Shown: positions 1-51,048 of the stretch, piece by piece
Layout: each line of letters starts with the position of its first letter
Position numbering within the stretch: the first letter of the stretch is position 1
Source: Candidatus Desulfaltia sp.
GTDB taxonomy: Bacteria; Desulfobacterota; Desulfobacteria; Desulfobacterales; ETH-SRB1
Direction of reading: 5' to 3'
Assembly: GCA_030656555.1 (NCBI GenBank)
Contig: JAUSPN010000005.1
Coordinates: 1 to 51,048, forward strand
DNA: 51,048 nt
Made by a program: the position numbers and the translations under genes
The notes under the pieces: generated by a model
The model's input: the letters and a program-made list of their open reading frames with translations, nothing else
Told to the model about the DNA's origin: nothing
Database searches by the model: none

Positions 1-142
1 CTAGCGACTGAATCATCCAGAGAGGAAAATCGACATTAACCCTTTTTTGCTCCTGGTTCGGCTTACTTGCCTTTGAGAGGTCTAAATGCTTTAATATGCT
101 TTTCCCTTCATCAAATTTCTTATCTAATTCATTAGCTTTCAT
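1..142 (-). CDS. brnA: BrnA-type antitoxin, N-terminal part (cut by window edge)
   Basis: Reading leftwards from the ATG at 142, an open frame begins MKANELDKKFDEGKS and continues through RVNVDFPLWMIQSL before leaving the window. This matches the N-terminal part of CopG/BrnA-type ribbon-helix-helix antitoxins, in which the VNVDFP strand precedes the DNA-binding helices. Its start overlaps the 3' end of the upstream brnT by 11 bp, the usual toxin-first BrnT-BrnA order, so the two are probably translationally coupled. By family knowledge it neutralises BrnT and represses its own promoter. The C-terminal half cannot be judged. Confidence 0.75.
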   Translation of the reverse strand, partial: MKANELDKKFDEGKSILKHLDLSKASKPNQEQKRVNVDFPLWMIQSL

Positions 143-392
143 AAAGTTCAATCTCCTCATTCCTGGCTCGCCGCACTGAGATAATTCTAATATTATCTAT
201 GCGATATGTGATAATCCCAGCCCAGTGTTTTTTACCTATTTTGCCAATGACCAGAAATCTCGGTTCGTCAGTTGTTTCCGCGGGGATCTCCAACAAATCA
301 GCATCATTCCAAAGCTCTTGGGCCTCAATAAAATCAATCCCATGCTTATCCTTGTTGGTATCCGATTTTATCGGGTCAAATTCAAAACTCAT
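132..392 (-). CDS. brnT: BrnT family toxin
   Basis: This 86-residue protein has the BrnT layout: FEFDPIKSDTNKDKHGIDF near the start, the EIPAETTDEPRFLVIGKIG centre, HWAGIITYR, and the terminal IRIISVRRARNEEIELYE. BrnT is a small RelE-fold ribonuclease toxin of type II toxin-antitoxin systems that blocks translation. The conserved C-terminal arginines and glutamates (RRARNEE) are present and the length is normal, so it looks intact. It lies immediately upstream of, and overlaps, the brnA-like antitoxin. A perfect inverted repeat just before its ATG is a likely autoregulatory operator. Confidence 0.88.
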   Translation of the reverse strand: MSFEFDPIKSDTNKDKHGIDFIEAQELWNDADLLEIPAETTDEPRFLVIGKIGKKHWAGIITYRIDNIRIISVRRARNEEIELYES

Positions 393-393
393 G

Positions 394-408
394 GTATATC
401 CAATATAC
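394..408. promoter_or_regulatory. Candidate BrnTA operator (perfect inverted repeat)
   Basis: GTATAT-CCA-ATATAC is a perfect 6+3+6 inverted repeat beginning 2 bp upstream of the brnT start codon. RHH antitoxins of this family repress their own operon by binding short palindromes at the promoter, so this is a plausible operator. No clear -35/-10 pair could be assigned. Confidence 0.4.
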
Positions 409-553
409 TACTAAGGTATAAATTATTAACCTTAATGATAAAAATGCATTCGAACTATTATATTAAGCAGAAAAAAATCTGTATATTAACGCTATATATT
501 TTCTTTATAATATGGTGTTATAATGTTTAATACAGCTTTGAGGAGGATATAAT

Positions 554-675
554 ATGGCATATAAGAGAAAATATGTAAAGGATCGGATTTTGAGACGTTA
601 AGAGACCGGGGGGTGTTTTGTGAAGGTCTTGCTAAAACACTTTACAACAGCCTGGTCATGAATTATAAAATATGA
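554..675 (+). pseudogene. Remnant of a frameshifted short gene
   Basis: A strong AGGAGG ribosome site (541-546) precedes ATG at 554, but the frame stops after 15 codons (MAYKRKYVKDRILRR). A shift near 580 would open a frame reading GSDFETLRDRGVFCEGLAKT, then LYNSLVMNYKI to a stop at 673-675. The DFETLRDRGVF stretch faintly recalls the start of AAA-ATPase-like (PF09820 type) proteins, but this is weak. A decaying gene with a good RBS is the simplest reading. The rest of the 393-741 gap holds AT-rich promoter-like sequence (two TATAAT boxes, 506-511 and 519-524) and one GTTCACGGTT-type repeat at about 681-717. Confidence 0.3.
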
Positions 676-680
676 TTGTA

Positions 681-717
681 ACAGTTCACGGTTTACAGTT
701 GTCGGTTCACGGTTGAA
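681..717. repeat. GTTCACGGTT-family intergenic repeat
   Basis: The sequence contains CAGTTCACGGTTTACAGTT followed by GTCGGTTCACGGTTG, i.e. repeated 10-13 nt units. The reverse complement of the same arrangement occurs upstream of serS near 12010-12050. It is one member of a dispersed family found between many genes in this window. Confidence 0.7.
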
Positions 718-741
718 AAAGATTAAACAGGATAAACAAAA

Positions 742-1365
742 ATGAACAATTTAATCACGTTAGTTATAGCTACAGCAAACAAAGGCAAAACTTCTGAAAT
801 CAGAGACCTTTTAAAGGGCTTTCCGATTAACATTAAAAATCTGGCCGATTTCGGCCCCATTCCAGAGGTTGAAGAAGACGGAAATACCTTTGACGAAAAT
901 GCTTACAAAAAAGCAAGCTTTACGGCAAGAATTCTGGGGTTGCCGGCCCTGGCAGATGATTCAGGATTGCTGGTCGAAGCTCTTGAAGGCGCTCCTGGAG
1001 TTCATTCAGCCCGCTATGCCGGAGAAGATGCCACAGACGAACAACGGCGGAACAAGCTGCTTGGCGAAATGAAGGGGAAAACAGACCGCAGGGCTGCCTT
1101 TGAATGCGTGATATCGATTGCTTCCCCGACAGGAGCTGCCCTGACATACGAAGCCCGCTGCGAAGGCTTGATAACCACAGAGCCTGCCGGCTCAAACGGA
1201 TTTGGATATGACCCGGTTTTTTACTACCCGCCGCTTAAAAAGACCTTCGCAGAATTAACAATGCAGGAAAAAAGCCATGTGAGCCATAGAGGAAAGGCTC
1301 TCAGGGAGGTAAGAGATGAATTTGACAAAGTCCTGCTCTGGATACGCCAGAATATGCCTGTTTAA
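742..1365 (+). CDS. rdgB: dITP/XTP pyrophosphatase (HAM1/RdgB family)
   Basis: This enzyme hydrolyses the non-canonical nucleotides dITP, ITP and XTP to monophosphates plus pyrophosphate, keeping deaminated purines out of DNA and RNA. The 207-residue protein carries all family motifs: ATANKGKTSEI (10-20) for triphosphate binding, ADDSGL (71-76) with the metal-binding acidic pair, PGVHSARYAG (85-94), GFGYDPVF (153-160) and SHVSHRGKAL (178-187). Length is typical and it appears intact. The ribosome site is weak. It is followed 28 bp later by a nitroreductase gene on the same strand, probably one transcript. Confidence 0.95.
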   Translation: MNNLITLVIATANKGKTSEIRDLLKGFPINIKNLADFGPIPEVEEDGNTFDENAYKKASFTARILGLPALADDSGLLVEALEGAPGVHSARYAGEDATDEQRRNKLLGEMKGKTDRRAAFECVISIASPTGAALTYEARCEGLITTEPAGSNGFGYDPVFYYPPLKKTFAELTMQEKSHVSHRGKALREVRDEFDKVLLWIRQNMPV

Positions 1366-1393
1366 TTAAAACTTAAACATAACGGTGAGTAAA

Positions 1394-1987
1394 ATGATTA
1401 CAGATTTGATTAAAAAAAACAGAAGTTGCAGAAGATTTTACCAGGACCATGCAGTTCCTTTAAAGACTTTAAAGGAACTGGTAAATCTTGCAAGACTGTC
1501 AGCTTCTGCGGCGAACTTACAGCCTTTAAACTACATCCTTTCCAGCAATCCGGAAAAAAATGATCTCATATTTTCCTGCCTTGCCTGGGCGGGATATATC
1601 AAAGACTGGCCCGGGCCAAAGGATGGAGAAAGACCGGCAGCCTATATAATCATTCTCGGCAATACCGATATCAGCAAAAATTTTTGGTGCGACCATGGAA
1701 TTGCAAGCCAGAGCATGTTGCTTGGCGCAAGAGAAAAGGGCCTTGCAGGATGTATGATCGGAGCGATAAACCGTAGAAAACTCCGTAAAATTCTGAGCAT
1801 ACCGCCTGAGTATAAAATACTTCTTGTCCTTGCAATCGGAAAGCCAAAAGAAAAGGTTAAATTGGAAATTGTTGATTCTGACAGTCCATTGAGTACCGTT
1901 AATAACATTAAGTACTGGAGGGATGGCAAAGGGGTTCATCGTGTCCCCAAAAGAAAATTAACCGATATCATTCTGGATTGCTATTAA
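1394..1987 (+). CDS. Nitroreductase family FMN-dependent oxidoreductase
   Basis: The protein of about 197 residues has the N-terminal KNRSCRRFYQ stretch that binds FMN phosphate in nitroreductases, the SASAANLQP segment, and a C-terminal CMIGAINRRKLRKIL / ILLVLAIGKPKE region typical of the family. Such enzymes use FMN and NAD(P)H to reduce nitro groups, quinones or flavins; the natural substrate cannot be read from the sequence. A GTG three codons upstream (1385) is an alternative start; the ATG at 1394 has GGTGAG in front of it. The stop overlaps the possible TTG start of the next permease gene, so the two are likely cotranscribed. Confidence 0.85.
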   Translation: MITDLIKKNRSCRRFYQDHAVPLKTLKELVNLARLSASAANLQPLNYILSSNPEKNDLIFSCLAWAGYIKDWPGPKDGERPAAYIIILGNTDISKNFWCDHGIASQSMLLGAREKGLAGCMIGAINRRKLRKILSIPPEYKILLVLAIGKPKEKVKLEIVDSDSPLSTVNNIKYWRDGKGVHRVPKRKLTDIILDCY

Positions 1988-3228
1988 AAAGAGTGCAGCC
2001 TGTAAAGCAAAAATCCATAATTTATACAATTTGCAGCGGCCGTATGCTGGTAACTCTTCTTATGGGTTTTGCCTGCGGCTTGCCTCTTCTCCTGACCATA
2101 ACCGTATTACAGGCATGGATGAAAGAACAAGGGGTGGATCTGACCGTAATCGGAATGATGGCCCTGGTTGGTCTTCCTTACACCTTGAAATTCCTCTGGG
2201 CTCCTTTTCTGGATCGTTTCACACTCCCGTTTCTGGGCCGCCGTAGAGGATGGTTGCTAATAGCTCAAATAGCTTTGCTGTTATCCATCGCGGGTCTCGG
2301 CTTTACTCAGCCTAAAGAAAATCCGTGGATGTTGGCCTTTGTTGCTTTTCTGGTAACCTTCTTCAGCGCCTCCCAGGATATTGTTGTGGATGCATATAGA
2401 AGAGAGGACCTTCCTGATGAGGAGTTAGGACTCGGATCTTCTCTTTATATCAACGGATACAGGATAGGGATGCTGCTTGCTTCCGGAGGGGGCTTAATCC
2501 TGGCCGATTACATGCCCTTTTCCATGGTTTATTTAATAATGGCGGCATGTATGCTGCCCGGCATTCTTACAACTATCTTTGCGCATGAACCTGAACTGAC
2601 CGCCGGAACCCCTAAAACAATGAAAGAGGCTGTTTTTGACCCGATGGTGGAATATTTCAGCCGTAATGGGGCTTTGTATATACTGGCATTTATACTGCTT
2701 TATAAACTCGGCGACACTATGGCCAGCGCCATGACTATACCTTTTTATCTTGATATAGGATTTTCAAAAACGGAAATAGGCACTGTTGTTAAACTGTTCG
2801 GTTTCTGGGCCACGGTTGCGGGCAGCCTGATCGGAGGAACGATGATGCTTCGTCTGGGAATCAACCGCAGCCTCTGGTACTTTGGTTTTCTACAGGCCGC
2901 GTCAACAGCAGGTTTTGTTATTCTGGCGCGTATCGGTTACAGCGTTCCGGCTCTGTCAGCCGTGATTGCTTTTGAAAACCTAAGCGGCGGTATGGGAACC
3001 GCAGCTTATGTCGCATTTATGGCAAGTATTACAAATAAAAAATTTACCGCCACACAATACGCTCTTCTAAGCAGCCTGATGGGAATTCCAAGGGTGCTGG
3101 CCTCAGCTCCAACAGGTTTTCTTGCTAAAAATATCGGCTGGGAAGCTTTTTTTATCGTATGCACCCTGATCGCCATTCCCGGCATGATCCTTTTGCTGAA
3201 ATTTGCGCGCTGGGATACACATATATAA
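1978..3228 (+). CDS. AmpG-like MFS permease
   Basis: This is a 12-helix major facilitator of about 416 residues. The opening MGFACGLPLLLT, the LQAWMKEQGVDLTVIG segment and LVGLPYTLKFLWAPFLDR are the hallmarks of the AmpG / acetyl-CoA transporter-like branch. E. coli AmpG imports anhydromuropeptides for cell-wall recycling; the actual substrate here is inferred. SQDIVVDAYRREDL, characteristic of this branch, is also present. The start is uncertain: TTG 1978 overlaps the upstream stop, GTG 1993 and ATG 2044 are alternatives. It is cotranscribed with the nitroreductase and followed 16 bp later by the DUF6178 gene. Confidence 0.85.
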   Translation: MLLKRVQPVKQKSIIYTICSGRMLVTLLMGFACGLPLLLTITVLQAWMKEQGVDLTVIGMMALVGLPYTLKFLWAPFLDRFTLPFLGRRRGWLLIAQIALLLSIAGLGFTQPKENPWMLAFVAFLVTFFSASQDIVVDAYRREDLPDEELGLGSSLYINGYRIGMLLASGGGLILADYMPFSMVYLIMAACMLPGILTTIFAHEPELTAGTPKTMKEAVFDPMVEYFSRNGALYILAFILLYKLGDTMASAMTIPFYLDIGFSKTEIGTVVKLFGFWATVAGSLIGGTMMLRLGINRSLWYFGFLQAASTAGFVILARIGYSVPALSAVIAFENLSGGMGTAAYVAFMASITNKKFTATQYALLSSLMGIPRVLASAPTGFLAKNIGWEAFFIVCTLIAIPGMILLLKFARWDTHI

Positions 3229-3244
3229 ATAAGGATACATACAC

Positions 3245-4993
3245 ATGAATAAAGACACACAAATTAAAAAGTCAATGAAGCCTGCCCAAAAGCTGTCTAT
3301 GCAACGAAAAGAGATACTTTCTCTTCCGCCGGACAGAGCGTTGGATTATATTCTGGATGCGCCGAATCCATCTGCCATAGTGCATTCATTTCCTGAAGAA
3401 GATCTATATTTTCTGGTAAATGATATAGGGCTTGAAGATTCTCTTCCGCTGTTGTCGCTTGCTTCCGGCAAGCAGTGGGAATATATGCTTGATGTAGAGG
3501 TTTGGGAAAAGGACAGAATTAAAATAGGGTCTGTAACAAAATGGCTTGATTTACTCTTCCAGGCCGCCCCTGATCGGTTTATCCAATGGTTCCTGAACAA
3601 AAAATTAGAATTCGTTGAATTTTATTTGTTCAAAAATATCCAGGTAATAATCAGGGAGCATGACCAGGACCCCTCAGATTTAGGCGAAGACTTTTTCACG
3701 CTTGATGATACCTTTTATATAAGGTTTGCAGACTATCCTTTTGAGGAAGAATCAGAGGGTGAATCTCAAAAAATACGCGATAATTTTCTGGAAAATTTTA
3801 TCCGTCGCCTCGCCGCCTATGATCTCATAACATATCATAATGTTCTGCTTGAGTCTTCAAGCGTTATTCCTGGTGAATTGGAAGAAGAAGACTACAGACT
3901 GCGAAATGTCAGGCTTGCGGAAAAAGGATTTCTACCGTTTGATGAAGCAATAAGCATCTATCAGCCGTTAAGACATCAGGACATTGACGGGCATGGAAAA
4001 CGATATGTTCCGGTTGCTTCCGAGCCGAATGAATATCTCCCCGTGCCTGTATATACTGCGGGAATGCTTCAGGAACACAACCTTTTTACAGACGCTCTGC
4101 AAACAATTGGCGCAGAAGGTGTCCTGCTGCAAATTCAAGCTGAGTTTGCCGGTCTGGCCAATCAGATTATAGCGGCTGATCAAAAAAACATCAGGAACAG
4201 GGATGAATTAAGAAATGTGGTAAAAAAGGCCTGTGGATATATAAGCATCGGGCTTGAACGTTTAACCGGGGCAAACAAGACGTTAAATGCAAACCAAAGC
4301 GCTGCATTAATACAAAAATATATACTTTCACACATTTTCAAGGTTGGATATACTCTTACCGTTGAACTTAAATGGAAGGCTGAAAAATGGCGCTCAAAAA
4401 GCTGGTTTGCAAAAAATGGCCTGCCCCTCAGCTTCTGGGATGAAGAATGGATTGGTATGCTGGGAGGTCTGCTGGTTAAAAAACCGCTGTTTTACGATAA
4501 TTATAAAACAACTCCTTATCTTTACAGGGAGTTTTCTTCTGTTAAAGATATCAAAGATGCTGAAAAGGTATTAAATGAAATTATAGCCTTTGATGATCTT
4601 CTCTCTCTGATGGCAATTAAGTTTGAAGCTGCCGGCAAAACGACAATAACATATAAAAATTTTATACTGACATTATGGGCAAGGCATTATCTTGGTCTTT
4701 CCGAGGAGCTTGCGCCGCTTACTCTTGATGAATTTAAGACCTTTTCTGATGATTTGCTAATTAGACCTGAAAAATCGCAAAAAGATATGCAACAAAAAAC
4801 AAGTAAATCGATTAAAGAATCCTTTTTGAAATGGGTTTCAGAAAAAACCGGGTTAAATCCATACGAAATTACACAAAGGCTCGGACAAACCCTGGAAAAT
4901 CTTTTTAATGCCATAGAAAGCGAATACGGGTCTGTTGCAAAAAAGGATCTTGATTCTAAATATATCCACCTTTTTCTCGTTAAGCGGAACTGA
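3245..4993 (+). CDS. DUF6178-type conserved protein of Desulfobacterota
   Basis: The 582-residue protein has no recognisable catalytic motif. Its N-terminal third (ILSLPPDRALDYILD, IVHSFPEEDLYFLVNDIG, LLSLASGKQWEYMLD) matches my recollection of the DUF6178 family, large cytoplasmic proteins mostly known from sulfate-reducing Desulfobacterota. It lacks a signal peptide and membrane helices and is rich in acidic and aromatic residues, with predicted mostly helical character. It is the last gene of a run rdgB-nitroreductase-permease-DUF6178, which suggests cotranscription, but nothing in the sequence states a role. The family assignment is from memory. Confidence 0.75.
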   Translation: MNKDTQIKKSMKPAQKLSMQRKEILSLPPDRALDYILDAPNPSAIVHSFPEEDLYFLVNDIGLEDSLPLLSLASGKQWEYMLDVEVWEKDRIKIGSVTKWLDLLFQAAPDRFIQWFLNKKLEFVEFYLFKNIQVIIREHDQDPSDLGEDFFTLDDTFYIRFADYPFEEESEGESQKIRDNFLENFIRRLAAYDLITYHNVLLESSSVIPGELEEEDYRLRNVRLAEKGFLPFDEAISIYQPLRHQDIDGHGKRYVPVASEPNEYLPVPVYTAGMLQEHNLFTDALQTIGAEGVLLQIQAEFAGLANQIIAADQKNIRNRDELRNVVKKACGYISIGLERLTGANKTLNANQSAALIQKYILSHIFKVGYTLTVELKWKAEKWRSKSWFAKNGLPLSFWDEEWIGMLGGLLVKKPLFYDNYKTTPYLYREFSSVKDIKDAEKVLNEIIAFDDLLSLMAIKFEAAGKTTITYKNFILTLWARHYLGLSEELAPLTLDEFKTFSDDLLIRPEKSQKDMQQKTSKSIKESFLKWVSEKTGLNPYEITQRLGQTLENLFNAIESEYGSVAKKDLDSKYIHLFLVKRN

Positions 4994-5017
4994 CACTTTC
5001 GTAAAAAAATAAATTTA

Positions 5018-5240
5018 CTACAAAGATCACAGAGCACACAGAGATAAAATTTAATTGTATCACATTGTTTGCGTCCTTTGCTGCGAATCGCAAAAATGAG
5101 CGCCCTGGCATGGGAATAATGATAAACCACGAAGCACACGAAGGTTATTGATTGATTTTTTTATTCTTCGTGGTCTTCGTGGTAGAATAACAATATCTTA
5201 TATATAATTTTTTGTGGTCTCTGTGTGCTCTGTGGTAAGA
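5018..5240. repeat. Nested palindromic element (CACAGAG / CACGAAG type)
   Basis: The outer arms are ACTACAAAGATCACAGAGCA... at about 5020-5045 and its complement GTGGTCTCTGTGTGCTCTGTGGTA at 5215-5237. Inside lies a second inverted pair: ACCACGAAGCACACGAAGG (5124-5142) against CTTCGTGGTCTTCGTGGT (5167-5184). A long cruciform or hairpin RNA could form. It separates the DUF6178 gene from rsmD and may act as a terminator. A related CACAGAG unit has entered the mnmG 3' end (about 49951-49985). Nothing else was seen in this gap. Confidence 0.75.
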
Positions 5241-5280
5241 GTTTTTTTTGCAATGGCCTATCGACAAATAGGGGCATGGT

Positions 5281-5835
5281 TTGAGAATAATAGGCGGAAA
5301 TCTAAAAGCAAAGAAGCTGTATTCAGCCGAAGGGATGGTAATAAGACCGACTTCGGACCGATTACGTGAATCTATTTTTGATATTCTATCCTTTAAGGTC
5401 AGGCATGCGGTTGTTCTGGATATGTTTGCGGGCACCGGAGCCATGGGCATCGAAGCATTAAGCCGCGGAGCTGAGTCCGCTCTATTTATAGATATTCACA
5501 ATAAAGCCTTATCCATTATAGAGCGCAATATAAAAGCATGTGGACTTGAAAACAAAGCTAAAATTATAAAATGGGATATAATAAAAAATTTAAACTGTAC
5601 CAACTCGTACCAGGCTGCCTTTAATCTTGTTTTTATTGATCCGCCTTATAACAAGAGCTTTCTCCAACCCACTCTGCACAACTTAATAAAAGCTGGTCCC
5701 ATGGAAAAAGGGGCATGCCTTGTTGTTGAGCACAGCCTTTTAGAGCCTATCCCATTAGATTTTCCTGAATATGAACTTCAGGATCAAAGAAAATACGGGA
5801 AAAGTCTTGTTTCATTTTTAACTTATATTGTATAA
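5281..5835 (+). CDS. rsmD: 16S rRNA (guanine-966-N2)-methyltransferase RsmD
   Basis: RsmD methylates G966 of 16S rRNA using S-adenosylmethionine. The 184-residue protein begins MRIIGGNLKAKKL, the usual RsmD start, then has PTSDRLRESIFDIL, the SAM-binding DMFAGTGAMGIEALSRGA (about 47-64) and the catalytic DPPY (120-123) of N6/N2-type amino-methyltransferases. The start is a TTG at 5281; the nearby ATG at 5276 is followed at once by a stop, so TTG is the only sensible choice. It is followed by coaD, a very common rsmD-coaD pairing. Confidence 0.93.
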   Translation: MRIIGGNLKAKKLYSAEGMVIRPTSDRLRESIFDILSFKVRHAVVLDMFAGTGAMGIEALSRGAESALFIDIHNKALSIIERNIKACGLENKAKIIKWDIIKNLNCTNSYQAAFNLVFIDPPYNKSFLQPTLHNLIKAGPMEKGACLVVEHSLLEPIPLDFPEYELQDQRKYGKSLVSFLTYIV

Positions 5836-5839
5836 ATAT

Positions 5840-5943
5840 TAATGAATTCGAAAAAGTCGAATTCATTAGGTGTTAGGTGTTAAGTTAAAGCAATTAAATG
5901 TTTTATCAAGCTCTTAACACCTAACACTTAATACCTAACACCT
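5840..5943. repeat. Two stacked palindromes between rsmD and coaD
   Basis: A perfect 12-bp inverted repeat TAATGAATTCGA (5840-5851) / TCGAATTCATTA (5857-5868) with a 5-nt loop is followed directly by AGGTGTTAGGTGTTAAG (5868-5884), whose complement CTTAACACCTAACA recurs at 5913-5926. The related unit TTAATACCTAACACCT follows it. The hairpins may end or attenuate the rsmD transcript, but there is no long T-run. Confidence 0.7.
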
Positions 5944-5968
5944 TTATTTCACAAGGAAATATAAATCA

Positions 5969-6454
5969 ATGCAAAAAATAGCTGTATATCCTGGTTCTTT
6001 TGACCCGGTTACAAATGGTCATATCGATATTGTTGAAAGAGGGCTTAAAGTTTTTGATAAAATTATTGTAGCCATACTGCATAATTCTTCCAAGAAATTT
6101 CTTTTTACTATTGAAGAACGGATCAAGATGATTGAAGAAAGCTTGAGCGGGTTTTCAAATATTGAAGTAGATGAATTTGACGGGCTTCTCGTAGATTATG
6201 CACAAAAGCGGGAAGCTACTGCCATACTGCGTGGAATGCGCGCTGTATCTGATTTTGAATATGAGTTTCAGCTTGCCCTGATGAACCGTAAACTAAACAA
6301 GGATGTTCAGACGGTCTTTCTTATGACCGGCCTGAGATGGATTTTTACAAGTTCATCAATAATAAAGGAGGCAGCCCGTTTTGGCGGGGATATTGAAGGG
6401 ATGGTACCGCCTGTAGTTAACCGGAAACTAAAAGAAAAGTTTGGTTTTGTTTAG
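5969..6454 (+). CDS. coaD: Phosphopantetheine adenylyltransferase
   Basis: CoaD transfers AMP from ATP to 4'-phosphopantetheine, giving dephospho-CoA, the penultimate step of coenzyme A synthesis. The 161-residue protein has the nucleotidyltransferase motif GSFDPVTNGHID (9-20, the T/HxGH box), the central GMRAVSDFEYEFQLALMNR substrate-binding stretch, and the SSSIIKE segment corresponding to the family's ISSTxxR signature. An AAGGAAATATAA ribosome site precedes the ATG. The stop is 3 bp before the nrdJ start, so coaD and nrdJ are likely cotranscribed. Confidence 0.95.
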   Translation: MQKIAVYPGSFDPVTNGHIDIVERGLKVFDKIIVAILHNSSKKFLFTIEERIKMIEESLSGFSNIEVDEFDGLLVDYAQKREATAILRGMRAVSDFEYEFQLALMNRKLNKDVQTVFLMTGLRWIFTSSSIIKEAARFGGDIEGMVPPVVNRKLKEKFGFV

Positions 6455-6457
6455 GAA

Positions 6458-8632
6458 ATGATAATGTCTATACATCTTTCAAAAAATGCAAGGGTTGTGC
6501 TGGAAAAGCGGTATCTGAAAAAGAATCGCGATGGGAAAATAATCGAAACGCCTGAAGACATGATTGCGAGGGTAGCAAAAACCATCGCTTCTGTTGATAA
6601 GATATTCGATGCTAAAGCCGATACTGATAAAACAGGGCAAAAATTTCTAAAACTTTTAAGCAATAAGTGGTTTTTACCCAACTCGCCGACCCTTATGAAT
6701 GCCGGAAGACGTCTTGGGCAGCTTGCCGCCTGTTTTGTTCTGCCTGTCGAAGATTCAATGGAAAGTATCTTTGAAACCTTGAAACATACTGCAATGATAC
6801 ATAAAAGCGGAGGAGGCACAGGATTTTCTTTCTCGCGGGTTCGTCCTGAAAAAGATATGGTCCTGTCAACTGCAGGCATTTCAAGCGGTCCTATTTCATT
6901 TATGTCTGTTTTCGATGTGGCTACTGAAACCGTCAAACAGGGAGGTACCCGCAGAGGAGCCAACATGGGTATTTTGCGGGTGGATCATCCTGATATCGAA
7001 GCTTTTATAAATTCAAAAAATGATCCGCACATGTTGAATAACTTCAACATATCGGTTGCCATCTCCAAAATATTTATGGATGCGCTTAAAAAAGATTCTG
7101 ATTACGATCTTATAAATCCCCGAACAGGCGAGGTTGTTAAACAGGTCTCTGCAAAGAAAATATTTGACATGATTGTTGCTTCGGCCTGGCAAGCAGGAGA
7201 ACCCGGGGTAATATTTATCGATCGGATAAACCAGGACAATCCAACACCAAACCTTGGCGATATTGAAGCCACTAATCCCTGCGGCGAACAACCTCTTTTG
7301 CCCTATGAATCATGTACCCTTGGTTCCATTAATCTTTCCAAAATGGTAATCAAAAACGCACTTGATTTAAACAGATTAAAAGAGACTGTTCACGATGCTG
7401 TCCATTTTCTTGATAATGTAATAGACGCAAATAAATATCCCTTAGCGCGTATTGAAAAAATGAGCAAAGGAACAAGGAAAATCGGTCTGGGGGTAATGGG
7501 TTTTGCTGATATGTTGATAAAAATGGGGATTTCTTATGATTCCGAAAAGGCTGTTGCCCAGGCGGAAAAAGTAATGTCACTGATCTCTGAGGAATCCAAA
7601 AAGGCATCTGCCGCTCTTGCTGAAAAACGCGGAAATTTTCCATATTACAAGGGAAGTGTCTTTGACAATCCATCAACTCCATATATGCGAAATGCCACTA
7701 CCACTACAATTGCTCCAACAGGCACTATCAGCATTATTGCCGATACTTCCAGCGGAATAGAACCGATTTTTGCCGTGGCATATGCAAGGCATGTGCTTGA
7801 CGGAAAGTTTCTTCCGGAAATACATCCGCTTTTTATTAAAATCGCCAGGAAGGAAGGATTTTACAATAAAGAACTATTTGGCGAACTTTCAAAAACAGGT
7901 TCCATACAGTCGCTTGACTTTGTTCCTGATAACATAAAAAAGCTTTTCATAACATCTCATGATATTTCAACAAAATGGCATGTTAAAATTCAGGCTGCAT
8001 TCCAGAAATATTCCGATAATGCTGTTTCAAAGACAGTTAATTTCCCTCCGGACGCCACAAAGGAGGATATTAAAAAGGTATATCTTTCTGCTTACAAAAG
8101 CGGTTGCAAGGGTGTAACAATATACAGATACGGAAGCCGTGATCATCAGGTTTTAAGTCTCGGCGGGGAAGAAAAGGAATCTGAGAAAATAGCTCCCAGG
8201 CCGAGACCCATGCGCACTCACGGTATTACGGAAAGAATCAGTACAGGGTGCGGGAAACTGTATGTTACAATAAATTCCGACGAAAAAGGAATGTGTGAAG
8301 TCTTTGCGCAGATGGGAAAGACGGGCGGATGTGCATCGTCTCAGATAGAAGCCGCAGGTCGCCTGATATCCCTTGCCTTGCGATCAGGAGTAAATATTGA
8401 TGCCATCATCAAGCAGCTTATAGGCATACGGTGTCCTTCACCTGCATGGCAAAACAGCAAAATGGTTCTATCCTGTCCTGATGCAATTGCTCAGGTGTTG
8501 ATAAAGGTAACCAATTCAAGTTTTAATGAAACAGAAAAAATGATTCATATATGCCCTGAATGCAGTGGAATATTGTCTCATGCAGAGGGGTGTCTTATTT
8601 GTCACTCATGCGGGTTCTCAAAATGCAGTTAG
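6458..8632 (+). CDS. nrdJ: Adenosylcobalamin-dependent (class II) ribonucleoside-diphosphate reductase
   Basis: NrdJ reduces ribonucleotides to deoxyribonucleotides using a cobalamin-generated thiyl radical and works with or without oxygen, fitting an anaerobe. The 724-residue protein shows [20 protein letters not shown] with the first redox cysteine, [32 protein letters not shown] with the radical cysteine/glutamate loop, and [20 protein letters not shown]. The C-terminal CPECSGIL...CLICHSCGF (about 699-723) is a zinc-ribbon-like cysteine cluster seen in this subfamily. ATG 6464 is an alternative start. Its stop overlaps the stop of the convergent membrane-protein gene. No cobalamin riboswitch is visible. 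Confidence 0.95.
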
Positions 8633-9210
8633 AAAAAATACTTTATAATCACAAACCCGGCAACAAGAAGAACGGTAAATACAACTGCCAGCGTATTGAA
8701 ATATTTATCAATAAAACCCTGAATCCCGGAACCAAAACGATATATCAGCCACCCAACCAGGAAAAAACGCATGGAACGGGAAACCAGCGAAGCAATCACA
8801 AATACGGAGAAATCAATGTTCAGAGCTCCAGCGGAAATAGTAAACACCTTGTAGGGAATAGGAGTAAATCCGGCAATACCGATTGCCAGAGCGTCATATT
8901 TCATGTAAAGAGACTGAATATATACAATCTTTTCGGTTAAACCATAAAAGCTTATAATCTTCTCCCCGATGCCGACCATAAACCGCCATCCGATCAAATA
9001 GCCAAGACATCCCCCAAGTACGGAACCTGCCGAACATACCATCGCATAGTAGAACGACCTTTTTGGTATTGACACGGCAAGGGCTATCAGAAGGATATCA
9101 GGAGGTACGGGGAAAAAAGAGGATTCACAAAAAGCGAGAATAAATAATGCCCATGTCCCATATGCTGTTTCCGCCCAGCTGAGAACCCAGGAATAGAGCC
9201 GTCTAAGCAT
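8629..9210 (-). CDS. YqaA-like DedA/VTT-domain membrane protein
   Basis: The 193-residue integral membrane protein belongs to the VTT (SNARE-associated/DedA) superfamily, close to E. coli YqaA. Visible family features are WALFILAFCESSFFPVPPDILLIALAV near the start (the E-x(5)-PP re-entrant loop), SAGSVLGGCLGYLIGW in the middle and GFTPIPYKVFTISAG (the F/G-xxPIPyK motif). DedA-superfamily members are implicated in lipid flipping and envelope homeostasis; YqaA itself is uncharacterised. Its start directly abuts the pcm stop on the same strand, so pcm and this gene form a two-gene operon. The TAA stop overlaps that of nrdJ tail to tail. Confidence 0.87.
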   Translation of the reverse strand: MLRRLYSWVLSWAETAYGTWALFILAFCESSFFPVPPDILLIALAVSIPKRSFYYAMVCSAGSVLGGCLGYLIGWRFMVGIGEKIISFYGLTEKIVYIQSLYMKYDALAIGIAGFTPIPYKVFTISAGALNIDFSVFVIASLVSRSMRFFLVGWLIYRFGSGIQGFIDKYFNTLAVVFTVLLVAGFVIIKYFF

Positions 9211-9870
9211 TTATTGATATCTCCAGCCTTCTTCGCCAAGCAGTTTTACAAACCTGCATCCGCCAAGATTTGTTTTGCGAATACCCTGCTCATCCTTATA
9301 TAGTTTGATCAACTCCTGTGAAAATTGATCTCCGACCGGTATTACCATGCGTCCGCCGATTGCTAATTGTTTTATCAGGCTTTCGGGGATTTCCGGAGCG
9401 CCGGCTGTAACAATAATGGCATCGAATGGACTTTCGGCTTTCCACCCTAAAGTGCCGTCGGAATATCTGGCTACTATATTGTGATAATGAAGCTCGTCAA
9501 AAAGTTTGCGCGCTTTAATAAAAAGCGAGTTTATTCTTTCGATGGTATATACCCTGAATGCAATTTCAGCTAAAATTGCTGTCTGATATCCGGATCCTGT
9601 TCCGATTTCAAGCACCCGGTCATCTTTACCTAATTGCAGAGACTGTGTCATCTCTGCTACGATATATGGTTGTGAAATTGTTTGCTGCTCACCAATGGGA
9701 AGCGGATAATCACCATATGCCTGACACATTAAGGCCTCACTTACAAACAGATGCCTTGGAACCTTGAGCATGGCTGCAATGACATTTATATCTATTATCC
9801 CGCGGGACTCAATCTGCTTGTCGACCATTTGTTCGCGCTTGCGTTCAAATGCAATGGAATCCTTTTTCAT
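9211..9870 (-). CDS. pcm: Protein-L-isoaspartate O-methyltransferase
   Basis: Pcm methylates L-isoaspartyl residues in aged proteins so that they can revert to aspartate. The 219-residue protein has [24 protein letters not shown] (substrate loop), the [12 protein letters not shown] motif, the SAM-binding [15 protein letters not shown] (86-100), DGTLGW and the [15 protein letters not shown] region. Length is typical. GGAAAG lies 5 nt upstream of the ATG. It is followed without spacing by the YqaA-like gene. No other candidate function fits. Confidence 0.94.
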
Positions 9871-9981
9871 AGCAGCTTTCCTATCAAATCAGCATGGACA
9901 GGTCAAGAATTTAACAAAAAAACCCTTGATTTTTAAGTAAAATGCTACATAATTATTTTTATAATCGTTCATGGTCAACAA

Positions 9982-10002
9982 TTAACGGTTGATCAAAACA
10001 TA
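9982..10002. repeat. Dispersed repeat copy (TAACGGTTGATCAAAACATA)
   Basis: A 21-nt stretch here is identical to 14874-14894 downstream of thrC. It lies in the 187-bp gap between pcm and the K+ channel gene and is attached to a partial GTTCACGGTT-type unit (GTTCATGGTCAAC). No other structure was recognised in this gap. Confidence 0.65.
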
Positions 10003-10057
10003 AAAACATTTGGTTGTTTGAACCCTTGAACAGCTACAAACTCTTTCAGGCTTATTT

Positions 10058-11056
10058 ATGGACAGCGCAAAACATCTTATAATTTCTGTTTTATTGACCT
10101 TCTTAATTGTTGCTATAGGAACAACAGGTTATATGATTATTGAGGGCTGGGATATATTTGATGCCCTATACATGACCGTTATTACAATTACTTCTGTAGG
10201 ATATGGTGAAGTGCATGAAATTGGACAAGCAGGACGGCTGTTTACCCTTTTTTTAATTATTATCGGGATTGGATTTGTTATATATGTGGCGGGCGCCGTA
10301 GTACGGTTCATGCTTGAGGGACAAATAAGGGTTATATTAGGGAGGAGAAGATTGAACAAAAAGATTGATCGGTTAAAAAACCATTATATTGTTTGCGGAT
10401 ACGGACGAATAGGAAGACTTCTTTGTAAAAATATTCAAAAAAAATCCATAGACGTGGTGGTTGTCGAAAAAAACGAAGAATTACGTCAGGTTATGGATGA
10501 AGACGGCGTTCTCTATATATTGGGAGACGCCGCTGACGAAACAACCCTTATCAATGCAGGTATAAAACACGCAAAAAGTCTGATCTCTGTCCTGGGGACG
10601 GACACCGAGAATGTCTTTCTTATTCTGACTGCCAGACAGCTCAAACCGGATCTTTATATAACAGCAAGGGCAAGCAGCGAGGGATCAAAGTCAAAATTGA
10701 GGGCGGCAGGAGCAAACAGTGTGGAATCGCCCTATGAGATTGGAGCGATAAGTATGTCTCAAAGAATACTTCGCCCTACTGTAACGAATTTTCTGGATCA
10801 AGCCTTTGATGATCAACGACAGGATATACACATGGAGGAAATGTCCGTTAGCCCCTCCTCCAGACTGATAAATCTCATGTTAAAGGATTCGGGCATCAGG
10901 CAAAATTATAATCTCATAATAATTGCAATAAAAAATCTTGACGGAGTTATGTTGTTTAACCCTTCTTTTGAGAGCGTCATCAAGGCAGGGGATACACTCA
11001 TCGCGGTAGGAGAGGCTGAAAACCTTAAAAAGCTTGAAAAGGTTTTGAATCCTTAA
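10058..11056 (+). CDS. Potassium channel protein with RCK (TrkA-N/TrkA-C) domains
   Basis: This is a 332-residue two-helix K+ channel subunit. A membrane segment (about 7-28), pore helix and selectivity filter TSVGYGE (45-51), and a second membrane segment (about 60-85) are followed by a cytosolic RCK domain starting IVCGYGRIGR (111-120, Rossmann GxGxxG) and a TrkA-C domain (about 245-330). The layout is that of MthK-type ligand-gated channels, where RCK domains bind Ca2+, Na+ or nucleotides to open the pore. The acidic residue ending beta-2 (VVVVEKNEE) suggests NAD or nucleotide binding. The gene is monocistronic and convergent with the cyclo-ligase gene. Confidence 0.9.
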   Translation: MDSAKHLIISVLLTFLIVAIGTTGYMIIEGWDIFDALYMTVITITSVGYGEVHEIGQAGRLFTLFLIIIGIGFVIYVAGAVVRFMLEGQIRVILGRRRLNKKIDRLKNHYIVCGYGRIGRLLCKNIQKKSIDVVVVEKNEELRQVMDEDGVLYILGDAADETTLINAGIKHAKSLISVLGTDTENVFLILTARQLKPDLYITARASSEGSKSKLRAAGANSVESPYEIGAISMSQRILRPTVTNFLDQAFDDQRQDIHMEEMSVSPSSRLINLMLKDSGIRQNYNLIIIAIKNLDGVMLFNPSFESVIKAGDTLIAVGEAENLKKLEKVLNP

Positions 11057-11057
11057 C

Positions 11058-11645
11058 TTATATTTTATAGATTATCCTATCCTCAGTAATAATGATATCT
11101 ACATGCTTGTCATGGGGCTCAACAGGCACCTGCTTAATCATCTGGCTTTCAAGAGCAAGAGCGACCTTTCTGGTGGTAATCGATAGTTTTGGAATAAGCC
11201 TGTCATAGTAGCCTTCGCCCGATCCTATCCTTCCGCCCTTTTCATCAAGAGCAACCCCCGGAATTATTGCTATATCAATACCGTCAATAGGCATAACTTT
11301 ACAACACTCCGGGTCAGGCTCCAAAACTCCTCTCAGACCAGGTTTCAAATCAGAATCAAGGTTGTCAACCCTCATTAGTTGCATTGTATGCTTTATAATA
11401 TCAAAAGCAGGAAGCACAAGTATCTTATTGGCTTCAAAACATCTTTTTATTATATTGTTCGTAACAACTTCACCGTTTGCATGCATATACAGCAAAACAA
11501 CCTTTGATTCAAGAAAGTTGGCAAATTCAAAAAGCCGTTTTTCTATTCCTCTGGTTTTTTCTATTAATTCACTGTCGGAAAATGCTTTCAGCTTTTTTGC
11601 CATATCTTCACGTATTTCACGTTTTTTTTCTTTAATATCTTCCAT
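11058..11645 (-). CDS. 5-formyltetrahydrofolate cyclo-ligase
   Basis: The enzyme converts 5-formyl-THF plus ATP into 5,10-methenyl-THF, returning folate to the one-carbon pool. The 195-residue protein has the lysine/arginine-rich N-terminus, YMHANGEVVTNNII, the PGVALDEKGGRIGSGEGYYD core with GEGYYDR (143-149) for ATP/substrate binding, and the ALALESQMIKQVPVEPHD ending. A good sigma-70-type promoter lies 48-76 bp upstream of the start. In many bacteria this gene follows 6S RNA; no 6S-like structure is evident here. Its stop is 2 bp from the channel gene stop. Confidence 0.93.
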   Translation of the reverse strand: MEDIKEKKREIREDMAKKLKAFSDSELIEKTRGIEKRLFEFANFLESKVVLLYMHANGEVVTNNIIKRCFEANKILVLPAFDIIKHTMQLMRVDNLDSDLKPGLRGVLEPDPECCKVMPIDGIDIAIIPGVALDEKGGRIGSGEGYYDRLIPKLSITTRKVALALESQMIKQVPVEPHDKHVDIIITEDRIIYKI

Positions 11646-11692
11646 ATGCTTCTCCAGGCATCACAAAATAGTCTTTTAAAAGATGGTTTTTT

Positions 11693-11721
11693 GATATACA
11701 CATATTAACCAATAAAGTCAA
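11693..11721 (-). promoter_or_regulatory. Sigma-70-type promoter for the cyclo-ligase gene
   Basis: On the minus strand TTGACT (-35) and TATATC (-10) are separated by exactly 17 bp, giving a predicted start about 7 bp further on and a leader of about 40 nt before the ATG at 11645. Spacing and both hexamers fit the consensus well. Confidence 0.6.
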
Positions 11722-11767
11722 CCTTCAATAATCATTGACTATATGATCTGTGGGTGATAATTTTAAA

Positions 11768-12050
11768 ACCGTTCACGGTTAACAGTTTACAGTTAACGGT
11801 AAAATGCTTCAGTCGTTGCATATACCATGCACTGCCTCAAATTGAGCTTATTTGTCATTTCGACTGAAGGGAGAAATCTTAAGATTCCTCACATTCGTTC
11901 GGAATGACGGAAACGCAAATTATAACCGTGTCAAGTACAGTAACCAGTAACGAACAACCAGCTCAATAAAAAACGCAGTTTATAACCATGCAAAGTATAG
12001 TTCATTGAAAAAACTGTGAACTGTGAACCGACAACCGTAAACAGTTATAA
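11768..12050. repeat. Cluster of intergenic repeats upstream of serS
   Basis: The 419-bp gap before serS holds three repeat units. At 11768-11800 is GTTCACGGTTAACAGTTTAC followed by AGTTAACGGT. At 11854-11908 is a loopless hairpin running from GTCATTTCGACTGAAGGGAG to TTCGTTCGGAATGAC, both arms nearly complementary over their whole length. At about 12009-12050 is ACTGTGAACTGTGAACCGAC plus AACCGTAAACAGT. No gene or RNA gene was recognised here. Confidence 0.7.
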
Positions 12051-12064
12051 ATATAGTTATCATT

Positions 12065-13339
12065 ATGCTTGAAATCAAGTTTGTAATACAAAATTTTTCA
12101 CAGGTAAAAAAAGCCCTTTTGATGCGAGGCGAAACAGCCGACATTGAAATTTTAAAAGATTATGATTCCACTCGCAAGGCAATTCTACTTGAGATCGAAG
12201 AACTAAGACATCGCCGCAATCTGGTTTCCGGGCAGGTTGCGGACATGAAGAAAACAGGTGAAAACACAGACGACCTGTTTGTTGAAATGCGTGATGTTTC
12301 AAGTAAAATAAAGGAATTAGATAAGACTTTATCCGAAAATGAGGAAAAAATCTATAATATCCTCATGGGCTTGCCGAATATTCCGCATCCGTCGGTTCCT
12401 GCAGGAAAGGATAGTTCCGATAATCCGGTAGTCAGACAATTCGGCAAATGCCATGAGTTTGAATTTAAACCCGCTCCTCACTGGACTTTGGGAGAGAATC
12501 TCGGGATACTGGATTTTGAGAGAGCTGCCAGGATCGCAGGAGCTCGCTTTCCTCTCTCTTACGGAGCAGGCGCAAGGATGGAAAGGGCTCTTATAAATTT
12601 TATGCTTGATATTCACACCACAAAGCACGGTTATAAAGAGGTTCTGCCGCCCTTTATTGTAAATCAAAAAAGCATGACCAATACCGGTCAACTCCCAAAG
12701 TTTAAGGAAGATCTGTTTAAACTTGAGGGGTGGGATTATTTCTTGATTCCTACGGCCGAAGTGCCGGTTACAAATATTCACCAGGATGAAATATTAGACG
12801 AAAATATGCTGCCTATTCTATACGTTGCATATACCCCATGTTTTCGCAGCGAAGCCGGTTCTTATGGAAAGGACACAAGAGGTTTAATAAGACAGCACCA
12901 GTTCAACAAGGTAGAGCTGGTTAAATTTTCCAGGCCCGAAGACTCTTATGATGAGCTCGAAAAACTCTTAAATGACGCTGAAAGCATCTTGAAAAGTCTT
13001 AACATCCCTTATCAGGTTGTTTGTTTGTGTACCGGAGATATGGGCTTTTCGGCGGCAAAGACGTATGATATCGAGGTTTGGATGCCTGCTCAGGGTGTTT
13101 ACCGGGAAATCTCATCCTGCAGTAATTTCGAAAATTTTCAGGCAAGACGGGCTAATATCAGGTTCAGAAGAAAAGGTAAAAAAGGAACTGAACTTGTCCA
13201 TACATTAAACGGATCAGGGCTTGCCATAGGACGAACAGTTGCCGCCATCCTTGAAAATTACCAGCAGCCTGACGGGTCTGTGATTATTCCGGAAGCTTTA
13301 AGGCCATATATGGGTGGAATGGAAAAAATAGAAAAATGA
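12065..13339 (+). CDS. serS: Seryl-tRNA synthetase
   Basis: SerS charges tRNA-Ser (and tRNA-Sec) with serine. The 424-residue protein has the N-terminal helical arm (about 25-105, rich in KxxELxxR heptads) that grips the tRNA long arm, then the class II catalytic core: motif 1 around [13 protein letters not shown], motif 2 [20 protein letters not shown] with QF after it, and motif 3 [10 protein letters not shown]. The serine/zinc-independent pocket TAEVPVTN is present. Length is standard. The ATG lies in a weak ribosome-site context. Its stop overlaps the thrC start (ATGA), so the two are translationally coupled. Confidence 0.96.
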
Positions 13340-14838
13340 AAGTCGAAGATTTTCCAATAGAGATCCGGCCATATATTATTCCCCGCCAGGAAGGCAGGAT
13401 TGTTTACCGCTGTCTTGGCTGCGGCCTTGAATACGGCATTGAGAAGCTTCTTTATACATGCCCGGATTGCGGCCAGGTTCTGCTTATCTATGATCTGCAA
13501 TTTGACCGGTTAAAAAAAATACCCGGAAAATTGTGGCGCAGCATTTTCGATTATCGCAAGATGCTCACGATCCCTGCTCTAAAAGGGATTTATTTGTATC
13601 ATGAATTTATTGGTCCGGCTATGCCTCTTGACTGCGTTATCTATCTTGGCGAGGGGCATACTCCTGTTATAGAAGCCAATTCTTTTTTGCAGGAAAAAGC
13701 GGGCGTTAGATTCTTCTTTAAAAATGACGGCCAGAACCCAAGCGCCTCTTTTAAAGACAGGGGAATGGCGAGCGCTCTGAGCTATATCAATTTTCTTATC
13801 AAAAAGGGGCATGTTTCCGATGTGCTGGCAATTTGTGCTTCCACCGGGGATACATCAGCTTCAGCAGCGCTGTACGCTTCCTTTCTTCAGCCTCATGTCA
13901 AGTCTGCGGTACTCCTTCCGCACAAAAAGGTAACTCCCCAGCAGCTTTCCCAGCCTCTTGGAAGCGGAGCTTCTGTGTTTGAAATCCCGGGCGTATTTGA
14001 CGACTGCATGAAGGTTGTTGAGGCTATGTCGGAAAAATATAATGTAGCTCTTCTAAATTCCAAGAATGCCTGGAGAATACTGGGGCAGGAATCATATTCA
14101 TACGAAATCGCACAGAATTTCGAATATAATATGAAAGATAAAACCATAGTATTGCCGATCGGCAATGCAGGTAATATTACCGCTGTTATAAACGGGTTCC
14201 TGAAATTTTATGAAATCGGTATAATAGACAGCCTGCCGAAAATTATCGGAGTTCAATCAAAACACGCCAACCCTGTTTACCGATACTATCTGGAACCTGA
14301 TCCAAAAAAGCGGAAATTTATTCCAGTAACCGTAAAGCCCAGCGTAGCCCAGGCAGCCATGATCGGAAATCCTGTTTCAATGCCCAGGGTAATATATCTC
14401 GTAGATCTTTATAACCGCCTGGCCGGCAAAAAGAATGTTTTTTTTATAGAGGTTTCAGAGCAGGATATAATGGATTGGCAGCTCGTGGCTAATCGCAACG
14501 GACATATCGCCTGTACCCACGGAGGAGAATCTTTAGCCGGTCTTGTTGAGGCTAAAAAACAGGGAATTGTTAATAACAATGATATTGCCGTTGTGGATTC
14601 AACCGCTCATGCACTGAAATTTTCCGGATTCCAGGAGATGTATTTTGAAAACAGATTCCCTGCGGAATTTGAAATCACTCCTGACCCAAACCTTATAAAC
14701 TCTCCTGTTTTAATACATCCAAAAGATTTAAAAAATGTCCCGGCCCCTGGGAAACCGATAAAAGGGGATGATTTTAAGCAGTTTGTCAAACGTGTATCAG
14801 AAGAAATCGCAACAAGGCTGAATCTAAAATACAGGTAA
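13336..14838 (+). CDS. thrC: Threonine synthase (long form with N-terminal zinc ribbon)
   Basis: ThrC converts O-phosphohomoserine to threonine with pyridoxal phosphate. The 500-residue protein starts with a rubredoxin-like ribbon, C26-x2-C29 and C42-x2-C45, absent from short ThrC forms, then [11 protein letters not shown] and the PLP lysine K140 in [11 protein letters not shown]. The glycine-rich phosphate loop is [26 protein letters not shown] near the C-terminus is characteristic of the threonine-synthase branch. It shares four bases with serS. After the stop comes a repeat cluster, not an obvious terminator. Confidence 0.93.
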
Positions 14839-14848
14839 AAAAGGCGTA

Positions 14849-15013
14849 ACCGTTCACGGTTAGCAGTTTACAGTTAACGGTTGATCAAAACATATTAGCC
14901 AGAGGCTGACAAGGATACCCCATTTTATCGAAGCAAGCTTCGAGGAATTTCACCAGTAGAGATTGAAAAAACTGTGAACTGTGAACTGTGAACTGTGAAC
15001 CGTGAACGGTTAC
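14849..15013. repeat. GTTCACGGTT-family repeats between thrC and the LysM gene
   Basis: The first block (14849-14894) reads CGTTCACGGTTAGCAGTTTA, CAGTTAACGG and then TTGATCAAAACATA, the last 21 nt being identical to 9982-10002. The second block (about 14967-15013) is a tandem of four GTGAACTGTGAACTGTGAAC-type units ending CCGTGAACGGTTAC, complementary to the first. Together they form a loose inverted pair enclosing about 70 bp. Confidence 0.75.
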
Positions 15014-15028
15014 AAAAAGGCATAAGGT

Positions 15029-16765
15029 TTGCGAAGACTATTTATTGCAATATTACTAATCTGTATGCCGGCCTCTTATTCCGCAGGCAGCGCTTTACTA
15101 TCTAAAAGTTATCTTGTTCGCTATGATAAAGGCATTGATATATTATGCGATCCTTATGTTGTTCAAAATGGTGACTGGGTCTTTAAGCTCTTCCGCCAAA
15201 AAGGAGAAATCTCCAACAAGGATTTTCCGGAATTCCTGGCTATATTTAAACGTCTAAATCCGCGCATACGTGATGTTGACAGAATACGTCCGGGTCAGCA
15301 CATTCTTATCCCTTTAAAAAAATTAAAAAAGGATTCTCTTCCTGGTCAATCTTCGGGAATCGTTACCATTCCATTTGTAACAATTTCCAACCTGCCTGAT
15401 ATTATCAAACCCTACTCAATCGAACATATTGTGCAAGAGAGTGAGTTTATCTCAAGGCTTATTGCGCGGGGCTATGATACTAAATACGGAACAAAACCAT
15501 ACAACGAGGCGATCAAGCTGTTCATGCTCATCAACCCGGATGTTGTTGATCCAGATCGGATTTATCGTGGCCAGAAAATATATATCCCGGATTCTTCGAT
15601 TCGCAACCAGCCGTGGTATAAATCTCTCTTTGACTCTTCCGATGCCCTAAAACCGTTTATTTCAATTTCAACAGATCAACCTGATAATATATTATCCCCT
15701 TTTACAGCAATTGCTTCAATTTTAGATGCAAAGTTTTTAAATAAAGGCATATACTCTTTCCCAAGGCAAGGAAAAGCCGATTATAAACTCGACCTGTCCA
15801 GTTTCCCTCTAATAGAGCTTAAAGATAAGACAAAAATTCTGCTGGCCCCATCCACAAACAAAGACAAAAAAATAAATGAGCCTGATTTAAATGCAATAAA
15901 ATCATGCTGGAGCAATGTGAAAATTGTTCCGATTGCAAACAAAGTCTTAACAGAGCAGGCACTTGATTCTGTTATGGAGTCGTTTGAAAAGAAAGCGTTT
16001 AAAAACAAAATATCATTTTCTGATCAGGGCATTAAGGTGGAAGTTAGCGGGAAATGGATAATTGAGCAGCCGTATTTTGCCGGCGAAGAGGCAAGCCACC
16101 TTTGTATTACCCCTGTCAATGACCCGGATGAGCGTACCCCCGACTCAATTGTCCGTTATCTGGAACAACACAATATAATAATAAAGGATTTTCTCAAAAA
16201 CTTTACCAAAGATTCTAAAGACACAAAACACAAATCCAAAAGCGCGCAAAAGGAAGATACAGCAAAAGTTTCTGTAACAATAGACTTTTCAGATCATAAA
16301 ACCATTGTCAACAACCTGCTGACGACAATGGGTTATAATTATACGCAAAATGTCGCCATTACATTCCCGTACGCCGGAATCCAAATAAAGGCATTGTCAA
16401 ATCTCATATCAACCAGGGATGGAAAGTCGCTGCTCGTTGATTTTGGAGATATTTATGGCGATGCGGTTCTTTCTATAAAAAAGGCAGGTCTTGGCATAAT
16501 ACAGATAAATAATAAAGATAATGCGCATGAGGTAATAACAAAGATTCTTGATGTATTAGAGGCTTCTTATACAAAGGACCCAACGTTCCTGGCGGCAAAA
16601 AGGCCGGTTGTCTATAATACCTCTTTAGCCATTCCAGGTTATCTGATTTTAAATAAAGAAAAGCATAAAACACTTATTGCAACAGCCACTGTGAATGATG
16701 ATGTAGTTCGGTTTTTAATAAATCAGGATATAAAGGTAATTCAGCCACTAAGGGAAAGTAAATAA
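15029..16765 (+). CDS. Secreted protein with two LysM domains and a large uncharacterised C-terminal part
   Basis: The TTG start is supported by a preceding AAGG and by the signal peptide that follows (MRRLFIAILLICMPASYSAG). The mature protein has two LysM-like modules, about 44-95 (VQNGDWVFKLFRQKG ... NPRIRDVDRIRPGQHILIP) and about 125-185 (ending NPDVVDPDRIYRGQKIYIP), which normally bind peptidoglycan glycan. The remaining about 390 residues include NITFPYAGIQIKAL-like and MGYNYTQNVAITFPY segments that I do not recognise. It is likely periplasmic and attached to the cell wall. Neighbouring TPR lipoprotein and pilus genes suggest an envelope role but do not prove one. Confidence 0.75.
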   Translation: MRRLFIAILLICMPASYSAGSALLSKSYLVRYDKGIDILCDPYVVQNGDWVFKLFRQKGEISNKDFPEFLAIFKRLNPRIRDVDRIRPGQHILIPLKKLKKDSLPGQSSGIVTIPFVTISNLPDIIKPYSIEHIVQESEFISRLIARGYDTKYGTKPYNEAIKLFMLINPDVVDPDRIYRGQKIYIPDSSIRNQPWYKSLFDSSDALKPFISISTDQPDNILSPFTAIASILDAKFLNKGIYSFPRQGKADYKLDLSSFPLIELKDKTKILLAPSTNKDKKINEPDLNAIKSCWSNVKIVPIANKVLTEQALDSVMESFEKKAFKNKISFSDQGIKVEVSGKWIIEQPYFAGEEASHLCITPVNDPDERTPDSIVRYLEQHNIIIKDFLKNFTKDSKDTKHKSKSAQKEDTAKVSVTIDFSDHKTIVNNLLTTMGYNYTQNVAITFPYAGIQIKALSNLISTRDGKSLLVDFGDIYGDAVLSIKKAGLGIIQINNKDNAHEVITKILDVLEASYTKDPTFLAAKRPVVYNTSLAIPGYLILNKEKHKTLIATATVNDDVVRFLINQDIKVIQPLRESK

Positions 16766-16798
16766 TGCAGCAAGGGCAAAAATGAAAAAAATTATATC

Positions 16799-16980
16799 TC
16801 ACCGCAGAGCCGCAAAGGACGCAAAGATTAAGAGTTTTTTTGTTTTCCGTTGAGAGGACGGAAAACAAAAAGAAACGCATTATTAAGATTGTCATTAGAC
16901 GGGTTGGTTTTTTAATTTGTCGCCTCTCACGACAATTTAAAAGAATAAATTTCTCAGCGTCCTCTGCGGCTCTGCGGTGA
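16799..16980. repeat. Composite palindromic element with 24-bp terminal inverted repeats
   Basis: Termini TCACCGCAGAGCCGCAAAGG (16799 on) and its complement at 16957-16980 match over 23 of 24 positions. Inside is a 14-bp hairpin, TTTTTGTTTTCCGT (16837-16850) / ACGGAAAACAAAAA (16858-16871), and a shorter TTGTCG...CGACAA hairpin. The right arm supplies a spurious GTG start in frame with the next gene. Confidence 0.75.
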
Positions 16981-17000
16981 ATAATAAAGGACTTTTAAAT

Positions 17001-17762
17001 ATGAAAATGAAAATAAATAATTTTATGTGGGCAGCATCTATCTTGCTGATATTTTTTCTTGGTTCCTGCGCGGCAAATCTGGAACTAAGAAAAAACCAGG
17101 AAGAAGCTATCAGAAATTTCGGCGAAGCATATATAAGAGAGGGAGATTATACAAAAGCTCTGGGCAAGCTCCTTGAAGCGGAAAAACTATATAGCAAAGA
17201 TCCGCATCTTCAATACGACCTGGGGCTGGTTTATATGGCAAAAGAAAGAATCGACCTTGCGATTCATCACTTTAAAAAGGCCGTGGAAATAAAATCCGAT
17301 TATACTCCTGCAAAAAACTACCTCGGAGTAGCGTATCTTGCACAAAAAAGATGGGATGATGCTATTTCCTGTTTTAAGGAGATCACAGGAGACCTTCTCT
17401 ACGTTACTCCCCACTATCCTCTTTCAAACCTGGGATGGGCGTATTACAATAAAAAAGAATACGATCTTGCGGAAAAGTATTATAAAGACGCGCTTAAGAT
17501 AGAACCAAAGTTTGCAATCGCTTTAAACGGTCTCGGCAAGACATATCTCGCTACAGGAAGAATTTCCAAAGCAATAGCGACCTTTGAAAAAGCAGTAAAA
17601 AATTCTCCGAATTCTGCGGAATTATATTTGGATCTTGCTGATGCTTACAGATTGTCACGGGAATATAAAAAAGCGCTCGACGCTTACAACAAAGTTGTCG
17701 AGATTGCTCCGGACAGTCCCCTTGCTGTTGATGCACAAAAAGAGATAAAGAATTTACACTAA
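17001..17762 (+). CDS. TPR lipoprotein, PilF/PilW-like
   Basis: The 253-residue protein starts MKMKINNFMWAASILLIFFL and has a lipobox LGSC, so it is an exported lipoprotein. About six tetratricopeptide repeats follow (for example YIREGDYTKALGKLLEAEKL, YDLGLVYMAKERIDLAIHHF, NGLGKTYLATGRISKAIATF). Length and layout fit PilF/PilW, the outer-membrane pilotin-like lipoprotein that helps PilQ secretin assembly, and pilQ lies just beyond it, convergently. The GTG at 16977 gives a longer frame but falls inside a repeat arm; the ATG at 17001 has AAAGGA upstream and puts the signal peptide first. The PilF assignment is inference. Confidence 0.72.
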   Translation: MKMKINNFMWAASILLIFFLGSCAANLELRKNQEEAIRNFGEAYIREGDYTKALGKLLEAEKLYSKDPHLQYDLGLVYMAKERIDLAIHHFKKAVEIKSDYTPAKNYLGVAYLAQKRWDDAISCFKEITGDLLYVTPHYPLSNLGWAYYNKKEYDLAEKYYKDALKIEPKFAIALNGLGKTYLATGRISKAIATFEKAVKNSPNSAELYLDLADAYRLSREYKKALDAYNKVVEIAPDSPLAVDAQKEIKNLH

Positions 17763-17775
17763 ACCCCCATTTTTT

Positions 17776-17857
17776 GTCATTGCGAGCGAAGCGAAGCAAT
17801 CTCACAAAGCGCTGATAATCCACGAGATTGCCACGGCACTTTGTGCCTCGCAATGAC
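17776..17857. repeat. CATTGCGAG...CTCGCAATG hairpin repeat
   Basis: GTCATTGCGAG (17776-17786) pairs perfectly with CTCGCAATGAC (17847-17857), and the inner GCAATCTC pairs with GAGATTGC. This GAGCGAAGCGAAGCAATCTC element is a type widely scattered in bacterial genomes. It sits between convergent genes and could act as a bidirectional terminator. Confidence 0.8.
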
Positions 17858-17875
17858 CGAAAACATAACGCAAGA

Positions 17876-20200
17876 TTATTTATTATCTGTATTATTGCTC
17901 TGCTGTTCAAACTCAACTATCTTTGGCGTAATAAATATCAGCAGCTCTTCCTTTTCGTCTTTTTTATATTCTGTTTTAAAAAGCCAGCCAAGAACAGGAA
18001 TTTTTGACAGCCACGGAACTCCACTTTCATAGGTATGTTTTGTTGACTTTATTATGCCTCCTATTACAACTGTGTTGCCATCATTAATTAAAAGTTCCGT
18101 GCTTGCTTCCTTGGTATCAAACGATTGTAATGCGCCATATGTTGTTCCAATATCATTTTTTGTTATATTTATGGTCATTGAAATGCGGTTGTCGGATGTT
18201 ACGTGTGGTGTTACTTCAAGCACAAGATCGATATCTTCAAACTTTGTTGTAGTAATGTTAGTTTCTGAGTCTATTACATTATATGGATATTTTATTCCCT
18301 GCTTGATAGTAGCTTTTTTATTGTCGAGAGTTATAATTTTAGGAGAAGAAACTACCTTAAGATCTCCCTGTGTTTCATAAGCCAGTATAGCGGCATTTAA
18401 TACAAACTGAGAGCCGGCAACACTAAAACCCATTGTTGCAGCTTTAGTTGTATCAGTAAATAAACTAAAAGGAAAGTTTACCGCAGCCTTGTAGCCCAAA
18501 TTAGCTCCAAGAGCAGAGCTGCTTATTACAGCCGATCCAGCGTCATTTGTACCTGTATTCCAGTCAACCCCGATCTCTCTGGAGAATTTATCAGAAGCTT
18601 CAACTATCCTCGCTTCAATCATTACCTGTGGTGTTACCTTGTCTAACTTTTTAACTATCTCCCTGGCCTGTTTTATTTTTTCGGCTACATCAGTTATGAT
18701 GATCGTGTTAGTACGTTTATCAGCACTGACTCTTGAGCTACTATCGCTGGTCATCCCGGCGGATGTATCACCTGTAGCAGCACTTCCACGGTCTTTGCTT
18801 ATTATTTTTTCAAGATGCGGCAGTATATCGGTTTCTGCATTGGAATAGTTGACAGGGATATATTCGGTAACAAGCGGTTCAAGAGCTTTTTGCTCTTTTT
18901 TGGTTTTTTGCATTGCTATTATCTCAGCCTGCTTGAATTCCCCGTCTTTTTTGAGTGTTTCAAGGGTGGCAATCCGTATTATATTTCCTTCAGATGTTTT
19001 GCCGAGCTGGTTCATCTTCAGTATCAGGTCGAGCGCCTGGTCCCAGGGCACAGGTTTTGCCAGAGTCAGAGTAACCTTGCCTGTTACATCCTTGTCTATC
19101 GCAAAGTTTTTCCCGCTTACCTCCATTAAAATGAGAAACACATTTTTAATATCAGTATCATAGAAATCAAGCGCTATTTTTTGTCCTGTATATTCCCCGG
19201 CAACTTTCGGCCGCAATGCTTTATCTTCGGCCTTTTTACCTTCTATTTTTACCCCTCCGGCAGTTTCCTGCGTTAAAACCTTTTTCCAGGATGGAAGATT
19301 AGCCTGCTCAGCCGGTCTGGGAGAAATCGAAGATGCATCAAAATGGACTAACAAAAGATCATCTGCCTGTTCGATATAATATGGGACCGATTCGCGCAGT
19401 TCGATTACAATCATTGAACCGGTTTTTAAATCAGGAGTCTGCGTTGGCGTAATACGATCAACTGCGCTGTTAAAACGAGTGGTTATCAGCGGCCGCTTGC
19501 GATAATCCGGAAGACTGGTGTTGAAAAGTATCAGGTTAAGCCTTTTATCCGCTGCCTTATCCATTTTGTATCTAACAGGCATTGTTGTTCCAATAATAAT
19601 GGTTGATTTGCCGGCATCTTCGCTCGAAAAATCCACCCGGTTAACCAATGCAGGTTTTTTATCCTTATCCTCTTGCGGGGCGGTTTCTGCCGGCATGTTT
19701 ACCTCAGCCGGTTTGATGCTTGATGGGTCTTGCGCAGAAGCAGTTATTTTGTTTTCTTTTGCAAATGATATTTGAAGGCCGTTTCCTTCACGGAATACTT
19801 CATAAGGAGTATCCTGTCTTAATGCAATTTCAACCCTGGAAGTATGCCCGTTTTCAGTCAGCTCGGAAGCTTTAATTGACGCAACAATATCGCTGTCCAA
19901 GGTCAGAGCGGTTTTGATTTCTCCAAGAGCTGTTTCAGGAAAGTACAGCGCCACCCCTAAAGGCATAGGCTGCTTCACAGAAGTATAAGTCAGCAACCGC
20001 TTTGCTTTAATTAATATGGCAAGCGATTCAGAACCCTCTGCCGTGCTGATATCCGTGATGAGATTAAGAGACTCCCCTGCTTCCTGATCTGCCTGCTTTA
20101 CCGCCTTGCTTGAAACACATCCTGCAAAAAGCATCATCAAAATTATCAGCAGAATCGACAAAGCCCGGATTTTTGAAAATTTCATAATTTTGTAAAACAT
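17876..20200 (-). CDS. pilQ: Type IV pilus secretin PilQ
   Basis: PilQ forms the outer-membrane ring through which type IV pili pass. The 774-residue protein has a lipobox-like LFAGC (C28), two AMIN-like peptidoglycan-binding segments (about 55-150 and 185-290), a secretin/TonB short N-terminal domain (about 340-415: DFYDTDIKNVFLILMEVSGK), an N1 ring domain (about 445-525) and the secretin core (about 545-765) with the signature VPWLSKIPVLGWLFKT (728-743). A GGAG 8 nt before ATG 20200 supports this start over ATG 20185. It ends the HTH-pilMNOP operon. The possible lipid anchor is unusual for PilQ, which normally depends on a separate pilotin. Confidence 0.94.
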   Translation of the reverse strand: MFYKIMKFSKIRALSILLIILMMLFAGCVSSKAVKQADQEAGESLNLITDISTAEGSESLAILIKAKRLLTYTSVKQPMPLGVALYFPETALGEIKTALTLDSDIVASIKASELTENGHTSRVEIALRQDTPYEVFREGNGLQISFAKENKITASAQDPSSIKPAEVNMPAETAPQEDKDKKPALVNRVDFSSEDAGKSTIIIGTTMPVRYKMDKAADKRLNLILFNTSLPDYRKRPLITTRFNSAVDRITPTQTPDLKTGSMIVIELRESVPYYIEQADDLLLVHFDASSISPRPAEQANLPSWKKVLTQETAGGVKIEGKKAEDKALRPKVAGEYTGQKIALDFYDTDIKNVFLILMEVSGKNFAIDKDVTGKVTLTLAKPVPWDQALDLILKMNQLGKTSEGNIIRIATLETLKKDGEFKQAEIIAMQKTKKEQKALEPLVTEYIPVNYSNAETDILPHLEKIISKDRGSAATGDTSAGMTSDSSSRVSADKRTNTIIITDVAEKIKQAREIVKKLDKVTPQVMIEARIVEASDKFSREIGVDWNTGTNDAGSAVISSSALGANLGYKAAVNFPFSLFTDTTKAATMGFSVAGSQFVLNAAILAYETQGDLKVVSSPKIITLDNKKATIKQGIKYPYNVIDSETNITTTKFEDIDLVLEVTPHVTSDNRISMTINITKNDIGTTYGALQSFDTKEASTELLINDGNTVVIGGIIKSTKHTYESGVPWLSKIPVLGWLFKTEYKKDEKEELLIFITPKIVEFEQQSNNTDNK

Positions 20201-20203
20201 TTT

Positions 20204-20968
20204 TTATTCTCCAGACGGTTTCTGAAGTTTAAGTTCCTGTGAATTGATATAATAAGCCGTGCCATTAATTTTGTTAATTTTGGCTTCAAACTGTTTGCCG
20301 TTAATATTCATAAAGCTTTTACCGTTGATTTCGGTTATAAAAAAACTTTTACCGTCAACATCGTATATAGAACCCTTATTCACATCCTCAACCGACAGTA
20401 AAGGCTCATTAACAATTACCATGTCTTTTAATATCCGGCCTACCCTGCCGCAATTTGTTCCGATAAATGTACCTTCTTCAATGACATATCCCCTGCCGGA
20501 AGCCTCTTCCACCATTGCCCTGTTACCGCTTGATGCGTAAATTATCCCCACAAGCTTCAACTGGCTTAAATCCGCCTTTTGCAGGGGGGTGTGTGGAATG
20601 CATATCCCTGCTTTTCCCATAGCCTCTCCATCCCCCCCTGCAGCCGGCTTTTCTTCTTTGAATAAAGCAGCGAACGGATCAATCTTTCCTTCAGGATTGT
20701 AAAGCATGGTTTTGGTAACAACCGGCTCCGGTTTTAAAACCGCTATTTCTTTAACGGCATTATCCGGTTTTTGGGTTAATAAAGCTACAGGGCTCTTAAT
20801 TGTCTTTTGAATTTTTGGCTCGGCAATGTTAGAAACACTAATATCCTTTTTAATAACAAGCTGTTTAGTAATCATTTTTGGTTGCCGCGGCGGTTCGGTC
20901 TGGTTCCCGCAACCCAAAACCAGAAAAACAGAAAATGATAAGCATGTAGATAAAAGATATTTAAACAT
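20204..20968 (-). CDS. pilP: Type IV pilus lipoprotein PilP
   Basis: PilP links the PilMNO inner-membrane platform to the PilQ secretin. The 254-residue protein has a signal peptide ending in a lipobox (LVLGC), a proline-rich spacer, the YNPEGKIDPFAALF motif that opens the PilP domain, LKLVGIIYASSGNRAMVEEASG and the terminal LQKPSGE typical of Desulfobacterota PilP. Between them (about 202-240) is a short run of NGK/DGK-containing segments (DGKSFF, NGKSFM, NGKQFE), an odd insertion compared with the usual family layout. It is separated from pilO by a repeat element and from pilQ by only 3 bp. Confidence 0.88.
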   Translation of the reverse strand: MFKYLLSTCLSFSVFLVLGCGNQTEPPRQPKMITKQLVIKKDISVSNIAEPKIQKTIKSPVALLTQKPDNAVKEIAVLKPEPVVTKTMLYNPEGKIDPFAALFKEEKPAAGGDGEAMGKAGICIPHTPLQKADLSQLKLVGIIYASSGNRAMVEEASGRGYVIEEGTFIGTNCGRVGRILKDMVIVNEPLLSVEDVNKGSIYDVDGKSFFITEINGKSFMNINGKQFEAKINKINGTAYYINSQELKLQKPSGE

Positions 20969-20977
20969 AAGTTTCTT

Positions 20978-21062
20978 TGTAACCGTTTACGGGTTCAGGG
21001 TTCAGAGGTTCAGGGATAGTCGGCTTTTAACCGTGAACCGTTGAACTGTGAACCTGAGTAGT
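20978..21062. repeat. Repeat element inside the pil operon
   Basis: GTAACCGTTTACGGGTTCAG and GGTTCAGAGGTTCAGGG on one side are complementary to AACCGTGAACCGTTGAACTG and TGAACCTGAGTAGTTAC on the other, forming an imperfect hairpin of the GTTCACGGTT family. It fills most of the pilO-pilP spacer. Confidence 0.7.
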
Positions 21063-21072
21063 TACGTTTTTT

Positions 21073-21696
21073 TTATTTTTTCTTTTCTCCTGACTTCTCA
21101 GGAAGAGCTTCATCGATGAACTTGTAAGTAACGGCGTTGCATGAAGTGATGAGCTCGTCGCTACCCTCCAGCGGGGTCATCTTTATTCCTTCTATATTAA
21201 CAATTCTTGGTAAACTTGCGATCTTGTCAAAAAAAAGCCCAACCTTGTGATAGTTGCCTGCTACCTGAATCGACACAGGAATTTCAGCATAAAAATCCTT
21301 TTTTATTTCCGCTTTTGGCTGAAACAGGAGAAACTCCAAGCCGACAACCTGGCCGGCCTGTGAAATGCCTGCCAGCAAAGCCGGTATTTCCTGTTTTTCC
21401 GGTAACGCTTTCATTACAATTCTGTAATCCTTTTCCGCCTTTTCCATATTGTTTCTGAATTTTCCCAGTTGCATTGCATTTATTTTGGCCAAAGCAAGCT
21501 GCTGCTCAATCTTATCATAATTCTGGTTTAATTTATCTATTGTCTTGTATTTGGGAATACAACAAAAATATACAAAAGCGCCTATCAAGAGCGTTATGGT
21601 ACCGCAATATATCAGCATACTTTGTTTCTTTGAAATTTTTTCGACCTTTTTAAAAACAGGCGAAAACAATTCCAATGATATTTTAACCTTTTTCAT
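21073..21696 (-). CDS. pilO: Type IV pilus inner-membrane protein PilO
   Basis: PilO pairs with PilN through coiled coils and a ferredoxin-like periplasmic domain to form the alignment platform. The 207-residue protein has a short cytosolic lead, one membrane helix (about 27-48), a coiled coil (about 52-95: LNQNYDKIEQQLALAKINAM) and the characteristic LPEKQEIPALLAGISQAGQ followed by a beta-rich domain with YHKVGLFFDKIASLPRIVNI. It overlaps pilN by 14 bp, indicating translational coupling. Confidence 0.92.
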   Translation of the reverse strand: MKKVKISLELFSPVFKKVEKISKKQSMLIYCGTITLLIGAFVYFCCIPKYKTIDKLNQNYDKIEQQLALAKINAMQLGKFRNNMEKAEKDYRIVMKALPEKQEIPALLAGISQAGQVVGLEFLLFQPKAEIKKDFYAEIPVSIQVAGNYHKVGLFFDKIASLPRIVNIEGIKMTPLEGSDELITSCNAVTYKFIDEALPEKSGEKKK

Positions 21697-22273
21697 TTAT
21701 ATTTTGCCCCACCTGCAACGGCGTATTCAAAGGTGTTGTTTCGCATGTAATTTCAAAACTTTTCAGATTTATACTTTTTTTAAATTTTTGTTGTTTTGAG
21801 GTTTTCAATTCCACCTTATTAAAAAGCTTTGAGTCCTCAAGACGCGTCATAAAATCGGCCACGGTTTTATTGTCTAAAGCAATCCCCTTAATGTTGACGG
21901 TTTTTTCTTTTGTTTCCAGCATGTTCAGCCACATCCGTTTTTCAACGGTTATCGCCGTCATAGCATCGAGCAGACGGACGGCATCTTCACGACTCAACTC
22001 AAGATTTTTAATGACTTCTGTCTTCTTTGTCAGCAGTTCCAATTTTTCTTTGATAGATTTTATTTCATTGTTGATCTTATTATATTGGGCCAGCTCCTTT
22101 GTGTTTTTATTTATTCTGGTATTCAAATCCTGTATCTTGCTGTTTAATCTGATATTATAATAGATCATAATCAGAGTGACCAATAAAAAAGATAGCAGAA
22201 AAACGGAGATCTGACGTCGTATATTCTCCTTTTTACGTGCAACACGAAATGGCAGAAGATTAATTCGTATCAT
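21683..22273 (-). CDS. pilN: Type IV pilus inner-membrane protein PilN
   Basis: The 196-residue protein begins MIRINLLPFRVARKKENIRR, the INLLP motif by which PilN docks into PilM. A membrane helix (about 22-42), a coiled coil (about 48-90) and a small periplasmic domain (about 95-180) follow. This matches the GspL-type PilN layout and length. It overlaps pilM by 4 bp upstream and pilO by 14 bp downstream, within one operon. Confidence 0.93.
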   Translation of the reverse strand: MIRINLLPFRVARKKENIRRQISVFLLSFLLVTLIMIYYNIRLNSKIQDLNTRINKNTKELAQYNKINNEIKSIKEKLELLTKKTEVIKNLELSREDAVRLLDAMTAITVEKRMWLNMLETKEKTVNIKGIALDNKTVADFMTRLEDSKLFNKVELKTSKQQKFKKSINLKSFEITCETTPLNTPLQVGQNINEKG

Positions 22274-23325
22274 TTGTCATCAATTTTTCTAATTGCCAGG
22301 CCCATGCTGATGGCGGCCTGAGGGGCTATTCGTTCAAGGTATGAAATACCAAGATTTTTTTTATTTATTTGAATATTTTTAAAGGGATTAATTATTTCCA
22401 CTTCAGACAATGTTTCTACGGCCAGAAGTTCGCGAAATTCTTTAATGTAAGATCCCCCGCCGCTTAGTATAATCCTTTTTATCTTATTATCAGGGTATGC
22501 GGAATAAAAAAAGTCAAGCGCGTGCCTTATTTCATCGCACCAGTCATCTACTACCGATAAAATAATTTCTTTTAGATCATCAGGTGAAATTCTGTCCGGC
22601 TGATTGCCGTATTTAAGCTGTTCGGCTTCCTCGTAGGAACAATCAATAAGCGAAACGATTTTCCTGTTTATCATACTGCATCCAAGTGTCACGTCTCTAA
22701 TGAATAAGAAAGAATTACCCTTCAGTATATTCAATGAGGTCTTGCTTGCGCCGATATCAATAAGAGCGATGTTTTCATCTTTAAAAGCATAATTTAGTTC
22801 AAAGATATTTTGCAGCGCAAAAGCATCGATATCTATTACACAGGGATTAAGTCCGGCCATCTGAATAAGATTGACATAGTTGTTGATAATCTCCTTTTTG
22901 ACTGCGACAAGAAGCACATACATCTGATTCGGGTTGTTTTCAGCCGTTCCAAGTATCTGGTAATCAAGATTAACCTCACTTATATCAAACGGAACATACT
23001 GCTCTGCCTCAGAATTAATAGATTTATGAAGTTCATCTTCCGTCATTGTTTGAACGCTGATCTTCTTTACAATTACAGAAAGCCCCCCGATTGATACGGC
23101 GACATTCTGTGTCTTGAAACCGTTTTCGTTAAAGAGTTTGCGAATTGAAGCTGCAGTTTTGTCGGCATCCTTAATAACCCCTTCTTCGATAGCGCCATGG
23201 GCAATATCCAGCATTCCGAAATGCTCCAGGGTATGCCCGCTTTTTGTTTCTACAATTTCACTGGCTTTTAAAACCTTGGAACCTATGTCCAAGCCAACAA
23301 GATGTGATGTTTTTTTGAATAACAT
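22270..23325 (-). CDS. pilM: Type IV pilus assembly ATPase-like protein PilM
   Basis: PilM is an actin-like cytosolic protein that binds the PilN N-terminus and signals to the pilus motors. The 351-residue protein has LVGLDIGSKVLKASEI near the start (actin-fold phosphate 1), EQYVPFDISEVNLDYQILG, VDIDAFALQNIFE, IALIDIGASKTSLNIL (phosphate 2) and IKRIILSGGGSYI (adenosine motif). All are standard for PilM. It starts 9 bp downstream of a small HTH gene, which I take as the first gene of the operon. Confidence 0.95.
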   Translation of the reverse strand: MLFKKTSHLVGLDIGSKVLKASEIVETKSGHTLEHFGMLDIAHGAIEEGVIKDADKTAASIRKLFNENGFKTQNVAVSIGGLSVIVKKISVQTMTEDELHKSINSEAEQYVPFDISEVNLDYQILGTAENNPNQMYVLLVAVKKEIINNYVNLIQMAGLNPCVIDIDAFALQNIFELNYAFKDENIALIDIGASKTSLNILKGNSFLFIRDVTLGCSMINRKIVSLIDCSYEEAEQLKYGNQPDRISPDDLKEIILSVVDDWCDEIRHALDFFYSAYPDNKIKRIILSGGGSYIKEFRELLAVETLSEVEIINPFKNIQINKKNLGISYLERIAPQAAISMGLAIRKIDDK

Positions 23326-23334
23326 AATGTGTTC

Positions 23335-23532
23335 TTAACTACCAAATATCTTCTTTTTATCGGAAAGCCCAAAACCTAATGCCAAAAGAATTTTTCGTTT
23401 GGTTTCCATTCGGCACTTCATGCCTTTTTCTATGCGAGCAATAGTAATCGGCGAAATATTTGCTTCCCTGGCGAGTTCGGATTTACTCATCATAAGAGAT
23501 TCTCTAATTTCTTTTAAGGAATTCTTGCTCAT
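23335..23532 (-). CDS. Small Xre-family HTH regulator leading the pil operon
   Basis: The 65-residue protein is essentially one helix-turn-helix: LKEIRESLMMSKSELAREAN, ISPITIARIEKGMKCRMETK, RKILLALGFGLSD. The recognition helix is ISPITIARIEKG. It lies 9 bp upstream of pilM on the same strand, so it is probably translated from the pil mRNA and may regulate that operon or itself. Paired TAATTATGCATAATTA palindromes about 160-215 bp upstream are candidate binding sites. Target and effector are unknown. Confidence 0.85.
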   Translation of the reverse strand: MSKNSLKEIRESLMMSKSELAREANISPITIARIEKGMKCRMETKRKILLALGFGLSDKKKIFGS

Positions 23533-23692
23533 AGATGTAACCCTCTATAACTTTATTGTTTCTTAAATTAAAAAACGTATTGCATCTTTTAAATAGGTTG
23601 CAGAATAAAGATTTCTCGTTTCACTCGAAATGACAGGCTAAAGGAACTTTTTACGAGTTTATTATTTTTTATTAAATCGTCATAATCAAGTC

Positions 23693-23747
23693 AAGCTAAT
23701 TATGCATAATTATACATCTTTTATCTATAATTATGCATAATTAGCTT
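23693..23747. promoter_or_regulatory. Paired TAATTATGCATAATTA palindromes, candidate operator
   Basis: AAGCTAATTATGCATAATTA followed by TA (23693-23714) is mirrored perfectly by 23726-23747, a 22-bp inverted repeat with an 11-bp loop. Each arm itself contains the 16-bp perfect palindrome TAATTATGCATAATTA. Double palindromes in a divergent promoter region suggest cooperative binding by a dimeric HTH protein such as the one encoded at 23335-23532; this is inference. Confidence 0.5.
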
Positions 23748-23858
23748 ATATTGTGTTGTTTTTATTTTAGCCCCTATATATTGCATTATTTCGCCCCCAA
23801 CCATATTCCACGGCAAAGCTGATGGTCTCTGACCTGGCCTGAACAACTGGATTTTCCA

Positions 23859-23867
23859 TGCTATAAT
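23859..23867 (+). promoter_or_regulatory. Extended -10 promoter element for the mla operon
   Basis: TGC-TATAAT is a perfect extended -10 box (TGn plus consensus hexamer) about 150 bp upstream of mlaE and on its strand. The -35 position (CTGAAC) is poor, as is usual for extended -10 promoters. A TTGACT/TATATG pair with 18-bp spacing at 23880-23909 is an alternative. Confidence 0.45.
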
Positions 23868-23894
23868 AAAGGTTTAGCCTTGACTTTAATAGTC

Positions 23895-23922
23895 CGTGTC
23901 CATTATATGAATACTGGACACG
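23895..23922. repeat. CGTGTCCA-N12-TGGACACG inverted repeat upstream of mlaE
   Basis: Perfect 8-bp arms flank 12 bp in the predicted mla leader. It could be an operator, an RNA hairpin, or a leftover insertion-sequence end (TGGACAC-type termini occur in IS3-like elements). No open frame supports the last option. Confidence 0.5.
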
Positions 23923-24017
23923 AAGTGAAGCTTGCGCTCATACTGAAATACTGGGGAATTGAGGGATAAGATGGGAATTCATCTAATCAACGAATCATCG
24001 AAGCGGATAGAGAGCCG

Positions 24018-24788
24018 ATGATACGCTTACTTGAATTTGTGGGAAGACCCTTTATAGTTGCTGTCGAAGAATCCGGCAGAATTATACTGCTTTTAATTTC
24101 CGCAATCACATGGATGTTGCGCCCGCCGTTTCGTTTACGTATTATTTTTAAGCAGATGGAGTTTGTTGGAGTAAACTCCATCTTCGTTGTTTTGATAACA
24201 GGAGTATTTACCGGCATGGTGTTTGCCCTTCAATCGTATTATGGTTTCAAAATGTTCGGGGGGGAAAGCCTGGTCGGCGCAACCGTTGCCTTGGGTGTAA
24301 CACGCGAATTAGGGCCTGTTTTTACCGCCTTAATGGTTACGGGACGCGTGGGTTCGGCAATGACAGCCGAACTGGGAACCATGAAGGTTACAGAGCAGAT
24401 TGATGCTTTGCATAGCATGTCGGTCAATCCGATTCAGTATCTTGTGATGCCGCGCATAGTTGCCGCAATACTTATGCTGCCTGTTTTGACAATAGTATCC
24501 GATTTTGTAGGCATTCTCGGCGGCTATTTTGTCGGCGTAGAGTTACTGAAAATCAATTCCGGAATTTTTGTAGCTAAAATTGTTGAATTTGTCGATCTTG
24601 AAGATATTTTTAACGGTCTTATCAAAGCGGCATGTTTTGGGCTGATACTTTCCCTGATAGGATGTTATAAAGGAATTCGCACAACCGGCGGAGCCGAAGG
24701 GGTTGGGAAGGCGACAACCCAGTCGGTAGTTCTGTCATCGGTAACAATCTTTATCAGCGATTATTTTCTTACGTCATTTATGTTCTAA
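24018..24788 (+). CDS. mlaE: MlaE family lipid ABC transporter permease
   Basis: MlaE is the membrane subunit of the MlaFEDB-type ABC system moving phospholipids between inner and outer membranes. The 256-residue protein has the family blocks VNSIFVVLITGVFTGMVFAL, ALGVTRELGPVFTALMVTGR, GSAMTAELGTMKVTEQIDAL, MPRIVAAILMLPVLTIVSDF and the ending GAEGVGKATTQSVVLSSVTI. Five or six hydrophobic helices are visible. It is followed by the ATPase and MCE genes, giving a minimal mlaE-F-D operon; no mlaB or mlaC is in the window. Confidence 0.95.
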   Translation: MIRLLEFVGRPFIVAVEESGRIILLLISAITWMLRPPFRLRIIFKQMEFVGVNSIFVVLITGVFTGMVFALQSYYGFKMFGGESLVGATVALGVTRELGPVFTALMVTGRVGSAMTAELGTMKVTEQIDALHSMSVNPIQYLVMPRIVAAILMLPVLTIVSDFVGILGGYFVGVELLKINSGIFVAKIVEFVDLEDIFNGLIKAACFGLILSLIGCYKGIRTTGGAEGVGKATTQSVVLSSVTIFISDYFLTSFMF

Positions 24789-24797
24789 AACTTATTT

Positions 24798-24844
24798 CCC
24801 CTTTAAGGGGAGCAAAGGGACCCTAAAGCCCCCTTCAAAGGGGG
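24798..24844. repeat. Palindromic spacer repeat between mlaE and mlaF
   Basis: CCCCTTTAAGGGG (24798-24810) is followed by CCCCCTTCAAAGGGGG (24829-24844), two short GC-ended hairpins of a common intergenic repeat type. They interrupt an otherwise tight operon. Confidence 0.65.
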
Positions 24845-24887
24845 ACTTTAAAGACTTTTTTAGAGAACTTTGGACTGTATAGTTCTA

Positions 24888-25631
24888 ATGATCGAACTTA
24901 TAAAAGTATGTAAATCATTTAAAGGCCAAAAGGTTTTAGACAATCTTGATCTTAAGATTGAGCCTGAGAAGATTACCGTTATTATAGGCAGAAGCGGCGG
25001 CGGCAAAAGCGTTCTTTTAAAACATATTATGGGCCTTATTAAACCTGATTCAGGCCAGGTGCTTGTTAACGGCATTGATATTTCAAAGCTAAACGATAAG
25101 GAGCTTAACGAAGTTCGAAAAATATTCGGAATGCTTTTCCAGGACGCAGCGCTTTTTGATTCAATGACGGTTGGAGAAAATGTTGCATTTCCGCTCAAAG
25201 AGCATACAAAATTATCTAAAAAGGAAATCGATAAAGTCGTAGAAGAAAAATTATTAAAGGTTGGTTTAAAAAATGTAACGCACAAGATGCCTTCCGAGCT
25301 GTCAGGAGGAATGCGAAAGCGTGTCGGGCTTGCAAGGGCTATCGCGCTTAATCCTAAAATTGTGCTGTTTGACGAACCCACAACCGGTCTTGATCCTATT
25401 ATGTGCGAAAGCATTGACGACCTTATTATAAATACACAGCGCCACACAAATGCGACCTTTGTAGTTATCAGTCACGATATCGGATCTACTTTCAAGATTG
25501 CACATAAGGTGGCCGTGTTGTATGAAGGAAAGATTATAAAAACAGGAACTCCCGAGGAAATACGATCATCAAATAATCCTGTAATTAAACGATTCATCAG
25601 CAGGGAAACCGAAAAAGCATGTCAAACTTAA
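24888..25631 (+). CDS. mlaF: MlaF family ABC transporter ATP-binding protein
   Basis: This is the ATPase of the Mla lipid transporter. With ATG 24888 as start the protein is 247 residues and opens MIELIKVCKSFKGQKVLDNL as usual; the TTG at 24870 would add six unconserved residues. Walker A is GRSGGGKS (34-41), the Q-loop lies in GMLFQDAALFDSMTVGENV, the ABC signature is LSGGMRKR, Walker B is IVLFDEPTTGLDP and the switch histidine is in VVISHD. The GMLFQDAALF segment is specific to the MlaF/Mkl branch. It overlaps mlaD by 13 bp. Confidence 0.95.
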   Translation: MIELIKVCKSFKGQKVLDNLDLKIEPEKITVIIGRSGGGKSVLLKHIMGLIKPDSGQVLVNGIDISKLNDKELNEVRKIFGMLFQDAALFDSMTVGENVAFPLKEHTKLSKKEIDKVVEEKLLKVGLKNVTHKMPSELSGGMRKRVGLARAIALNPKIVLFDEPTTGLDPIMCESIDDLIINTQRHTNATFVVISHDIGSTFKIAHKVAVLYEGKIIKTGTPEEIRSSNNPVIKRFISRETEKACQT

Positions 25632-27103
25632 CTGTTGAAGCAAAAGTAGGTGTTTTTGTAGTAGTCGGCATTGTCATCCTGACATATATGTCGATGCAGG
25701 TTGGAGGACTGAGCTTTAAAAGAGCAAAGGGATATGATGTTAATGTATATTTTGACTCTGCAACAGGTCTTGCAGAGGATGTTCAGGTAGAAATTGCCGG
25801 CGTGGAGATCGGCAGGGTTCGTAAAATTTCTCTGGAAAACGGAAAAGCGCTGGTTGTTTTAAGGATTAATCCCAATGTAAGGCTGACAAAGGATGTAAAG
25901 GCTGTTATCAGAACCAAGGGTATTCTGGGCGATAAATATGTTGAACTTGTCCAGGGATCACCTTCTGCTCCCCCGCTAAAAGAGGGTGACAGGATTGTCA
26001 AAACCGTCCCAACAACGGACATGGATACCCTTATAATTACCCTGGGAGAGGTAGCAAAAAACATCAACAGGCTTACAAATTCCCTTGCGAATGTTGTCGG
26101 CGGCGAAAAGGGCGAGGCTTCACTTAACTCTATCGTTGAAAATGTTAGAGAAATGTTTGAAACCTTAAATAAAACCGTTCAGAAAAACAACGATGACGTC
26201 ACAAACATAATTGCCAACCTGTCCGAGTTTTCAGAAACATTAAACAAAATAGGAAATACTAACAGGGATGACATTCGCGGCATAATATCTAATGTGCGCA
26301 AAGCCTCTGAAAAAATGGAAGGGCTGGTTGCCGGCATTAACGATATTACGTCCAAGATTAACCAGGGCAAGGGCAGCATCGGGAAACTGGTAAACGAGGA
26401 AGAAACAGTTGATAACTTAAACAAAGCCCTTGCGGGTCTTAAAACAATTACAGATAAGATCAACAGCGGTGAAGGATCGATCGGAAAGCTGATTAATGAA
26501 GACGAAACAGTAGAAAATATTAATACCTCTCTTGTCAGCATAAATGATTATCTCCAGAAACAGGACGAATATAAAACATATCTTGATTATAGAGGAGAAT
26601 ATCTTTTTGACAGTGATGAAGTTAAATCTTATCTTTCGCTTCGCATTCAACCCAAGGAAGATAAATATTATCTGCTTCAAATATTAGACGATCCAAGCGG
26701 AAAAGAAAAAGTAACAGATACCACACTGGCAAACGGGACTACTACACGTACAGTGGAAAACGACAAGGATGCGCTCAAGTTTTCAGCACAGATAGCAAAG
26801 CGATACTATGACATCGGCTTGCGCGGCGGTCTTTTCGAGTCTACCGGTGGCGTCGGCCTTGATTACTATCTCTTCAGTGACCGTTTGACCTTCTCACTCG
26901 AAGCCTTTGATTTTGATCCTGACAGAAACGCACACCTGAAATTCAAAGCCGACTATAGACCGTTTAAACATATCTATATAACCTCAGGATTTGATGATTT
27001 TATAAGTGATGAAGGAAAAGAGTCCTTTTTTGTCGGAGCCGGAATCAGCTTTGCAGATGATGATATTAAAAGTCTTTTATCAGACATCCCGATTCCTAAA
27101 TAA
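25619..27103 (+). CDS. mlaD: MCE-domain protein MlaD with an extended C-terminal beta-rich domain
   Basis: MlaD anchors in the inner membrane and its MCE ring binds the lipid being moved. The 494-residue protein has a membrane helix (about 10-28), one MCE domain (about 38-116, with VQVEIAGVEIGRVRKISL and GILGDKYVEL), a helical region (about 130-300) containing two near-identical 20-residue repeats, INQGKGSIGKLVNEEETVDN and INSGEGSIGKLINEDETVEN, 34 residues apart, and a C-terminal stretch (about 310-494) of alternating strands (YYDIGLRGGLFESTGGVGLDY, cut here as seen in parts). E. coli MlaD is only about 180 residues, so this is much longer and could reach far across the periplasm. Confidence 0.9.
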   Translation: MSNLTVEAKVGVFVVVGIVILTYMSMQVGGLSFKRAKGYDVNVYFDSATGLAEDVQVEIAGVEIGRVRKISLENGKALVVLRINPNVRLTKDVKAVIRTKGILGDKYVELVQGSPSAPPLKEGDRIVKTVPTTDMDTLIITLGEVAKNINRLTNSLANVVGGEKGEASLNSIVENVREMFETLNKTVQKNNDDVTNIIANLSEFSETLNKIGNTNRDDIRGIISNVRKASEKMEGLVAGINDITSKINQGKGSIGKLVNEEETVDNLNKALAGLKTITDKINSGEGSIGKLINEDETVENINTSLVSINDYLQKQDEYKTYLDYRGEYLFDSDEVKSYLSLRIQPKEDKYYLLQILDDPSGKEKVTDTTLANGTTTRTVENDKDALKFSAQIAKRYYDIGLRGGLFESTGGVGLDYYLFSDRLTFSLEAFDFDPDRNAHLKFKADYRPFKHIYITSGFDDFISDEGKESFFVGAGISFADDDIKSLLSDIPIPK

Positions 27104-27137
27104 AAGATAATATATAACCCGCCGCATTTTAATAAAT

Positions 27138-28562
27138 ATGATTTCCAAGCCTTTAGATGAAAAAGTCAAACCATTCAAACTGGTAAAGTATTTCACCTTT
27201 ACAAGCCTGATATTAATCTTTTTAGGGATACTGATTCTCGCGGGTCTCAACAATCACTGGTCAAGGATGATGCAGCTCAAGAAGAGTGAAGACTATGCCA
27301 GGCTTCTTGTAGCAAATCTTAATCATCAGGTTTATATGAAATTTTACCTTCCTCTTTCCATAACACACCAGAAAGTAATCCGGCTCAGCGAAGAAAAACA
27401 TTATAAAAGAATGGATATGATCGTCAAAAGCACTTTACATGGCTTCAATGTAGAAAAGGTAAATATTTATAATAAGAATAACACAATCATTTACAGTTAT
27501 GATCAAAAATTGATAGGTTCCGACAATATCGGAGGCAAAGGGTATCTGAGTGCTCTTTCAGGCGCATCAACATCAAAACTGATTCAAAGAGGCAACTTTT
27601 TTCAGATCCTGTTTGAATTTCCCCGGGATGTTAAATTGATTACATTTGCTCCATTGCGCACGGAAGAGCCTTTACCGACGTTAACAAGGCAGGTTTTCGG
27701 TGTTTTTGAAATCGTTCAAGACATATCAGAAGATTTTAAAACAATTTTTCAATTCCAGATATTAGCTATTATCACAATTACCCTGATTATGGGAGCTCTG
27801 TTTTTGGCTCTTTTCTTTGTGGTCAAAAGGGGAGAGGCAATTATTGAAAACAGAGCCCTGGAAAGGCTGCAGCTTAAGGAGCAATTAACTAAAGCGCGGC
27901 ATCTGTCTTCGTTGGGAGAGATGGTGGCGGGTGTCTCCCATGAAATCCGAAATCCATTAGGGATCATCAGGAGTTCAGCCGATCTTCTAAAGAAAAAAAT
28001 GAACCATTTTGATCCTTCGAGCACTATTCCGGATATAATTTTAGAAGAATCGGATCGACTGAATAATATAATAACAGATTTTTTAAATTTTGCGAAACCT
28101 AAAATGCCGAATCTTACCCCGTGCCGTGTTGAAGAAGTGCTTGACAGAAATATTACCTTTCTTGCATCACAGATAGAAAAACAGGGCTATATAATTAATA
28201 AGCATTATGATAGTAATCTTCCGGAAATAATGGCCGATTCCGCCATGTTATATCAGGCATTCCTTAACATATTGATAAACTCCATGCAGGCCATGCGAGG
28301 TGGCGGAAAAATAGATATTCAGCTTACTTCAAAGGATAACTCAGTAACAATTACTTTTGAAGATGAAGGGGAAGGTGTGCCAAAAGATGTTATGGAAAAG
28401 ATATGGGAACCTTTTTTTACTACAAAGGAAAAAGGGACAGGCCTGGGCCTGGGCATTGTAAAAAACATTATCAAAATGCATGAAGGAAGCATCCGGATTG
28501 ACAACAAACCTGCGCATGGAGCCTGTATTACAATTGAATTGCCGGTTCACAGGGCAATATGA
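27138..28562 (+). CDS. Membrane sensor histidine kinase
   Basis: The 474-residue kinase has two membrane helices (about 17-36 and 206-230) around a periplasmic sensor domain of about 170 residues that looks Cache/PAS-like (NIYNKNNTIIYSYDQKLIGS). The phosphoacceptor is H268 in GVSHEIRNPLG; the ATP-binding domain shows NSMQAM (N box), EDEGEGVP (G1), FFTTKEKGTGLGLG (F/G2). It precedes an NtrC-type regulator on the same strand, with a repeat-filled 373-bp gap, and is probably its partner. The signal sensed is unknown. It follows mlaD by 34 bp and may be cotranscribed with the mla operon. Confidence 0.9.
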   Translation: MISKPLDEKVKPFKLVKYFTFTSLILIFLGILILAGLNNHWSRMMQLKKSEDYARLLVANLNHQVYMKFYLPLSITHQKVIRLSEEKHYKRMDMIVKSTLHGFNVEKVNIYNKNNTIIYSYDQKLIGSDNIGGKGYLSALSGASTSKLIQRGNFFQILFEFPRDVKLITFAPLRTEEPLPTLTRQVFGVFEIVQDISEDFKTIFQFQILAIITITLIMGALFLALFFVVKRGEAIIENRALERLQLKEQLTKARHLSSLGEMVAGVSHEIRNPLGIIRSSADLLKKKMNHFDPSSTIPDIILEESDRLNNIITDFLNFAKPKMPNLTPCRVEEVLDRNITFLASQIEKQGYIINKHYDSNLPEIMADSAMLYQAFLNILINSMQAMRGGGKIDIQLTSKDNSVTITFEDEGEGVPKDVMEKIWEPFFTTKEKGTGLGLGIVKNIIKMHEGSIRIDNKPAHGACITIELPVHRAI

Positions 28563-28634
28563 AAATAATAACTCTGTGCTCTAGATTCTTAAACCGCGAC
28601 CTTATAACCCTGAACCGTGAACCATTGAAAAGAT

Positions 28635-28665
28635 GAACATCGAACATCGAACGTCCAACATCGAA
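28635..28665. repeat. AACATCGAACGTCCAACATC repeat
   Basis: This 31-nt unit is identical, in reverse complement, to 46997-47027, where it forms part of the 3' coding end of the radical SAM gene. Confidence 0.8.
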
Positions 28666-28722
28666 TTTTGAATGATGATGTCGCTTTGCTTCTCAATTTG
28701 GGGAAATAACAACCTCTGAACC

Positions 28723-28915
28723 TTGATGGATTCGTAAAAAGTCATTTATGAGCGAGATTGAGCAGTTTTGGAAAAAGATTCAGATTGAGCCTGACGTTAA
28801 AAATTGCAAGCTGTTTGAGGCCGTTAGGCCGAGTTCTTGCAATTTAGACAGGATTAATCTGAATCCCAAAAATGCTCACGGAGCGAATAAATCGTACTTT
28901 TTACGAATTCATCAA
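28723..28915. mobile_element. MITE-like hairpin element, 193 bp
   Basis: Terminal inverted repeats TTGATGGATTCGTAAAAAGT and its complement at 28896-28915 differ at one of 20 positions. Inside, GATTCAGATT pairs with AATCTGAATC and AAATTGCAAG with CTTGCAATTT, so the whole element can fold into one long hairpin. It has no reading frame for a transposase. Single ends of the same family occur at 31307-31325 and 35205-35228. No clear target duplication is visible. Confidence 0.7.
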
Positions 28916-28935
28916 CCCTGAACAAGGTATAATAA

Positions 28936-30318
28936 ATGGAAACCATTCTAATCGTAGATGATGAAAAAAATTATCCGCCCATATTAAGCGCTGTGCTGGA
29001 AGAAGAAGGTTTTGCAACCTTAACCGCTAATAGCGGTCGAGAGGCGCTTGAAATTCTGAACAACTCTGATGTTGACCTTGTTTTAACCGATATGAAAATG
29101 CCTTCAATGGACGGCATGGAATTGCTTGAAAGGATCAAGACCAAAAATGCCGATCTTCCGGTCATAATGATGACTGCTTACGGCACAGTAGAAAGGGCGG
29201 TGCAGGCAATGCAAAAAGGGGCTTATAACTACATTCTTAAGCCTTTTGATAATGAAACTCTGGTTATTTATGTGAACAAAGCAGTTTCAATGTACCGCGT
29301 AATCAAAGAAAACAGGTACCTGCGTGATGCTGTAAAATTAAAGTACAGTTTCAGCAATATAATCGGCAAAAGCAAGACAATGCAGGATGTTTTTGAGATA
29401 ATCCGTAAAGTTGCGCCAACCAATGCAACCGTCTTGATCGAGGGTGAAAGTGGCACAGGGAAAGAGCTGGCAGCAAAAGCCATTCACTTTAACAGTCCGA
29501 GGCGTGGCAAACCTTTTATTGCCGTAAACTGCAGCGCGCTTGCTGAAAATCTTCTTGAAAGTGAACTTTTCGGCCACGAAAAAGGGGCATTTACCGGTGC
29601 CATAGCAATGAAAAAGGGGCGGTTTGAAATGGCTGATGAGGGAACGCTGTTTCTGGATGAAATCGGCGAGCTTTCACAAAGTCTCCAGGTAAAACTATTA
29701 CGGGTTCTTCAGGAAAAGGTTGTTGAAAGGGTCGGCGGAGTTAAGCCGCTTTCCGTCAATATCCGTATCATTGCCGCCACGAATAAACAGTTAAAAGAAG
29801 AGATGGAGCAGGGCCGCTTCAGGGAGGACCTGTTTTACAGATTGAATGTAGTAAATATTGTCCTGCCGCCTCTGAAACAACGTATAGATGATCTCCGGCT
29901 TTTAATTGATCATTTTATAAAAAAATATGCTGATGAACACGACTCGGATACTCCTGTTAAGGGTCTTGATAATGAAGTTGAACGTCTTTTTAACAATTAC
30001 AACTGGCCCGGAAATGTTCGGGAGCTGGAAAATGTTATTGAAAGGGCGATGATTATGTGTCCTGCTGAAATCATCAGGGTGTCCGATCTTCCCAGGGATT
30101 TCAGGAATAATGTTGACAGTTCAATGTATCTTGACGGGATACCCAACAATGCAACATTATATAAGACTCTTGCTCTGGTTGAAAAAAATATGATCAAAAG
30201 GGCTTTGAAGCTCACAAATAATGTTCAGTCCAATGCTGCTGAACTTCTCGGAATCGGCAAAAGCGGCCTGAGCAAAAAAATAAGCAGACACGAACTGTCT
30301 CAGGATATAGTTGAGTAG
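28936..30318 (+). CDS. NtrC-family sigma-54 dependent response regulator
   Basis: The 460-residue protein has a receiver domain (1-120) with phosphoacceptor D52 in TDMKMPSMDG, a sigma-54 activation AAA+ domain (about 140-380) with Walker A GESGTGKE (170-177), the sigma-54 contact loop GAFTGA (217-222), Walker B in GTLFLDEIGEL and the arginine-rich NWPGNVRELENVIERA, and a C-terminal Fis-type helix-turn-helix (NNVQSNAAELLGIGKSGLSK). It should activate sigma-54 promoters when phosphorylated by the upstream kinase. A strong -24/-12 promoter with paired upstream inverted repeats begins only about 25-180 bp downstream of its stop and is the obvious candidate target. Confidence 0.94.
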   Translation: METILIVDDEKNYPPILSAVLEEEGFATLTANSGREALEILNNSDVDLVLTDMKMPSMDGMELLERIKTKNADLPVIMMTAYGTVERAVQAMQKGAYNYILKPFDNETLVIYVNKAVSMYRVIKENRYLRDAVKLKYSFSNIIGKSKTMQDVFEIIRKVAPTNATVLIEGESGTGKELAAKAIHFNSPRRGKPFIAVNCSALAENLLESELFGHEKGAFTGAIAMKKGRFEMADEGTLFLDEIGELSQSLQVKLLRVLQEKVVERVGGVKPLSVNIRIIAATNKQLKEEMEQGRFREDLFYRLNVVNIVLPPLKQRIDDLRLLIDHFIKKYADEHDSDTPVKGLDNEVERLFNNYNWPGNVRELENVIERAMIMCPAEIIRVSDLPRDFRNNVDSSMYLDGIPNNATLYKTLALVEKNMIKRALKLTNNVQSNAAELLGIGKSGLSKKISRHELSQDIVE

Positions 30319-30342
30319 TCGAGTTGGGAAAAGAAAAATAAA

Positions 30343-30390
30343 AAACGCTGTCAGTTTCCAAATGGAAATCAAGCGTTTCTAAATGGAAAC
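30343..30390. promoter_or_regulatory. Paired inverted repeats, candidate enhancer sites for the NtrC-type regulator
   Basis: TTTCCA-AA-TGGAAA (30355-30368) and GTTTC-TAAATG-GAAAC (30375-30390) have dyad centres 21 bp apart, two helical turns, and lie about 150 bp upstream of the predicted sigma-54 start site, the usual enhancer position. AAACGCT (30343-30349) also pairs with AGCGTTT (30372-30378), so the region could alternatively fold as a weak terminator for the regulator mRNA. Confidence 0.5.
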
Positions 30391-30498
30391 AAATTTTGGT
30401 AATAATAAATAGTTTATAAGAGCAAGAAATCTTTATGAGGAATACAACCTATTGATAATTCAACAATAAAGGAATTGGGTATATTGGTCATACAACTT

Positions 30499-30512
30499 GG
30501 CATGCAAGTTGC
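30499..30512 (+). promoter_or_regulatory. Sigma-54 (-24/-12) promoter
   Basis: TTGGCATGCAAGTTGCT matches the consensus TGGCACG-N4-TTGCW at all but one position. GG (30499-30500) and GC (30511-30512) are separated by exactly 10 bp, the invariant spacing. The predicted start is near 30524. It points to the right, away from the next gene, which is on the opposite strand. Confidence 0.75.
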
Positions 30513-30523
30513 TTAACTAATAG

Positions 30524-30598
30524 ATAACCTGATAATTTTTTCATCTGTTTTTCTCCTTAACGGCCAAGCATACCTCCCATGTTTGGCCGATTTTTTTT
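30524..30598 (+). ncRNA. Candidate sigma-54-dependent small RNA with anti-Shine-Dalgarno loops
   Basis: Between the -24/-12 promoter and an intrinsic terminator lie about 75 nt with no open frame of note. The predicted RNA has a U-rich, mostly unpaired 5' part containing TTTTTCTCCTTAA (30548-30560), then an 11-bp terminator stem whose 7-nt loop is ACCTCCC. CTCC and CCTCC are complementary to ribosome-binding sites and are the seed type used by several bacterial regulatory RNAs. The transcript ends 6 bp before the stop codon of the opposing gene, so it cannot be a leader for a downstream gene. Role, Hfq binding and targets are inference. Confidence 0.6.
30561..30598 (+). terminator. Intrinsic terminator
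   Basis: CGGCCAAGCAT (30561-30571) pairs with ATGTTTGGCCG (30579-30589) over 11 bp with one G-U pair; loop ACCTCCC; then A and eight T residues. It has no T-run on the opposite strand, so it works rightwards only. Confidence 0.85.
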
Positions 30599-30603
30599 GT
30601 TCA

Positions 30604-31290
30604 TTAACCATTTATTCTTTCCCTTGCGAGTTCAATATAGATTGAATCAGTATAGTCGGAAATAATCTTCTTAAAAGCTGCTATGCTTTTCTCGTTCTCA
30701 CCCATTGTTGCATAAAGCCGGCCAAGATTGAAAAGGGCCTGATCCTTCATGATAGCGCCTGATTGCGAAACAATCATTTCAAAATAGTTCACTGCGGCCT
30801 TGTAATCCTTTTTTGCTTCACAATTGTAACCTGTTCCGCTAAGAATAAATGTGTTAATCGATGGGTAATTTTTAAAGTCTTGTAAAGATTTATTATACAA
30901 GGCTGTTGCCTTTTCATAATCGCCCGCATTGTAACAAATATTGGCATATATAAGCCTCACAAGTTTTGCGGCATCTCTTCTTGAATATTTTTTTATAATA
31001 AAATCAAAATTCTGACTAATATTCTGGTAAGCCTTTTCAGGTCCACTATCTTTTACAATAAAATTATATCCGATTACAGCCTGGTCCAACAAGGCAAATG
31101 CCGTGTTTTCAGCTTTATTTGAAAAATACCGAATCCCTGAAACAACGATTATAAGCAATGCAACTACACCTAAGGCAAATGATATTTGAACCTTATATTT
31201 TATCGCAGATTCTAATAATCTGGATGAAAAGCTTATAAATTCATCAGGTCCTTTTAGCAGTTGTTTTCTGGTTACCCTTTTCTTAGCCAT
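30604..31290 (-). CDS. Membrane-anchored TPR protein (YfgM-like)
   Basis: The 228-residue protein has a basic cytosolic start (MAKKRVTRKQLLKGPDEF), one membrane helix (about 35-55) and a periplasmic part with four to five TPR-like repeats (YANICYNAGDYEKATALYNK, TGYNCEAKKDYKAAVNYFEM, NLGRLYATMGENEKSIAAFK). This layout is that of YfgM/TPR_21 proteins, which work with periplasmic chaperones or the Sec machinery, though the sequence match is only general. TAAAGGAG precedes the ATG. Its stop lies 6 bp beyond the terminator of the opposing small RNA. Confidence 0.7.
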   Translation of the reverse strand: MAKKRVTRKQLLKGPDEFISFSSRLLESAIKYKVQISFALGVVALLIIVVSGIRYFSNKAENTAFALLDQAVIGYNFIVKDSGPEKAYQNISQNFDFIIKKYSRRDAAKLVRLIYANICYNAGDYEKATALYNKSLQDFKNYPSINTFILSGTGYNCEAKKDYKAAVNYFEMIVSQSGAIMKDQALFNLGRLYATMGENEKSIAAFKKIISDYTDSIYIELARERING

Positions 31291-31306
31291 ATTGCTCCTT
31301 TAATAT

Positions 31307-31325
31307 TTGATTAATTCGTAAAAAG
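31307..31325. repeat. Solo end of the 193-bp hairpin element family
   Basis: TTGATTAATTCGTAAAAAG matches the terminal repeat of the 28723-28915 element at 17 of 19 positions, with no second end nearby. It lies just upstream of the TPR gene start. Confidence 0.5.
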
Positions 31326-31387
31326 CTATGTTATGCCACCATGTGTCACTGCAAACGGAAATAATTTTTGTGTAATGAGCTTCAGGT

Positions 31388-31588
31388 ATGATTAAATTTA
31401 AAACAGGGAATTGTCTGAACGTATTAGAAATCGTTGAGAAAGAACTTGGTCACGATATTGTTATTTATAAAAAATCATCGGATTATCACAATTATTATTT
31501 TGATTATGGCCTGTTCTTTCTTTACGATTTCTTATACGTGAGTTTTTCCTGGTTTAAATTTAATTATACATGGAGCGGCGGTTGCTAA
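31388..31588 (+). CDS. Possible small hypothetical protein
   Basis: A 66-codon frame (MIKFKTGNCLNVLEIVEKEL..., aromatic-rich C-terminus ending WSGGC) lies in an otherwise empty 314-bp gap between two minus-strand genes. CAGG precedes the ATG by one base only, a poor ribosome site, and I recognise no family. In its favour, a hairpin plus T-run follows the stop directly. It could be a real small gene, a decayed one, or chance. Confidence 0.28.
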   Translation: MIKFKTGNCLNVLEIVEKELGHDIVIYKKSSDYHNYYFDYGLFFLYDFLYVSFSWFKFNYTWSGGC

Positions 31589-31602
31589 AAACCGGTTTTT
31601 TT
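31579..31602 (+). terminator. Weak intrinsic terminator
   Basis: CGGTT-GCTAAA-AACCG (31579-31594, short stem) is followed by G and seven T residues on the plus strand. The stem is only 5 bp, so efficiency is doubtful. Confidence 0.4.
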
Positions 31603-31604
31603 AA

Positions 31605-32042
31605 TCACCAAACCAAAGACTGGTGTATCCACCCCCTGTCTCCATCAGCATGCTGAATATTAATCCACTCACCTTTTTGTTTAATAACCTTAAACGGAAT
31701 TCCTTTCTCAACATAAAATAATATCTTATTGTTTAAGCCCGGCCCTGATCGGATGTTGCACTTTACATTGTTTGTGATAACAGATAAAGTTTTATTGACA
31801 AGTGATTTATGCACCCACCCTTCATCATTTTCAAAATCACGAAAAAAGTACCATGGGCCTGATTTTTTTATAACCACAATGGGATAATATTTTTCAACTT
31901 TCCATAAGATATCATAATCAGCGCCCGGCCCGGAACGTATGTTGGCAACCGATGACGTCACGGTTAAGCGTTCAGCAAGGGCAATGCTACTAAATATTAT
32001 GCAAAAAAATATCGCTGCAACTATATATCTCAAGTTTTGCAT
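31605..32042 (-). CDS. Secreted protein with two bacterial SH3 domains
   Basis: The 145-residue protein has a cleavable signal peptide (ending FSSIALA) and two SH3b domains: about 25-80 (VTSSVANIRSGPGADYDILW ... GWVHKSL) and about 88-145 (NNVKCNIRSGPGLNNKILFY ... GWIHQSL). Such domains usually bind peptidoglycan or partner proteins in the periplasm. AAAGAG lies upstream of the ATG. It is 8 bp downstream of feoB on the same strand and so may be cotranscribed with the iron genes, though a functional link is not evident. Confidence 0.85.
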   Translation of the reverse strand: MQNLRYIVAAIFFCIIFSSIALAERLTVTSSVANIRSGPGADYDILWKVEKYYPIVVIKKSGPWYFFRDFENDEGWVHKSLVNKTLSVITNNVKCNIRSGPGLNNKILFYVEKGIPFKVIKQKGEWINIQHADGDRGWIHQSLVW

Positions 32043-32050
32043 AGTGCTCT

Positions 32051-34228
32051 TTAGTTAATCCCTATAATCTTTCCTCCCTGATACACACAAAAACACACAA
32101 TCCATGCAAGAGACGTGCTGTATAGAATAGAGAAAAGCATCCACTTAAAGGCCCCGGTTTCCCGCCAGATAGTTCCCATTGTGGCAATACATGGAAGATA
32201 CAAAAGAACAAAGAGCATCATTGAAAAAGCGGAAAGAGGGGTCATGTTGGATTTGACAAGAGCACTCTGAAGAGCATCGGGCTCTTTTTCAACGGCATAA
32301 AGTATGCCCATCGAGCTGACAACGATTTCCTTTGCCACAACACCGGTAAGAAGGGCCACACTCCCGCGCCAGTCTATTCCCAGAGGCGCAAACAGAGGAG
32401 CAATGCTCTTGCCGATTTTTCCCATAAAAGATTTTTCCGTCTTTTCCGCTCTCCGGGCCATTATAAGTTTTGCTATGGCCATATCCTTTTTTTTCTCAAT
32501 TACATCTCTCTCAGATTTACCGGCAGCCGTAATTTCTGCCTCATATAAAGCTTCTACCCTGACAATTTCTGAAGCATAATCTAAAGAATACCGTATGTTC
32601 GCTGGAAATGCCGAAAGCACCCAAATAACAATGGAACCAACAAGTATCACGCCTCCTATCTTCTTTAAGAATATCTTGCCACGATCCCACATGTGAATCA
32701 ACAGGCTACTGATCATGGGCGCTCTGTATGGAGGCAGCTCCATTACAAACGGAGCATCAGCCCCTTTTAACAGAGTAGTCCTGAACAATCGTCCGGATAC
32801 AACGGAAATTATTATTCCGACAAGATAAACTGCAAATATTACCGTGCCGGCTTTTGCGCTGAAAAAGGCTCCGGCAAGAACTATATAAATAGGCAGTTTA
32901 GCCGAACAGGACATAAAGGGCGTAATAAGAATGGTAAGAATGCGGTCCTTTTCGCTCTCAAGAGTTCGGGCAGCTACTACAGCAGGAACATTGCAGCCAA
33001 ATCCCATAAGCATCGGTATAAAAGACTTTCCATGAAGACCGATAACATGCATTATTCTATCCATTAGAAAAGCCGCTCTTGCCATATAGCCTGTATCTTC
33101 AAAAATGGCTATACAGAAAAAAAGAATTAGAATATTAGGCAGGAAAATTATAACGCTCCCTACTCCGGGAATTATTCCATTTACAATGAGCTCTTTCAAA
33201 ACAGAGTCCGGCAGCAGGTTATTCATCCCTATGGCAAAAAGAGTAACCACCCTGTCGATCCACTCCATAGGATAGGCTCCCACAGAAAAGGTAAGCTGAA
33301 ACATAGCCCAGATAAATAGAATAAAGACAGGGAAACCTAAATACCGGTGCGTTAAAAAAAAGTCGATATTTCTGGATATATCAACACGATTTTGCGATGA
33401 ACTTGTAAGCGTCTTCTTTATTATCCCGGCAATAAAACCATACCGTTCATCGGTCATAACTATTTCAGGGTCATCATTAAAACGATCCATGAGGTGCGCG
33501 CGAAGCGCCTGAACCTCCTGAAGCAGATCATTCCTTTTGTCACCTGCCTTCAGGAGAATCCGTTCCGTTACGATTTTATCATTTTCAAGAAGTTTTATTG
33601 CCGTCCATCTCAAATTATAGGCAAGCTTTGCCTTAACTTTATTTTCAATAAAATCTTGAAGCTTAATAATCGCGTTTTCAATATCCTTGCTATATTTGAC
33701 CTTGCGTTTTTGCTGTATTTCTGCTGTTGACCCGGCAAGCTCAATGGCCTTTGTTAAAAGTGTATCAATCCCCTCATTTTTATTGCCCACTGTAAATACT
33801 ACAGGCAGGTCAAGCAGTTCGGAAAGCTTTTCAGCATCGATTTTGGTCCCCTTTGTCCGGGCAACATCCGCCATATTAAGGGCAAATATAACCCTGCAAT
33901 CAATTTCTCTTAACTGCGTCGCAAGATAAAGGCTTCGTTCCAGGTTGGATGCATCAATAATATCGATTACCACATCCGGACTTTCTTCAAGGACAAAATC
34001 CCTTGCGATTATCTCCTCGATGGAAAATGGCGTTAAACTGTAAGTTCCGGGAAGATCGACAATTTTAAGATCATAACCGTATTTGCTGATTAACCCCTCT
34101 TTTTTTTCAACCGTTACCCCCGGCCAGTTCCCAACCTTCTGCCTGGTTCCGGTAATATTGTTAAATATTGTTGTTTTGCCTGAATTCGGGTTACCTGCAA
34201 GAGCTATAGTTATACTCTTTTCATGCAT
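32051..34228 (-). CDS. feoB: Ferrous iron transport protein B
   Basis: FeoB is the inner-membrane Fe(II) transporter with a cytosolic GTPase domain. The 725-residue protein shows G1 GNPNSGKTT (12-20), switch I VGNWPGVTVEKKEG, G3 DLPGTYSLTPFS and G4 NMAD, then the gate domains with FLMDRIMHVIGLHGKSFIPM, MGFGCNVPAVVAARTLE and ILITPFMSCSAKLPIY containing the conserved core cysteines. It overlaps feoA by one base (TAATG). Length is typical of the anaerobe type. It is expected to be under Fur-type control, consistent with the fusion regulator encoded two genes upstream. Confidence 0.96.
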   Translation of the reverse strand: MHEKSITIALAGNPNSGKTTIFNNITGTRQKVGNWPGVTVEKKEGLISKYGYDLKIVDLPGTYSLTPFSIEEIIARDFVLEESPDVVIDIIDASNLERSLYLATQLREIDCRVIFALNMADVARTKGTKIDAEKLSELLDLPVVFTVGNKNEGIDTLLTKAIELAGSTAEIQQKRKVKYSKDIENAIIKLQDFIENKVKAKLAYNLRWTAIKLLENDKIVTERILLKAGDKRNDLLQEVQALRAHLMDRFNDDPEIVMTDERYGFIAGIIKKTLTSSSQNRVDISRNIDFFLTHRYLGFPVFILFIWAMFQLTFSVGAYPMEWIDRVVTLFAIGMNNLLPDSVLKELIVNGIIPGVGSVIIFLPNILILFFCIAIFEDTGYMARAAFLMDRIMHVIGLHGKSFIPMLMGFGCNVPAVVAARTLESEKDRILTILITPFMSCSAKLPIYIVLAGAFFSAKAGTVIFAVYLVGIIISVVSGRLFRTTLLKGADAPFVMELPPYRAPMISSLLIHMWDRGKIFLKKIGGVILVGSIVIWVLSAFPANIRYSLDYASEIVRVEALYEAEITAAGKSERDVIEKKKDMAIAKLIMARRAEKTEKSFMGKIGKSIAPLFAPLGIDWRGSVALLTGVVAKEIVVSSMGILYAVEKEPDALQSALVKSNMTPLSAFSMMLFVLLYLPCIATMGTIWRETGAFKWMLFSILYSTSLAWIVCFCVYQGGKIIGIN

Positions 34229-34473
34229 TATAAAAAATCCTGTTTAACATCATCGACTGTTATTTGGGCAGCCTCTTCAACGCGAAGGGATATATGATAG
34301 CCCTTTACTATCAATTCAAGCGGATCTTTAAGGGGCGCATATTTTTCAACATATACCCGGGTTCCCTTAAGAAAACCCATTTCTCTTATCCTTCTTTGCA
34401 AAACGCCAGTACCGCCCATGGCGGATATTATTCCGCTTTGCCCCGCTTTCATTTCACTCAACAGCATATTCAA
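34228..34473 (-). CDS. feoA: Ferrous iron transport protein A
   Basis: FeoA is a small cytosolic SH3-like protein needed for FeoB function. The 81-residue protein has the usual MKAGQSGIISAMGG start of the fold, RRIREMGFLKGTRVYVEKYA and PLKDPLELIVKGYHISLRVE. It shares its stop with the feoB start. A second FeoA-like domain is fused to the upstream regulator. Confidence 0.92.
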   Translation of the reverse strand: MNMLLSEMKAGQSGIISAMGGTGVLQRRIREMGFLKGTRVYVEKYAPLKDPLELIVKGYHISLRVEEAAQITVDDVKQDFL

Positions 34474-34519
34474 CTCTCCGTATTAGCTCCGTGTTATCAT
34501 TGGTGGTTTCGCAAAAAGC

Positions 34520-35194
34520 CTAAACCGGGCAACAAAGTATTTTCTGCGACAGGCCGCGCCCCAATACGTAACGATTGCAATCTATTGCAATAACCACCGG
34601 CCCCTTCCCGATATTTGTGATCACATCTATTGTATCTCCGATCTTCAAACCCATTGACAATAAACGCATGCGCGCGGCTGTGTTACCTGTAAAATCTTTG
34701 ATAACAAGCTGTTCACCCTGTTTAGCCATAACAAGCGGTATTGTCTGTTTTCGCTCTTTAAGACATTGAGAGCATATACCATAAATCTCCATCTTGTGCT
34801 GAAGCATGTGAAAATCATGGTTTTCGGCTATCTGTACCTGCAAAAGCTCAAGCCGCTTATCGTTAAACTCAATAATTCTTCTACATTTTGTGCAGATCAT
34901 ATGATCATGGTGCTGGCATAAATGTCTGTGTTCATACCTCACAAGCCCATTATCAAACTTATTTGCCTGAGCAAAACCAAAGCGGCACATAAGTTTTATG
35001 GTGTCTCTTACAAAATCGGGCTCAAAATGAAATTCCTTGTCCTCAAGAATCTGAACCAGTTCGCCGATGGTAACGTGGCGTTCTGTTTTCAAAAAAACGT
35101 CAAGGATCTTGAATCTGTCCTCAAAATTATCAACAAGCTCCTGCTTAAAAAGCTTTTCAAACTGCTGTTTTTCCTGATTGTGGATCTGTTTCAT
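34520..35194 (-). CDS. Fur-family regulator fused to a C-terminal FeoA domain
   Basis: The 224-residue protein has two parts. Residues 1-150 are a Fur-type repressor: a winged helix (about 25-85) and a metal-binding dimer domain with HHDHMICTKC (95-104) and CSQC (141-144), i.e. both structural-zinc CxxC pairs. Residues about 153-224 are a FeoA SH3-like domain (MRLLSMGLKIGDTIDVITNI ... GPVVIAIDCNRYVLGRG). It stands 46 bp upstream of feoA-feoB, so it probably senses iron and controls this operon. Fur and FeoA in one chain is unusual compared with E. coli; related DtxR/IdeR proteins carry a similar C-terminal SH3 domain. Confidence 0.88.
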   Translation of the reverse strand: MKQIHNQEKQQFEKLFKQELVDNFEDRFKILDVFLKTERHVTIGELVQILEDKEFHFEPDFVRDTIKLMCRFGFAQANKFDNGLVRYEHRHLCQHHDHMICTKCRRIIEFNDKRLELLQVQIAENHDFHMLQHKMEIYGICSQCLKERKQTIPLVMAKQGEQLVIKDFTGNTAARMRLLSMGLKIGDTIDVITNIGKGPVVIAIDCNRYVLGRGLSQKILCCPV

Positions 35195-35204
35195 GTTTGT
35201 TCTA

Positions 35205-35228
35205 TGATAAATTCTTAAAAAGTCATTT
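35205..35228. repeat. Solo end of the hairpin element family upstream of the Fur-FeoA gene
   Basis: TGATAAATTCTTAAAAAGTC plus ATTT matches the left end of the 28723-28915 element with two mismatches. It overlaps the 68-bp leader of the Fur-FeoA gene, just downstream of a TATAAT box on the minus strand (35239-35244) that may drive the feo operon. Confidence 0.5.
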
Positions 35229-35262
35229 TGGAATTGGCATTATAAAACTTCGATCAGCACAT

Positions 35263-35508
35263 CTACCTGCTCAACCCCGGTATGTCGTATGTAGTGCATG
35301 AGCCGGATGAACATTGCCTTGTCTTAACGCCTCCCTCTTGACCTTTGCCTGAACCACTGCTCATGGAATAGTTGGTTGTGCTGATAACTCGCTCAAATTC
35401 CTCGGACTTACATTTAGGACATCTAAGCTCAAGCTCTTCATCTTGACTCATTACAAGCAGCTCAAAATATTCCTGGCATTTTAAACATTTAAATTCATAT
35501 ATCGGCAT
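35263..35508 (-). CDS. FmdB family zinc-ribbon protein
   Basis: The 81-residue protein starts MPIYEFKCLKCQEYFE and has the CxxC pairs C8/C11 and C30/C33 of the FmdB/CxxC_CXXC_SSSS putative regulatory family, followed by a serine/glycine-rich tail (SSGSGKGQ). Function in the family is not established; zinc binding is expected. It lies 12 bp downstream of the APS-kinase-like gene on the same strand. Confidence 0.88.
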   Translation of the reverse strand: MPIYEFKCLKCQEYFELLVMSQDEELELRCPKCKSEEFERVISTTNYSMSSGSGKGQEGGVKTRQCSSGSCTTYDIPGLSR

Positions 35509-35520
35509 AGCTACTCTCCT

Positions 35521-36129
35521 TTAAAATATATCTGGAGTCCATTGATTAATGTATCGCCTAATTGCCTCTTTAACTTTAAGGGCATTATCCATAGCAGTTC
35601 CAGTGCTGTTATCGATAACGATTTCAGCCTCCGGGTTTTCTTCGTATTCGACATCCACTCCGATTACAGGCCCCAGATCTTCGAACTGAGGCCCTCTTTC
35701 TTTTCGTTCCAGCGCCCGATGATACATTTGTGCTGCCACCAGACCTTTCTCGCGTTTAGATTCCCTTTCAATACAGATTGAAAGAGGGCATCTGACCATC
35801 ACCTCTATAAACCGTTTGATCTTTTTTCTCGCTGTTTCCCGGTATGATCGTTTGTGGGCGGTCGCATCTATGACTACATTGGTTCCGTTTTGTACACGTT
35901 CTGTTGCAAAATCAACCAGTTTCCCATAAACAAAATCACGTTCTTTGTCCGTATATTCAGGATTCCTGACATACTGCCTTCGTATAGCATCCATCTCAAG
36001 GCGTTCGCATGTTATACCATAATCAGTCAACATATCAAAAACAAGTTGCGACAGCCTGCTTTTTCCGGAGCACGGAAGTCCGGTGAACCAGACAGCCCAT
36101 CCTTTATTCGAGGTATCGGTTGATTTCAT
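35521..36129 (-). CDS. Adenylylsulfate-kinase-like P-loop kinase
   Basis: The 202-residue protein has the P-loop GLPCSGKS (17-24), DAIRRQYVRNPEYTDKERDF, VVIDATAHKRSYRETARKK and VRCPLSICIERESKREKGLV, the general plan of CysC-type kinases that phosphorylate adenylylsulfate to PAPS. The usual ISP(Y/F)RxxR acceptor loop is replaced by ATAHKRSYRETAR, so the substrate may differ. Its first 26 bp overlap the upstream APH-fold kinase gene, indicating a coupled pair. A dissimilatory sulfate reducer would not need PAPS, which adds to the doubt. Confidence 0.78.
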   Translation of the reverse strand: MKSTDTSNKGWAVWFTGLPCSGKSRLSQLVFDMLTDYGITCERLEMDAIRRQYVRNPEYTDKERDFVYGKLVDFATERVQNGTNVVIDATAHKRSYRETARKKIKRFIEVMVRCPLSICIERESKREKGLVAAQMYHRALERKERGPQFEDLGPVIGVDVEYEENPEAEIVIDNSTGTAMDNALKVKEAIRRYINQWTPDIF

Positions 36130-37186
36130 TTATATTCACTGTTTCTGTCGCCAAAATGTTTCTTGTAAAGTTAAAAAGCTTTTTGCGTATATCTGCGGGA
36201 TGATTTGGATACCATTCAGGGGAAGCTATTACAAGACATCTGAAAGCATAAAAGGGTTGTATGACTTTAAAGATTTCCTGATCTTTTGTCTTTTCCAAAT
36301 AGGCAGTCATAAAAATATCATGCAGTTTTTTGTAGTGACCATCTAATTTGCCATGCTTTAGTAGAGAATAGAGCAGATAATTGATACTCAATGTGGAAAC
36401 ATCATCTGCTGCCTCTCCGTATTCTCCTCTGCTTCTGTCAAATGTAGAAAAATCTGTCCCTTTTCTAAATTTTATATTCCATGGGTGAAAATCTCCATGT
36501 TCACGGCAAAGGCGATGGGTATACTGTTTTAGCTTCCAGCGCCATTCAACACAACGTTTTTCAATATCACAAAAAGCAGTGCCTGGGGAAAAATTATAAT
36601 TTTTTGGATATCCATCGATAATACCCATTATGCATTCGCCATGCCCTATATGCTCTCTAATTTTTCTTGTATAAAGATCCGGTTCATCTTTTTTTTGGCT
36701 GTGAATCTCTGCCAGATACTCGCCAAGCACCCTTGCTCTTTCCATATCAAGATCTGTTAGAGGCTCATTATTAAGGCGTTTTAAATCCAAATAATAGTCG
36801 GTTCCCTCGACCTTTTCTGTCAGCAGAAAATAGATATTTGCGTCACGAACAGAACGAGCCAGCCCTTGGGTGTTAAAATATCCGATATCAAGGGGATGAG
36901 CGTGTTTAGGAAGGCGCTGGCCGGCATCATACTGAAACATCAAAACATTAGCCCGGTCCCACAGGTACTGGTGGCCGTATTTATCCTTTCGCATTGTAGA
37001 AAAGACTACCGATCTATCTTGACCTTCTTTACTAAAGGTAACCAGAAATGTATCACCATATCCTAGCTTTTTTATTGTATCAGTAAAGGTCCCGAGCTTT
37101 TTGACTCTAAGAACTTCAAGTTTTCCACCAAAACGTTCTTCAAGGTATTTCTTTAGTGATTCGGTCTTGATAGGTATTGTTTCCAT
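36104..37186 (-). CDS. APH-fold small-molecule phosphotransferase
   Basis: The 360-residue protein has the aminoglycoside-phosphotransferase (protein-kinase-like) core: the catalytic loop HGDFHPWN (230-237) and the metal-binding FDRSRGEYGEAADDVS with D250. The N-terminal lobe (VFSTMRKDKYGHQYLWDRAN) differs from true aminoglycoside kinases, so a resistance role is unlikely. It is coupled to the APS-kinase-like gene, and the two probably act in one pathway on an unidentified small molecule or cell-surface precursor. GGAAAGGAAAC precedes the ATG. Confidence 0.75.
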   Translation of the reverse strand: METIPIKTESLKKYLEERFGGKLEVLRVKKLGTFTDTIKKLGYGDTFLVTFSKEGQDRSVVFSTMRKDKYGHQYLWDRANVLMFQYDAGQRLPKHAHPLDIGYFNTQGLARSVRDANIYFLLTEKVEGTDYYLDLKRLNNEPLTDLDMERARVLGEYLAEIHSQKKDEPDLYTRKIREHIGHGECIMGIIDGYPKNYNFSPGTAFCDIEKRCVEWRWKLKQYTHRLCREHGDFHPWNIKFRKGTDFSTFDRSRGEYGEAADDVSTLSINYLLYSLLKHGKLDGHYKKLHDIFMTAYLEKTKDQEIFKVIQPFYAFRCLVIASPEWYPNHPADIRKKLFNFTRNILATETVNINEINRYLE

Positions 37187-37483
37187 TGTTTCCTTTCCTT
37201 ACCAGAGCATTAAAGCCGGCCGGAATATTAATGATAATCACAACTCACCGTTCTTGCAAGCCCATTGCCGGGCTCGAATTAAAGAAAGGCGATATGCCTG
37301 AAGCGGATTAACCGCAAGAATATATTGCACAACAATAGGGATATGTAAAGTTTCTTGCGCAGGTGTTGCAATAAAGCAGTATCTTATGTTATGAAAGTAT
37401 GATTAGCGGACATTTAGAGACCTTTGCAAAACGCCCCGTCCGCTTGCGGCGGGAAGTTTCATATCTTAACAAGGAGCCATTGC
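37187..37483. other. Divergent region between the APH-fold kinase and PfkB genes
   Basis: No gene is seen. It contains GAGACCTTTGCAAAACG (about 37419-37435), a terminal sequence of a repeat family common in such genomes, followed by CGTCCGCTTGCGGCGGG. A TTGCAA/TTATGA pair with 17-bp spacing near 37366-37395 might be the pfkB-type gene promoter, weakly. Confidence 0.35.
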
Positions 37484-38407
37484 ATGAAAATATTTACTTC
37501 AGGATCCCTGGCTTATGATTATATAATGGATTTTCCAGGAAAATTTGAGGATCATATATTACCTGAGAAAATACATATTATAAATGTATGCTTTACGGTT
37601 AACGGCATTACCGAGAAATTTGGAGGCACGGCAGGAAATATTGCTTATAGCCTTTCCCTGTTAGGAGAGAAGCCGCTAATCTTAGCAACTGCTGGTAAAG
37701 ATTTTGACGACTATGAAACCTGGCTGCGTCAACATAACCTTTCAACTGCAGGAATTCGGAAAATTCAGGAAGAATTCACTGCAGGCGCTTATATTACAAC
37801 GGACAAATCAGATAACCAGATTACAGGCTTTAACCCCGGAGCAATGAAATACCCCTCGCTCTATAATTTTGACGAAATTAAGCAGGAAAAAGCGATTGCA
37901 ATTATAGCTCCGGGCAACATCGAAGACATGATAAGCTACAGCAGCACTTACAAGAAATACAGCGTGCCGTATATCTTTGACCCTGGACAGACTATTCCCG
38001 CACTGTCAGGAGACCAGATGGCAGATATAATTACCGGCTCCGAAATGTTGATATCAAATGACTATGAGCTGGAACTGATAAAGAAAGCTACTAAACTTGA
38101 AAGTTCAGATCTTCTTAAAATGACAAAGTGTATTATTACAACCCTGGGCGAAAGCGGCTCGATAGTCTATTTTCAGGGCCAGGAGACAAAAATACCATCA
38201 GCAAAAGCAAGTGTTTTGTCTGACCCTACAGGTGCGGGCGATGCCTACCGTGCAGGAATGATTAAGGGTATGGTAACTGAAAAAGATCTGATAACTTCCG
38301 CAAAGATGGGAGCAACATGTGCCAGTTTTTCGGTCGAGCACCACGGCACCCAGGAGCATAAGTTCACACAGGAAGATTTCTGGAGCCGTTATAAAACCAA
38401 CTTTTAA
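37484..38407 (+). CDS. PfkB-family carbohydrate/nucleoside kinase
   Basis: With ATG 37484, preceded by AAGGAG, the protein has 307 residues and starts MKIFTSGSLAYDYIMDFPGK, typical of adenosine/ribokinase-type enzymes. GGTAGNIAYSLSLLGE binds substrate, and DPTGAGDAYRAG (247-258) is the PfkB signature with catalytic D253 and anion hole GAGD. The branch resembles PfkB proteins annotated as adenosine kinase-like in anaerobes; the phosphate acceptor is not certain. The longer frame from 37424 would include repeat sequence and is rejected. Confidence 0.88.
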   Translation: MKIFTSGSLAYDYIMDFPGKFEDHILPEKIHIINVCFTVNGITEKFGGTAGNIAYSLSLLGEKPLILATAGKDFDDYETWLRQHNLSTAGIRKIQEEFTAGAYITTDKSDNQITGFNPGAMKYPSLYNFDEIKQEKAIAIIAPGNIEDMISYSSTYKKYSVPYIFDPGQTIPALSGDQMADIITGSEMLISNDYELELIKKATKLESSDLLKMTKCIITTLGESGSIVYFQGQETKIPSAKASVLSDPTGAGDAYRAGMIKGMVTEKDLITSAKMGATCASFSVEHHGTQEHKFTQEDFWSRYKTNF

Positions 38408-38423
38408 AGAAGCTTAAAAGGGG

Positions 38424-39956
38424 TCAAGCTTCCATTACAGGCAATGTTATCACAAATCGCGCGCCTTGGCCATCAGAGTGTTTAAGTATTAACTTGCCGC
38501 CGTGTTTCTGTATAATTTCGTGGCAAATGTATAACCCAAGACCTGTTCCCTTGCCCACCTCTTTTGTAGTAAAAAACGGTTTAAAGATATCCTGTCGATG
38601 AGATTCTGAAATGCCCGGGCCGTTATCTTCGCACTCAAAAACAACCTGCTTTGTATCATTATCAAAGCGGGTTGTAAGCGATATTAGTCCTTTTTTCCCT
38701 TCAACAGCCTGAATTCCATTTTTAATAATGTTCATTGCTACCTGGCCTAAATTGGCAAAATTTCCCCGGACATCCGGCAAATCCGGATCATAATTTTCAA
38801 GTATTTCTATATCGCGTTCCTTATACTGATTATATAGTATCCTTAAAGCATCCTGTATTACCGAATTTAGATTGACAGCTTCCTCATATGTTTGAGTCTG
38901 CCTGGAAAGCCCCAAAAGGCTTGCAACTATCGACTTTGCTCTGCCCAGCTCTTTGTCTGCAAACCTGAGATCATCTATCAGATACTGGTCCAAAAGCTTA
39001 CTGTCATCCAGTTGAGATAGATCCTCTATTGTGGATTGCACAAGGCTTGTAACACTTGCAAGCGGATTATTCAGCTCATGGGCGGTCCCTGCCACCAGTT
39101 GTCCGATTGCGGCGAGACTTTCAGAACGTATCAGTTGTTCCTGTGTCCGTTCTTTTTCAGACAAAGCCTCTTGAAGAGCGAACGTCCTTTCTTTAACCTT
39201 TTTTTCAAGGTTTTTGTTAAGATCATCAATCAGTTTGTAAGAGTGCGCATTTTCAACTGCCAGAGCGCACTGGCTGGCAAGTGTTTCAAAAAGATCCATG
39301 TCCTCAGGTGTAAAAAGATCTCCAGAAAGCTTTTCACCAAGCACAATAAAACCGTTTAATCTTTTTTCAAAAATCATTGGAAGAACTATCTGGGCATATA
39401 GCCTCTCCATATCTGAAAGCACATCCTGGATATCAGGCTCGCCTGATCTATGTAGAAGTTTTTTCCTTATAATCGGCTGTTTTTCCCTTTTAACATATTG
39501 AATAAGAAAATCACTACCGGTCATTGATATAGAACTTACAAAATTACAATATTTCCCCCGAGCCGCAAAATGTTTGCAACCAGATTCCGATAAATCGCAT
39601 AAAAACAGGCCGCAGTAGTCGACCTTCATTACATTTACAACCGTATCCATAAGAAGCTTGGCAATTCCATCAAGATTAAGAACAGAGGCTATCATCCGGC
39701 TTACATCTTTGATGGTTTTTTGATAATCATATTTTCCTTTTGAAAAGATGTTATCTATCACCCCCTGTATTTTTGCTTTTAGAGGCCCGATTGCAAAGGC
39801 AATCAAAAGAAAAAAGAGCAGATGAAAAAATATTGAATCGGAAAAGTCAAAATCCGTAAAAAGCCTGTTTGCGAAAAGAATAATAAGAGCATATATGCAG
39901 GTAAGCAGCGCTGTTATCAGCGAGTAAACCAGGCTCTTTTTGATAAGTATCCCCAT
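38424..39956 (-). CDS. GAF sensor histidine kinase, 5'-truncated
   Basis: From ATG 39956 the protein has 510 residues: two membrane helices, a linker, a GAF domain (about 80-235), a coiled coil (245-280), the dimerisation domain with H293 in GTAHELNNPLAS and an ATPase domain (DNGPGISES, FFTTKEVGKGTGLGLYICHE). The frame stays open upstream of this ATG and reads GWIFTFIPLVVFATGLFKHD then LLDMGILIKKSLVYS, the normal end of a larger multi-helix N-terminal sensor domain. That extension has no start codon and runs into the IS200-type element at about 40029. The gene has evidently lost its 5' part; the remaining ATG may or may not be used. Confidence 0.82.
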   Translation of the reverse strand: MGILIKKSLVYSLITALLTCIYALIILFANRLFTDFDFSDSIFFHLLFFLLIAFAIGPLKAKIQGVIDNIFSKGKYDYQKTIKDVSRMIASVLNLDGIAKLLMDTVVNVMKVDYCGLFLCDLSESGCKHFAARGKYCNFVSSISMTGSDFLIQYVKREKQPIIRKKLLHRSGEPDIQDVLSDMERLYAQIVLPMIFEKRLNGFIVLGEKLSGDLFTPEDMDLFETLASQCALAVENAHSYKLIDDLNKNLEKKVKERTFALQEALSEKERTQEQLIRSESLAAIGQLVAGTAHELNNPLASVTSLVQSTIEDLSQLDDSKLLDQYLIDDLRFADKELGRAKSIVASLLGLSRQTQTYEEAVNLNSVIQDALRILYNQYKERDIEILENYDPDLPDVRGNFANLGQVAMNIIKNGIQAVEGKKGLISLTTRFDNDTKQVVFECEDNGPGISESHRQDIFKPFFTTKEVGKGTGLGLYICHEIIQKHGGKLILKHSDGQGARFVITLPVMEA

Positions 39957-40071
39957 ATCGAGCAGATCATGCTTAAAAAGGCCTGTTGCAAAAACAACAA
40001 GAGGAATAAAGGTAAATATCCAACCCCAGAGGGGCTGGCTTTGGAATAACCCCTGGAAGGGGATGAAACTG

Positions 40072-40656
40072 CCTTGCCTCCTGAGGGGGCAAGGATGAGT
40101 TGTCCCAAACTCTGATTAAAATAATTTTTGCTGTCGTTCTTCTTTACGTTCTTTGTCCTCTTGATATTTTACATATTTTCGGATCATTTCTGAATCCAAA
40201 CCGACTGTATCAACACAGTACCCTCTGGACCAGAAATGATTGCCCCAATAGGGCTTTTCTTTGAGATGGCGAAATTTGTTCAGTATTCTTATTGCTGTTC
40301 TACCTTTGACCGTTCCAACATAATCTGATATTGATTCTTTCGGAGGAACCATTACCAGAATATGTACATGATCTATGCGAACATTTAATTCTACGATTTC
40401 ACACTTCAATTGCTCTGAAAATACCCTGATACAGTTGTTGACCTCATCAGCTATTTCCCCCGCTATGACTCGGTATCTGTATTTCGGAGTCCAAAGCATA
40501 TGATACTGGCAATGCCAAATGGTTTGTGATAGTTTTCGAAAACGACTCATTTGTTACTCCTTTCCTGATGCTGTTGGGACAACTCAGGTCTGGATGTAAC
40601 AATGGGTCGTTCAAAAGGCAAAGCCAATGAACTCTGACCTTGCCCTGAGGGCAAGG
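40072..40656 (-). mobile_element. IS200-type insertion sequence (approximate limits)
   Basis: A lone TnpA gene is flanked by similar hairpins: CCTTGCCC-TGA-GGGCAAGG (40638-40656) and CCTTGCCTCC-TGA-GGGGGCAAGG (40072-40094). Inside them TGAGTTGTCCCAA occurs on both sides in inverted orientation (about 40572-40585 and 40096-40108). Subterminal hairpins are the hallmark of IS200/IS605 ends. No tnpB is present. Exact ends and target tetranucleotide are unresolved. Confidence 0.7.
40116..40550 (-). CDS. tnpA: IS200/IS605 family Y1 transposase TnpA
   Basis: The 144-residue protein is full length for a TnpA single-strand transposase. HCQYHMLWTPKYRYRVI begins the fold; the HUH pair is H61/H63 in DHVHILV; the nucleophile is Y126 or Y129 in MIRKYVKYQ. 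Y1 transposases excise and insert single-stranded DNA at hairpin ends. Both end hairpins are present nearby, so the element may be functional. Confidence 0.95.
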   Translation of the reverse strand: MSRFRKLSQTIWHCQYHMLWTPKYRYRVIAGEIADEVNNCIRVFSEQLKCEIVELNVRIDHVHILVMVPPKESISDYVGTVKGRTAIRILNKFRHLKEKPYWGNHFWSRGYCVDTVGLDSEMIRKYVKYQEDKERKEERQQKLF

Positions 40657-41002
40657 GTTTTTATAATGGAGTAAATCATAACCCTTTGATATGATTGATA
40701 ACTTATAAAATCCCGAATTTCAATATTCAATAACCAAAAGGGGATTAGTCGAGTAGGAAATTAGTCGAGTAGTCGAGTGGTTAACAACTCGACCATTTTT
40801 CCACTCGACCACTCGACTAAACAGGAGGTTTAGGTCATTTACGGGTTCGGAATCTTGAATTTTGGTCATTGTAATTTGATATTTGATATTTGTGATTTGT
40901 TATTTCAAGAAAGGAAATTCCTATACAATCAAGTTGTTTTTGGTTACAGTGTCGCGAAGCGGCATAATTTATGCTTTTTACAAAAACCATCAAGATCGAG
41001 CA
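40551..41002. other. Gap between IS200-type element and M48 peptidase gene
   Basis: Beyond the left-end hairpin of the element, this gap holds a GTCGAGT inverted repeat: TTAGTCGAGTAGTCGAGTGG (40761-40780) against CCACTCGACCACTCGACTAA (40801-40820), 19 of 20 complementary. A run of TTTGATATTTGATATTTGTG-like units lies near 40876-40895. No missing 5' part of the truncated kinase gene could be found here. Confidence 0.65.
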
Positions 41003-42499
41003 ATGAAATTTATTACAAGAAAATATATTTTTATCGTATTGATTATCTGTATGCTTATTCCAGGCCAGGCTTTCAGCATCACAGTCAAGCAGGAAGAGGA
41101 GCTGTCACGTGAATTCATGAAATATGTCTTAGAACATACTGAACTTATAGAAGATCCACTCATTGTGAACTATGTGAATAATGTAGGCAAAAGGATTATC
41201 TCCGCCATTCCTCCACAGCCCTTTACATATCACTTTTATATAATAAAGGATGATGTTTATAATGCCTTTGCCAGTCCTGCAGGCCACATTTTTATTAACA
41301 GCGGTTTATTTGAAGCAATGGATAACGAAGAGGAGTTAGCCGGCATATTAGGCCATGAAATTGCTCATGTTGCATGCCGGCACATTTCCCAGAAAATAGA
41401 AAGATCAAAAAAAATCGGATTGGCTACCCTTGCAGGTATTGCAGCAGGAATATTTCTCGGAACCGGTGGCGCAGCAACAGCGGCAAGCGCCGTAGCCGTC
41501 GGTTCAATGGCGGCCGGCCAATCTATTGCGCTTGCTTACAGCCGCGAAGATGAGATGCAGGCCGATCAGTTGGGACTCGAGTATCTCACAAAGGCAAAAT
41601 ACAGCAGCATGGGTCTGTTATCAGCTCTAAAAAAAATCCGAAGCAGGCAGTGGTTTAGTTCTGATCAGGTACCTACCTATCTCACCACACATCCGGCAAT
41701 TGAGAATCGCATTGCCTATATCAGCTCCCGGCTTGAGAACAATACAGAACCAAAAAGCCAGGCATCAAGTAAAGCCTGTTATGATTTTGAAATAGCCCAC
41801 ACAAGACTGGTTGCTATGTATGGAGATGAAAGCGTTGCTTTAAGAAAATTCCAAATATATATAGAGAAACATCCCGAAAGCTATGTGGCGCATTACGGAT
41901 ACGCTCTGATCCTTGCGAGAACAGGCAACCGAAAAGAAGCTTTAGCTCATCTTAAAACAGCGTTAGAAAAAAGTGCTTTTGATCCAAATGTCTTAAAAGA
42001 TTTAGGCAGAATCTATTTTCTGGACGGTCAATATCCGGAAGCCCTGAATTCTCTTAAAGGGGCTGCCTCCATAGCGCCGGATGATCCGGAAACCCTTTTT
42101 TTTATCGGGCGCACTCAAATAGAGCTTGGAAGGCTTGAAGAGGCTATATCAACATTTGAGAAACTGATCGCAAAAAATCCTGATTATACCATGGCATTAT
42201 ATTTTTTAGGCAATGTTTACGGCAAGCTGGGAAAGCTTGAAGATGCCCATTATTTTTTAGGAATTTATTATAAAGACAAACAAAATTATAAAAACGCAAT
42301 GTTTCACTTAAACAGGGCGTTAAAGACAATAACCGATCCGGACAAAAGGAGCAAAATAGAAGAGCTGTTAAAAGAAATCGGTAAAAAATCTATGGAAAAA
42401 AGGGAAGAAGAGGCCAAAAATCAGCTTTTATCAAAATGCGAAAACCGCATTGTAAATGTCCCCCTGCCCTGTGTGGCAGACCTTAATGCAGTCGAATAA
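41003..42499 (+). CDS. Periplasmic M48 metallopeptidase with TPR domain (BepA/YfgC-like)
   Basis: With ATG 41003 the protein has 498 residues and a signal peptide ([20 protein letters not shown]). The zinc site is HEIAH (118-122) with E184/D188 in REDEMQAD as the further ligand/motif. From about 275 on there are five TPRs ([40 protein letters not shown] and others). E. coli BepA uses this layout in outer-membrane protein quality control. The upstream ATG at 40883 would place 40 unconserved residues before the signal peptide. The last 26 codons overlap the 3' end of fusA on the other strand and are probably read-through sequence. Confidence 0.88.
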
Positions 42500-44463
42500 C
42501 CAAACATTTTTGCAAGCGGGACAGTTGCTTTTATAGCATGTATGCCAATTTTCTGTTCAATTGATTCAATTTTACCGTTGCGGGAATTAAGATTCCCTAT
42601 TACATCTCCCACGAATGATTCCGGAACAAATACCTCGACAGACATAATTGGATCAAGAAGGAAAGGCATGGCCTTTGCGAGCGCATTTTTGCATGCCATG
42701 GATGCGCTGACTGTATATGCCAACTCCGTGCCAAGCGATTCCTTGTATAATCCTCCTTTGAGCACGGCTTCAACATCAACAACCGGATAACCCATTAATG
42801 CTCCGCTTTCAAAAGATTCCATTACACCCTTTTTTATGGCAGGAATAAAATGTGCCGGTATTGTATCAGCCGCAACCTCTGATACAAATCTGTTGCCGGT
42901 TCCTCTACGCAGAGGGCGCAGTTTTATAACGACTTCGCCAAAATGGCGCTGGCCGGTGATCTCGTTGTCAAACACAGCAGATGCTTCAGCCTCGGCCCCA
43001 ATGGTTTCTCTGTATACAACCTGGGGTTTCCCAACGTTTACGTTTGTTTTGGATTCACGCCGCATACGGCTTATTATAATATCAAGGTGAAGCTCGCCCA
43101 TGCCGGATAAAATTATCTGCCCGGTATCTTCGTCTTTTTTAATTTTCAATGTTGGATCTTCGGCAATAAATTTTTCAAGAACCTCGTCGAACTTTTCCTG
43201 ATCAACATGGGTCTTTGGCTCTATTGCAACGGAAATAACAGGCTTGTAGAACTCTATTTTCTCTAACAAAACCGGATAATCACTGGAGCACAATGTTTCG
43301 CCGGTGGAAGATTCCTTTAATCCAATAATTCCGACAATGCTCCCTGCCCCGGCGATATCGATCCTCTCCCTCTTGTTGGCATGCATCCGTAATATACGGG
43401 TAAGTTTTTCATTGATTTTGCGGAAAGGGTTGTATACTTCTTCTTTGGAATTTATCTTTCCGCTGTAAATCCTTACAAAGGAGAGTTTCCTTCCTTCCAT
43501 CATGGACACCTTGAATATCAGAGCGGCAAGCGGCGCACTGTCTGCGGGCAAACATTCAATAGTTTCCCCTGTTTCAGGATGTACACCTTTAGTCGGAGGA
43601 ATATCTGCCGGACTCGGAAGAAACCGGACAACAGCGTCAAGTAATGGCTGAATTCCTTTATTTTTCAGGGCGCTACCACATAAAACCGGAACCAGTTTCA
43701 GATCAATAGTCATCTTTCTTATGGCCTCAACGAGCCTTTCAGCGTCAACAGGAGATTCAGATAAATATGCCTCCATAATTTCATCATCTGCTTCGGCTGC
43801 TGCTTCAACAAGTTTTTCACGATATTTTATGGCTGTATCAAGAAGGTGGCCGGATATCTCTTCTGTTGAGAAGGTTGCTCCCAGGGTGTCATCATCCCAG
43901 GCTATCTGTTTCATGTTGATCAGGTCTATGACACCAGCAAAATTCTCTTCCAGACCGACCGGCAGTTGCACGATAAGAGGATCGGCGCCGAGTTTCTCTT
44001 TAATCATTTCAACCGTACCGAAAAAATCGGCGCCGACTCTATCAAGTTTATTAATAAAGGCGATCTTAGGGACATGATATTTGTCGGCCTGACGCCATAC
44101 GGTTTCCGACTGGGGTTCGACACCTCCGACAGCACAAAAAACGCCGACAGCGCCGTCAAGCACCCTCAACGAACGCTCCACCTCTATTGTAAAATCAACA
44201 TGTCCCGGAGTATCTATGATTTGAACCTCACAACCCTTCCAGGCGCATGTTGTAACGGCAGATGTTATTGTAATGCCCCGCTCCTGCTCGTCCGGCATCC
44301 AGTCCATTACAGCCTCACCATCATGAACCTCGCCGATCTTATGGGACCTGCCGGTATAGTAAAGCATACGCTCGGTAACAGTTGTCTTGCCTGCGTCAAT
44401 ATGCGCTATTATACCGATATTTCGTATGCTCTGAATTCTGTTTTTTTTGGGATTCTTTAGCAT
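42421..44463 (-). CDS. fusA: Elongation factor G, second type (EF-G2-like)
   Basis: The translational GTPase of about 680 residues has G1 AHIDAGKTT, the switch II/G3 [21 protein letters not shown]4 NKLDR and G5 region GSALKN, then domains II-V with [18 protein letters not shown] and the C-terminal [23 protein letters not shown] drives translocation and ribosome recycling. It stands alone, outside a rpsL-rpsG-tuf cluster, which suggests an additional EF-G rather than the main copy. ATG 44478 (MVFCI extension) is an alternative start. Its 3' end overlaps the peptidase gene by 79 bp. Confidence 0.93.
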
Positions 44464-44492
44464 TATGCAAAAAACCATGTGCTGTTATAGAA

Positions 44493-44831
44493 ATTTACCA
44501 CAGAGATCACGGAAACCACAGAATGGTAACATATAAAAACAAAAAGAAAACTCTCCTCTACCTTCTCTTTTTTGTAACCGTTCACAGGTTCACGGTTCAG
44601 AGGTTCAGGGTTATTTTTCTTGGAGCGCAGGGCTAACTGTTATGCGCCAATATTTTCAAATCGAAGATTGTTAGTCAGCTTTTAGCAATTAGCCTTTAGA
44701 TTAAAAAAATCAAATAGTTAATCCGCCAACGTAGTCTAGCGGAATAATAGCTTTATCCTGAACCTTTGAACCTTGAACCTCTGAACCGGTGAACGGTTAC
44801 TCTTTTTTTAACCGTGAACCGTGAACGTTTA
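44493..44831. repeat. Repeat cluster upstream of fusA
   Basis: The gap holds TACCACAGAGATCACGGAAA with CCACAGAATGGTA (44498-44528), TAACCGTTCACAGGTTCACG and its tail (44574-44614), GAACCTTTGAACCTTGAACC with further units (44760-44800), and AACCGTGAACCGTGAACG (44809-44826). The two GTTCAC-type blocks are inverted relative to each other, about 150 bp apart. No gene was recognised; CCGCCAACGTAGTCTAGCGG (44722-44741) is a small hairpin of unknown meaning. Confidence 0.65.
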
Positions 44832-44835
44832 CTTT

Positions 44836-45360
44836 TTATCTTATTAAAAGCATGTCGGCTTTAAAGGGCAAACGCAAATCAATATGACCGGCTAAAGTCA
44901 GCGATTCGCCGCCTGCTATAAGTATTTTTACGGCATTAATTTCAGACATATTTAATATCAACGAATTCACTATTGAATATATTGTTAAAAGTTCTGATTT
45001 AACTCCGCCTGGATGTTCCTCTGTAATCTCTACGGTTAGATCCACGTAAGCTGTCCCGTCTTGTGTAATATAAAATGCCGTCAGGTTGGTTCCTGCGGGG
45101 ATTGTTTGCATAAGCCCTTCCCCTGGGCCACCTATGAGTTCTTTGATTATTATTCTGCCTAACTCTGCCGGTTCATCAGAATGCAAAACAGCTCTGTCTT
45201 CCGCTATTAAGAACCTGTTTTCCTTGTCCGCAAAATAAAGGTGGACAACCGATTGATCAGAACTATATGATTTTTCAGGAATAACCCAAACAAACATGCA
45301 CAAAATAACAGCCAAAGCAACATGTAATGAGACCTTTGAAATGTGGAGTTTTATGCCCAT
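44836..45360 (-). CDS. GerMN domain exported protein
   Basis: The 174-residue protein has a signal peptide or anchor (about 10-30) and a GerMN domain: VVHLYFADKENRFLIAEDRA, IIKELIGGPGEGLMQTIPAG, YVDLTVEITEEHPGG and a closing LAGHIDLRLPF. GerMN domains occur in sporulation GerM and in many exported proteins of Desulfobacterota, with peptidoglycan-related roles suspected. It is monocistronic between two repeat clusters. Confidence 0.88.
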   Translation of the reverse strand: MGIKLHISKVSLHVALAVILCMFVWVIPEKSYSSDQSVVHLYFADKENRFLIAEDRAVLHSDEPAELGRIIIKELIGGPGEGLMQTIPAGTNLTAFYITQDGTAYVDLTVEITEEHPGGVKSELLTIYSIVNSLILNMSEINAVKILIAGGESLTLAGHIDLRLPFKADMLLIR

Positions 45361-45685
45361 AATAAAACAACTAATAACGGTTCAAGGTTCAGGGTTCACA
45401 GTTCAATATAATTTTGAGTTTTTAATTTTTAATTATGAATGAAGGCAAAAAGTCCGATTTTTAATTAAAAATTCAACATTAAACATTGAAGCTCCCCGCC
45501 GCAAGCAGCGGGGAATCTTCGACCGTAAGGAAGTTTGCCATTTTTGGATTCGCTCGCTAACCCCGCCGCAAGCAGCGGGGAATGCGCTCGCTTTTGCGGT
45601 TCAAAACTTACCGTTCATGGTTCAAGATTAAAAAAGAGCTCTTTTTTATGCCAATTAACCTGCTATGTCAAGGAAAGTTGAAAAG
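45361..45685. other. Repeat-filled gap with a duplicated CCCCGCCGCAAGCAGCGGGG unit
   Basis: The hairpin unit CCCCGCCGCAAGCAGCGGGG plus AAT occurs twice, 45494-45516 and 45561-45583, each with a perfect CCCCGC/GCGGGG stem. GTTCAC-family fragments lie at 45378-45404 and 45598-45628. No gene was recognised. Confidence 0.7.
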
Positions 45686-46420
45686 CTAATCTCCACGCTT
45701 CCTTCCATACCAGTCTATCTGCCTGCATATTCCACGTATAATACTCACCTCTTTTGCCCTTAACTGCATCCGGTTCAAAAAATGGCGCAGCTTATCCAGC
45801 CAGTAATCAGGGTTTTCAGGGTTGATATAGTTTATTCTGACAAGAATATCTTTAAGCTGATCATACATTCCTTCAAGTTCATGCACAGTTGCAAGCCTGG
45901 GAGTAAATTGCGCGTTCTCCTGAATATCTGCAATAAAGATTTCATAGCACATTATCATTACACTTTGAGCCAGATTAATGGATGAAAATTCGGCTGTTGG
46001 AATACTGACAAGTGCATGGCAGTATCTAATATCCTCGTTTTTCAGCCCCCTGTCCTCAGGGCCAAATAGAATAGCAACCCTGTTTTCACTGGAAATGGCT
46101 ATAAGATTTTTCGCAAGCTTTGAAGGTGTGTTTACTGCCTGACGATGTCCTCCCAAACGAGCGGTAGTTCCGACAACATAACTGTAACAAGAAAGAGCCT
46201 CTTTAAGGTTCTTGTAAATTTCAATTTGTGCAACAACATCTGATGCAACATGAGTCGCTAATTTAAGCACCCCGTCAATATCATAGTTTTGGGGATCGAC
46301 AACGACAAGACGTCCAATCCCCATATTTCGAACCGCACGAGCTGCTGCTCCGATATTTTCAGAATATCTGGGCTGATTAAGAACAACGGCAATATTATCA
46401 AGATTAGTTTTGCGCGGCAT
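45686..46420 (-). CDS. trmJ: tRNA (cytidine/uridine-32-2'-O)-methyltransferase TrmJ
   Basis: TrmJ methylates the ribose of nucleotide 32 in several tRNAs. The 244-residue SPOUT protein has the family blocks VLNQPRYSENIGAAARAVRN (motif 1), VAILFGPEDRGLKNEDI (motif 2) and AEFSSINLAQSVMIMCYEIF (motif 3) forming the SAM knot, then a helical C-terminal extension with MYDQLKDIL and FLNRMQLRAKEVSIIRGICR as in TrmJ. Its start directly abuts the ndk stop, so ndk and trmJ form an operon. Confidence 0.92.
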   Translation of the reverse strand: MPRKTNLDNIAVVLNQPRYSENIGAAARAVRNMGIGRLVVVDPQNYDIDGVLKLATHVASDVVAQIEIYKNLKEALSCYSYVVGTTARLGGHRQAVNTPSKLAKNLIAISSENRVAILFGPEDRGLKNEDIRYCHALVSIPTAEFSSINLAQSVMIMCYEIFIADIQENAQFTPRLATVHELEGMYDQLKDILVRINYINPENPDYWLDKLRHFLNRMQLRAKEVSIIRGICRQIDWYGRKRGD

Positions 46421-46837
46421 TTAACAAATTATTTCAAAGCTGTTAAAAAAATATCCAATTTCAAAGTCAGCCGATTCCGGCGAATCTGAACCGTGAACAA
46501 TGTTTTTCTCGATTTCCGTGGCGAAATCTCTCCGGATAGTTCCTTCTGCGGCGTCCTTGTAATTAGTAGCTCCCATTAATTCACGGTACTTTGCAATTGC
46601 ATTTTCACCCTTGAGAATTGATACAACAACAGGACCGGATGACATAAAGTCCGTAAGGCTGTCAAAGAACGGCCGTTCTTTATGGACCGCATAAAAGCCT
46701 TGCGCCTGCGCCTTAGTCATATAAATCATCTTCATGGCAACGATTTTCAGTTTATTATCTTCAAATCGCTTAATCACTTCACCAATAAGGCCGCGAGCTA
46801 CTCCATCAGGTTTGATAATAGATAATGTTCTTTCCAT
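46421..46837 (-). CDS. ndk: Nucleoside diphosphate kinase
   Basis: Ndk equilibrates nucleoside di- and triphosphates. From ATG 46837 it has 138 residues, the family length, and starts [20 protein letters not shown]. The phosphohistidine is H115 in [12 protein letters not shown]; the ATP site [17 protein letters not shown] is intact. The GTG at 46867 that would add ten residues lies in a repeat and is rejected. AAAGGA lies about 12 nt upstream of the ATG. Confidence 0.96.
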
Positions 46838-46886
46838 CTGCTTGTTTATCCTTTCTTGTTCGTTCACAGGTTCACAGGTTCAGGGT

Positions 46887-47942
46887 TCAAGGGTTCAGGG
46901 TTCGGAGTTTTGACGAGAAACGAGCAACTGCTCTTCGCTCTCTGAACTCTGGCTTCTGACCTCTGACCTCTGTTTCTTCATTTTTGCCATTCAACATTCG
47001 ATGTTGGACGTTCGATGTTCGATGTTCGTTTTTTCCCTCCCTTTTGCCCTGCCATGAATCCCTTTTTTCAAGAGTTTTCGCTATTAAAGCAAGTGTTTCC
47101 CTCTTTTGTAATGACCATGCCGGTGCAACAAGCTCTTCAGGATGAGGATCTCCGGTAAGCCGCTGGATTACCATATTATGCGGAATAAGTTCCAGAAAAT
47201 CACAAACAAGGTCAACATACTGCTGCTGAGCAAGGCATTTGTACTTACCTTTCATATATAGTTTTTCAAGTTCTGTTCCTTTAACAACATAAAGGAGGTG
47301 TATCTTTATCCCGTCTATCCCCATGTCCGCAACTTTTTTCGCTGTTTCAAGTATTTGCGTCTCTGTTTCGTTGGGAAGACCTAAAATTACATGCGTGCAT
47401 ATCTTTATGCCTCTGTTTTGAGTAGCCGCTACTGCTTTTTTAAAACACTGAAAATCATGGCCGCGGTTTATAAGTGCAAGCGTGGCATCATGTACTGACT
47501 GCAGGCCGTATTCGATCCAGATATGGTAATGTTTTGCATAACCCTGAAGAAGATCCAAAATCGGCTCATCCACACAATCAGGCCTTGTCCCGATTGAAAG
47601 GCCGACTACATCATCTATCGCAAGAGCTTCTTCGTAAAGACTTTTCAGTTTGTCAACAGGCGCGTATGTATTTGTAAAGGATTGAAAATAAGCCAGAAAT
47701 TTCCTTGCCTTATATTTCCTTGAAAGCCATTTTTTCCCATCTACCATCTGTTTGGTAATTGAAAGCCCTTTTGCATAAGCCCCTGTTCCTGAGCCTCGGG
47801 CATTGCAATATATGCACCCTTTTTTTGATATTTTTCCATCCCTGTTCGGGCAGGAAAGCCCGGCATCAAGGGTTATTTTCTGCACCCTGCAACCAAAAAC
47901 AGTTCTAAGATAGGTGTTAAAATCGTAATATCTTTCACTCAT
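46887..47942 (-). CDS. Radical SAM protein of the YhcC (TIGR01212) family with a repeat-encoded tail
   Basis: The 351-residue protein has the iron-sulfur cysteines C31, C43 and C46 (CPNRDGKISKKGCIYC), with the long spacer typical of the YhcC branch, then FLAYFQSFTNTYAPVDKLKS, VGLSIGTRPDCVDE, IEYGLQSVHDATLALINRGH and VILGLPNET. Its function is not established; the family groups with Elp3-like radical SAM enzymes. The conserved body ends near LEKRDSWQG. The last about 54 residues (NEHRTSNVQHRMLNGK and onward to LRTLNP) are encoded by dispersed intergenic repeats, so the original stop has apparently been lost. Confidence 0.88.
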   Translation of the reverse strand: MSERYYDFNTYLRTVFGCRVQKITLDAGLSCPNRDGKISKKGCIYCNARGSGTGAYAKGLSITKQMVDGKKWLSRKYKARKFLAYFQSFTNTYAPVDKLKSLYEEALAIDDVVGLSIGTRPDCVDEPILDLLQGYAKHYHIWIEYGLQSVHDATLALINRGHDFQCFKKAVAATQNRGIKICTHVILGLPNETETQILETAKKVADMGIDGIKIHLLYVVKGTELEKLYMKGKYKCLAQQQYVDLVCDFLELIPHNMVIQRLTGDPHPEELVAPAWSLQKRETLALIAKTLEKRDSWQGKREGKNEHRTSNVQHRMLNGKNEETEVRGQKPEFRERRAVARFSSKLRTLNP

Positions 47943-48010
47943 AACAATTAATTCACTGCTTGACCTGACTGATAAAGCAATTATATATGATAAAGTTATC
48001 GGGTGTTTTT

Positions 48011-48040
48011 TTGACTTTTTACAGGATCATCATATATATT
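48011..48040 (+). promoter_or_regulatory. Sigma-70-type promoter upstream of mnmG
   Basis: TTGACT (48011-48016) and TATATT (48035-48040) are 18 bp apart; TATATA two bases earlier gives 16 bp. The mnmG ATG is 31 bp further on. This is the best promoter-like pair in the 129-bp gap. Confidence 0.5.
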
Positions 48041-48071
48041 ACTTAAAAAAAGGAAAGCAAAAAATCGTTAT

Positions 48072-50006
48072 ATGGCTTTTTACAAGACAAAATACGATGT
48101 TATCGTTGTAGGTGCAGGTCATGCCGGATGTGAAGCCGCTTTAGCAGCAGCAAGAATGGGATGTAGTGTTCTTATAATGGCTATCGATCTTGACAAGGTT
48201 GCCGCAATGCCGTGCAGCCCGTCAATAGGAGGCATGGCAAAGGGACAGCTTGTAAAAGAGATAGATGCCCTTGGCGGAGAAATGGCAAAAACAGCAGACA
48301 AAACCGCAATACAGTATAGAACGCTGAATACAAAAAAAGGGCCTGCGGTGCATTCGACCAGGACACAGAATGATAAAATGCGCTATCATATGACTATGAA
48401 GGCTGTAATTGAAAGGCAGCCCGGTCTGGAACTCAAGCAGGCAATGGTTGAAAAGCTTGTTGTGGAGAACGGTAAAATTGCCGGTGTTGAGGATAATACA
48501 GGATTTGGATATCAGGCCAAAACGGTTGTTCTGGCCACAGGAACATTTTTAAAAGGTTTAATACATATAGGATTTATTTCAATCAAGGCCGGAAGAGCCG
48601 GGGAATTTGCCTCTTATGGTCTTCCCGCACATCTCAAAGAAATTGGGTTTAAACTTGGAAGGATGAAAACCGGCACCCCTCCCAGACTCAGGAAAACCAG
48701 TATTGATTTTTCGATGTTTACAAGGCAGGATACAGAGTCCTCCCCTACTCCGTTTTCGTTTTTCACCCAAAAAATTATTATGCCGCAACTTCCAAGTTAT
48801 ATCGGGCATACAAATCCGAACACCCACAAGCTCGTGCAAGACAATCTAAAACAATCCGCTCTATACAGTGGAATCATAAAAGGGGTTTCCGCGAGGTACT
48901 GCCCTTCTTTTGAAGATAAGATCGTTAGATTTCCGGATAAAGACAGTCACCAGGTTATCCTTGAGTCTGAAGGTCTTGACACTGATGAAATTTACGCCAG
49001 CGGCCTTGGAAACAGCCTCCCAATGGAAATTCAGGTGCGCCTTGTCAGATCTATAAAAGGACTGGAAGAGGCTGAAATAATGCGTCCGGCATATGCCATA
49101 GAATACGATTATGTCGACCCTTTACAGCTTAAGCCCACACTTGAGACCAAGCCGATTACAGGGCTGTTTTTGGCCGGCCAGATCAACGGAACATCGGGCT
49201 ATGAAGAGGCTGCCGCCCAGGGCCTTTGGGCCGGCATTAATGCGGCATGCAAGGTTCAGGCAAGACCTCCCTTTATTCTTGACAGGTCGCAGGCCTATAT
49301 GGGTGTTATGATCGACGATCTTGTCACCAGAGGAACACGTGAACCTTATCGCATGTTTACTTCAAGGGCGGAATACAGGCTTATGCTGCGGGAAGATAAT
49401 GCTGATTTAAGGCTAACGGAAAAAGGGTATGAGCTGGGTCTTATCAACAATGAGATGTTTGATGAAGTTAAGGAACGAAAAAAACAGATCGATAAAGAAA
49501 TAAAAAGAATAAAAAAGACACTTATCAAGCCGGTAAAAAAAACAAACGATTATTTGCAAAACAGGGGTACAATGCCATTAAGCAACGCTATATATCTTGA
49601 TCAGATTCTTAAAAGACCGGAATTTGACTATAATGGCGTTGAAATATTAGCCAAAAGCCCTGACCATATAAGTAAAAGGGTTGCCGGGCAAGTAGAGATA
49701 GGAATCAAATACGAAGGCTATATTAAAAGGCAATTGAGTGAAATCGGAAAATTTAAAAATATGGAATGCATGAAAATACCGGAAGATTTTAATTTTTTAG
49801 CAGTGCACGGCCTTTCAAACGAACTGAAAGAAAAGCTTTCTTCCATAAAACCGTCTTCACTTGGCCAGGCATCCCGCATAGAGGGGATCACCCCTGCAGC
49901 GCTTTCTGCGCTGATGATCGGCATTAAAGTTTCAGAAAAACCAACTATTTTCACCACGGAGCACACAGAGATCACAGAGAGATATAAGGATAAAATATTA
50001 AAATAA
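48072..50006 (+). CDS. mnmG: tRNA uridine-34 5-carboxymethylaminomethyl modification enzyme MnmG (GidA)
   Basis: MnmG with MnmE installs the carboxymethylaminomethyl group at wobble uridine 34 using FAD. The 644-residue protein has the FAD-binding [19 protein letters not shown] (12-30), [64 protein letters not shown] and [19 protein letters not shown]. The conserved helical C-terminus ends near [11 protein letters not shown]. The final about 17 residues ([17 protein letters not shown]) come from a CACAGAG-type repeat. The main body appears intact. Confidence 0.96.
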
Positions 50007-50034
50007 TTGTAAGATGTTAAAGGTACCCTGTTTT

Positions 50035-50251
50035 GAGTGCCTAAATTGAGCTAAAGTGCCTAAAATGCCTAAAGTTAAGGAATGCGCCTCCGGCGCTGCT
50101 AATTTTAACTTTTACAAAACAAGTTAGATCACTTGAAACCTTGGCCCAGGCCTACTATGCGAGCCATTAGTTAGTGCCAATGCAGGCTTTAAAACAGGCA
50201 GAATACATTAACTTTAGGCACTTTAATATACTTTAGGCATTTTAGGCACTT
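50035..50251. repeat. GTGCCTAAA inverted repeat element
   Basis: AAGTGCCTAAAATGCCTAAA and flanking units (50036-50077) are complementary to TTAACTTTAGGCACTTT and CTTTAGGCATTTTAGGCACT (50209-50250). The arms enclose about 130 bp, including the GCGCCTCCGGCGC hairpin. The 342-bp gap between mnmG and the DnaJ gene holds nothing else recognisable except an AAGG ribosome site before the next gene. Confidence 0.7.
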
Positions 50252-50348
50252 GTAACCAACTAATTCCTATAACGGTAGAACCTTTTTATGATACCGCTAC
50301 CAGAGTAGTGGTTTAAACCGATTAATTAAATTTAATAAGGAAATATAA

Positions 50349-51048
50349 ATGTCTGCAACCGATTATTATAAAATACTTGGTGTAAGCAAAAATGCTTCTG
50401 ACGTGGAAATCAAAAAGGCTTACCGGACGCTTGCCATGAAGTATCATCCTGATCATACTAAAGGAGATAAAGCAGATGAAGAAACGTTTAAGAAAATAAG
50501 CGAGGCTTATGCTGTTCTTAGCGATAAGAAAAAACGCAGCCAATATGATACATTCGGCTCAACCGGATTCCAGCAGCGCTATTCACAGGAAGATATATTT
50601 AAAGGGTTTGATTTTTCAGATATTCTAAGAGAGTTCGGCATGGGCGGTGCAAGCTTCTCAACTGGCAAACAAGGCGATACGCGCTTTGCTTTTGAAAATA
50701 ATTCCCCTTTTGGCACGCGTGCAAGACGCCAGCAAGCTCAAATTAAAGGATCTGACCTGCTATACGAATTACATCTTACAATACAGGAGGTGGCAACAGG
50801 AACCAATAAGACTGTAAAGTTGCAGGAGAATGGTCACAGTGAAAATATAACAGTAAAAATTCCAAAAGGAATGATTTCAGGGAAAAAACTGCGCCTTGTA
50901 GGAAAAGGTCAGCAAAGCCCATATGGAGGGCCTCCCGGGGATCTGTATATTCAATCCAAAGTGCTTGACGATCCGGTTTACAGCGTAAAAGGATATAACC
51001 TTTATATAAACAGGGAAATAAAATTGAGCGAAGCCCTTCTTGGAACCA
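50349..51048 (+). CDS. DnaJ-class co-chaperone, CbpA-like (3' end outside window)
   Basis: The first 233 residues are visible. A J domain (4-68) has the YHPDHT loop with the HPD motif that stimulates DnaK. A glycine/phenylalanine-rich linker (about 70-125) follows, then the substrate-binding domain beginning [18 protein letters not shown] and [10 protein letters not shown]. There is no CxxCxGxG zinc-finger region, so this is a type II (CbpA/DnaJ2-like) rather than a canonical DnaJ. AAGGAAATATAA precedes the ATG. Confidence 0.93.

Follow-up and report, generated by a model that had tools for sequence, protein, structure and literature searches.

Genes and sequence elements at the locus

The analyzed DNA, below called the window, is a stretch of 51,048 nucleotides from a genome of Candidatus Desulfaltia sp. 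(G000). Its forward strand carries a gene for a sensor histidine kinase (27138-28562; Pfam HisKA and HATPase_c) and, after it, a gene for an NtrC-type response regulator (28936-30318; receiver, sigma-54-activator and HTH_8 domains), which is the presumed activator of the RNA described below. The hydropathy profile of the kinase predicts two transmembrane segments, at residues ~13-42 and ~200-236, which flank a loop of ~160 residues. The regulator has an intact GAFTGA loop and the recognition helix GKSGLSKKI; an NtrC-type neighbor with this loop, preceded by its kinase, had been proposed in the initial annotation, and the Pfam domains bear this out. The scores of the regulator against the AtoC equivalog NF008469 (501 bits, cut-off 714), the LuxO model (379 bits, cut-off 800) and the NtrC model (458 bits, cut-off 559) were all below the respective cut-offs. 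Directly before the kinase gene there are mlaE, ABC ATPase and mlaD lipid-transport genes (24018-27103, + strand), a context which fits an envelope theme. The 373-bp gap between the kinase and regulator genes contains a 20-bp inverted repeat, TTGATGGATTCGTAAAAAGT ... ACTTTTTACGAATTCATCAA (28723-28915), which has one mismatch and arms ~190 bp apart, a layout reminiscent of a miniature mobile element; hardly any gap separates the kinase and regulator genes in several other families. Elsewhere in the window, a single gene (34520-35194, - strand), located upstream of feoA/feoB-like genes, encodes a fusion of a FUR-family domain with a FeoA domain.

The region downstream of the regulator gene contains a sigma-54-type -24/-12 promoter, TTGGCATGCAAGTTGCTT (30497-30514, + strand), in which the GG at 30499-30500 and the GC at 30511-30512 are separated by exactly 10 bp, and which is close to the consensus TGGCAYG-N4-TTGCW. 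The stretch of ~75 nt located 3' of this promoter is without a gene, and it corresponds to a predicted small RNA of ~75 nt (30523-30598, + strand), the 5' end of which was placed according to the promoter spacing. The RNA ends with an intrinsic terminator (30561-30598, + strand) composed of an 11-bp stem (30561-30589) with the loop ACCTCCC, and an eight-T tail. All these elements are present as they had been described earlier. The predicted fold of the 76-nt RNA has an energy of -18 kcal/mol versus -7.2 kcal/mol for shuffled sequences (z -5.2), and the 5' half of the RNA is predicted to be weakly structured. The frequency of terminators of this type, one per 2 kb here versus a shuffle mean of 1.5, shows no excess over chance, and Rfam gathering scores were not reached anywhere in the window. 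The RNA is presumably transcribed in vivo from the sigma-54 promoter.

The RNA belongs to a family spread across Desulfobacterales

A nucleotide search found the element in all six same-genus genomes, and the stretch from the promoter through the seed was also matched in further families of Desulfobacterales. From 17 RNAs, with the promoter left out, we built a covariance model and used it with a cut-off of E <= 0.01. This model matched the window at 30516-30598 with 97.9 bits, and it detected the RNA in 203 of 291 genomes of Desulfobacterales, which represent 102 of 138 genera and include Desulfosarcina alkanivorans PL12. Among 297 genomes sampled across the phylum, 14 were matched, five of them outside Desulfobacterales and all five weakly. 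In three of these five (G353, G454 and G445) a -24/-12 box is present and a regulator of similar, METILIVDDEKNY-type sequence is encoded upstream, and therefore the arrangement is probably older than the order.

The conservation of the individual elements places the window element beyond chance. A TGG-N8-TTGC box is located at most ~32 nt upstream of 34 of 37 matches of the promoter-blind model, versus 0.5 expected, and the family promoter consensus is TGGCAAG-N4-TTGC[AT]. The persistence of this box among relatives, on which the initial annotation had staked its proposal of a sigma-54-type small RNA, thus speaks in favor of that proposal. In 62 aligned copies of the terminator helix, changes on both sides were observed at 10 of 11 stem pairs, with 96.9% of the cells paired; none of 500 shuffles matched either the paired percentage or the covariation score, and the slid controls collapsed. 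The promoter and the RNA are kept even at loci without a regulator gene nearby. The search over relatives which had been recommended together with the initial annotation hence recovered the promoter and the terminator, often downstream of an orthologous regulator, but not the loop: its CCTCC sequence is limited to the genus of the window, while the loops elsewhere are unrelated. For this reason the idea of a double anti-Shine-Dalgarno RNA, with the loop as the second seed, does not hold.

Some genomes contain two or three tandem copies of the RNA. Two copies are present in G026 (L179, 5001-5083 and 5499-5581) and three in an uncultured Desulfococcus (L089, 204-286, 777-859 and 1339-1420), with one -24/-12 box per copy in both loci. 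Two matches of the model were dismissed, one in G593, which has no promoter and overlaps the beginning of a membrane-protein gene in antisense orientation, and one of 33.7 bits at G000:C89, which is not an RNA copy but the porin target itself. Taken together, the conservation indicates a real, order-wide family of regulatory RNAs, which is apparently new; no description of it was found in a literature search from whose coverage most subscription journals were absent.

The regulator and the enhancer palindromes change together

The order of regulator and RNA genes, mostly with the kinase gene first, was observed in many families (G001, G004, G007, G009, G019, G024, G029, G037, G040, G049, G066, G076, G086, G126, G129, G161, G182 and G212), and at such loci a convergent gene of a TPR protein is often placed after the RNA. 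In the window this is the gene of a TPR-repeat membrane-anchored protein (30604-31290, - strand), and a TPR gene follows the RNA also in G001, G019, G024, G040, G066, G129, G161, G182 and G212. In Desulfosarcina-like clades the RNA is located at other places, for example beside htpG, a transporter gene or other genes. A regulator ortholog (65-74% identity, other matches below 50%) was found in 11 of 12 genomes in which the RNA is not linked to it. The near-absence of regulator adjacency in a set of 35 named loci was set aside, because the search pattern had skewed the composition of this set; the loci found by the model only show the common gene order in many families.

Two 16-bp palindromes, to which no strand is assigned, are located upstream of the promoter: GTTTCCAAATGGAAAT (30354-30369), the center of which precedes the -24 GG by ~137 bp, and GTTTCTAAATGGAAAC (30375-30390), 21 bp from the first one. 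Their positions are within the 80-200 bp upstream range of sites for NtrC-type activators, and the pair is kept in relatives. Two types of paired palindromes were observed in the family: GTTTCC-N4-GGAAAC occurring twice, 21-24 bp apart, as in the window, and a GTTCAA-N4-TTGAAC-like type, usually at about -245 and -165. Palindromes are also present upstream of those RNAs which are not linked to a regulator gene. In G049 (L220) three identical palindromes, GTTCAAAATATTGAAC, are located at about -317, -242 and -167 from the RNA, with an exact spacing of 75 bp.

The type of palindrome corresponds to the recognition helix of the regulator, which reads ...G[LF][SN]KK in genomes with GTTTCC sites and ...GLN[QW]K in genomes with GTTCAA sites; for the W-type regulators of G086 and G126 a simple palindrome pattern found no site. 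In a tree of the regulators, built without their C-terminal 45 residues, G182 (K, GTTTCC) is nested with strong support among its W, GTTCAA relatives G037, G161 and G212, which indicates that the helix and the enhancer type changed together recently. Where the gene and the site are linked, joint inheritance or transfer could be behind part of this coupling. The shared gene order and the co-variation of palindromes with the recognition helix agree with the earlier suggestion that the neighboring regulator is the activator, and make it very likely that the regulator directly activates the RNA promoter.

The best GTTTCC-N4-GGAAAC sites in G000, G001, G004, G005 and G007 are those at the RNA, as are the only listed palindrome pairs in these genomes, while single-mismatch palindromes elsewhere in them are at about the control level. 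Because the listed pairs are at the RNA alone in these five genomes, the RNA looks like a dedicated output of the two-component system. An enhancer-like site at G000:C49:4405, kept in four same-genus genomes, was dismissed, as it is located inside a BirA-like coding sequence.

The conserved 5' part of the RNA is complementary to porin translation start regions

The unpaired 5' part of the RNA contains a conserved stretch, AACCTAATAATTTYTTCATCTGTTYTCCTCCTTAA in most clades, of which ~25 nt are antisense to a Shine-Dalgarno (SD) sequence and, after a spacer, a start codon with MKK codons. This main seed, called here box 2, is located in the window at 30534-30560 (+ strand), where it is complementary in all 27 of its 27 nucleotides to the region from the SD sequence to codon 4 of a gene at G000:C89:58092-58118. 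The gene encodes a porin (Porin_4 match), and its SD spacer is 8 nt long. When up to two mismatches were allowed, the 23-nt seed pattern occurred in G000 at three places only, which were the RNA locus, the porin gene and an HU-like gene. The exact seed pattern gave 28 matches in 116 Desulfobacterales genomes, with 19 of them at RNA loci; among the nine others, eight are at porin-like outer-membrane proteins (G000, G004, G005, two in G037, G040, and two in G073) and one at a solute-binding protein. In 13 tests of RNA-porin duplexes, 11 duplexes were stronger than those with all 274 of 274 other gene starts and two were stronger than those with 273, where the background gene starts were drawn from the retrieved loci rather than from the full gene set of each genome. 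In the Desulfosarcina-like genomes G183, G281, G195, G131 and G043, the search with up to two mismatches gave no match at a porin start. The weaker target candidates are envelope genes, such as one for an MlaC-like protein (G043) and those for outer-membrane proteins (G102, G129, G131).

These data suggest that the start regions of porin mRNAs are the probable targets of the RNA. They support the blocking of ribosome-binding sites that was proposed earlier, but they change its details. Two anti-SD seeds are not supported; the seed has ~25 nt and is directed against the SD plus the start codon, and those targets that could be identified are porins rather than SD sites at large.

The RNA co-varies with the porin leader

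The comparison of RNAs with the porins from the same genomes showed corresponding changes in the length of the spacer. Relative to the genus of the window, the RNA of G009 has one extra T opposite one extra A in the spacer of its own porin, and in G007 the porin spacer is longer as in G009 and the RNA is longer at the corresponding place. Further correspondence was observed between a second part of the RNA, box 1, and a porin site which is not an SD. In the window box 1, CCTGATAATTTTT (30528-30540, + strand), is complementary to AAAAATTATCAGG, which precedes the SD sequence in the G000 porin leader. The analogous pairs upstream of the SD sequence are CCAAATATTT with AAATATTTGG in G009, ACCTAATAATTT with AAATTATTAGGT in G037, and AAACAATTTCT with AGAAATTGTTT in G032, while in G028 the partner of box 1, CCGCAAATTT, is found in porin codons 3-6 (AAATTTGCGG). 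In tests with dinucleotide shuffles, those of the leader reached the box-1 match in 0/2000 cases for G000, 0/2000 and 2/2000 for the two G037 porins, 1/2000 for G032 and 80/2000 for G009, and shuffles of the coding region in 4/2000 for G028. No upstream leader site matching box 1 was found in G040 and G058, where the shuffle test was negative. The total duplex energies are not cognate-specific, as non-cognate RNA-porin pairs are often equally strong, and so the co-variation between RNA and porin rests on the spacer and on box 1. Because the box-1 site is upstream of the SD sequence in G000, G009, G037 and G032, boxes 1 and 2 cannot share one continuous antiparallel duplex, and for both to pair on one leader, either a second RNA molecule would have to take part or a crossed complex would have to form.

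The same observations bear on the question of how specific the RNA is for porins. It could be a real regulated RNA which acts as a general antisense to the SD plus ATGAAAAAA starts of many mRNAs for exported proteins, with porins as only the strongest of several targets. Any SD followed by an MKK start indeed has a reverse complement similar to the seed, the weaker matches fall on other envelope genes such as the MlaC-like gene (G043), the outer-membrane proteins (G102, G129, G131) and a solute-binding protein (G099), and in most clades the RNA is present without an evident porin match. However, the exact matches are almost all porins, the 23-nt pattern with two mismatches is found at only three places in G000, and the RNA co-varies with the porin leader in spacer length and at the site of box 1. 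We regard such broad action as unlikely, although it keeps some weight, and prefer the reading in which porins are the targets.

Comparison with known regulatory RNAs

A search for Hfq (PF17209) in six genomes, including the genome of the window, which is listed as 100% complete, did not find the protein, while the controls were positive. The long, uninterrupted predicted pairing would suit an RNA that acts without Hfq. The RNA resembles the Qrr RNAs of Vibrio in having a sigma-54 promoter under an NtrC-type response regulator that acts via two upstream sites, and in its possible multicopy occurrence and base-pairing action (PMC10162802). On the other hand, the window RNA scores 17 bits with the Qrr model RF00378 versus the Rfam cut-off of 50, the targets in the LuxO/Qrr system belong to quorum sensing rather than being a porin, and no Hfq was found here in the six genomes. 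The similarity to MicA, RybB and VrrA consists in a short antisense RNA directed to the starts of outer-membrane protein mRNAs and in an envelope-stress-like logic (PMC1804206, PMC2628432). These RNAs differ in being dependent on sigma-E, in place of which a sigma-54 element and a two-component system are found here, and those of the MicA/RybB type depend on Hfq, while here the predicted pairing extends over 15-27 bp and the six genomes gave no Hfq match; the score of the window RNA with the VrrA model RF01456 is 16.7 bits versus the cut-off of 50. In Desulfovibrio vulgaris the response regulator DVU0679 targets Dv_sRNA2, an RNA downstream of its own gene, the function of which was given as unknown, and DVU0679 orthologs were reported in Desulfovibrio and two Firmicutes (PMC3333781). 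By this description, the pair shares with the present one the combination of a response regulator with an RNA encoded immediately after its gene, and among sulfate reducers it comes nearest to a precedent. The best reading of these comparisons is that the input side would work like LuxO/Qrr and the output side like MicA/RybB, while the RNA fits neither family.

In Pseudomonas, CbrB activates CrcZ, a sigma-54 RNA encoded beside this NtrC-type activator, which is the same arrangement as observed here. CrcZ is a decoy for Hfq/Crc, and the present RNA could by analogy titrate a protein, as CrcZ or RsmZ do, instead of pairing with mRNA. This is very improbable, because the RNA is without repeated CA or GGA motifs, its single conserved unpaired stretch is antisense to mRNA starts, the six genomes gave no Hfq that a CrcZ-type decoy would bind, and there is no Rfam match. 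It is even harder to believe that the + strand RNA does not exist and that the opposite strand instead encodes a short protein or a leader peptide: the - strand does read as an SD followed by an ATG starting MKKL..., but the frames vary from ~6 to 71 codons, their residues past the first few are not conserved, the promoter, the T tract of the terminator and the enhancers are oriented against it, and the covariation of the terminator helix is that of an RNA. Equally hard to defend is the view that the hairpin, which in the window follows the regulator gene at a distance of ~240 bp, merely terminates that gene next to a chance -24/-12 box, since promoter and RNA are kept where no regulator gene is near and the box accompanies 34 of 37 promoter-blind matches.

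Proposed mechanism and its implications

We consider it likely that the locus encodes a sigma-54 RNA which is switched by the kinase and the regulator and represses porins independently of Hfq. The two-transmembrane kinase would sense a signal, probably from the envelope, and phosphorylate the adjoining NtrC-type regulator, which would occupy the two upstream palindromes and act with sigma-54 polymerase. The polymerase would start the ~75-nt RNA, ending at its own terminator, and the unpaired 5' half of this RNA would pair over ~15-27 bp with the region from the SD sequence to the start codon of outer-membrane porin mRNAs. The pairing would repress rather than activate, by blocking ribosome entry, and loss of the mRNA would probably follow. 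Hfq would be unneeded, as the pairing is long enough, and in some lineages the second 5' box may touch the same porin leader. A more far-reaching version, which we offer tentatively, is that a two-component system with one output, its regulon being approximately a single sigma-54 RNA, replaces the sigma-E/MicA/RybB arm in Desulfobacterales, with extended Hfq-free pairing, two leader sites per porin, and, on each mRNA, either a pair of RNA molecules or a crossed complex.

RNA control is almost unstudied in this major lineage of sulfate reducers, for which the present analysis supplies an order-wide RNA family, a predicted activator with its enhancer sites, and a target that can be tested. RNA and target co-vary in a series of natural pairs, as do regulator and operator, and swaps between such pairs allow direct tests of the rules of pairing and of the code by which the regulator recognizes DNA. 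If the proposed mechanism is true, porin silencing by RNA would in these bacteria rely on sigma-54 and on a two-component system of its own, not on sigma-E, and would proceed without Hfq.

Follow-up and report, generated by a model that had tools for sequence, protein, structure and literature searches.

In the DNA analyzed here, a 51,048-nucleotide stretch of a Candidatus Desulfaltia sp. genome that is called the window throughout, a Fur-type iron sensor is joined in one reading frame to an FeoA domain. Fusions of this kind are common in related sulfate-reducing bacteria and often lie beside the iron importer genes. The fusion is conserved, retains the metal residues of Fur, has lost the residues by which Fur reads DNA, neighbors feoAB in most relatives and has been joined in some lineages to a further FeoA domain. 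The reading favored here, with a probability of about 0.42, is that the protein is an Fe(II)-sensing derivative of Fur that would act on Feo import via protein contacts; its close rival is a regulator that reads DNA in a new way. The protein-contact reading is preferred because the sensor is kept, the DNA-reading residues are lost, the fusion lies mostly beside feoAB, and the FeoA of the transporter appears in the twin proteins described below. The features of the window are collected in Table 1.

Table 1. Position of the fusion, its parts and its neighbors in the window.
Feature	Position	Strand	Basis or remark
Fur-FeoA fusion, 224 aa	34520..35194	-	Pfam FUR and FeoA in one frame
FUR family match, residues 26-138	34781..35119	-	Pfam FUR, E 2.7e-19
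L1-loop equivalent, residues 22-27, DNFEDR	35114..35131	-	alignment to MSR-1 Fur
Recognition-helix equivalent, residues 58-72, EPDFVRDTIKLMCRF	34979..35023	-	
Metal-sensing loop, residues 88-98, EHRHLCQHHDH, including H89 and H91	34901..34933	-	
First CxxC, C101/C104	34883..34894	-	123/123 fusions
Second CxxC, C141/C144	34763..34774	-	123/123 fusions
FeoA (SH3-like) domain, residues 153-220	34532..34738	-	Pfam FeoA, E 1.1e-13
Free feoA, likely start ATG at 34467	34228..34473	-	Pfam, frame calling
feoB, 725 aa	32051..34228	-	TIGR00437 above its cut-off
Bacterial SH3-domain protein, downstream of feoB	31605..32042	-	recurs near many relatives
FmdB-type zinc-ribbon protein, just upstream of fusion	35263..35508	-	TIGR02605
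68-nt gap (the leader of the original prediction)	35195..35262	-	weak Fur-box-like match TCCAAAATGACTTTTTA

The joining of Fur and FeoA in one frame, as originally predicted, is confirmed, and the single open frame runs on the minus strand, from 35194 to 34520, a strand that the prediction had not given. The window protein scores 69.9 bits with the Pfam FUR profile (cut-off 23.1) and 51.5 bits with the FeoA profile (cut-off 23), and at E 0.001 these two are its only Pfam matches, with no DtxR-type domain. Among the NCBIfam equivalogs for Fur, PerR and Zur the best score is 62.9 bits, below the curated cut-off of 200. Judged by its profile and its metal residues, the fusion belongs to the Fur family, and its best sequence match among solved structures is the Fur of Campylobacter jejuni (6d57, E 3.6e-14). 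The fused FeoA domain ends in the type RYVLGRGLxxKI. A structure predicted from 51 sequences (pLDDT 84, pTM 0.43) is confident for most of both domains, while their mutual arrangement in it is not reliable at that pTM. A fold search with the model gave Fur-family chains among the 50 rows of its first listing, and a second aligner gave FeoA and MntR/IdeR chains too.

Both domains are read without stops in one frame in 38 of 58 genomes, the window's own included (a count of rows); one more genome has the fusion split across two contigs, and one other carries a copy with two stops. A second collection yielded 97 stretches encoding a relative, and in the best 80 of the 97 both domains were present without exception (80/80). 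Altogether 123 distinct unbroken fusions were gathered, the window's included. A sequencing error or a chance joining of two genes, which the original prediction had named as a threat to it together with absence from relatives, is therefore ruled out. At E ≤1e-25 the fusion profile finds a match in 292 of 389 genomes sampled from the class, counted by profile match rather than individually for both domains, with a few rows weak or partial. The survey of the FUR and FeoA pair covered the phylum, in a sample of which 164 of 395 match at 1e-30, the weaker rows being plain Furs. A hand count gives 65 rows at E ≤1e-52 that extend into FeoA (one stops at profile position 195). Of the 65, 15 belong to the window's order and 50 are labelled as sharing just its phylum. 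Two further rows (G652 and G672), at about 1e-40, extend across both domains.

The metal site is almost invariant. H40, E88, D97, H98, C101, C104, E109, H133, C141 and C144 occur in 123/123 fusions and H96 in 122/123, so that the two CxxC pairs, noted at the outset as zinc pairs, hold across the whole set. H40, E88, H96, D97 and H98, together with the CxxC cysteines, are taken here to be sensor-site or structural residues of Fur. Two extra histidines are conserved in the sensor loop, H89 in 121/123 and H91 in 120/123, and the loop EHRHLG beside the sensor residues looks unlike that of the 22 plain Furs used for comparison. The latter comprise 20 picked from the stronger matches and the two Furs adjoining fusions in loci L103 and L107; because weak or partial Fur matches were left out, this control leans to typical Furs. 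The plain Fur of L103 and L107 carries the canonical helix ASIYRNI and is the fusion's immediate upstream neighbor, with 19 nt between its end and the fusion start in L107.

The DNA-reading residues of Fur are not retained in this way. In MSR-1 Fur, according to the excerpted text of the study, Lys15, Tyr56 and Arg57 read DNA, and mutation leads to very weak binding for Y56A, none for R57A, and 977 versus 85 nM for K15A (PMC4506495). Pairwise alignment to MSR-1 Fur and a multiple alignment place these three at residues 22, 63 and 64 of the window protein, which are D22, R63 and D64; the Gln19 position is D26, and Arg20 is kept as R27. Lys or Arg at the Lys15 position is found in 0/123 fusions versus 20/22 plain Furs, Tyr at the Tyr56 position in 0/123 versus 22/22, and Arg or Lys at the Arg57 position in 1/123 versus 20/22. 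All three DNA-reading residues are gone in 122/123 fusions, and two of the three in the remaining one. Asp or Glu takes the Lys15 position in 108/123 and the Arg57 position in 101/123, and the stretch of residues 58–64 contains one to three acidic residues in 123/123 fusions and none in 22/22 plain Furs. The mean net charge of the winged helix is −2.6 in fusions (range −9 to 4), as against +4.7 in plain Furs (−4 to 10). Relative to the winged helix, the mean entropy of eight contact positions is 0.87 in fusions (300 draws of nine); for plain Furs the ratio is 0.08 when the nine closest are taken and 0.29 with all 22.

In a FastTree phylogeny of 41 fusions (every third of the 123) and the 22 plain Furs, for which the program gave a long-branch warning, a single branch (support 100) separates the fusions from the plain Furs. 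By the residues tested, the fusion is not a Fur-box reader. Since the known DNA-reading residues are replaced in it, the label of a Fur-type repressor in the usual sense, under which the protein was first described, is weak. A salt bridge may link the acidic winged helix (mean charge −2.6) to the basic FeoA domain (+4.6), an idea for which the charges of the 123 proteins show no correlation (r 0.04).

The fusion had also been described as heading feoA-feoB. A free feoA and feoB do follow on the same strand, but genes of that strand precede it as well, namely the FmdB-type gene and further upstream an APS-kinase-like and a phosphotransferase-like gene (both named by eye); the fusion thus sits inside a cluster and not at its start. 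An FmdB gene lies within 1 kb upstream in 52 of the 112 fusions that have at least 700 nt upstream, and such a gene precedes some fusions without feoAB as well. Linkage was counted in the 116 of 123 fusions with at least 900 nt downstream, with a limit of 1.5 kb for feoB on the fusion's strand. A feoB was found after 77 of the 116, in 61 cases as feoA then feoB and in 16 as a twin (Fur-FeoA-FeoA) then feoB, and a free feoA is present in all 61 single fusions that precede feoB. Neither feoA nor feoB adjoins the fusion in 39/116. These unlinked fusions cluster on the tree, with ten changes versus a shuffled mean of 33. FeoB_C gave no match in 3/68 genomes, all of them fusion-bearing: G046 (65% complete), G047 (91%) and G057 (97%). 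The unlinked fusions, the separation of the fused FeoA domain from FeoB-adjacent FeoA and the three assemblies without an FeoB_C match argue against a strict tie to FeoB. The FeoA part may nonetheless sense iron or contact FeoB, as originally proposed.

The fused FeoA domain is of a type of its own. In a tree of FeoA domains thinned to 120 (76 of 123 fused first domains, 33 of 63 free ones and 11 of 18 twin second domains), one branch with support 0.998 parts all fused first domains from the rest, placing 120/120 on their own side. The stretch EKYAPLxDP...HxSLRxEEA is present in free and twin-second FeoA and absent from fused first domains. The nearest solved sequence relative of the fused domain is FeoA 3e19 (profile match E 5.3e-15). 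A likeness to the C-terminal SH3 domain of DtxR-family regulators, suggested in the original prediction, is borne out by fold comparison of residues 148–224 of the model, which match FeoA 3e19_C with Z 13.7 (rmsd 1.3, 77 residues) and the MntR chain 5zr4_B with Z 13.3 (rmsd 2.1, 77 residues); as modelled, the domain resembles FeoA and the SH3 part of MntR about equally. Five clamp residues (F23, I27, M30, I59 and L61) have been proposed in the FeoA of B. fragilis (BfFeoA), according to the excerpted text of PMC8980893. Three of the five were mapped: I27 and M30 are kept, as L178 in 111/123 and M181 in 113/123, and the F23 position is mostly Ala in fusions (70/123).

The twins (L183, L030, L094–L099, L101, L102, L104–L106 and L108–L112) carry a second FeoA domain that groups with FeoB-adjacent FeoA in the domain tree. 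Where the contig continues, feoB follows closely. Twins are scattered over the tree, and L183 shares only the phylum with the window. Explaining the twin state on the tree takes four changes, and for three of these well-supported branches leave no alternative; the count rests on FastTree with long-branch warnings that name the twin row L030, and gains and losses are indistinguishable in it. Repeated fusion would be the simplest reading of this distribution. In five of 17 twin assemblies (G058, G064, G067, G069 and G071) both FeoA matches fall within the twin and none outside, a number to be read with possible missing contigs in mind because completeness is not given for these five. The structure model of a twin is weak (pLDDT 70, pTM 0.32).

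The DNA in front of the fusions was searched for operators. Of 93 distinct fusions in the first two collections, 85 have at least 40 nt upstream, and 81 upstreams remained after removal of near-copies; the last 150 nt, bounded by a preceding FmdB gene, were scanned, and the expectation was taken from dinucleotide shuffles. The 17-bp delta-proteobacterial Fur box (dFUR-box), as it stands in the excerpted text of PMC545781, is WTGAAAATNATTTTCAW. Matches to this form of the box at 14/16 or better occur in 6/81 upstreams versus 0.2 expected, and at 15/16 in 3/81 versus 0.02; the latter three all start 29 nt before the ATG. One of them is in G037, a 92% complete assembly in which the fusion is the sole Fur match. 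De novo, the search gave a sigma-70-like core promoter, by eye TTGACA-17-TATnnT, with a likelihood of 393.5 versus 101 for shuffled sequences and a score above 10 bits in 44/81. With −35 boxes masked, a palindrome search gave the dFUR-like 17-mer TT.AAAAT.ATTTT.AA (61.5 versus 22–31 in mononucleotide shuffles) and an AT-rich 21-mer, AtaAt.aTTt.aAAt.aTtaT (84.0 versus 24–36). The 17-mer is matched at 11/14 or better in 21/81 upstreams versus 5.6 expected and at 12/14 or better in 7/81 versus 0.8, both by dinucleotide shuffles. A dFUR-like operator thus precedes a minority of fusions, in the best cases at a constant spacing, and is probably the target of some Fur. No new operator common to the family was found in the 81 upstreams, apart from the core promoter and the partial palindrome of dFUR type.

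The 68-nt leader of the window, originally proposed as the site to be bound, fares poorly in this comparison. Its best match to the dFUR-box in the form given above is 11/16, a level reached by 48/81 upstreams and by 32/81 shuffled ones, it belongs to the 21 upstreams with the 17-mer palindrome at 11/14, and no promoter-like site was found in it. What stands of the original interpretation is a genuine fusion with a feoAB link in most relatives and a C-terminal domain of the FeoA and SH3 fold; a repressor of the usual kind and an operator in the leader are not supported. Genome-wide, the same box allowed two mismatches was 1.8 to 14 times as frequent as its control in 15 genomes, a control that is poorly matched because the reversed pattern is not palindromic. 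The assembly G007, which has no FUR match, gave 46 sites of this pattern versus 13 for the same poorly matched control, so the count is non-discriminating. In two genomes of the genus, the window's (L224, C18) and G004 (L226), a box with one mismatch to that form lies 84–85 nt before a conserved lipoprotein-like gene; the fusion is the sole FUR match in both.

The complement of regulators bears on what the fusion could be doing. The window's genome, with a listed completeness of 100%, has the fusion as its sole FUR match and gave no match to PF02742 (DtxR-type); FeoA matches twice (in the fusion and in the free gene) and FeoB_C once. In a set of 54 genomes, 47 carry the fusion, and it is the sole FUR match in 14 of these; with the window's genome this makes 15 of 48 fusion genomes, 11 of the 15 being listed as at least 90% complete. 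PF02742 likewise has no match in five of 12 tested assemblies of this sole-Fur kind (G000, G003, G012, G028 and G037). At least one additional FUR match at E 0.001 is found in 33/48, two of these weak. Three related assemblies, G007, G016 and G021, have no FUR match; PF02742, searched in G007 and G021, matches in both.

In the protein-contact reading, the window protein would be a copy of a Fur subfamily with its own type of FeoA (SH3) domain. Fe(II) would bind in the Fur sensor site of a presumed dimer and alter the relation between the winged helix, the dimer core and the FeoA domain. The FeoA part would relay this conformational switch to Feo import, with FeoB or its FeoA as the simplest recipient, although another partner is conceivable, and the effect on transport could have either direction. 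The outcome would be a feedback loop that acts on the transporter itself instead of its promoter. A more specific version, in which a Fur gave up DNA reading to become a direct, iron-operated controller of Feo and the twin made the transporter's own FeoA part of the sensor, is put forward more tentatively.

The close rival holds that the protein is a DNA-binding iron regulator that would read another operator through the Arg or Lys at the Tyr56 position and the wing, with the FeoA domain working intramolecularly to stabilize the metal-bound form, as may be the case for the SH3 domain of DtxR/MntR-type regulators. The structure model is confident about the winged helix of the fusion (mean pLDDT 92–93, residues 41–70), the Arg20 position is kept in 121/123 fusions, position 63 is Arg or Lys in 88/123, and the wing is more basic in fusions than in plain Furs (+1.33 versus +0.05). 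A fusion without a regulatory role on DNA would be odd as the sole FUR match of nearly a third of the fusion genomes, some of them also without a PF02742 match, which weighs against the protein-contact reading. Fur-box-like palindromes at a fixed distance before a minority of fusions favor the rival too, and no single case argues more strongly that the fusion binds DNA than G037, with its sole Fur match and its dFUR-like site. Furthermore, removal of the second FeoA domain from P. gingivalis MntR abolished manganese and DNA binding, according to the excerpted text of PMC4805248. Against such a binder stand the net negative winged helix, contact positions that are not conserved, and the result that no operator beyond core promoter and partial palindrome unites the 81 upstreams. 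The same dFUR-box-like sites would suit an ordinary Fur-box repressor of its own operon that merely carries an FeoA domain. This is improbable given the loss of all three DNA-reading residues in 122/123 fusions and the low match of the window's gap. In G037 itself, seven other sites with no more than one mismatch to the box as excerpted lie inside frames (six) or between convergent frames (one), with no recognized iron gene behind them by frame calling and eye.

Two further readings have a low probability. The fusion could be a mixed-dimer partner that pulls plain Fur off DNA, as was considered as one option for a Desulfovibrio desulfuricans Fur without a DNA-binding domain in the excerpted text of PMC545781. 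The kept dimer and metal part, the lost DNA reading, the adjoining plain Fur in L103 and L107 and the further FUR match in 33/48 fusion genomes would agree with this; nevertheless, 15/48 fusion genomes, the window's included, have no other FUR match to be pulled off, and we consider this the least probable of the readings. Alternatively, the protein could be an iron-binding accessory of Feo, a buffer or chaperone without a regulatory switch. The kept metal ligands, the two extra histidines of the sensor loop and the nearness of feoB in 77/116 are in line with such a role, which is as improbable as the ordinary repressor: a complete winged helix and dimer domain are retained that a chaperone would hardly need, and 39/116 fusions lie apart from feoAB.

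Should a Fur indeed have become a direct, iron-operated controller of Feo, iron import would be switched on or off at the level of the finished protein and need no promoter for it. The fusion subfamily offers a natural test of the role of FeoA and of Fur signalling by protein contact. Pfam-based annotation would probably name the fusion a Fur repressor, a misleading label for what is the sole Fur-family protein found in this genome. No title or abstract opening describing a Fur-FeoA fusion was found in the literature searched, with subscription papers and preprints outside its scope; of four papers that contain the string fur-feoa, three bear titles on Fur itself and one on a fur mutant.

Compared with Fur as known from MSR-1 (4rb1–4rb3) and C. 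jejuni (6d57), the fusion agrees in the winged helix, in the domain for dimerization and metal, in both CxxC pairs and in the sensor residues, but it lacks the equivalents of Lys15, Tyr56 and Arg57, has an acidic recognition helix and an HxH in the sensor loop, and is extended by FeoA. With DtxR, MntR and IdeR it shares the plan of a metal-sensing winged-helix protein with C-terminal FeoA/SH3 domains, of which P. gingivalis MntR has two according to the excerpt of PMC4805248, whereas the N-terminal part of the fusion is Fur by Pfam. The C-terminal domain has the SH3-like fold of FeoA (3e19, BfFeoA 7r7b) and differs from FeoB-adjacent FeoA in being joined to Fur and in lacking the EKYAPLxDP...HxSLRxEEA stretch. 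One inventory of FeoA architectures did not include FeoA-like domains where these were joined to DtxR-type or other non-Feo proteins, as far as its excerpted text goes (PMC8980893). The FeoAB fusions described there, mainly in Bacteroidetes and Firmicutes, resemble the present protein in that FeoA is covalently joined to a component of iron import; in those FeoA is joined to FeoB, whereas here it is joined to a Fur-type sensor and FeoB is separate.
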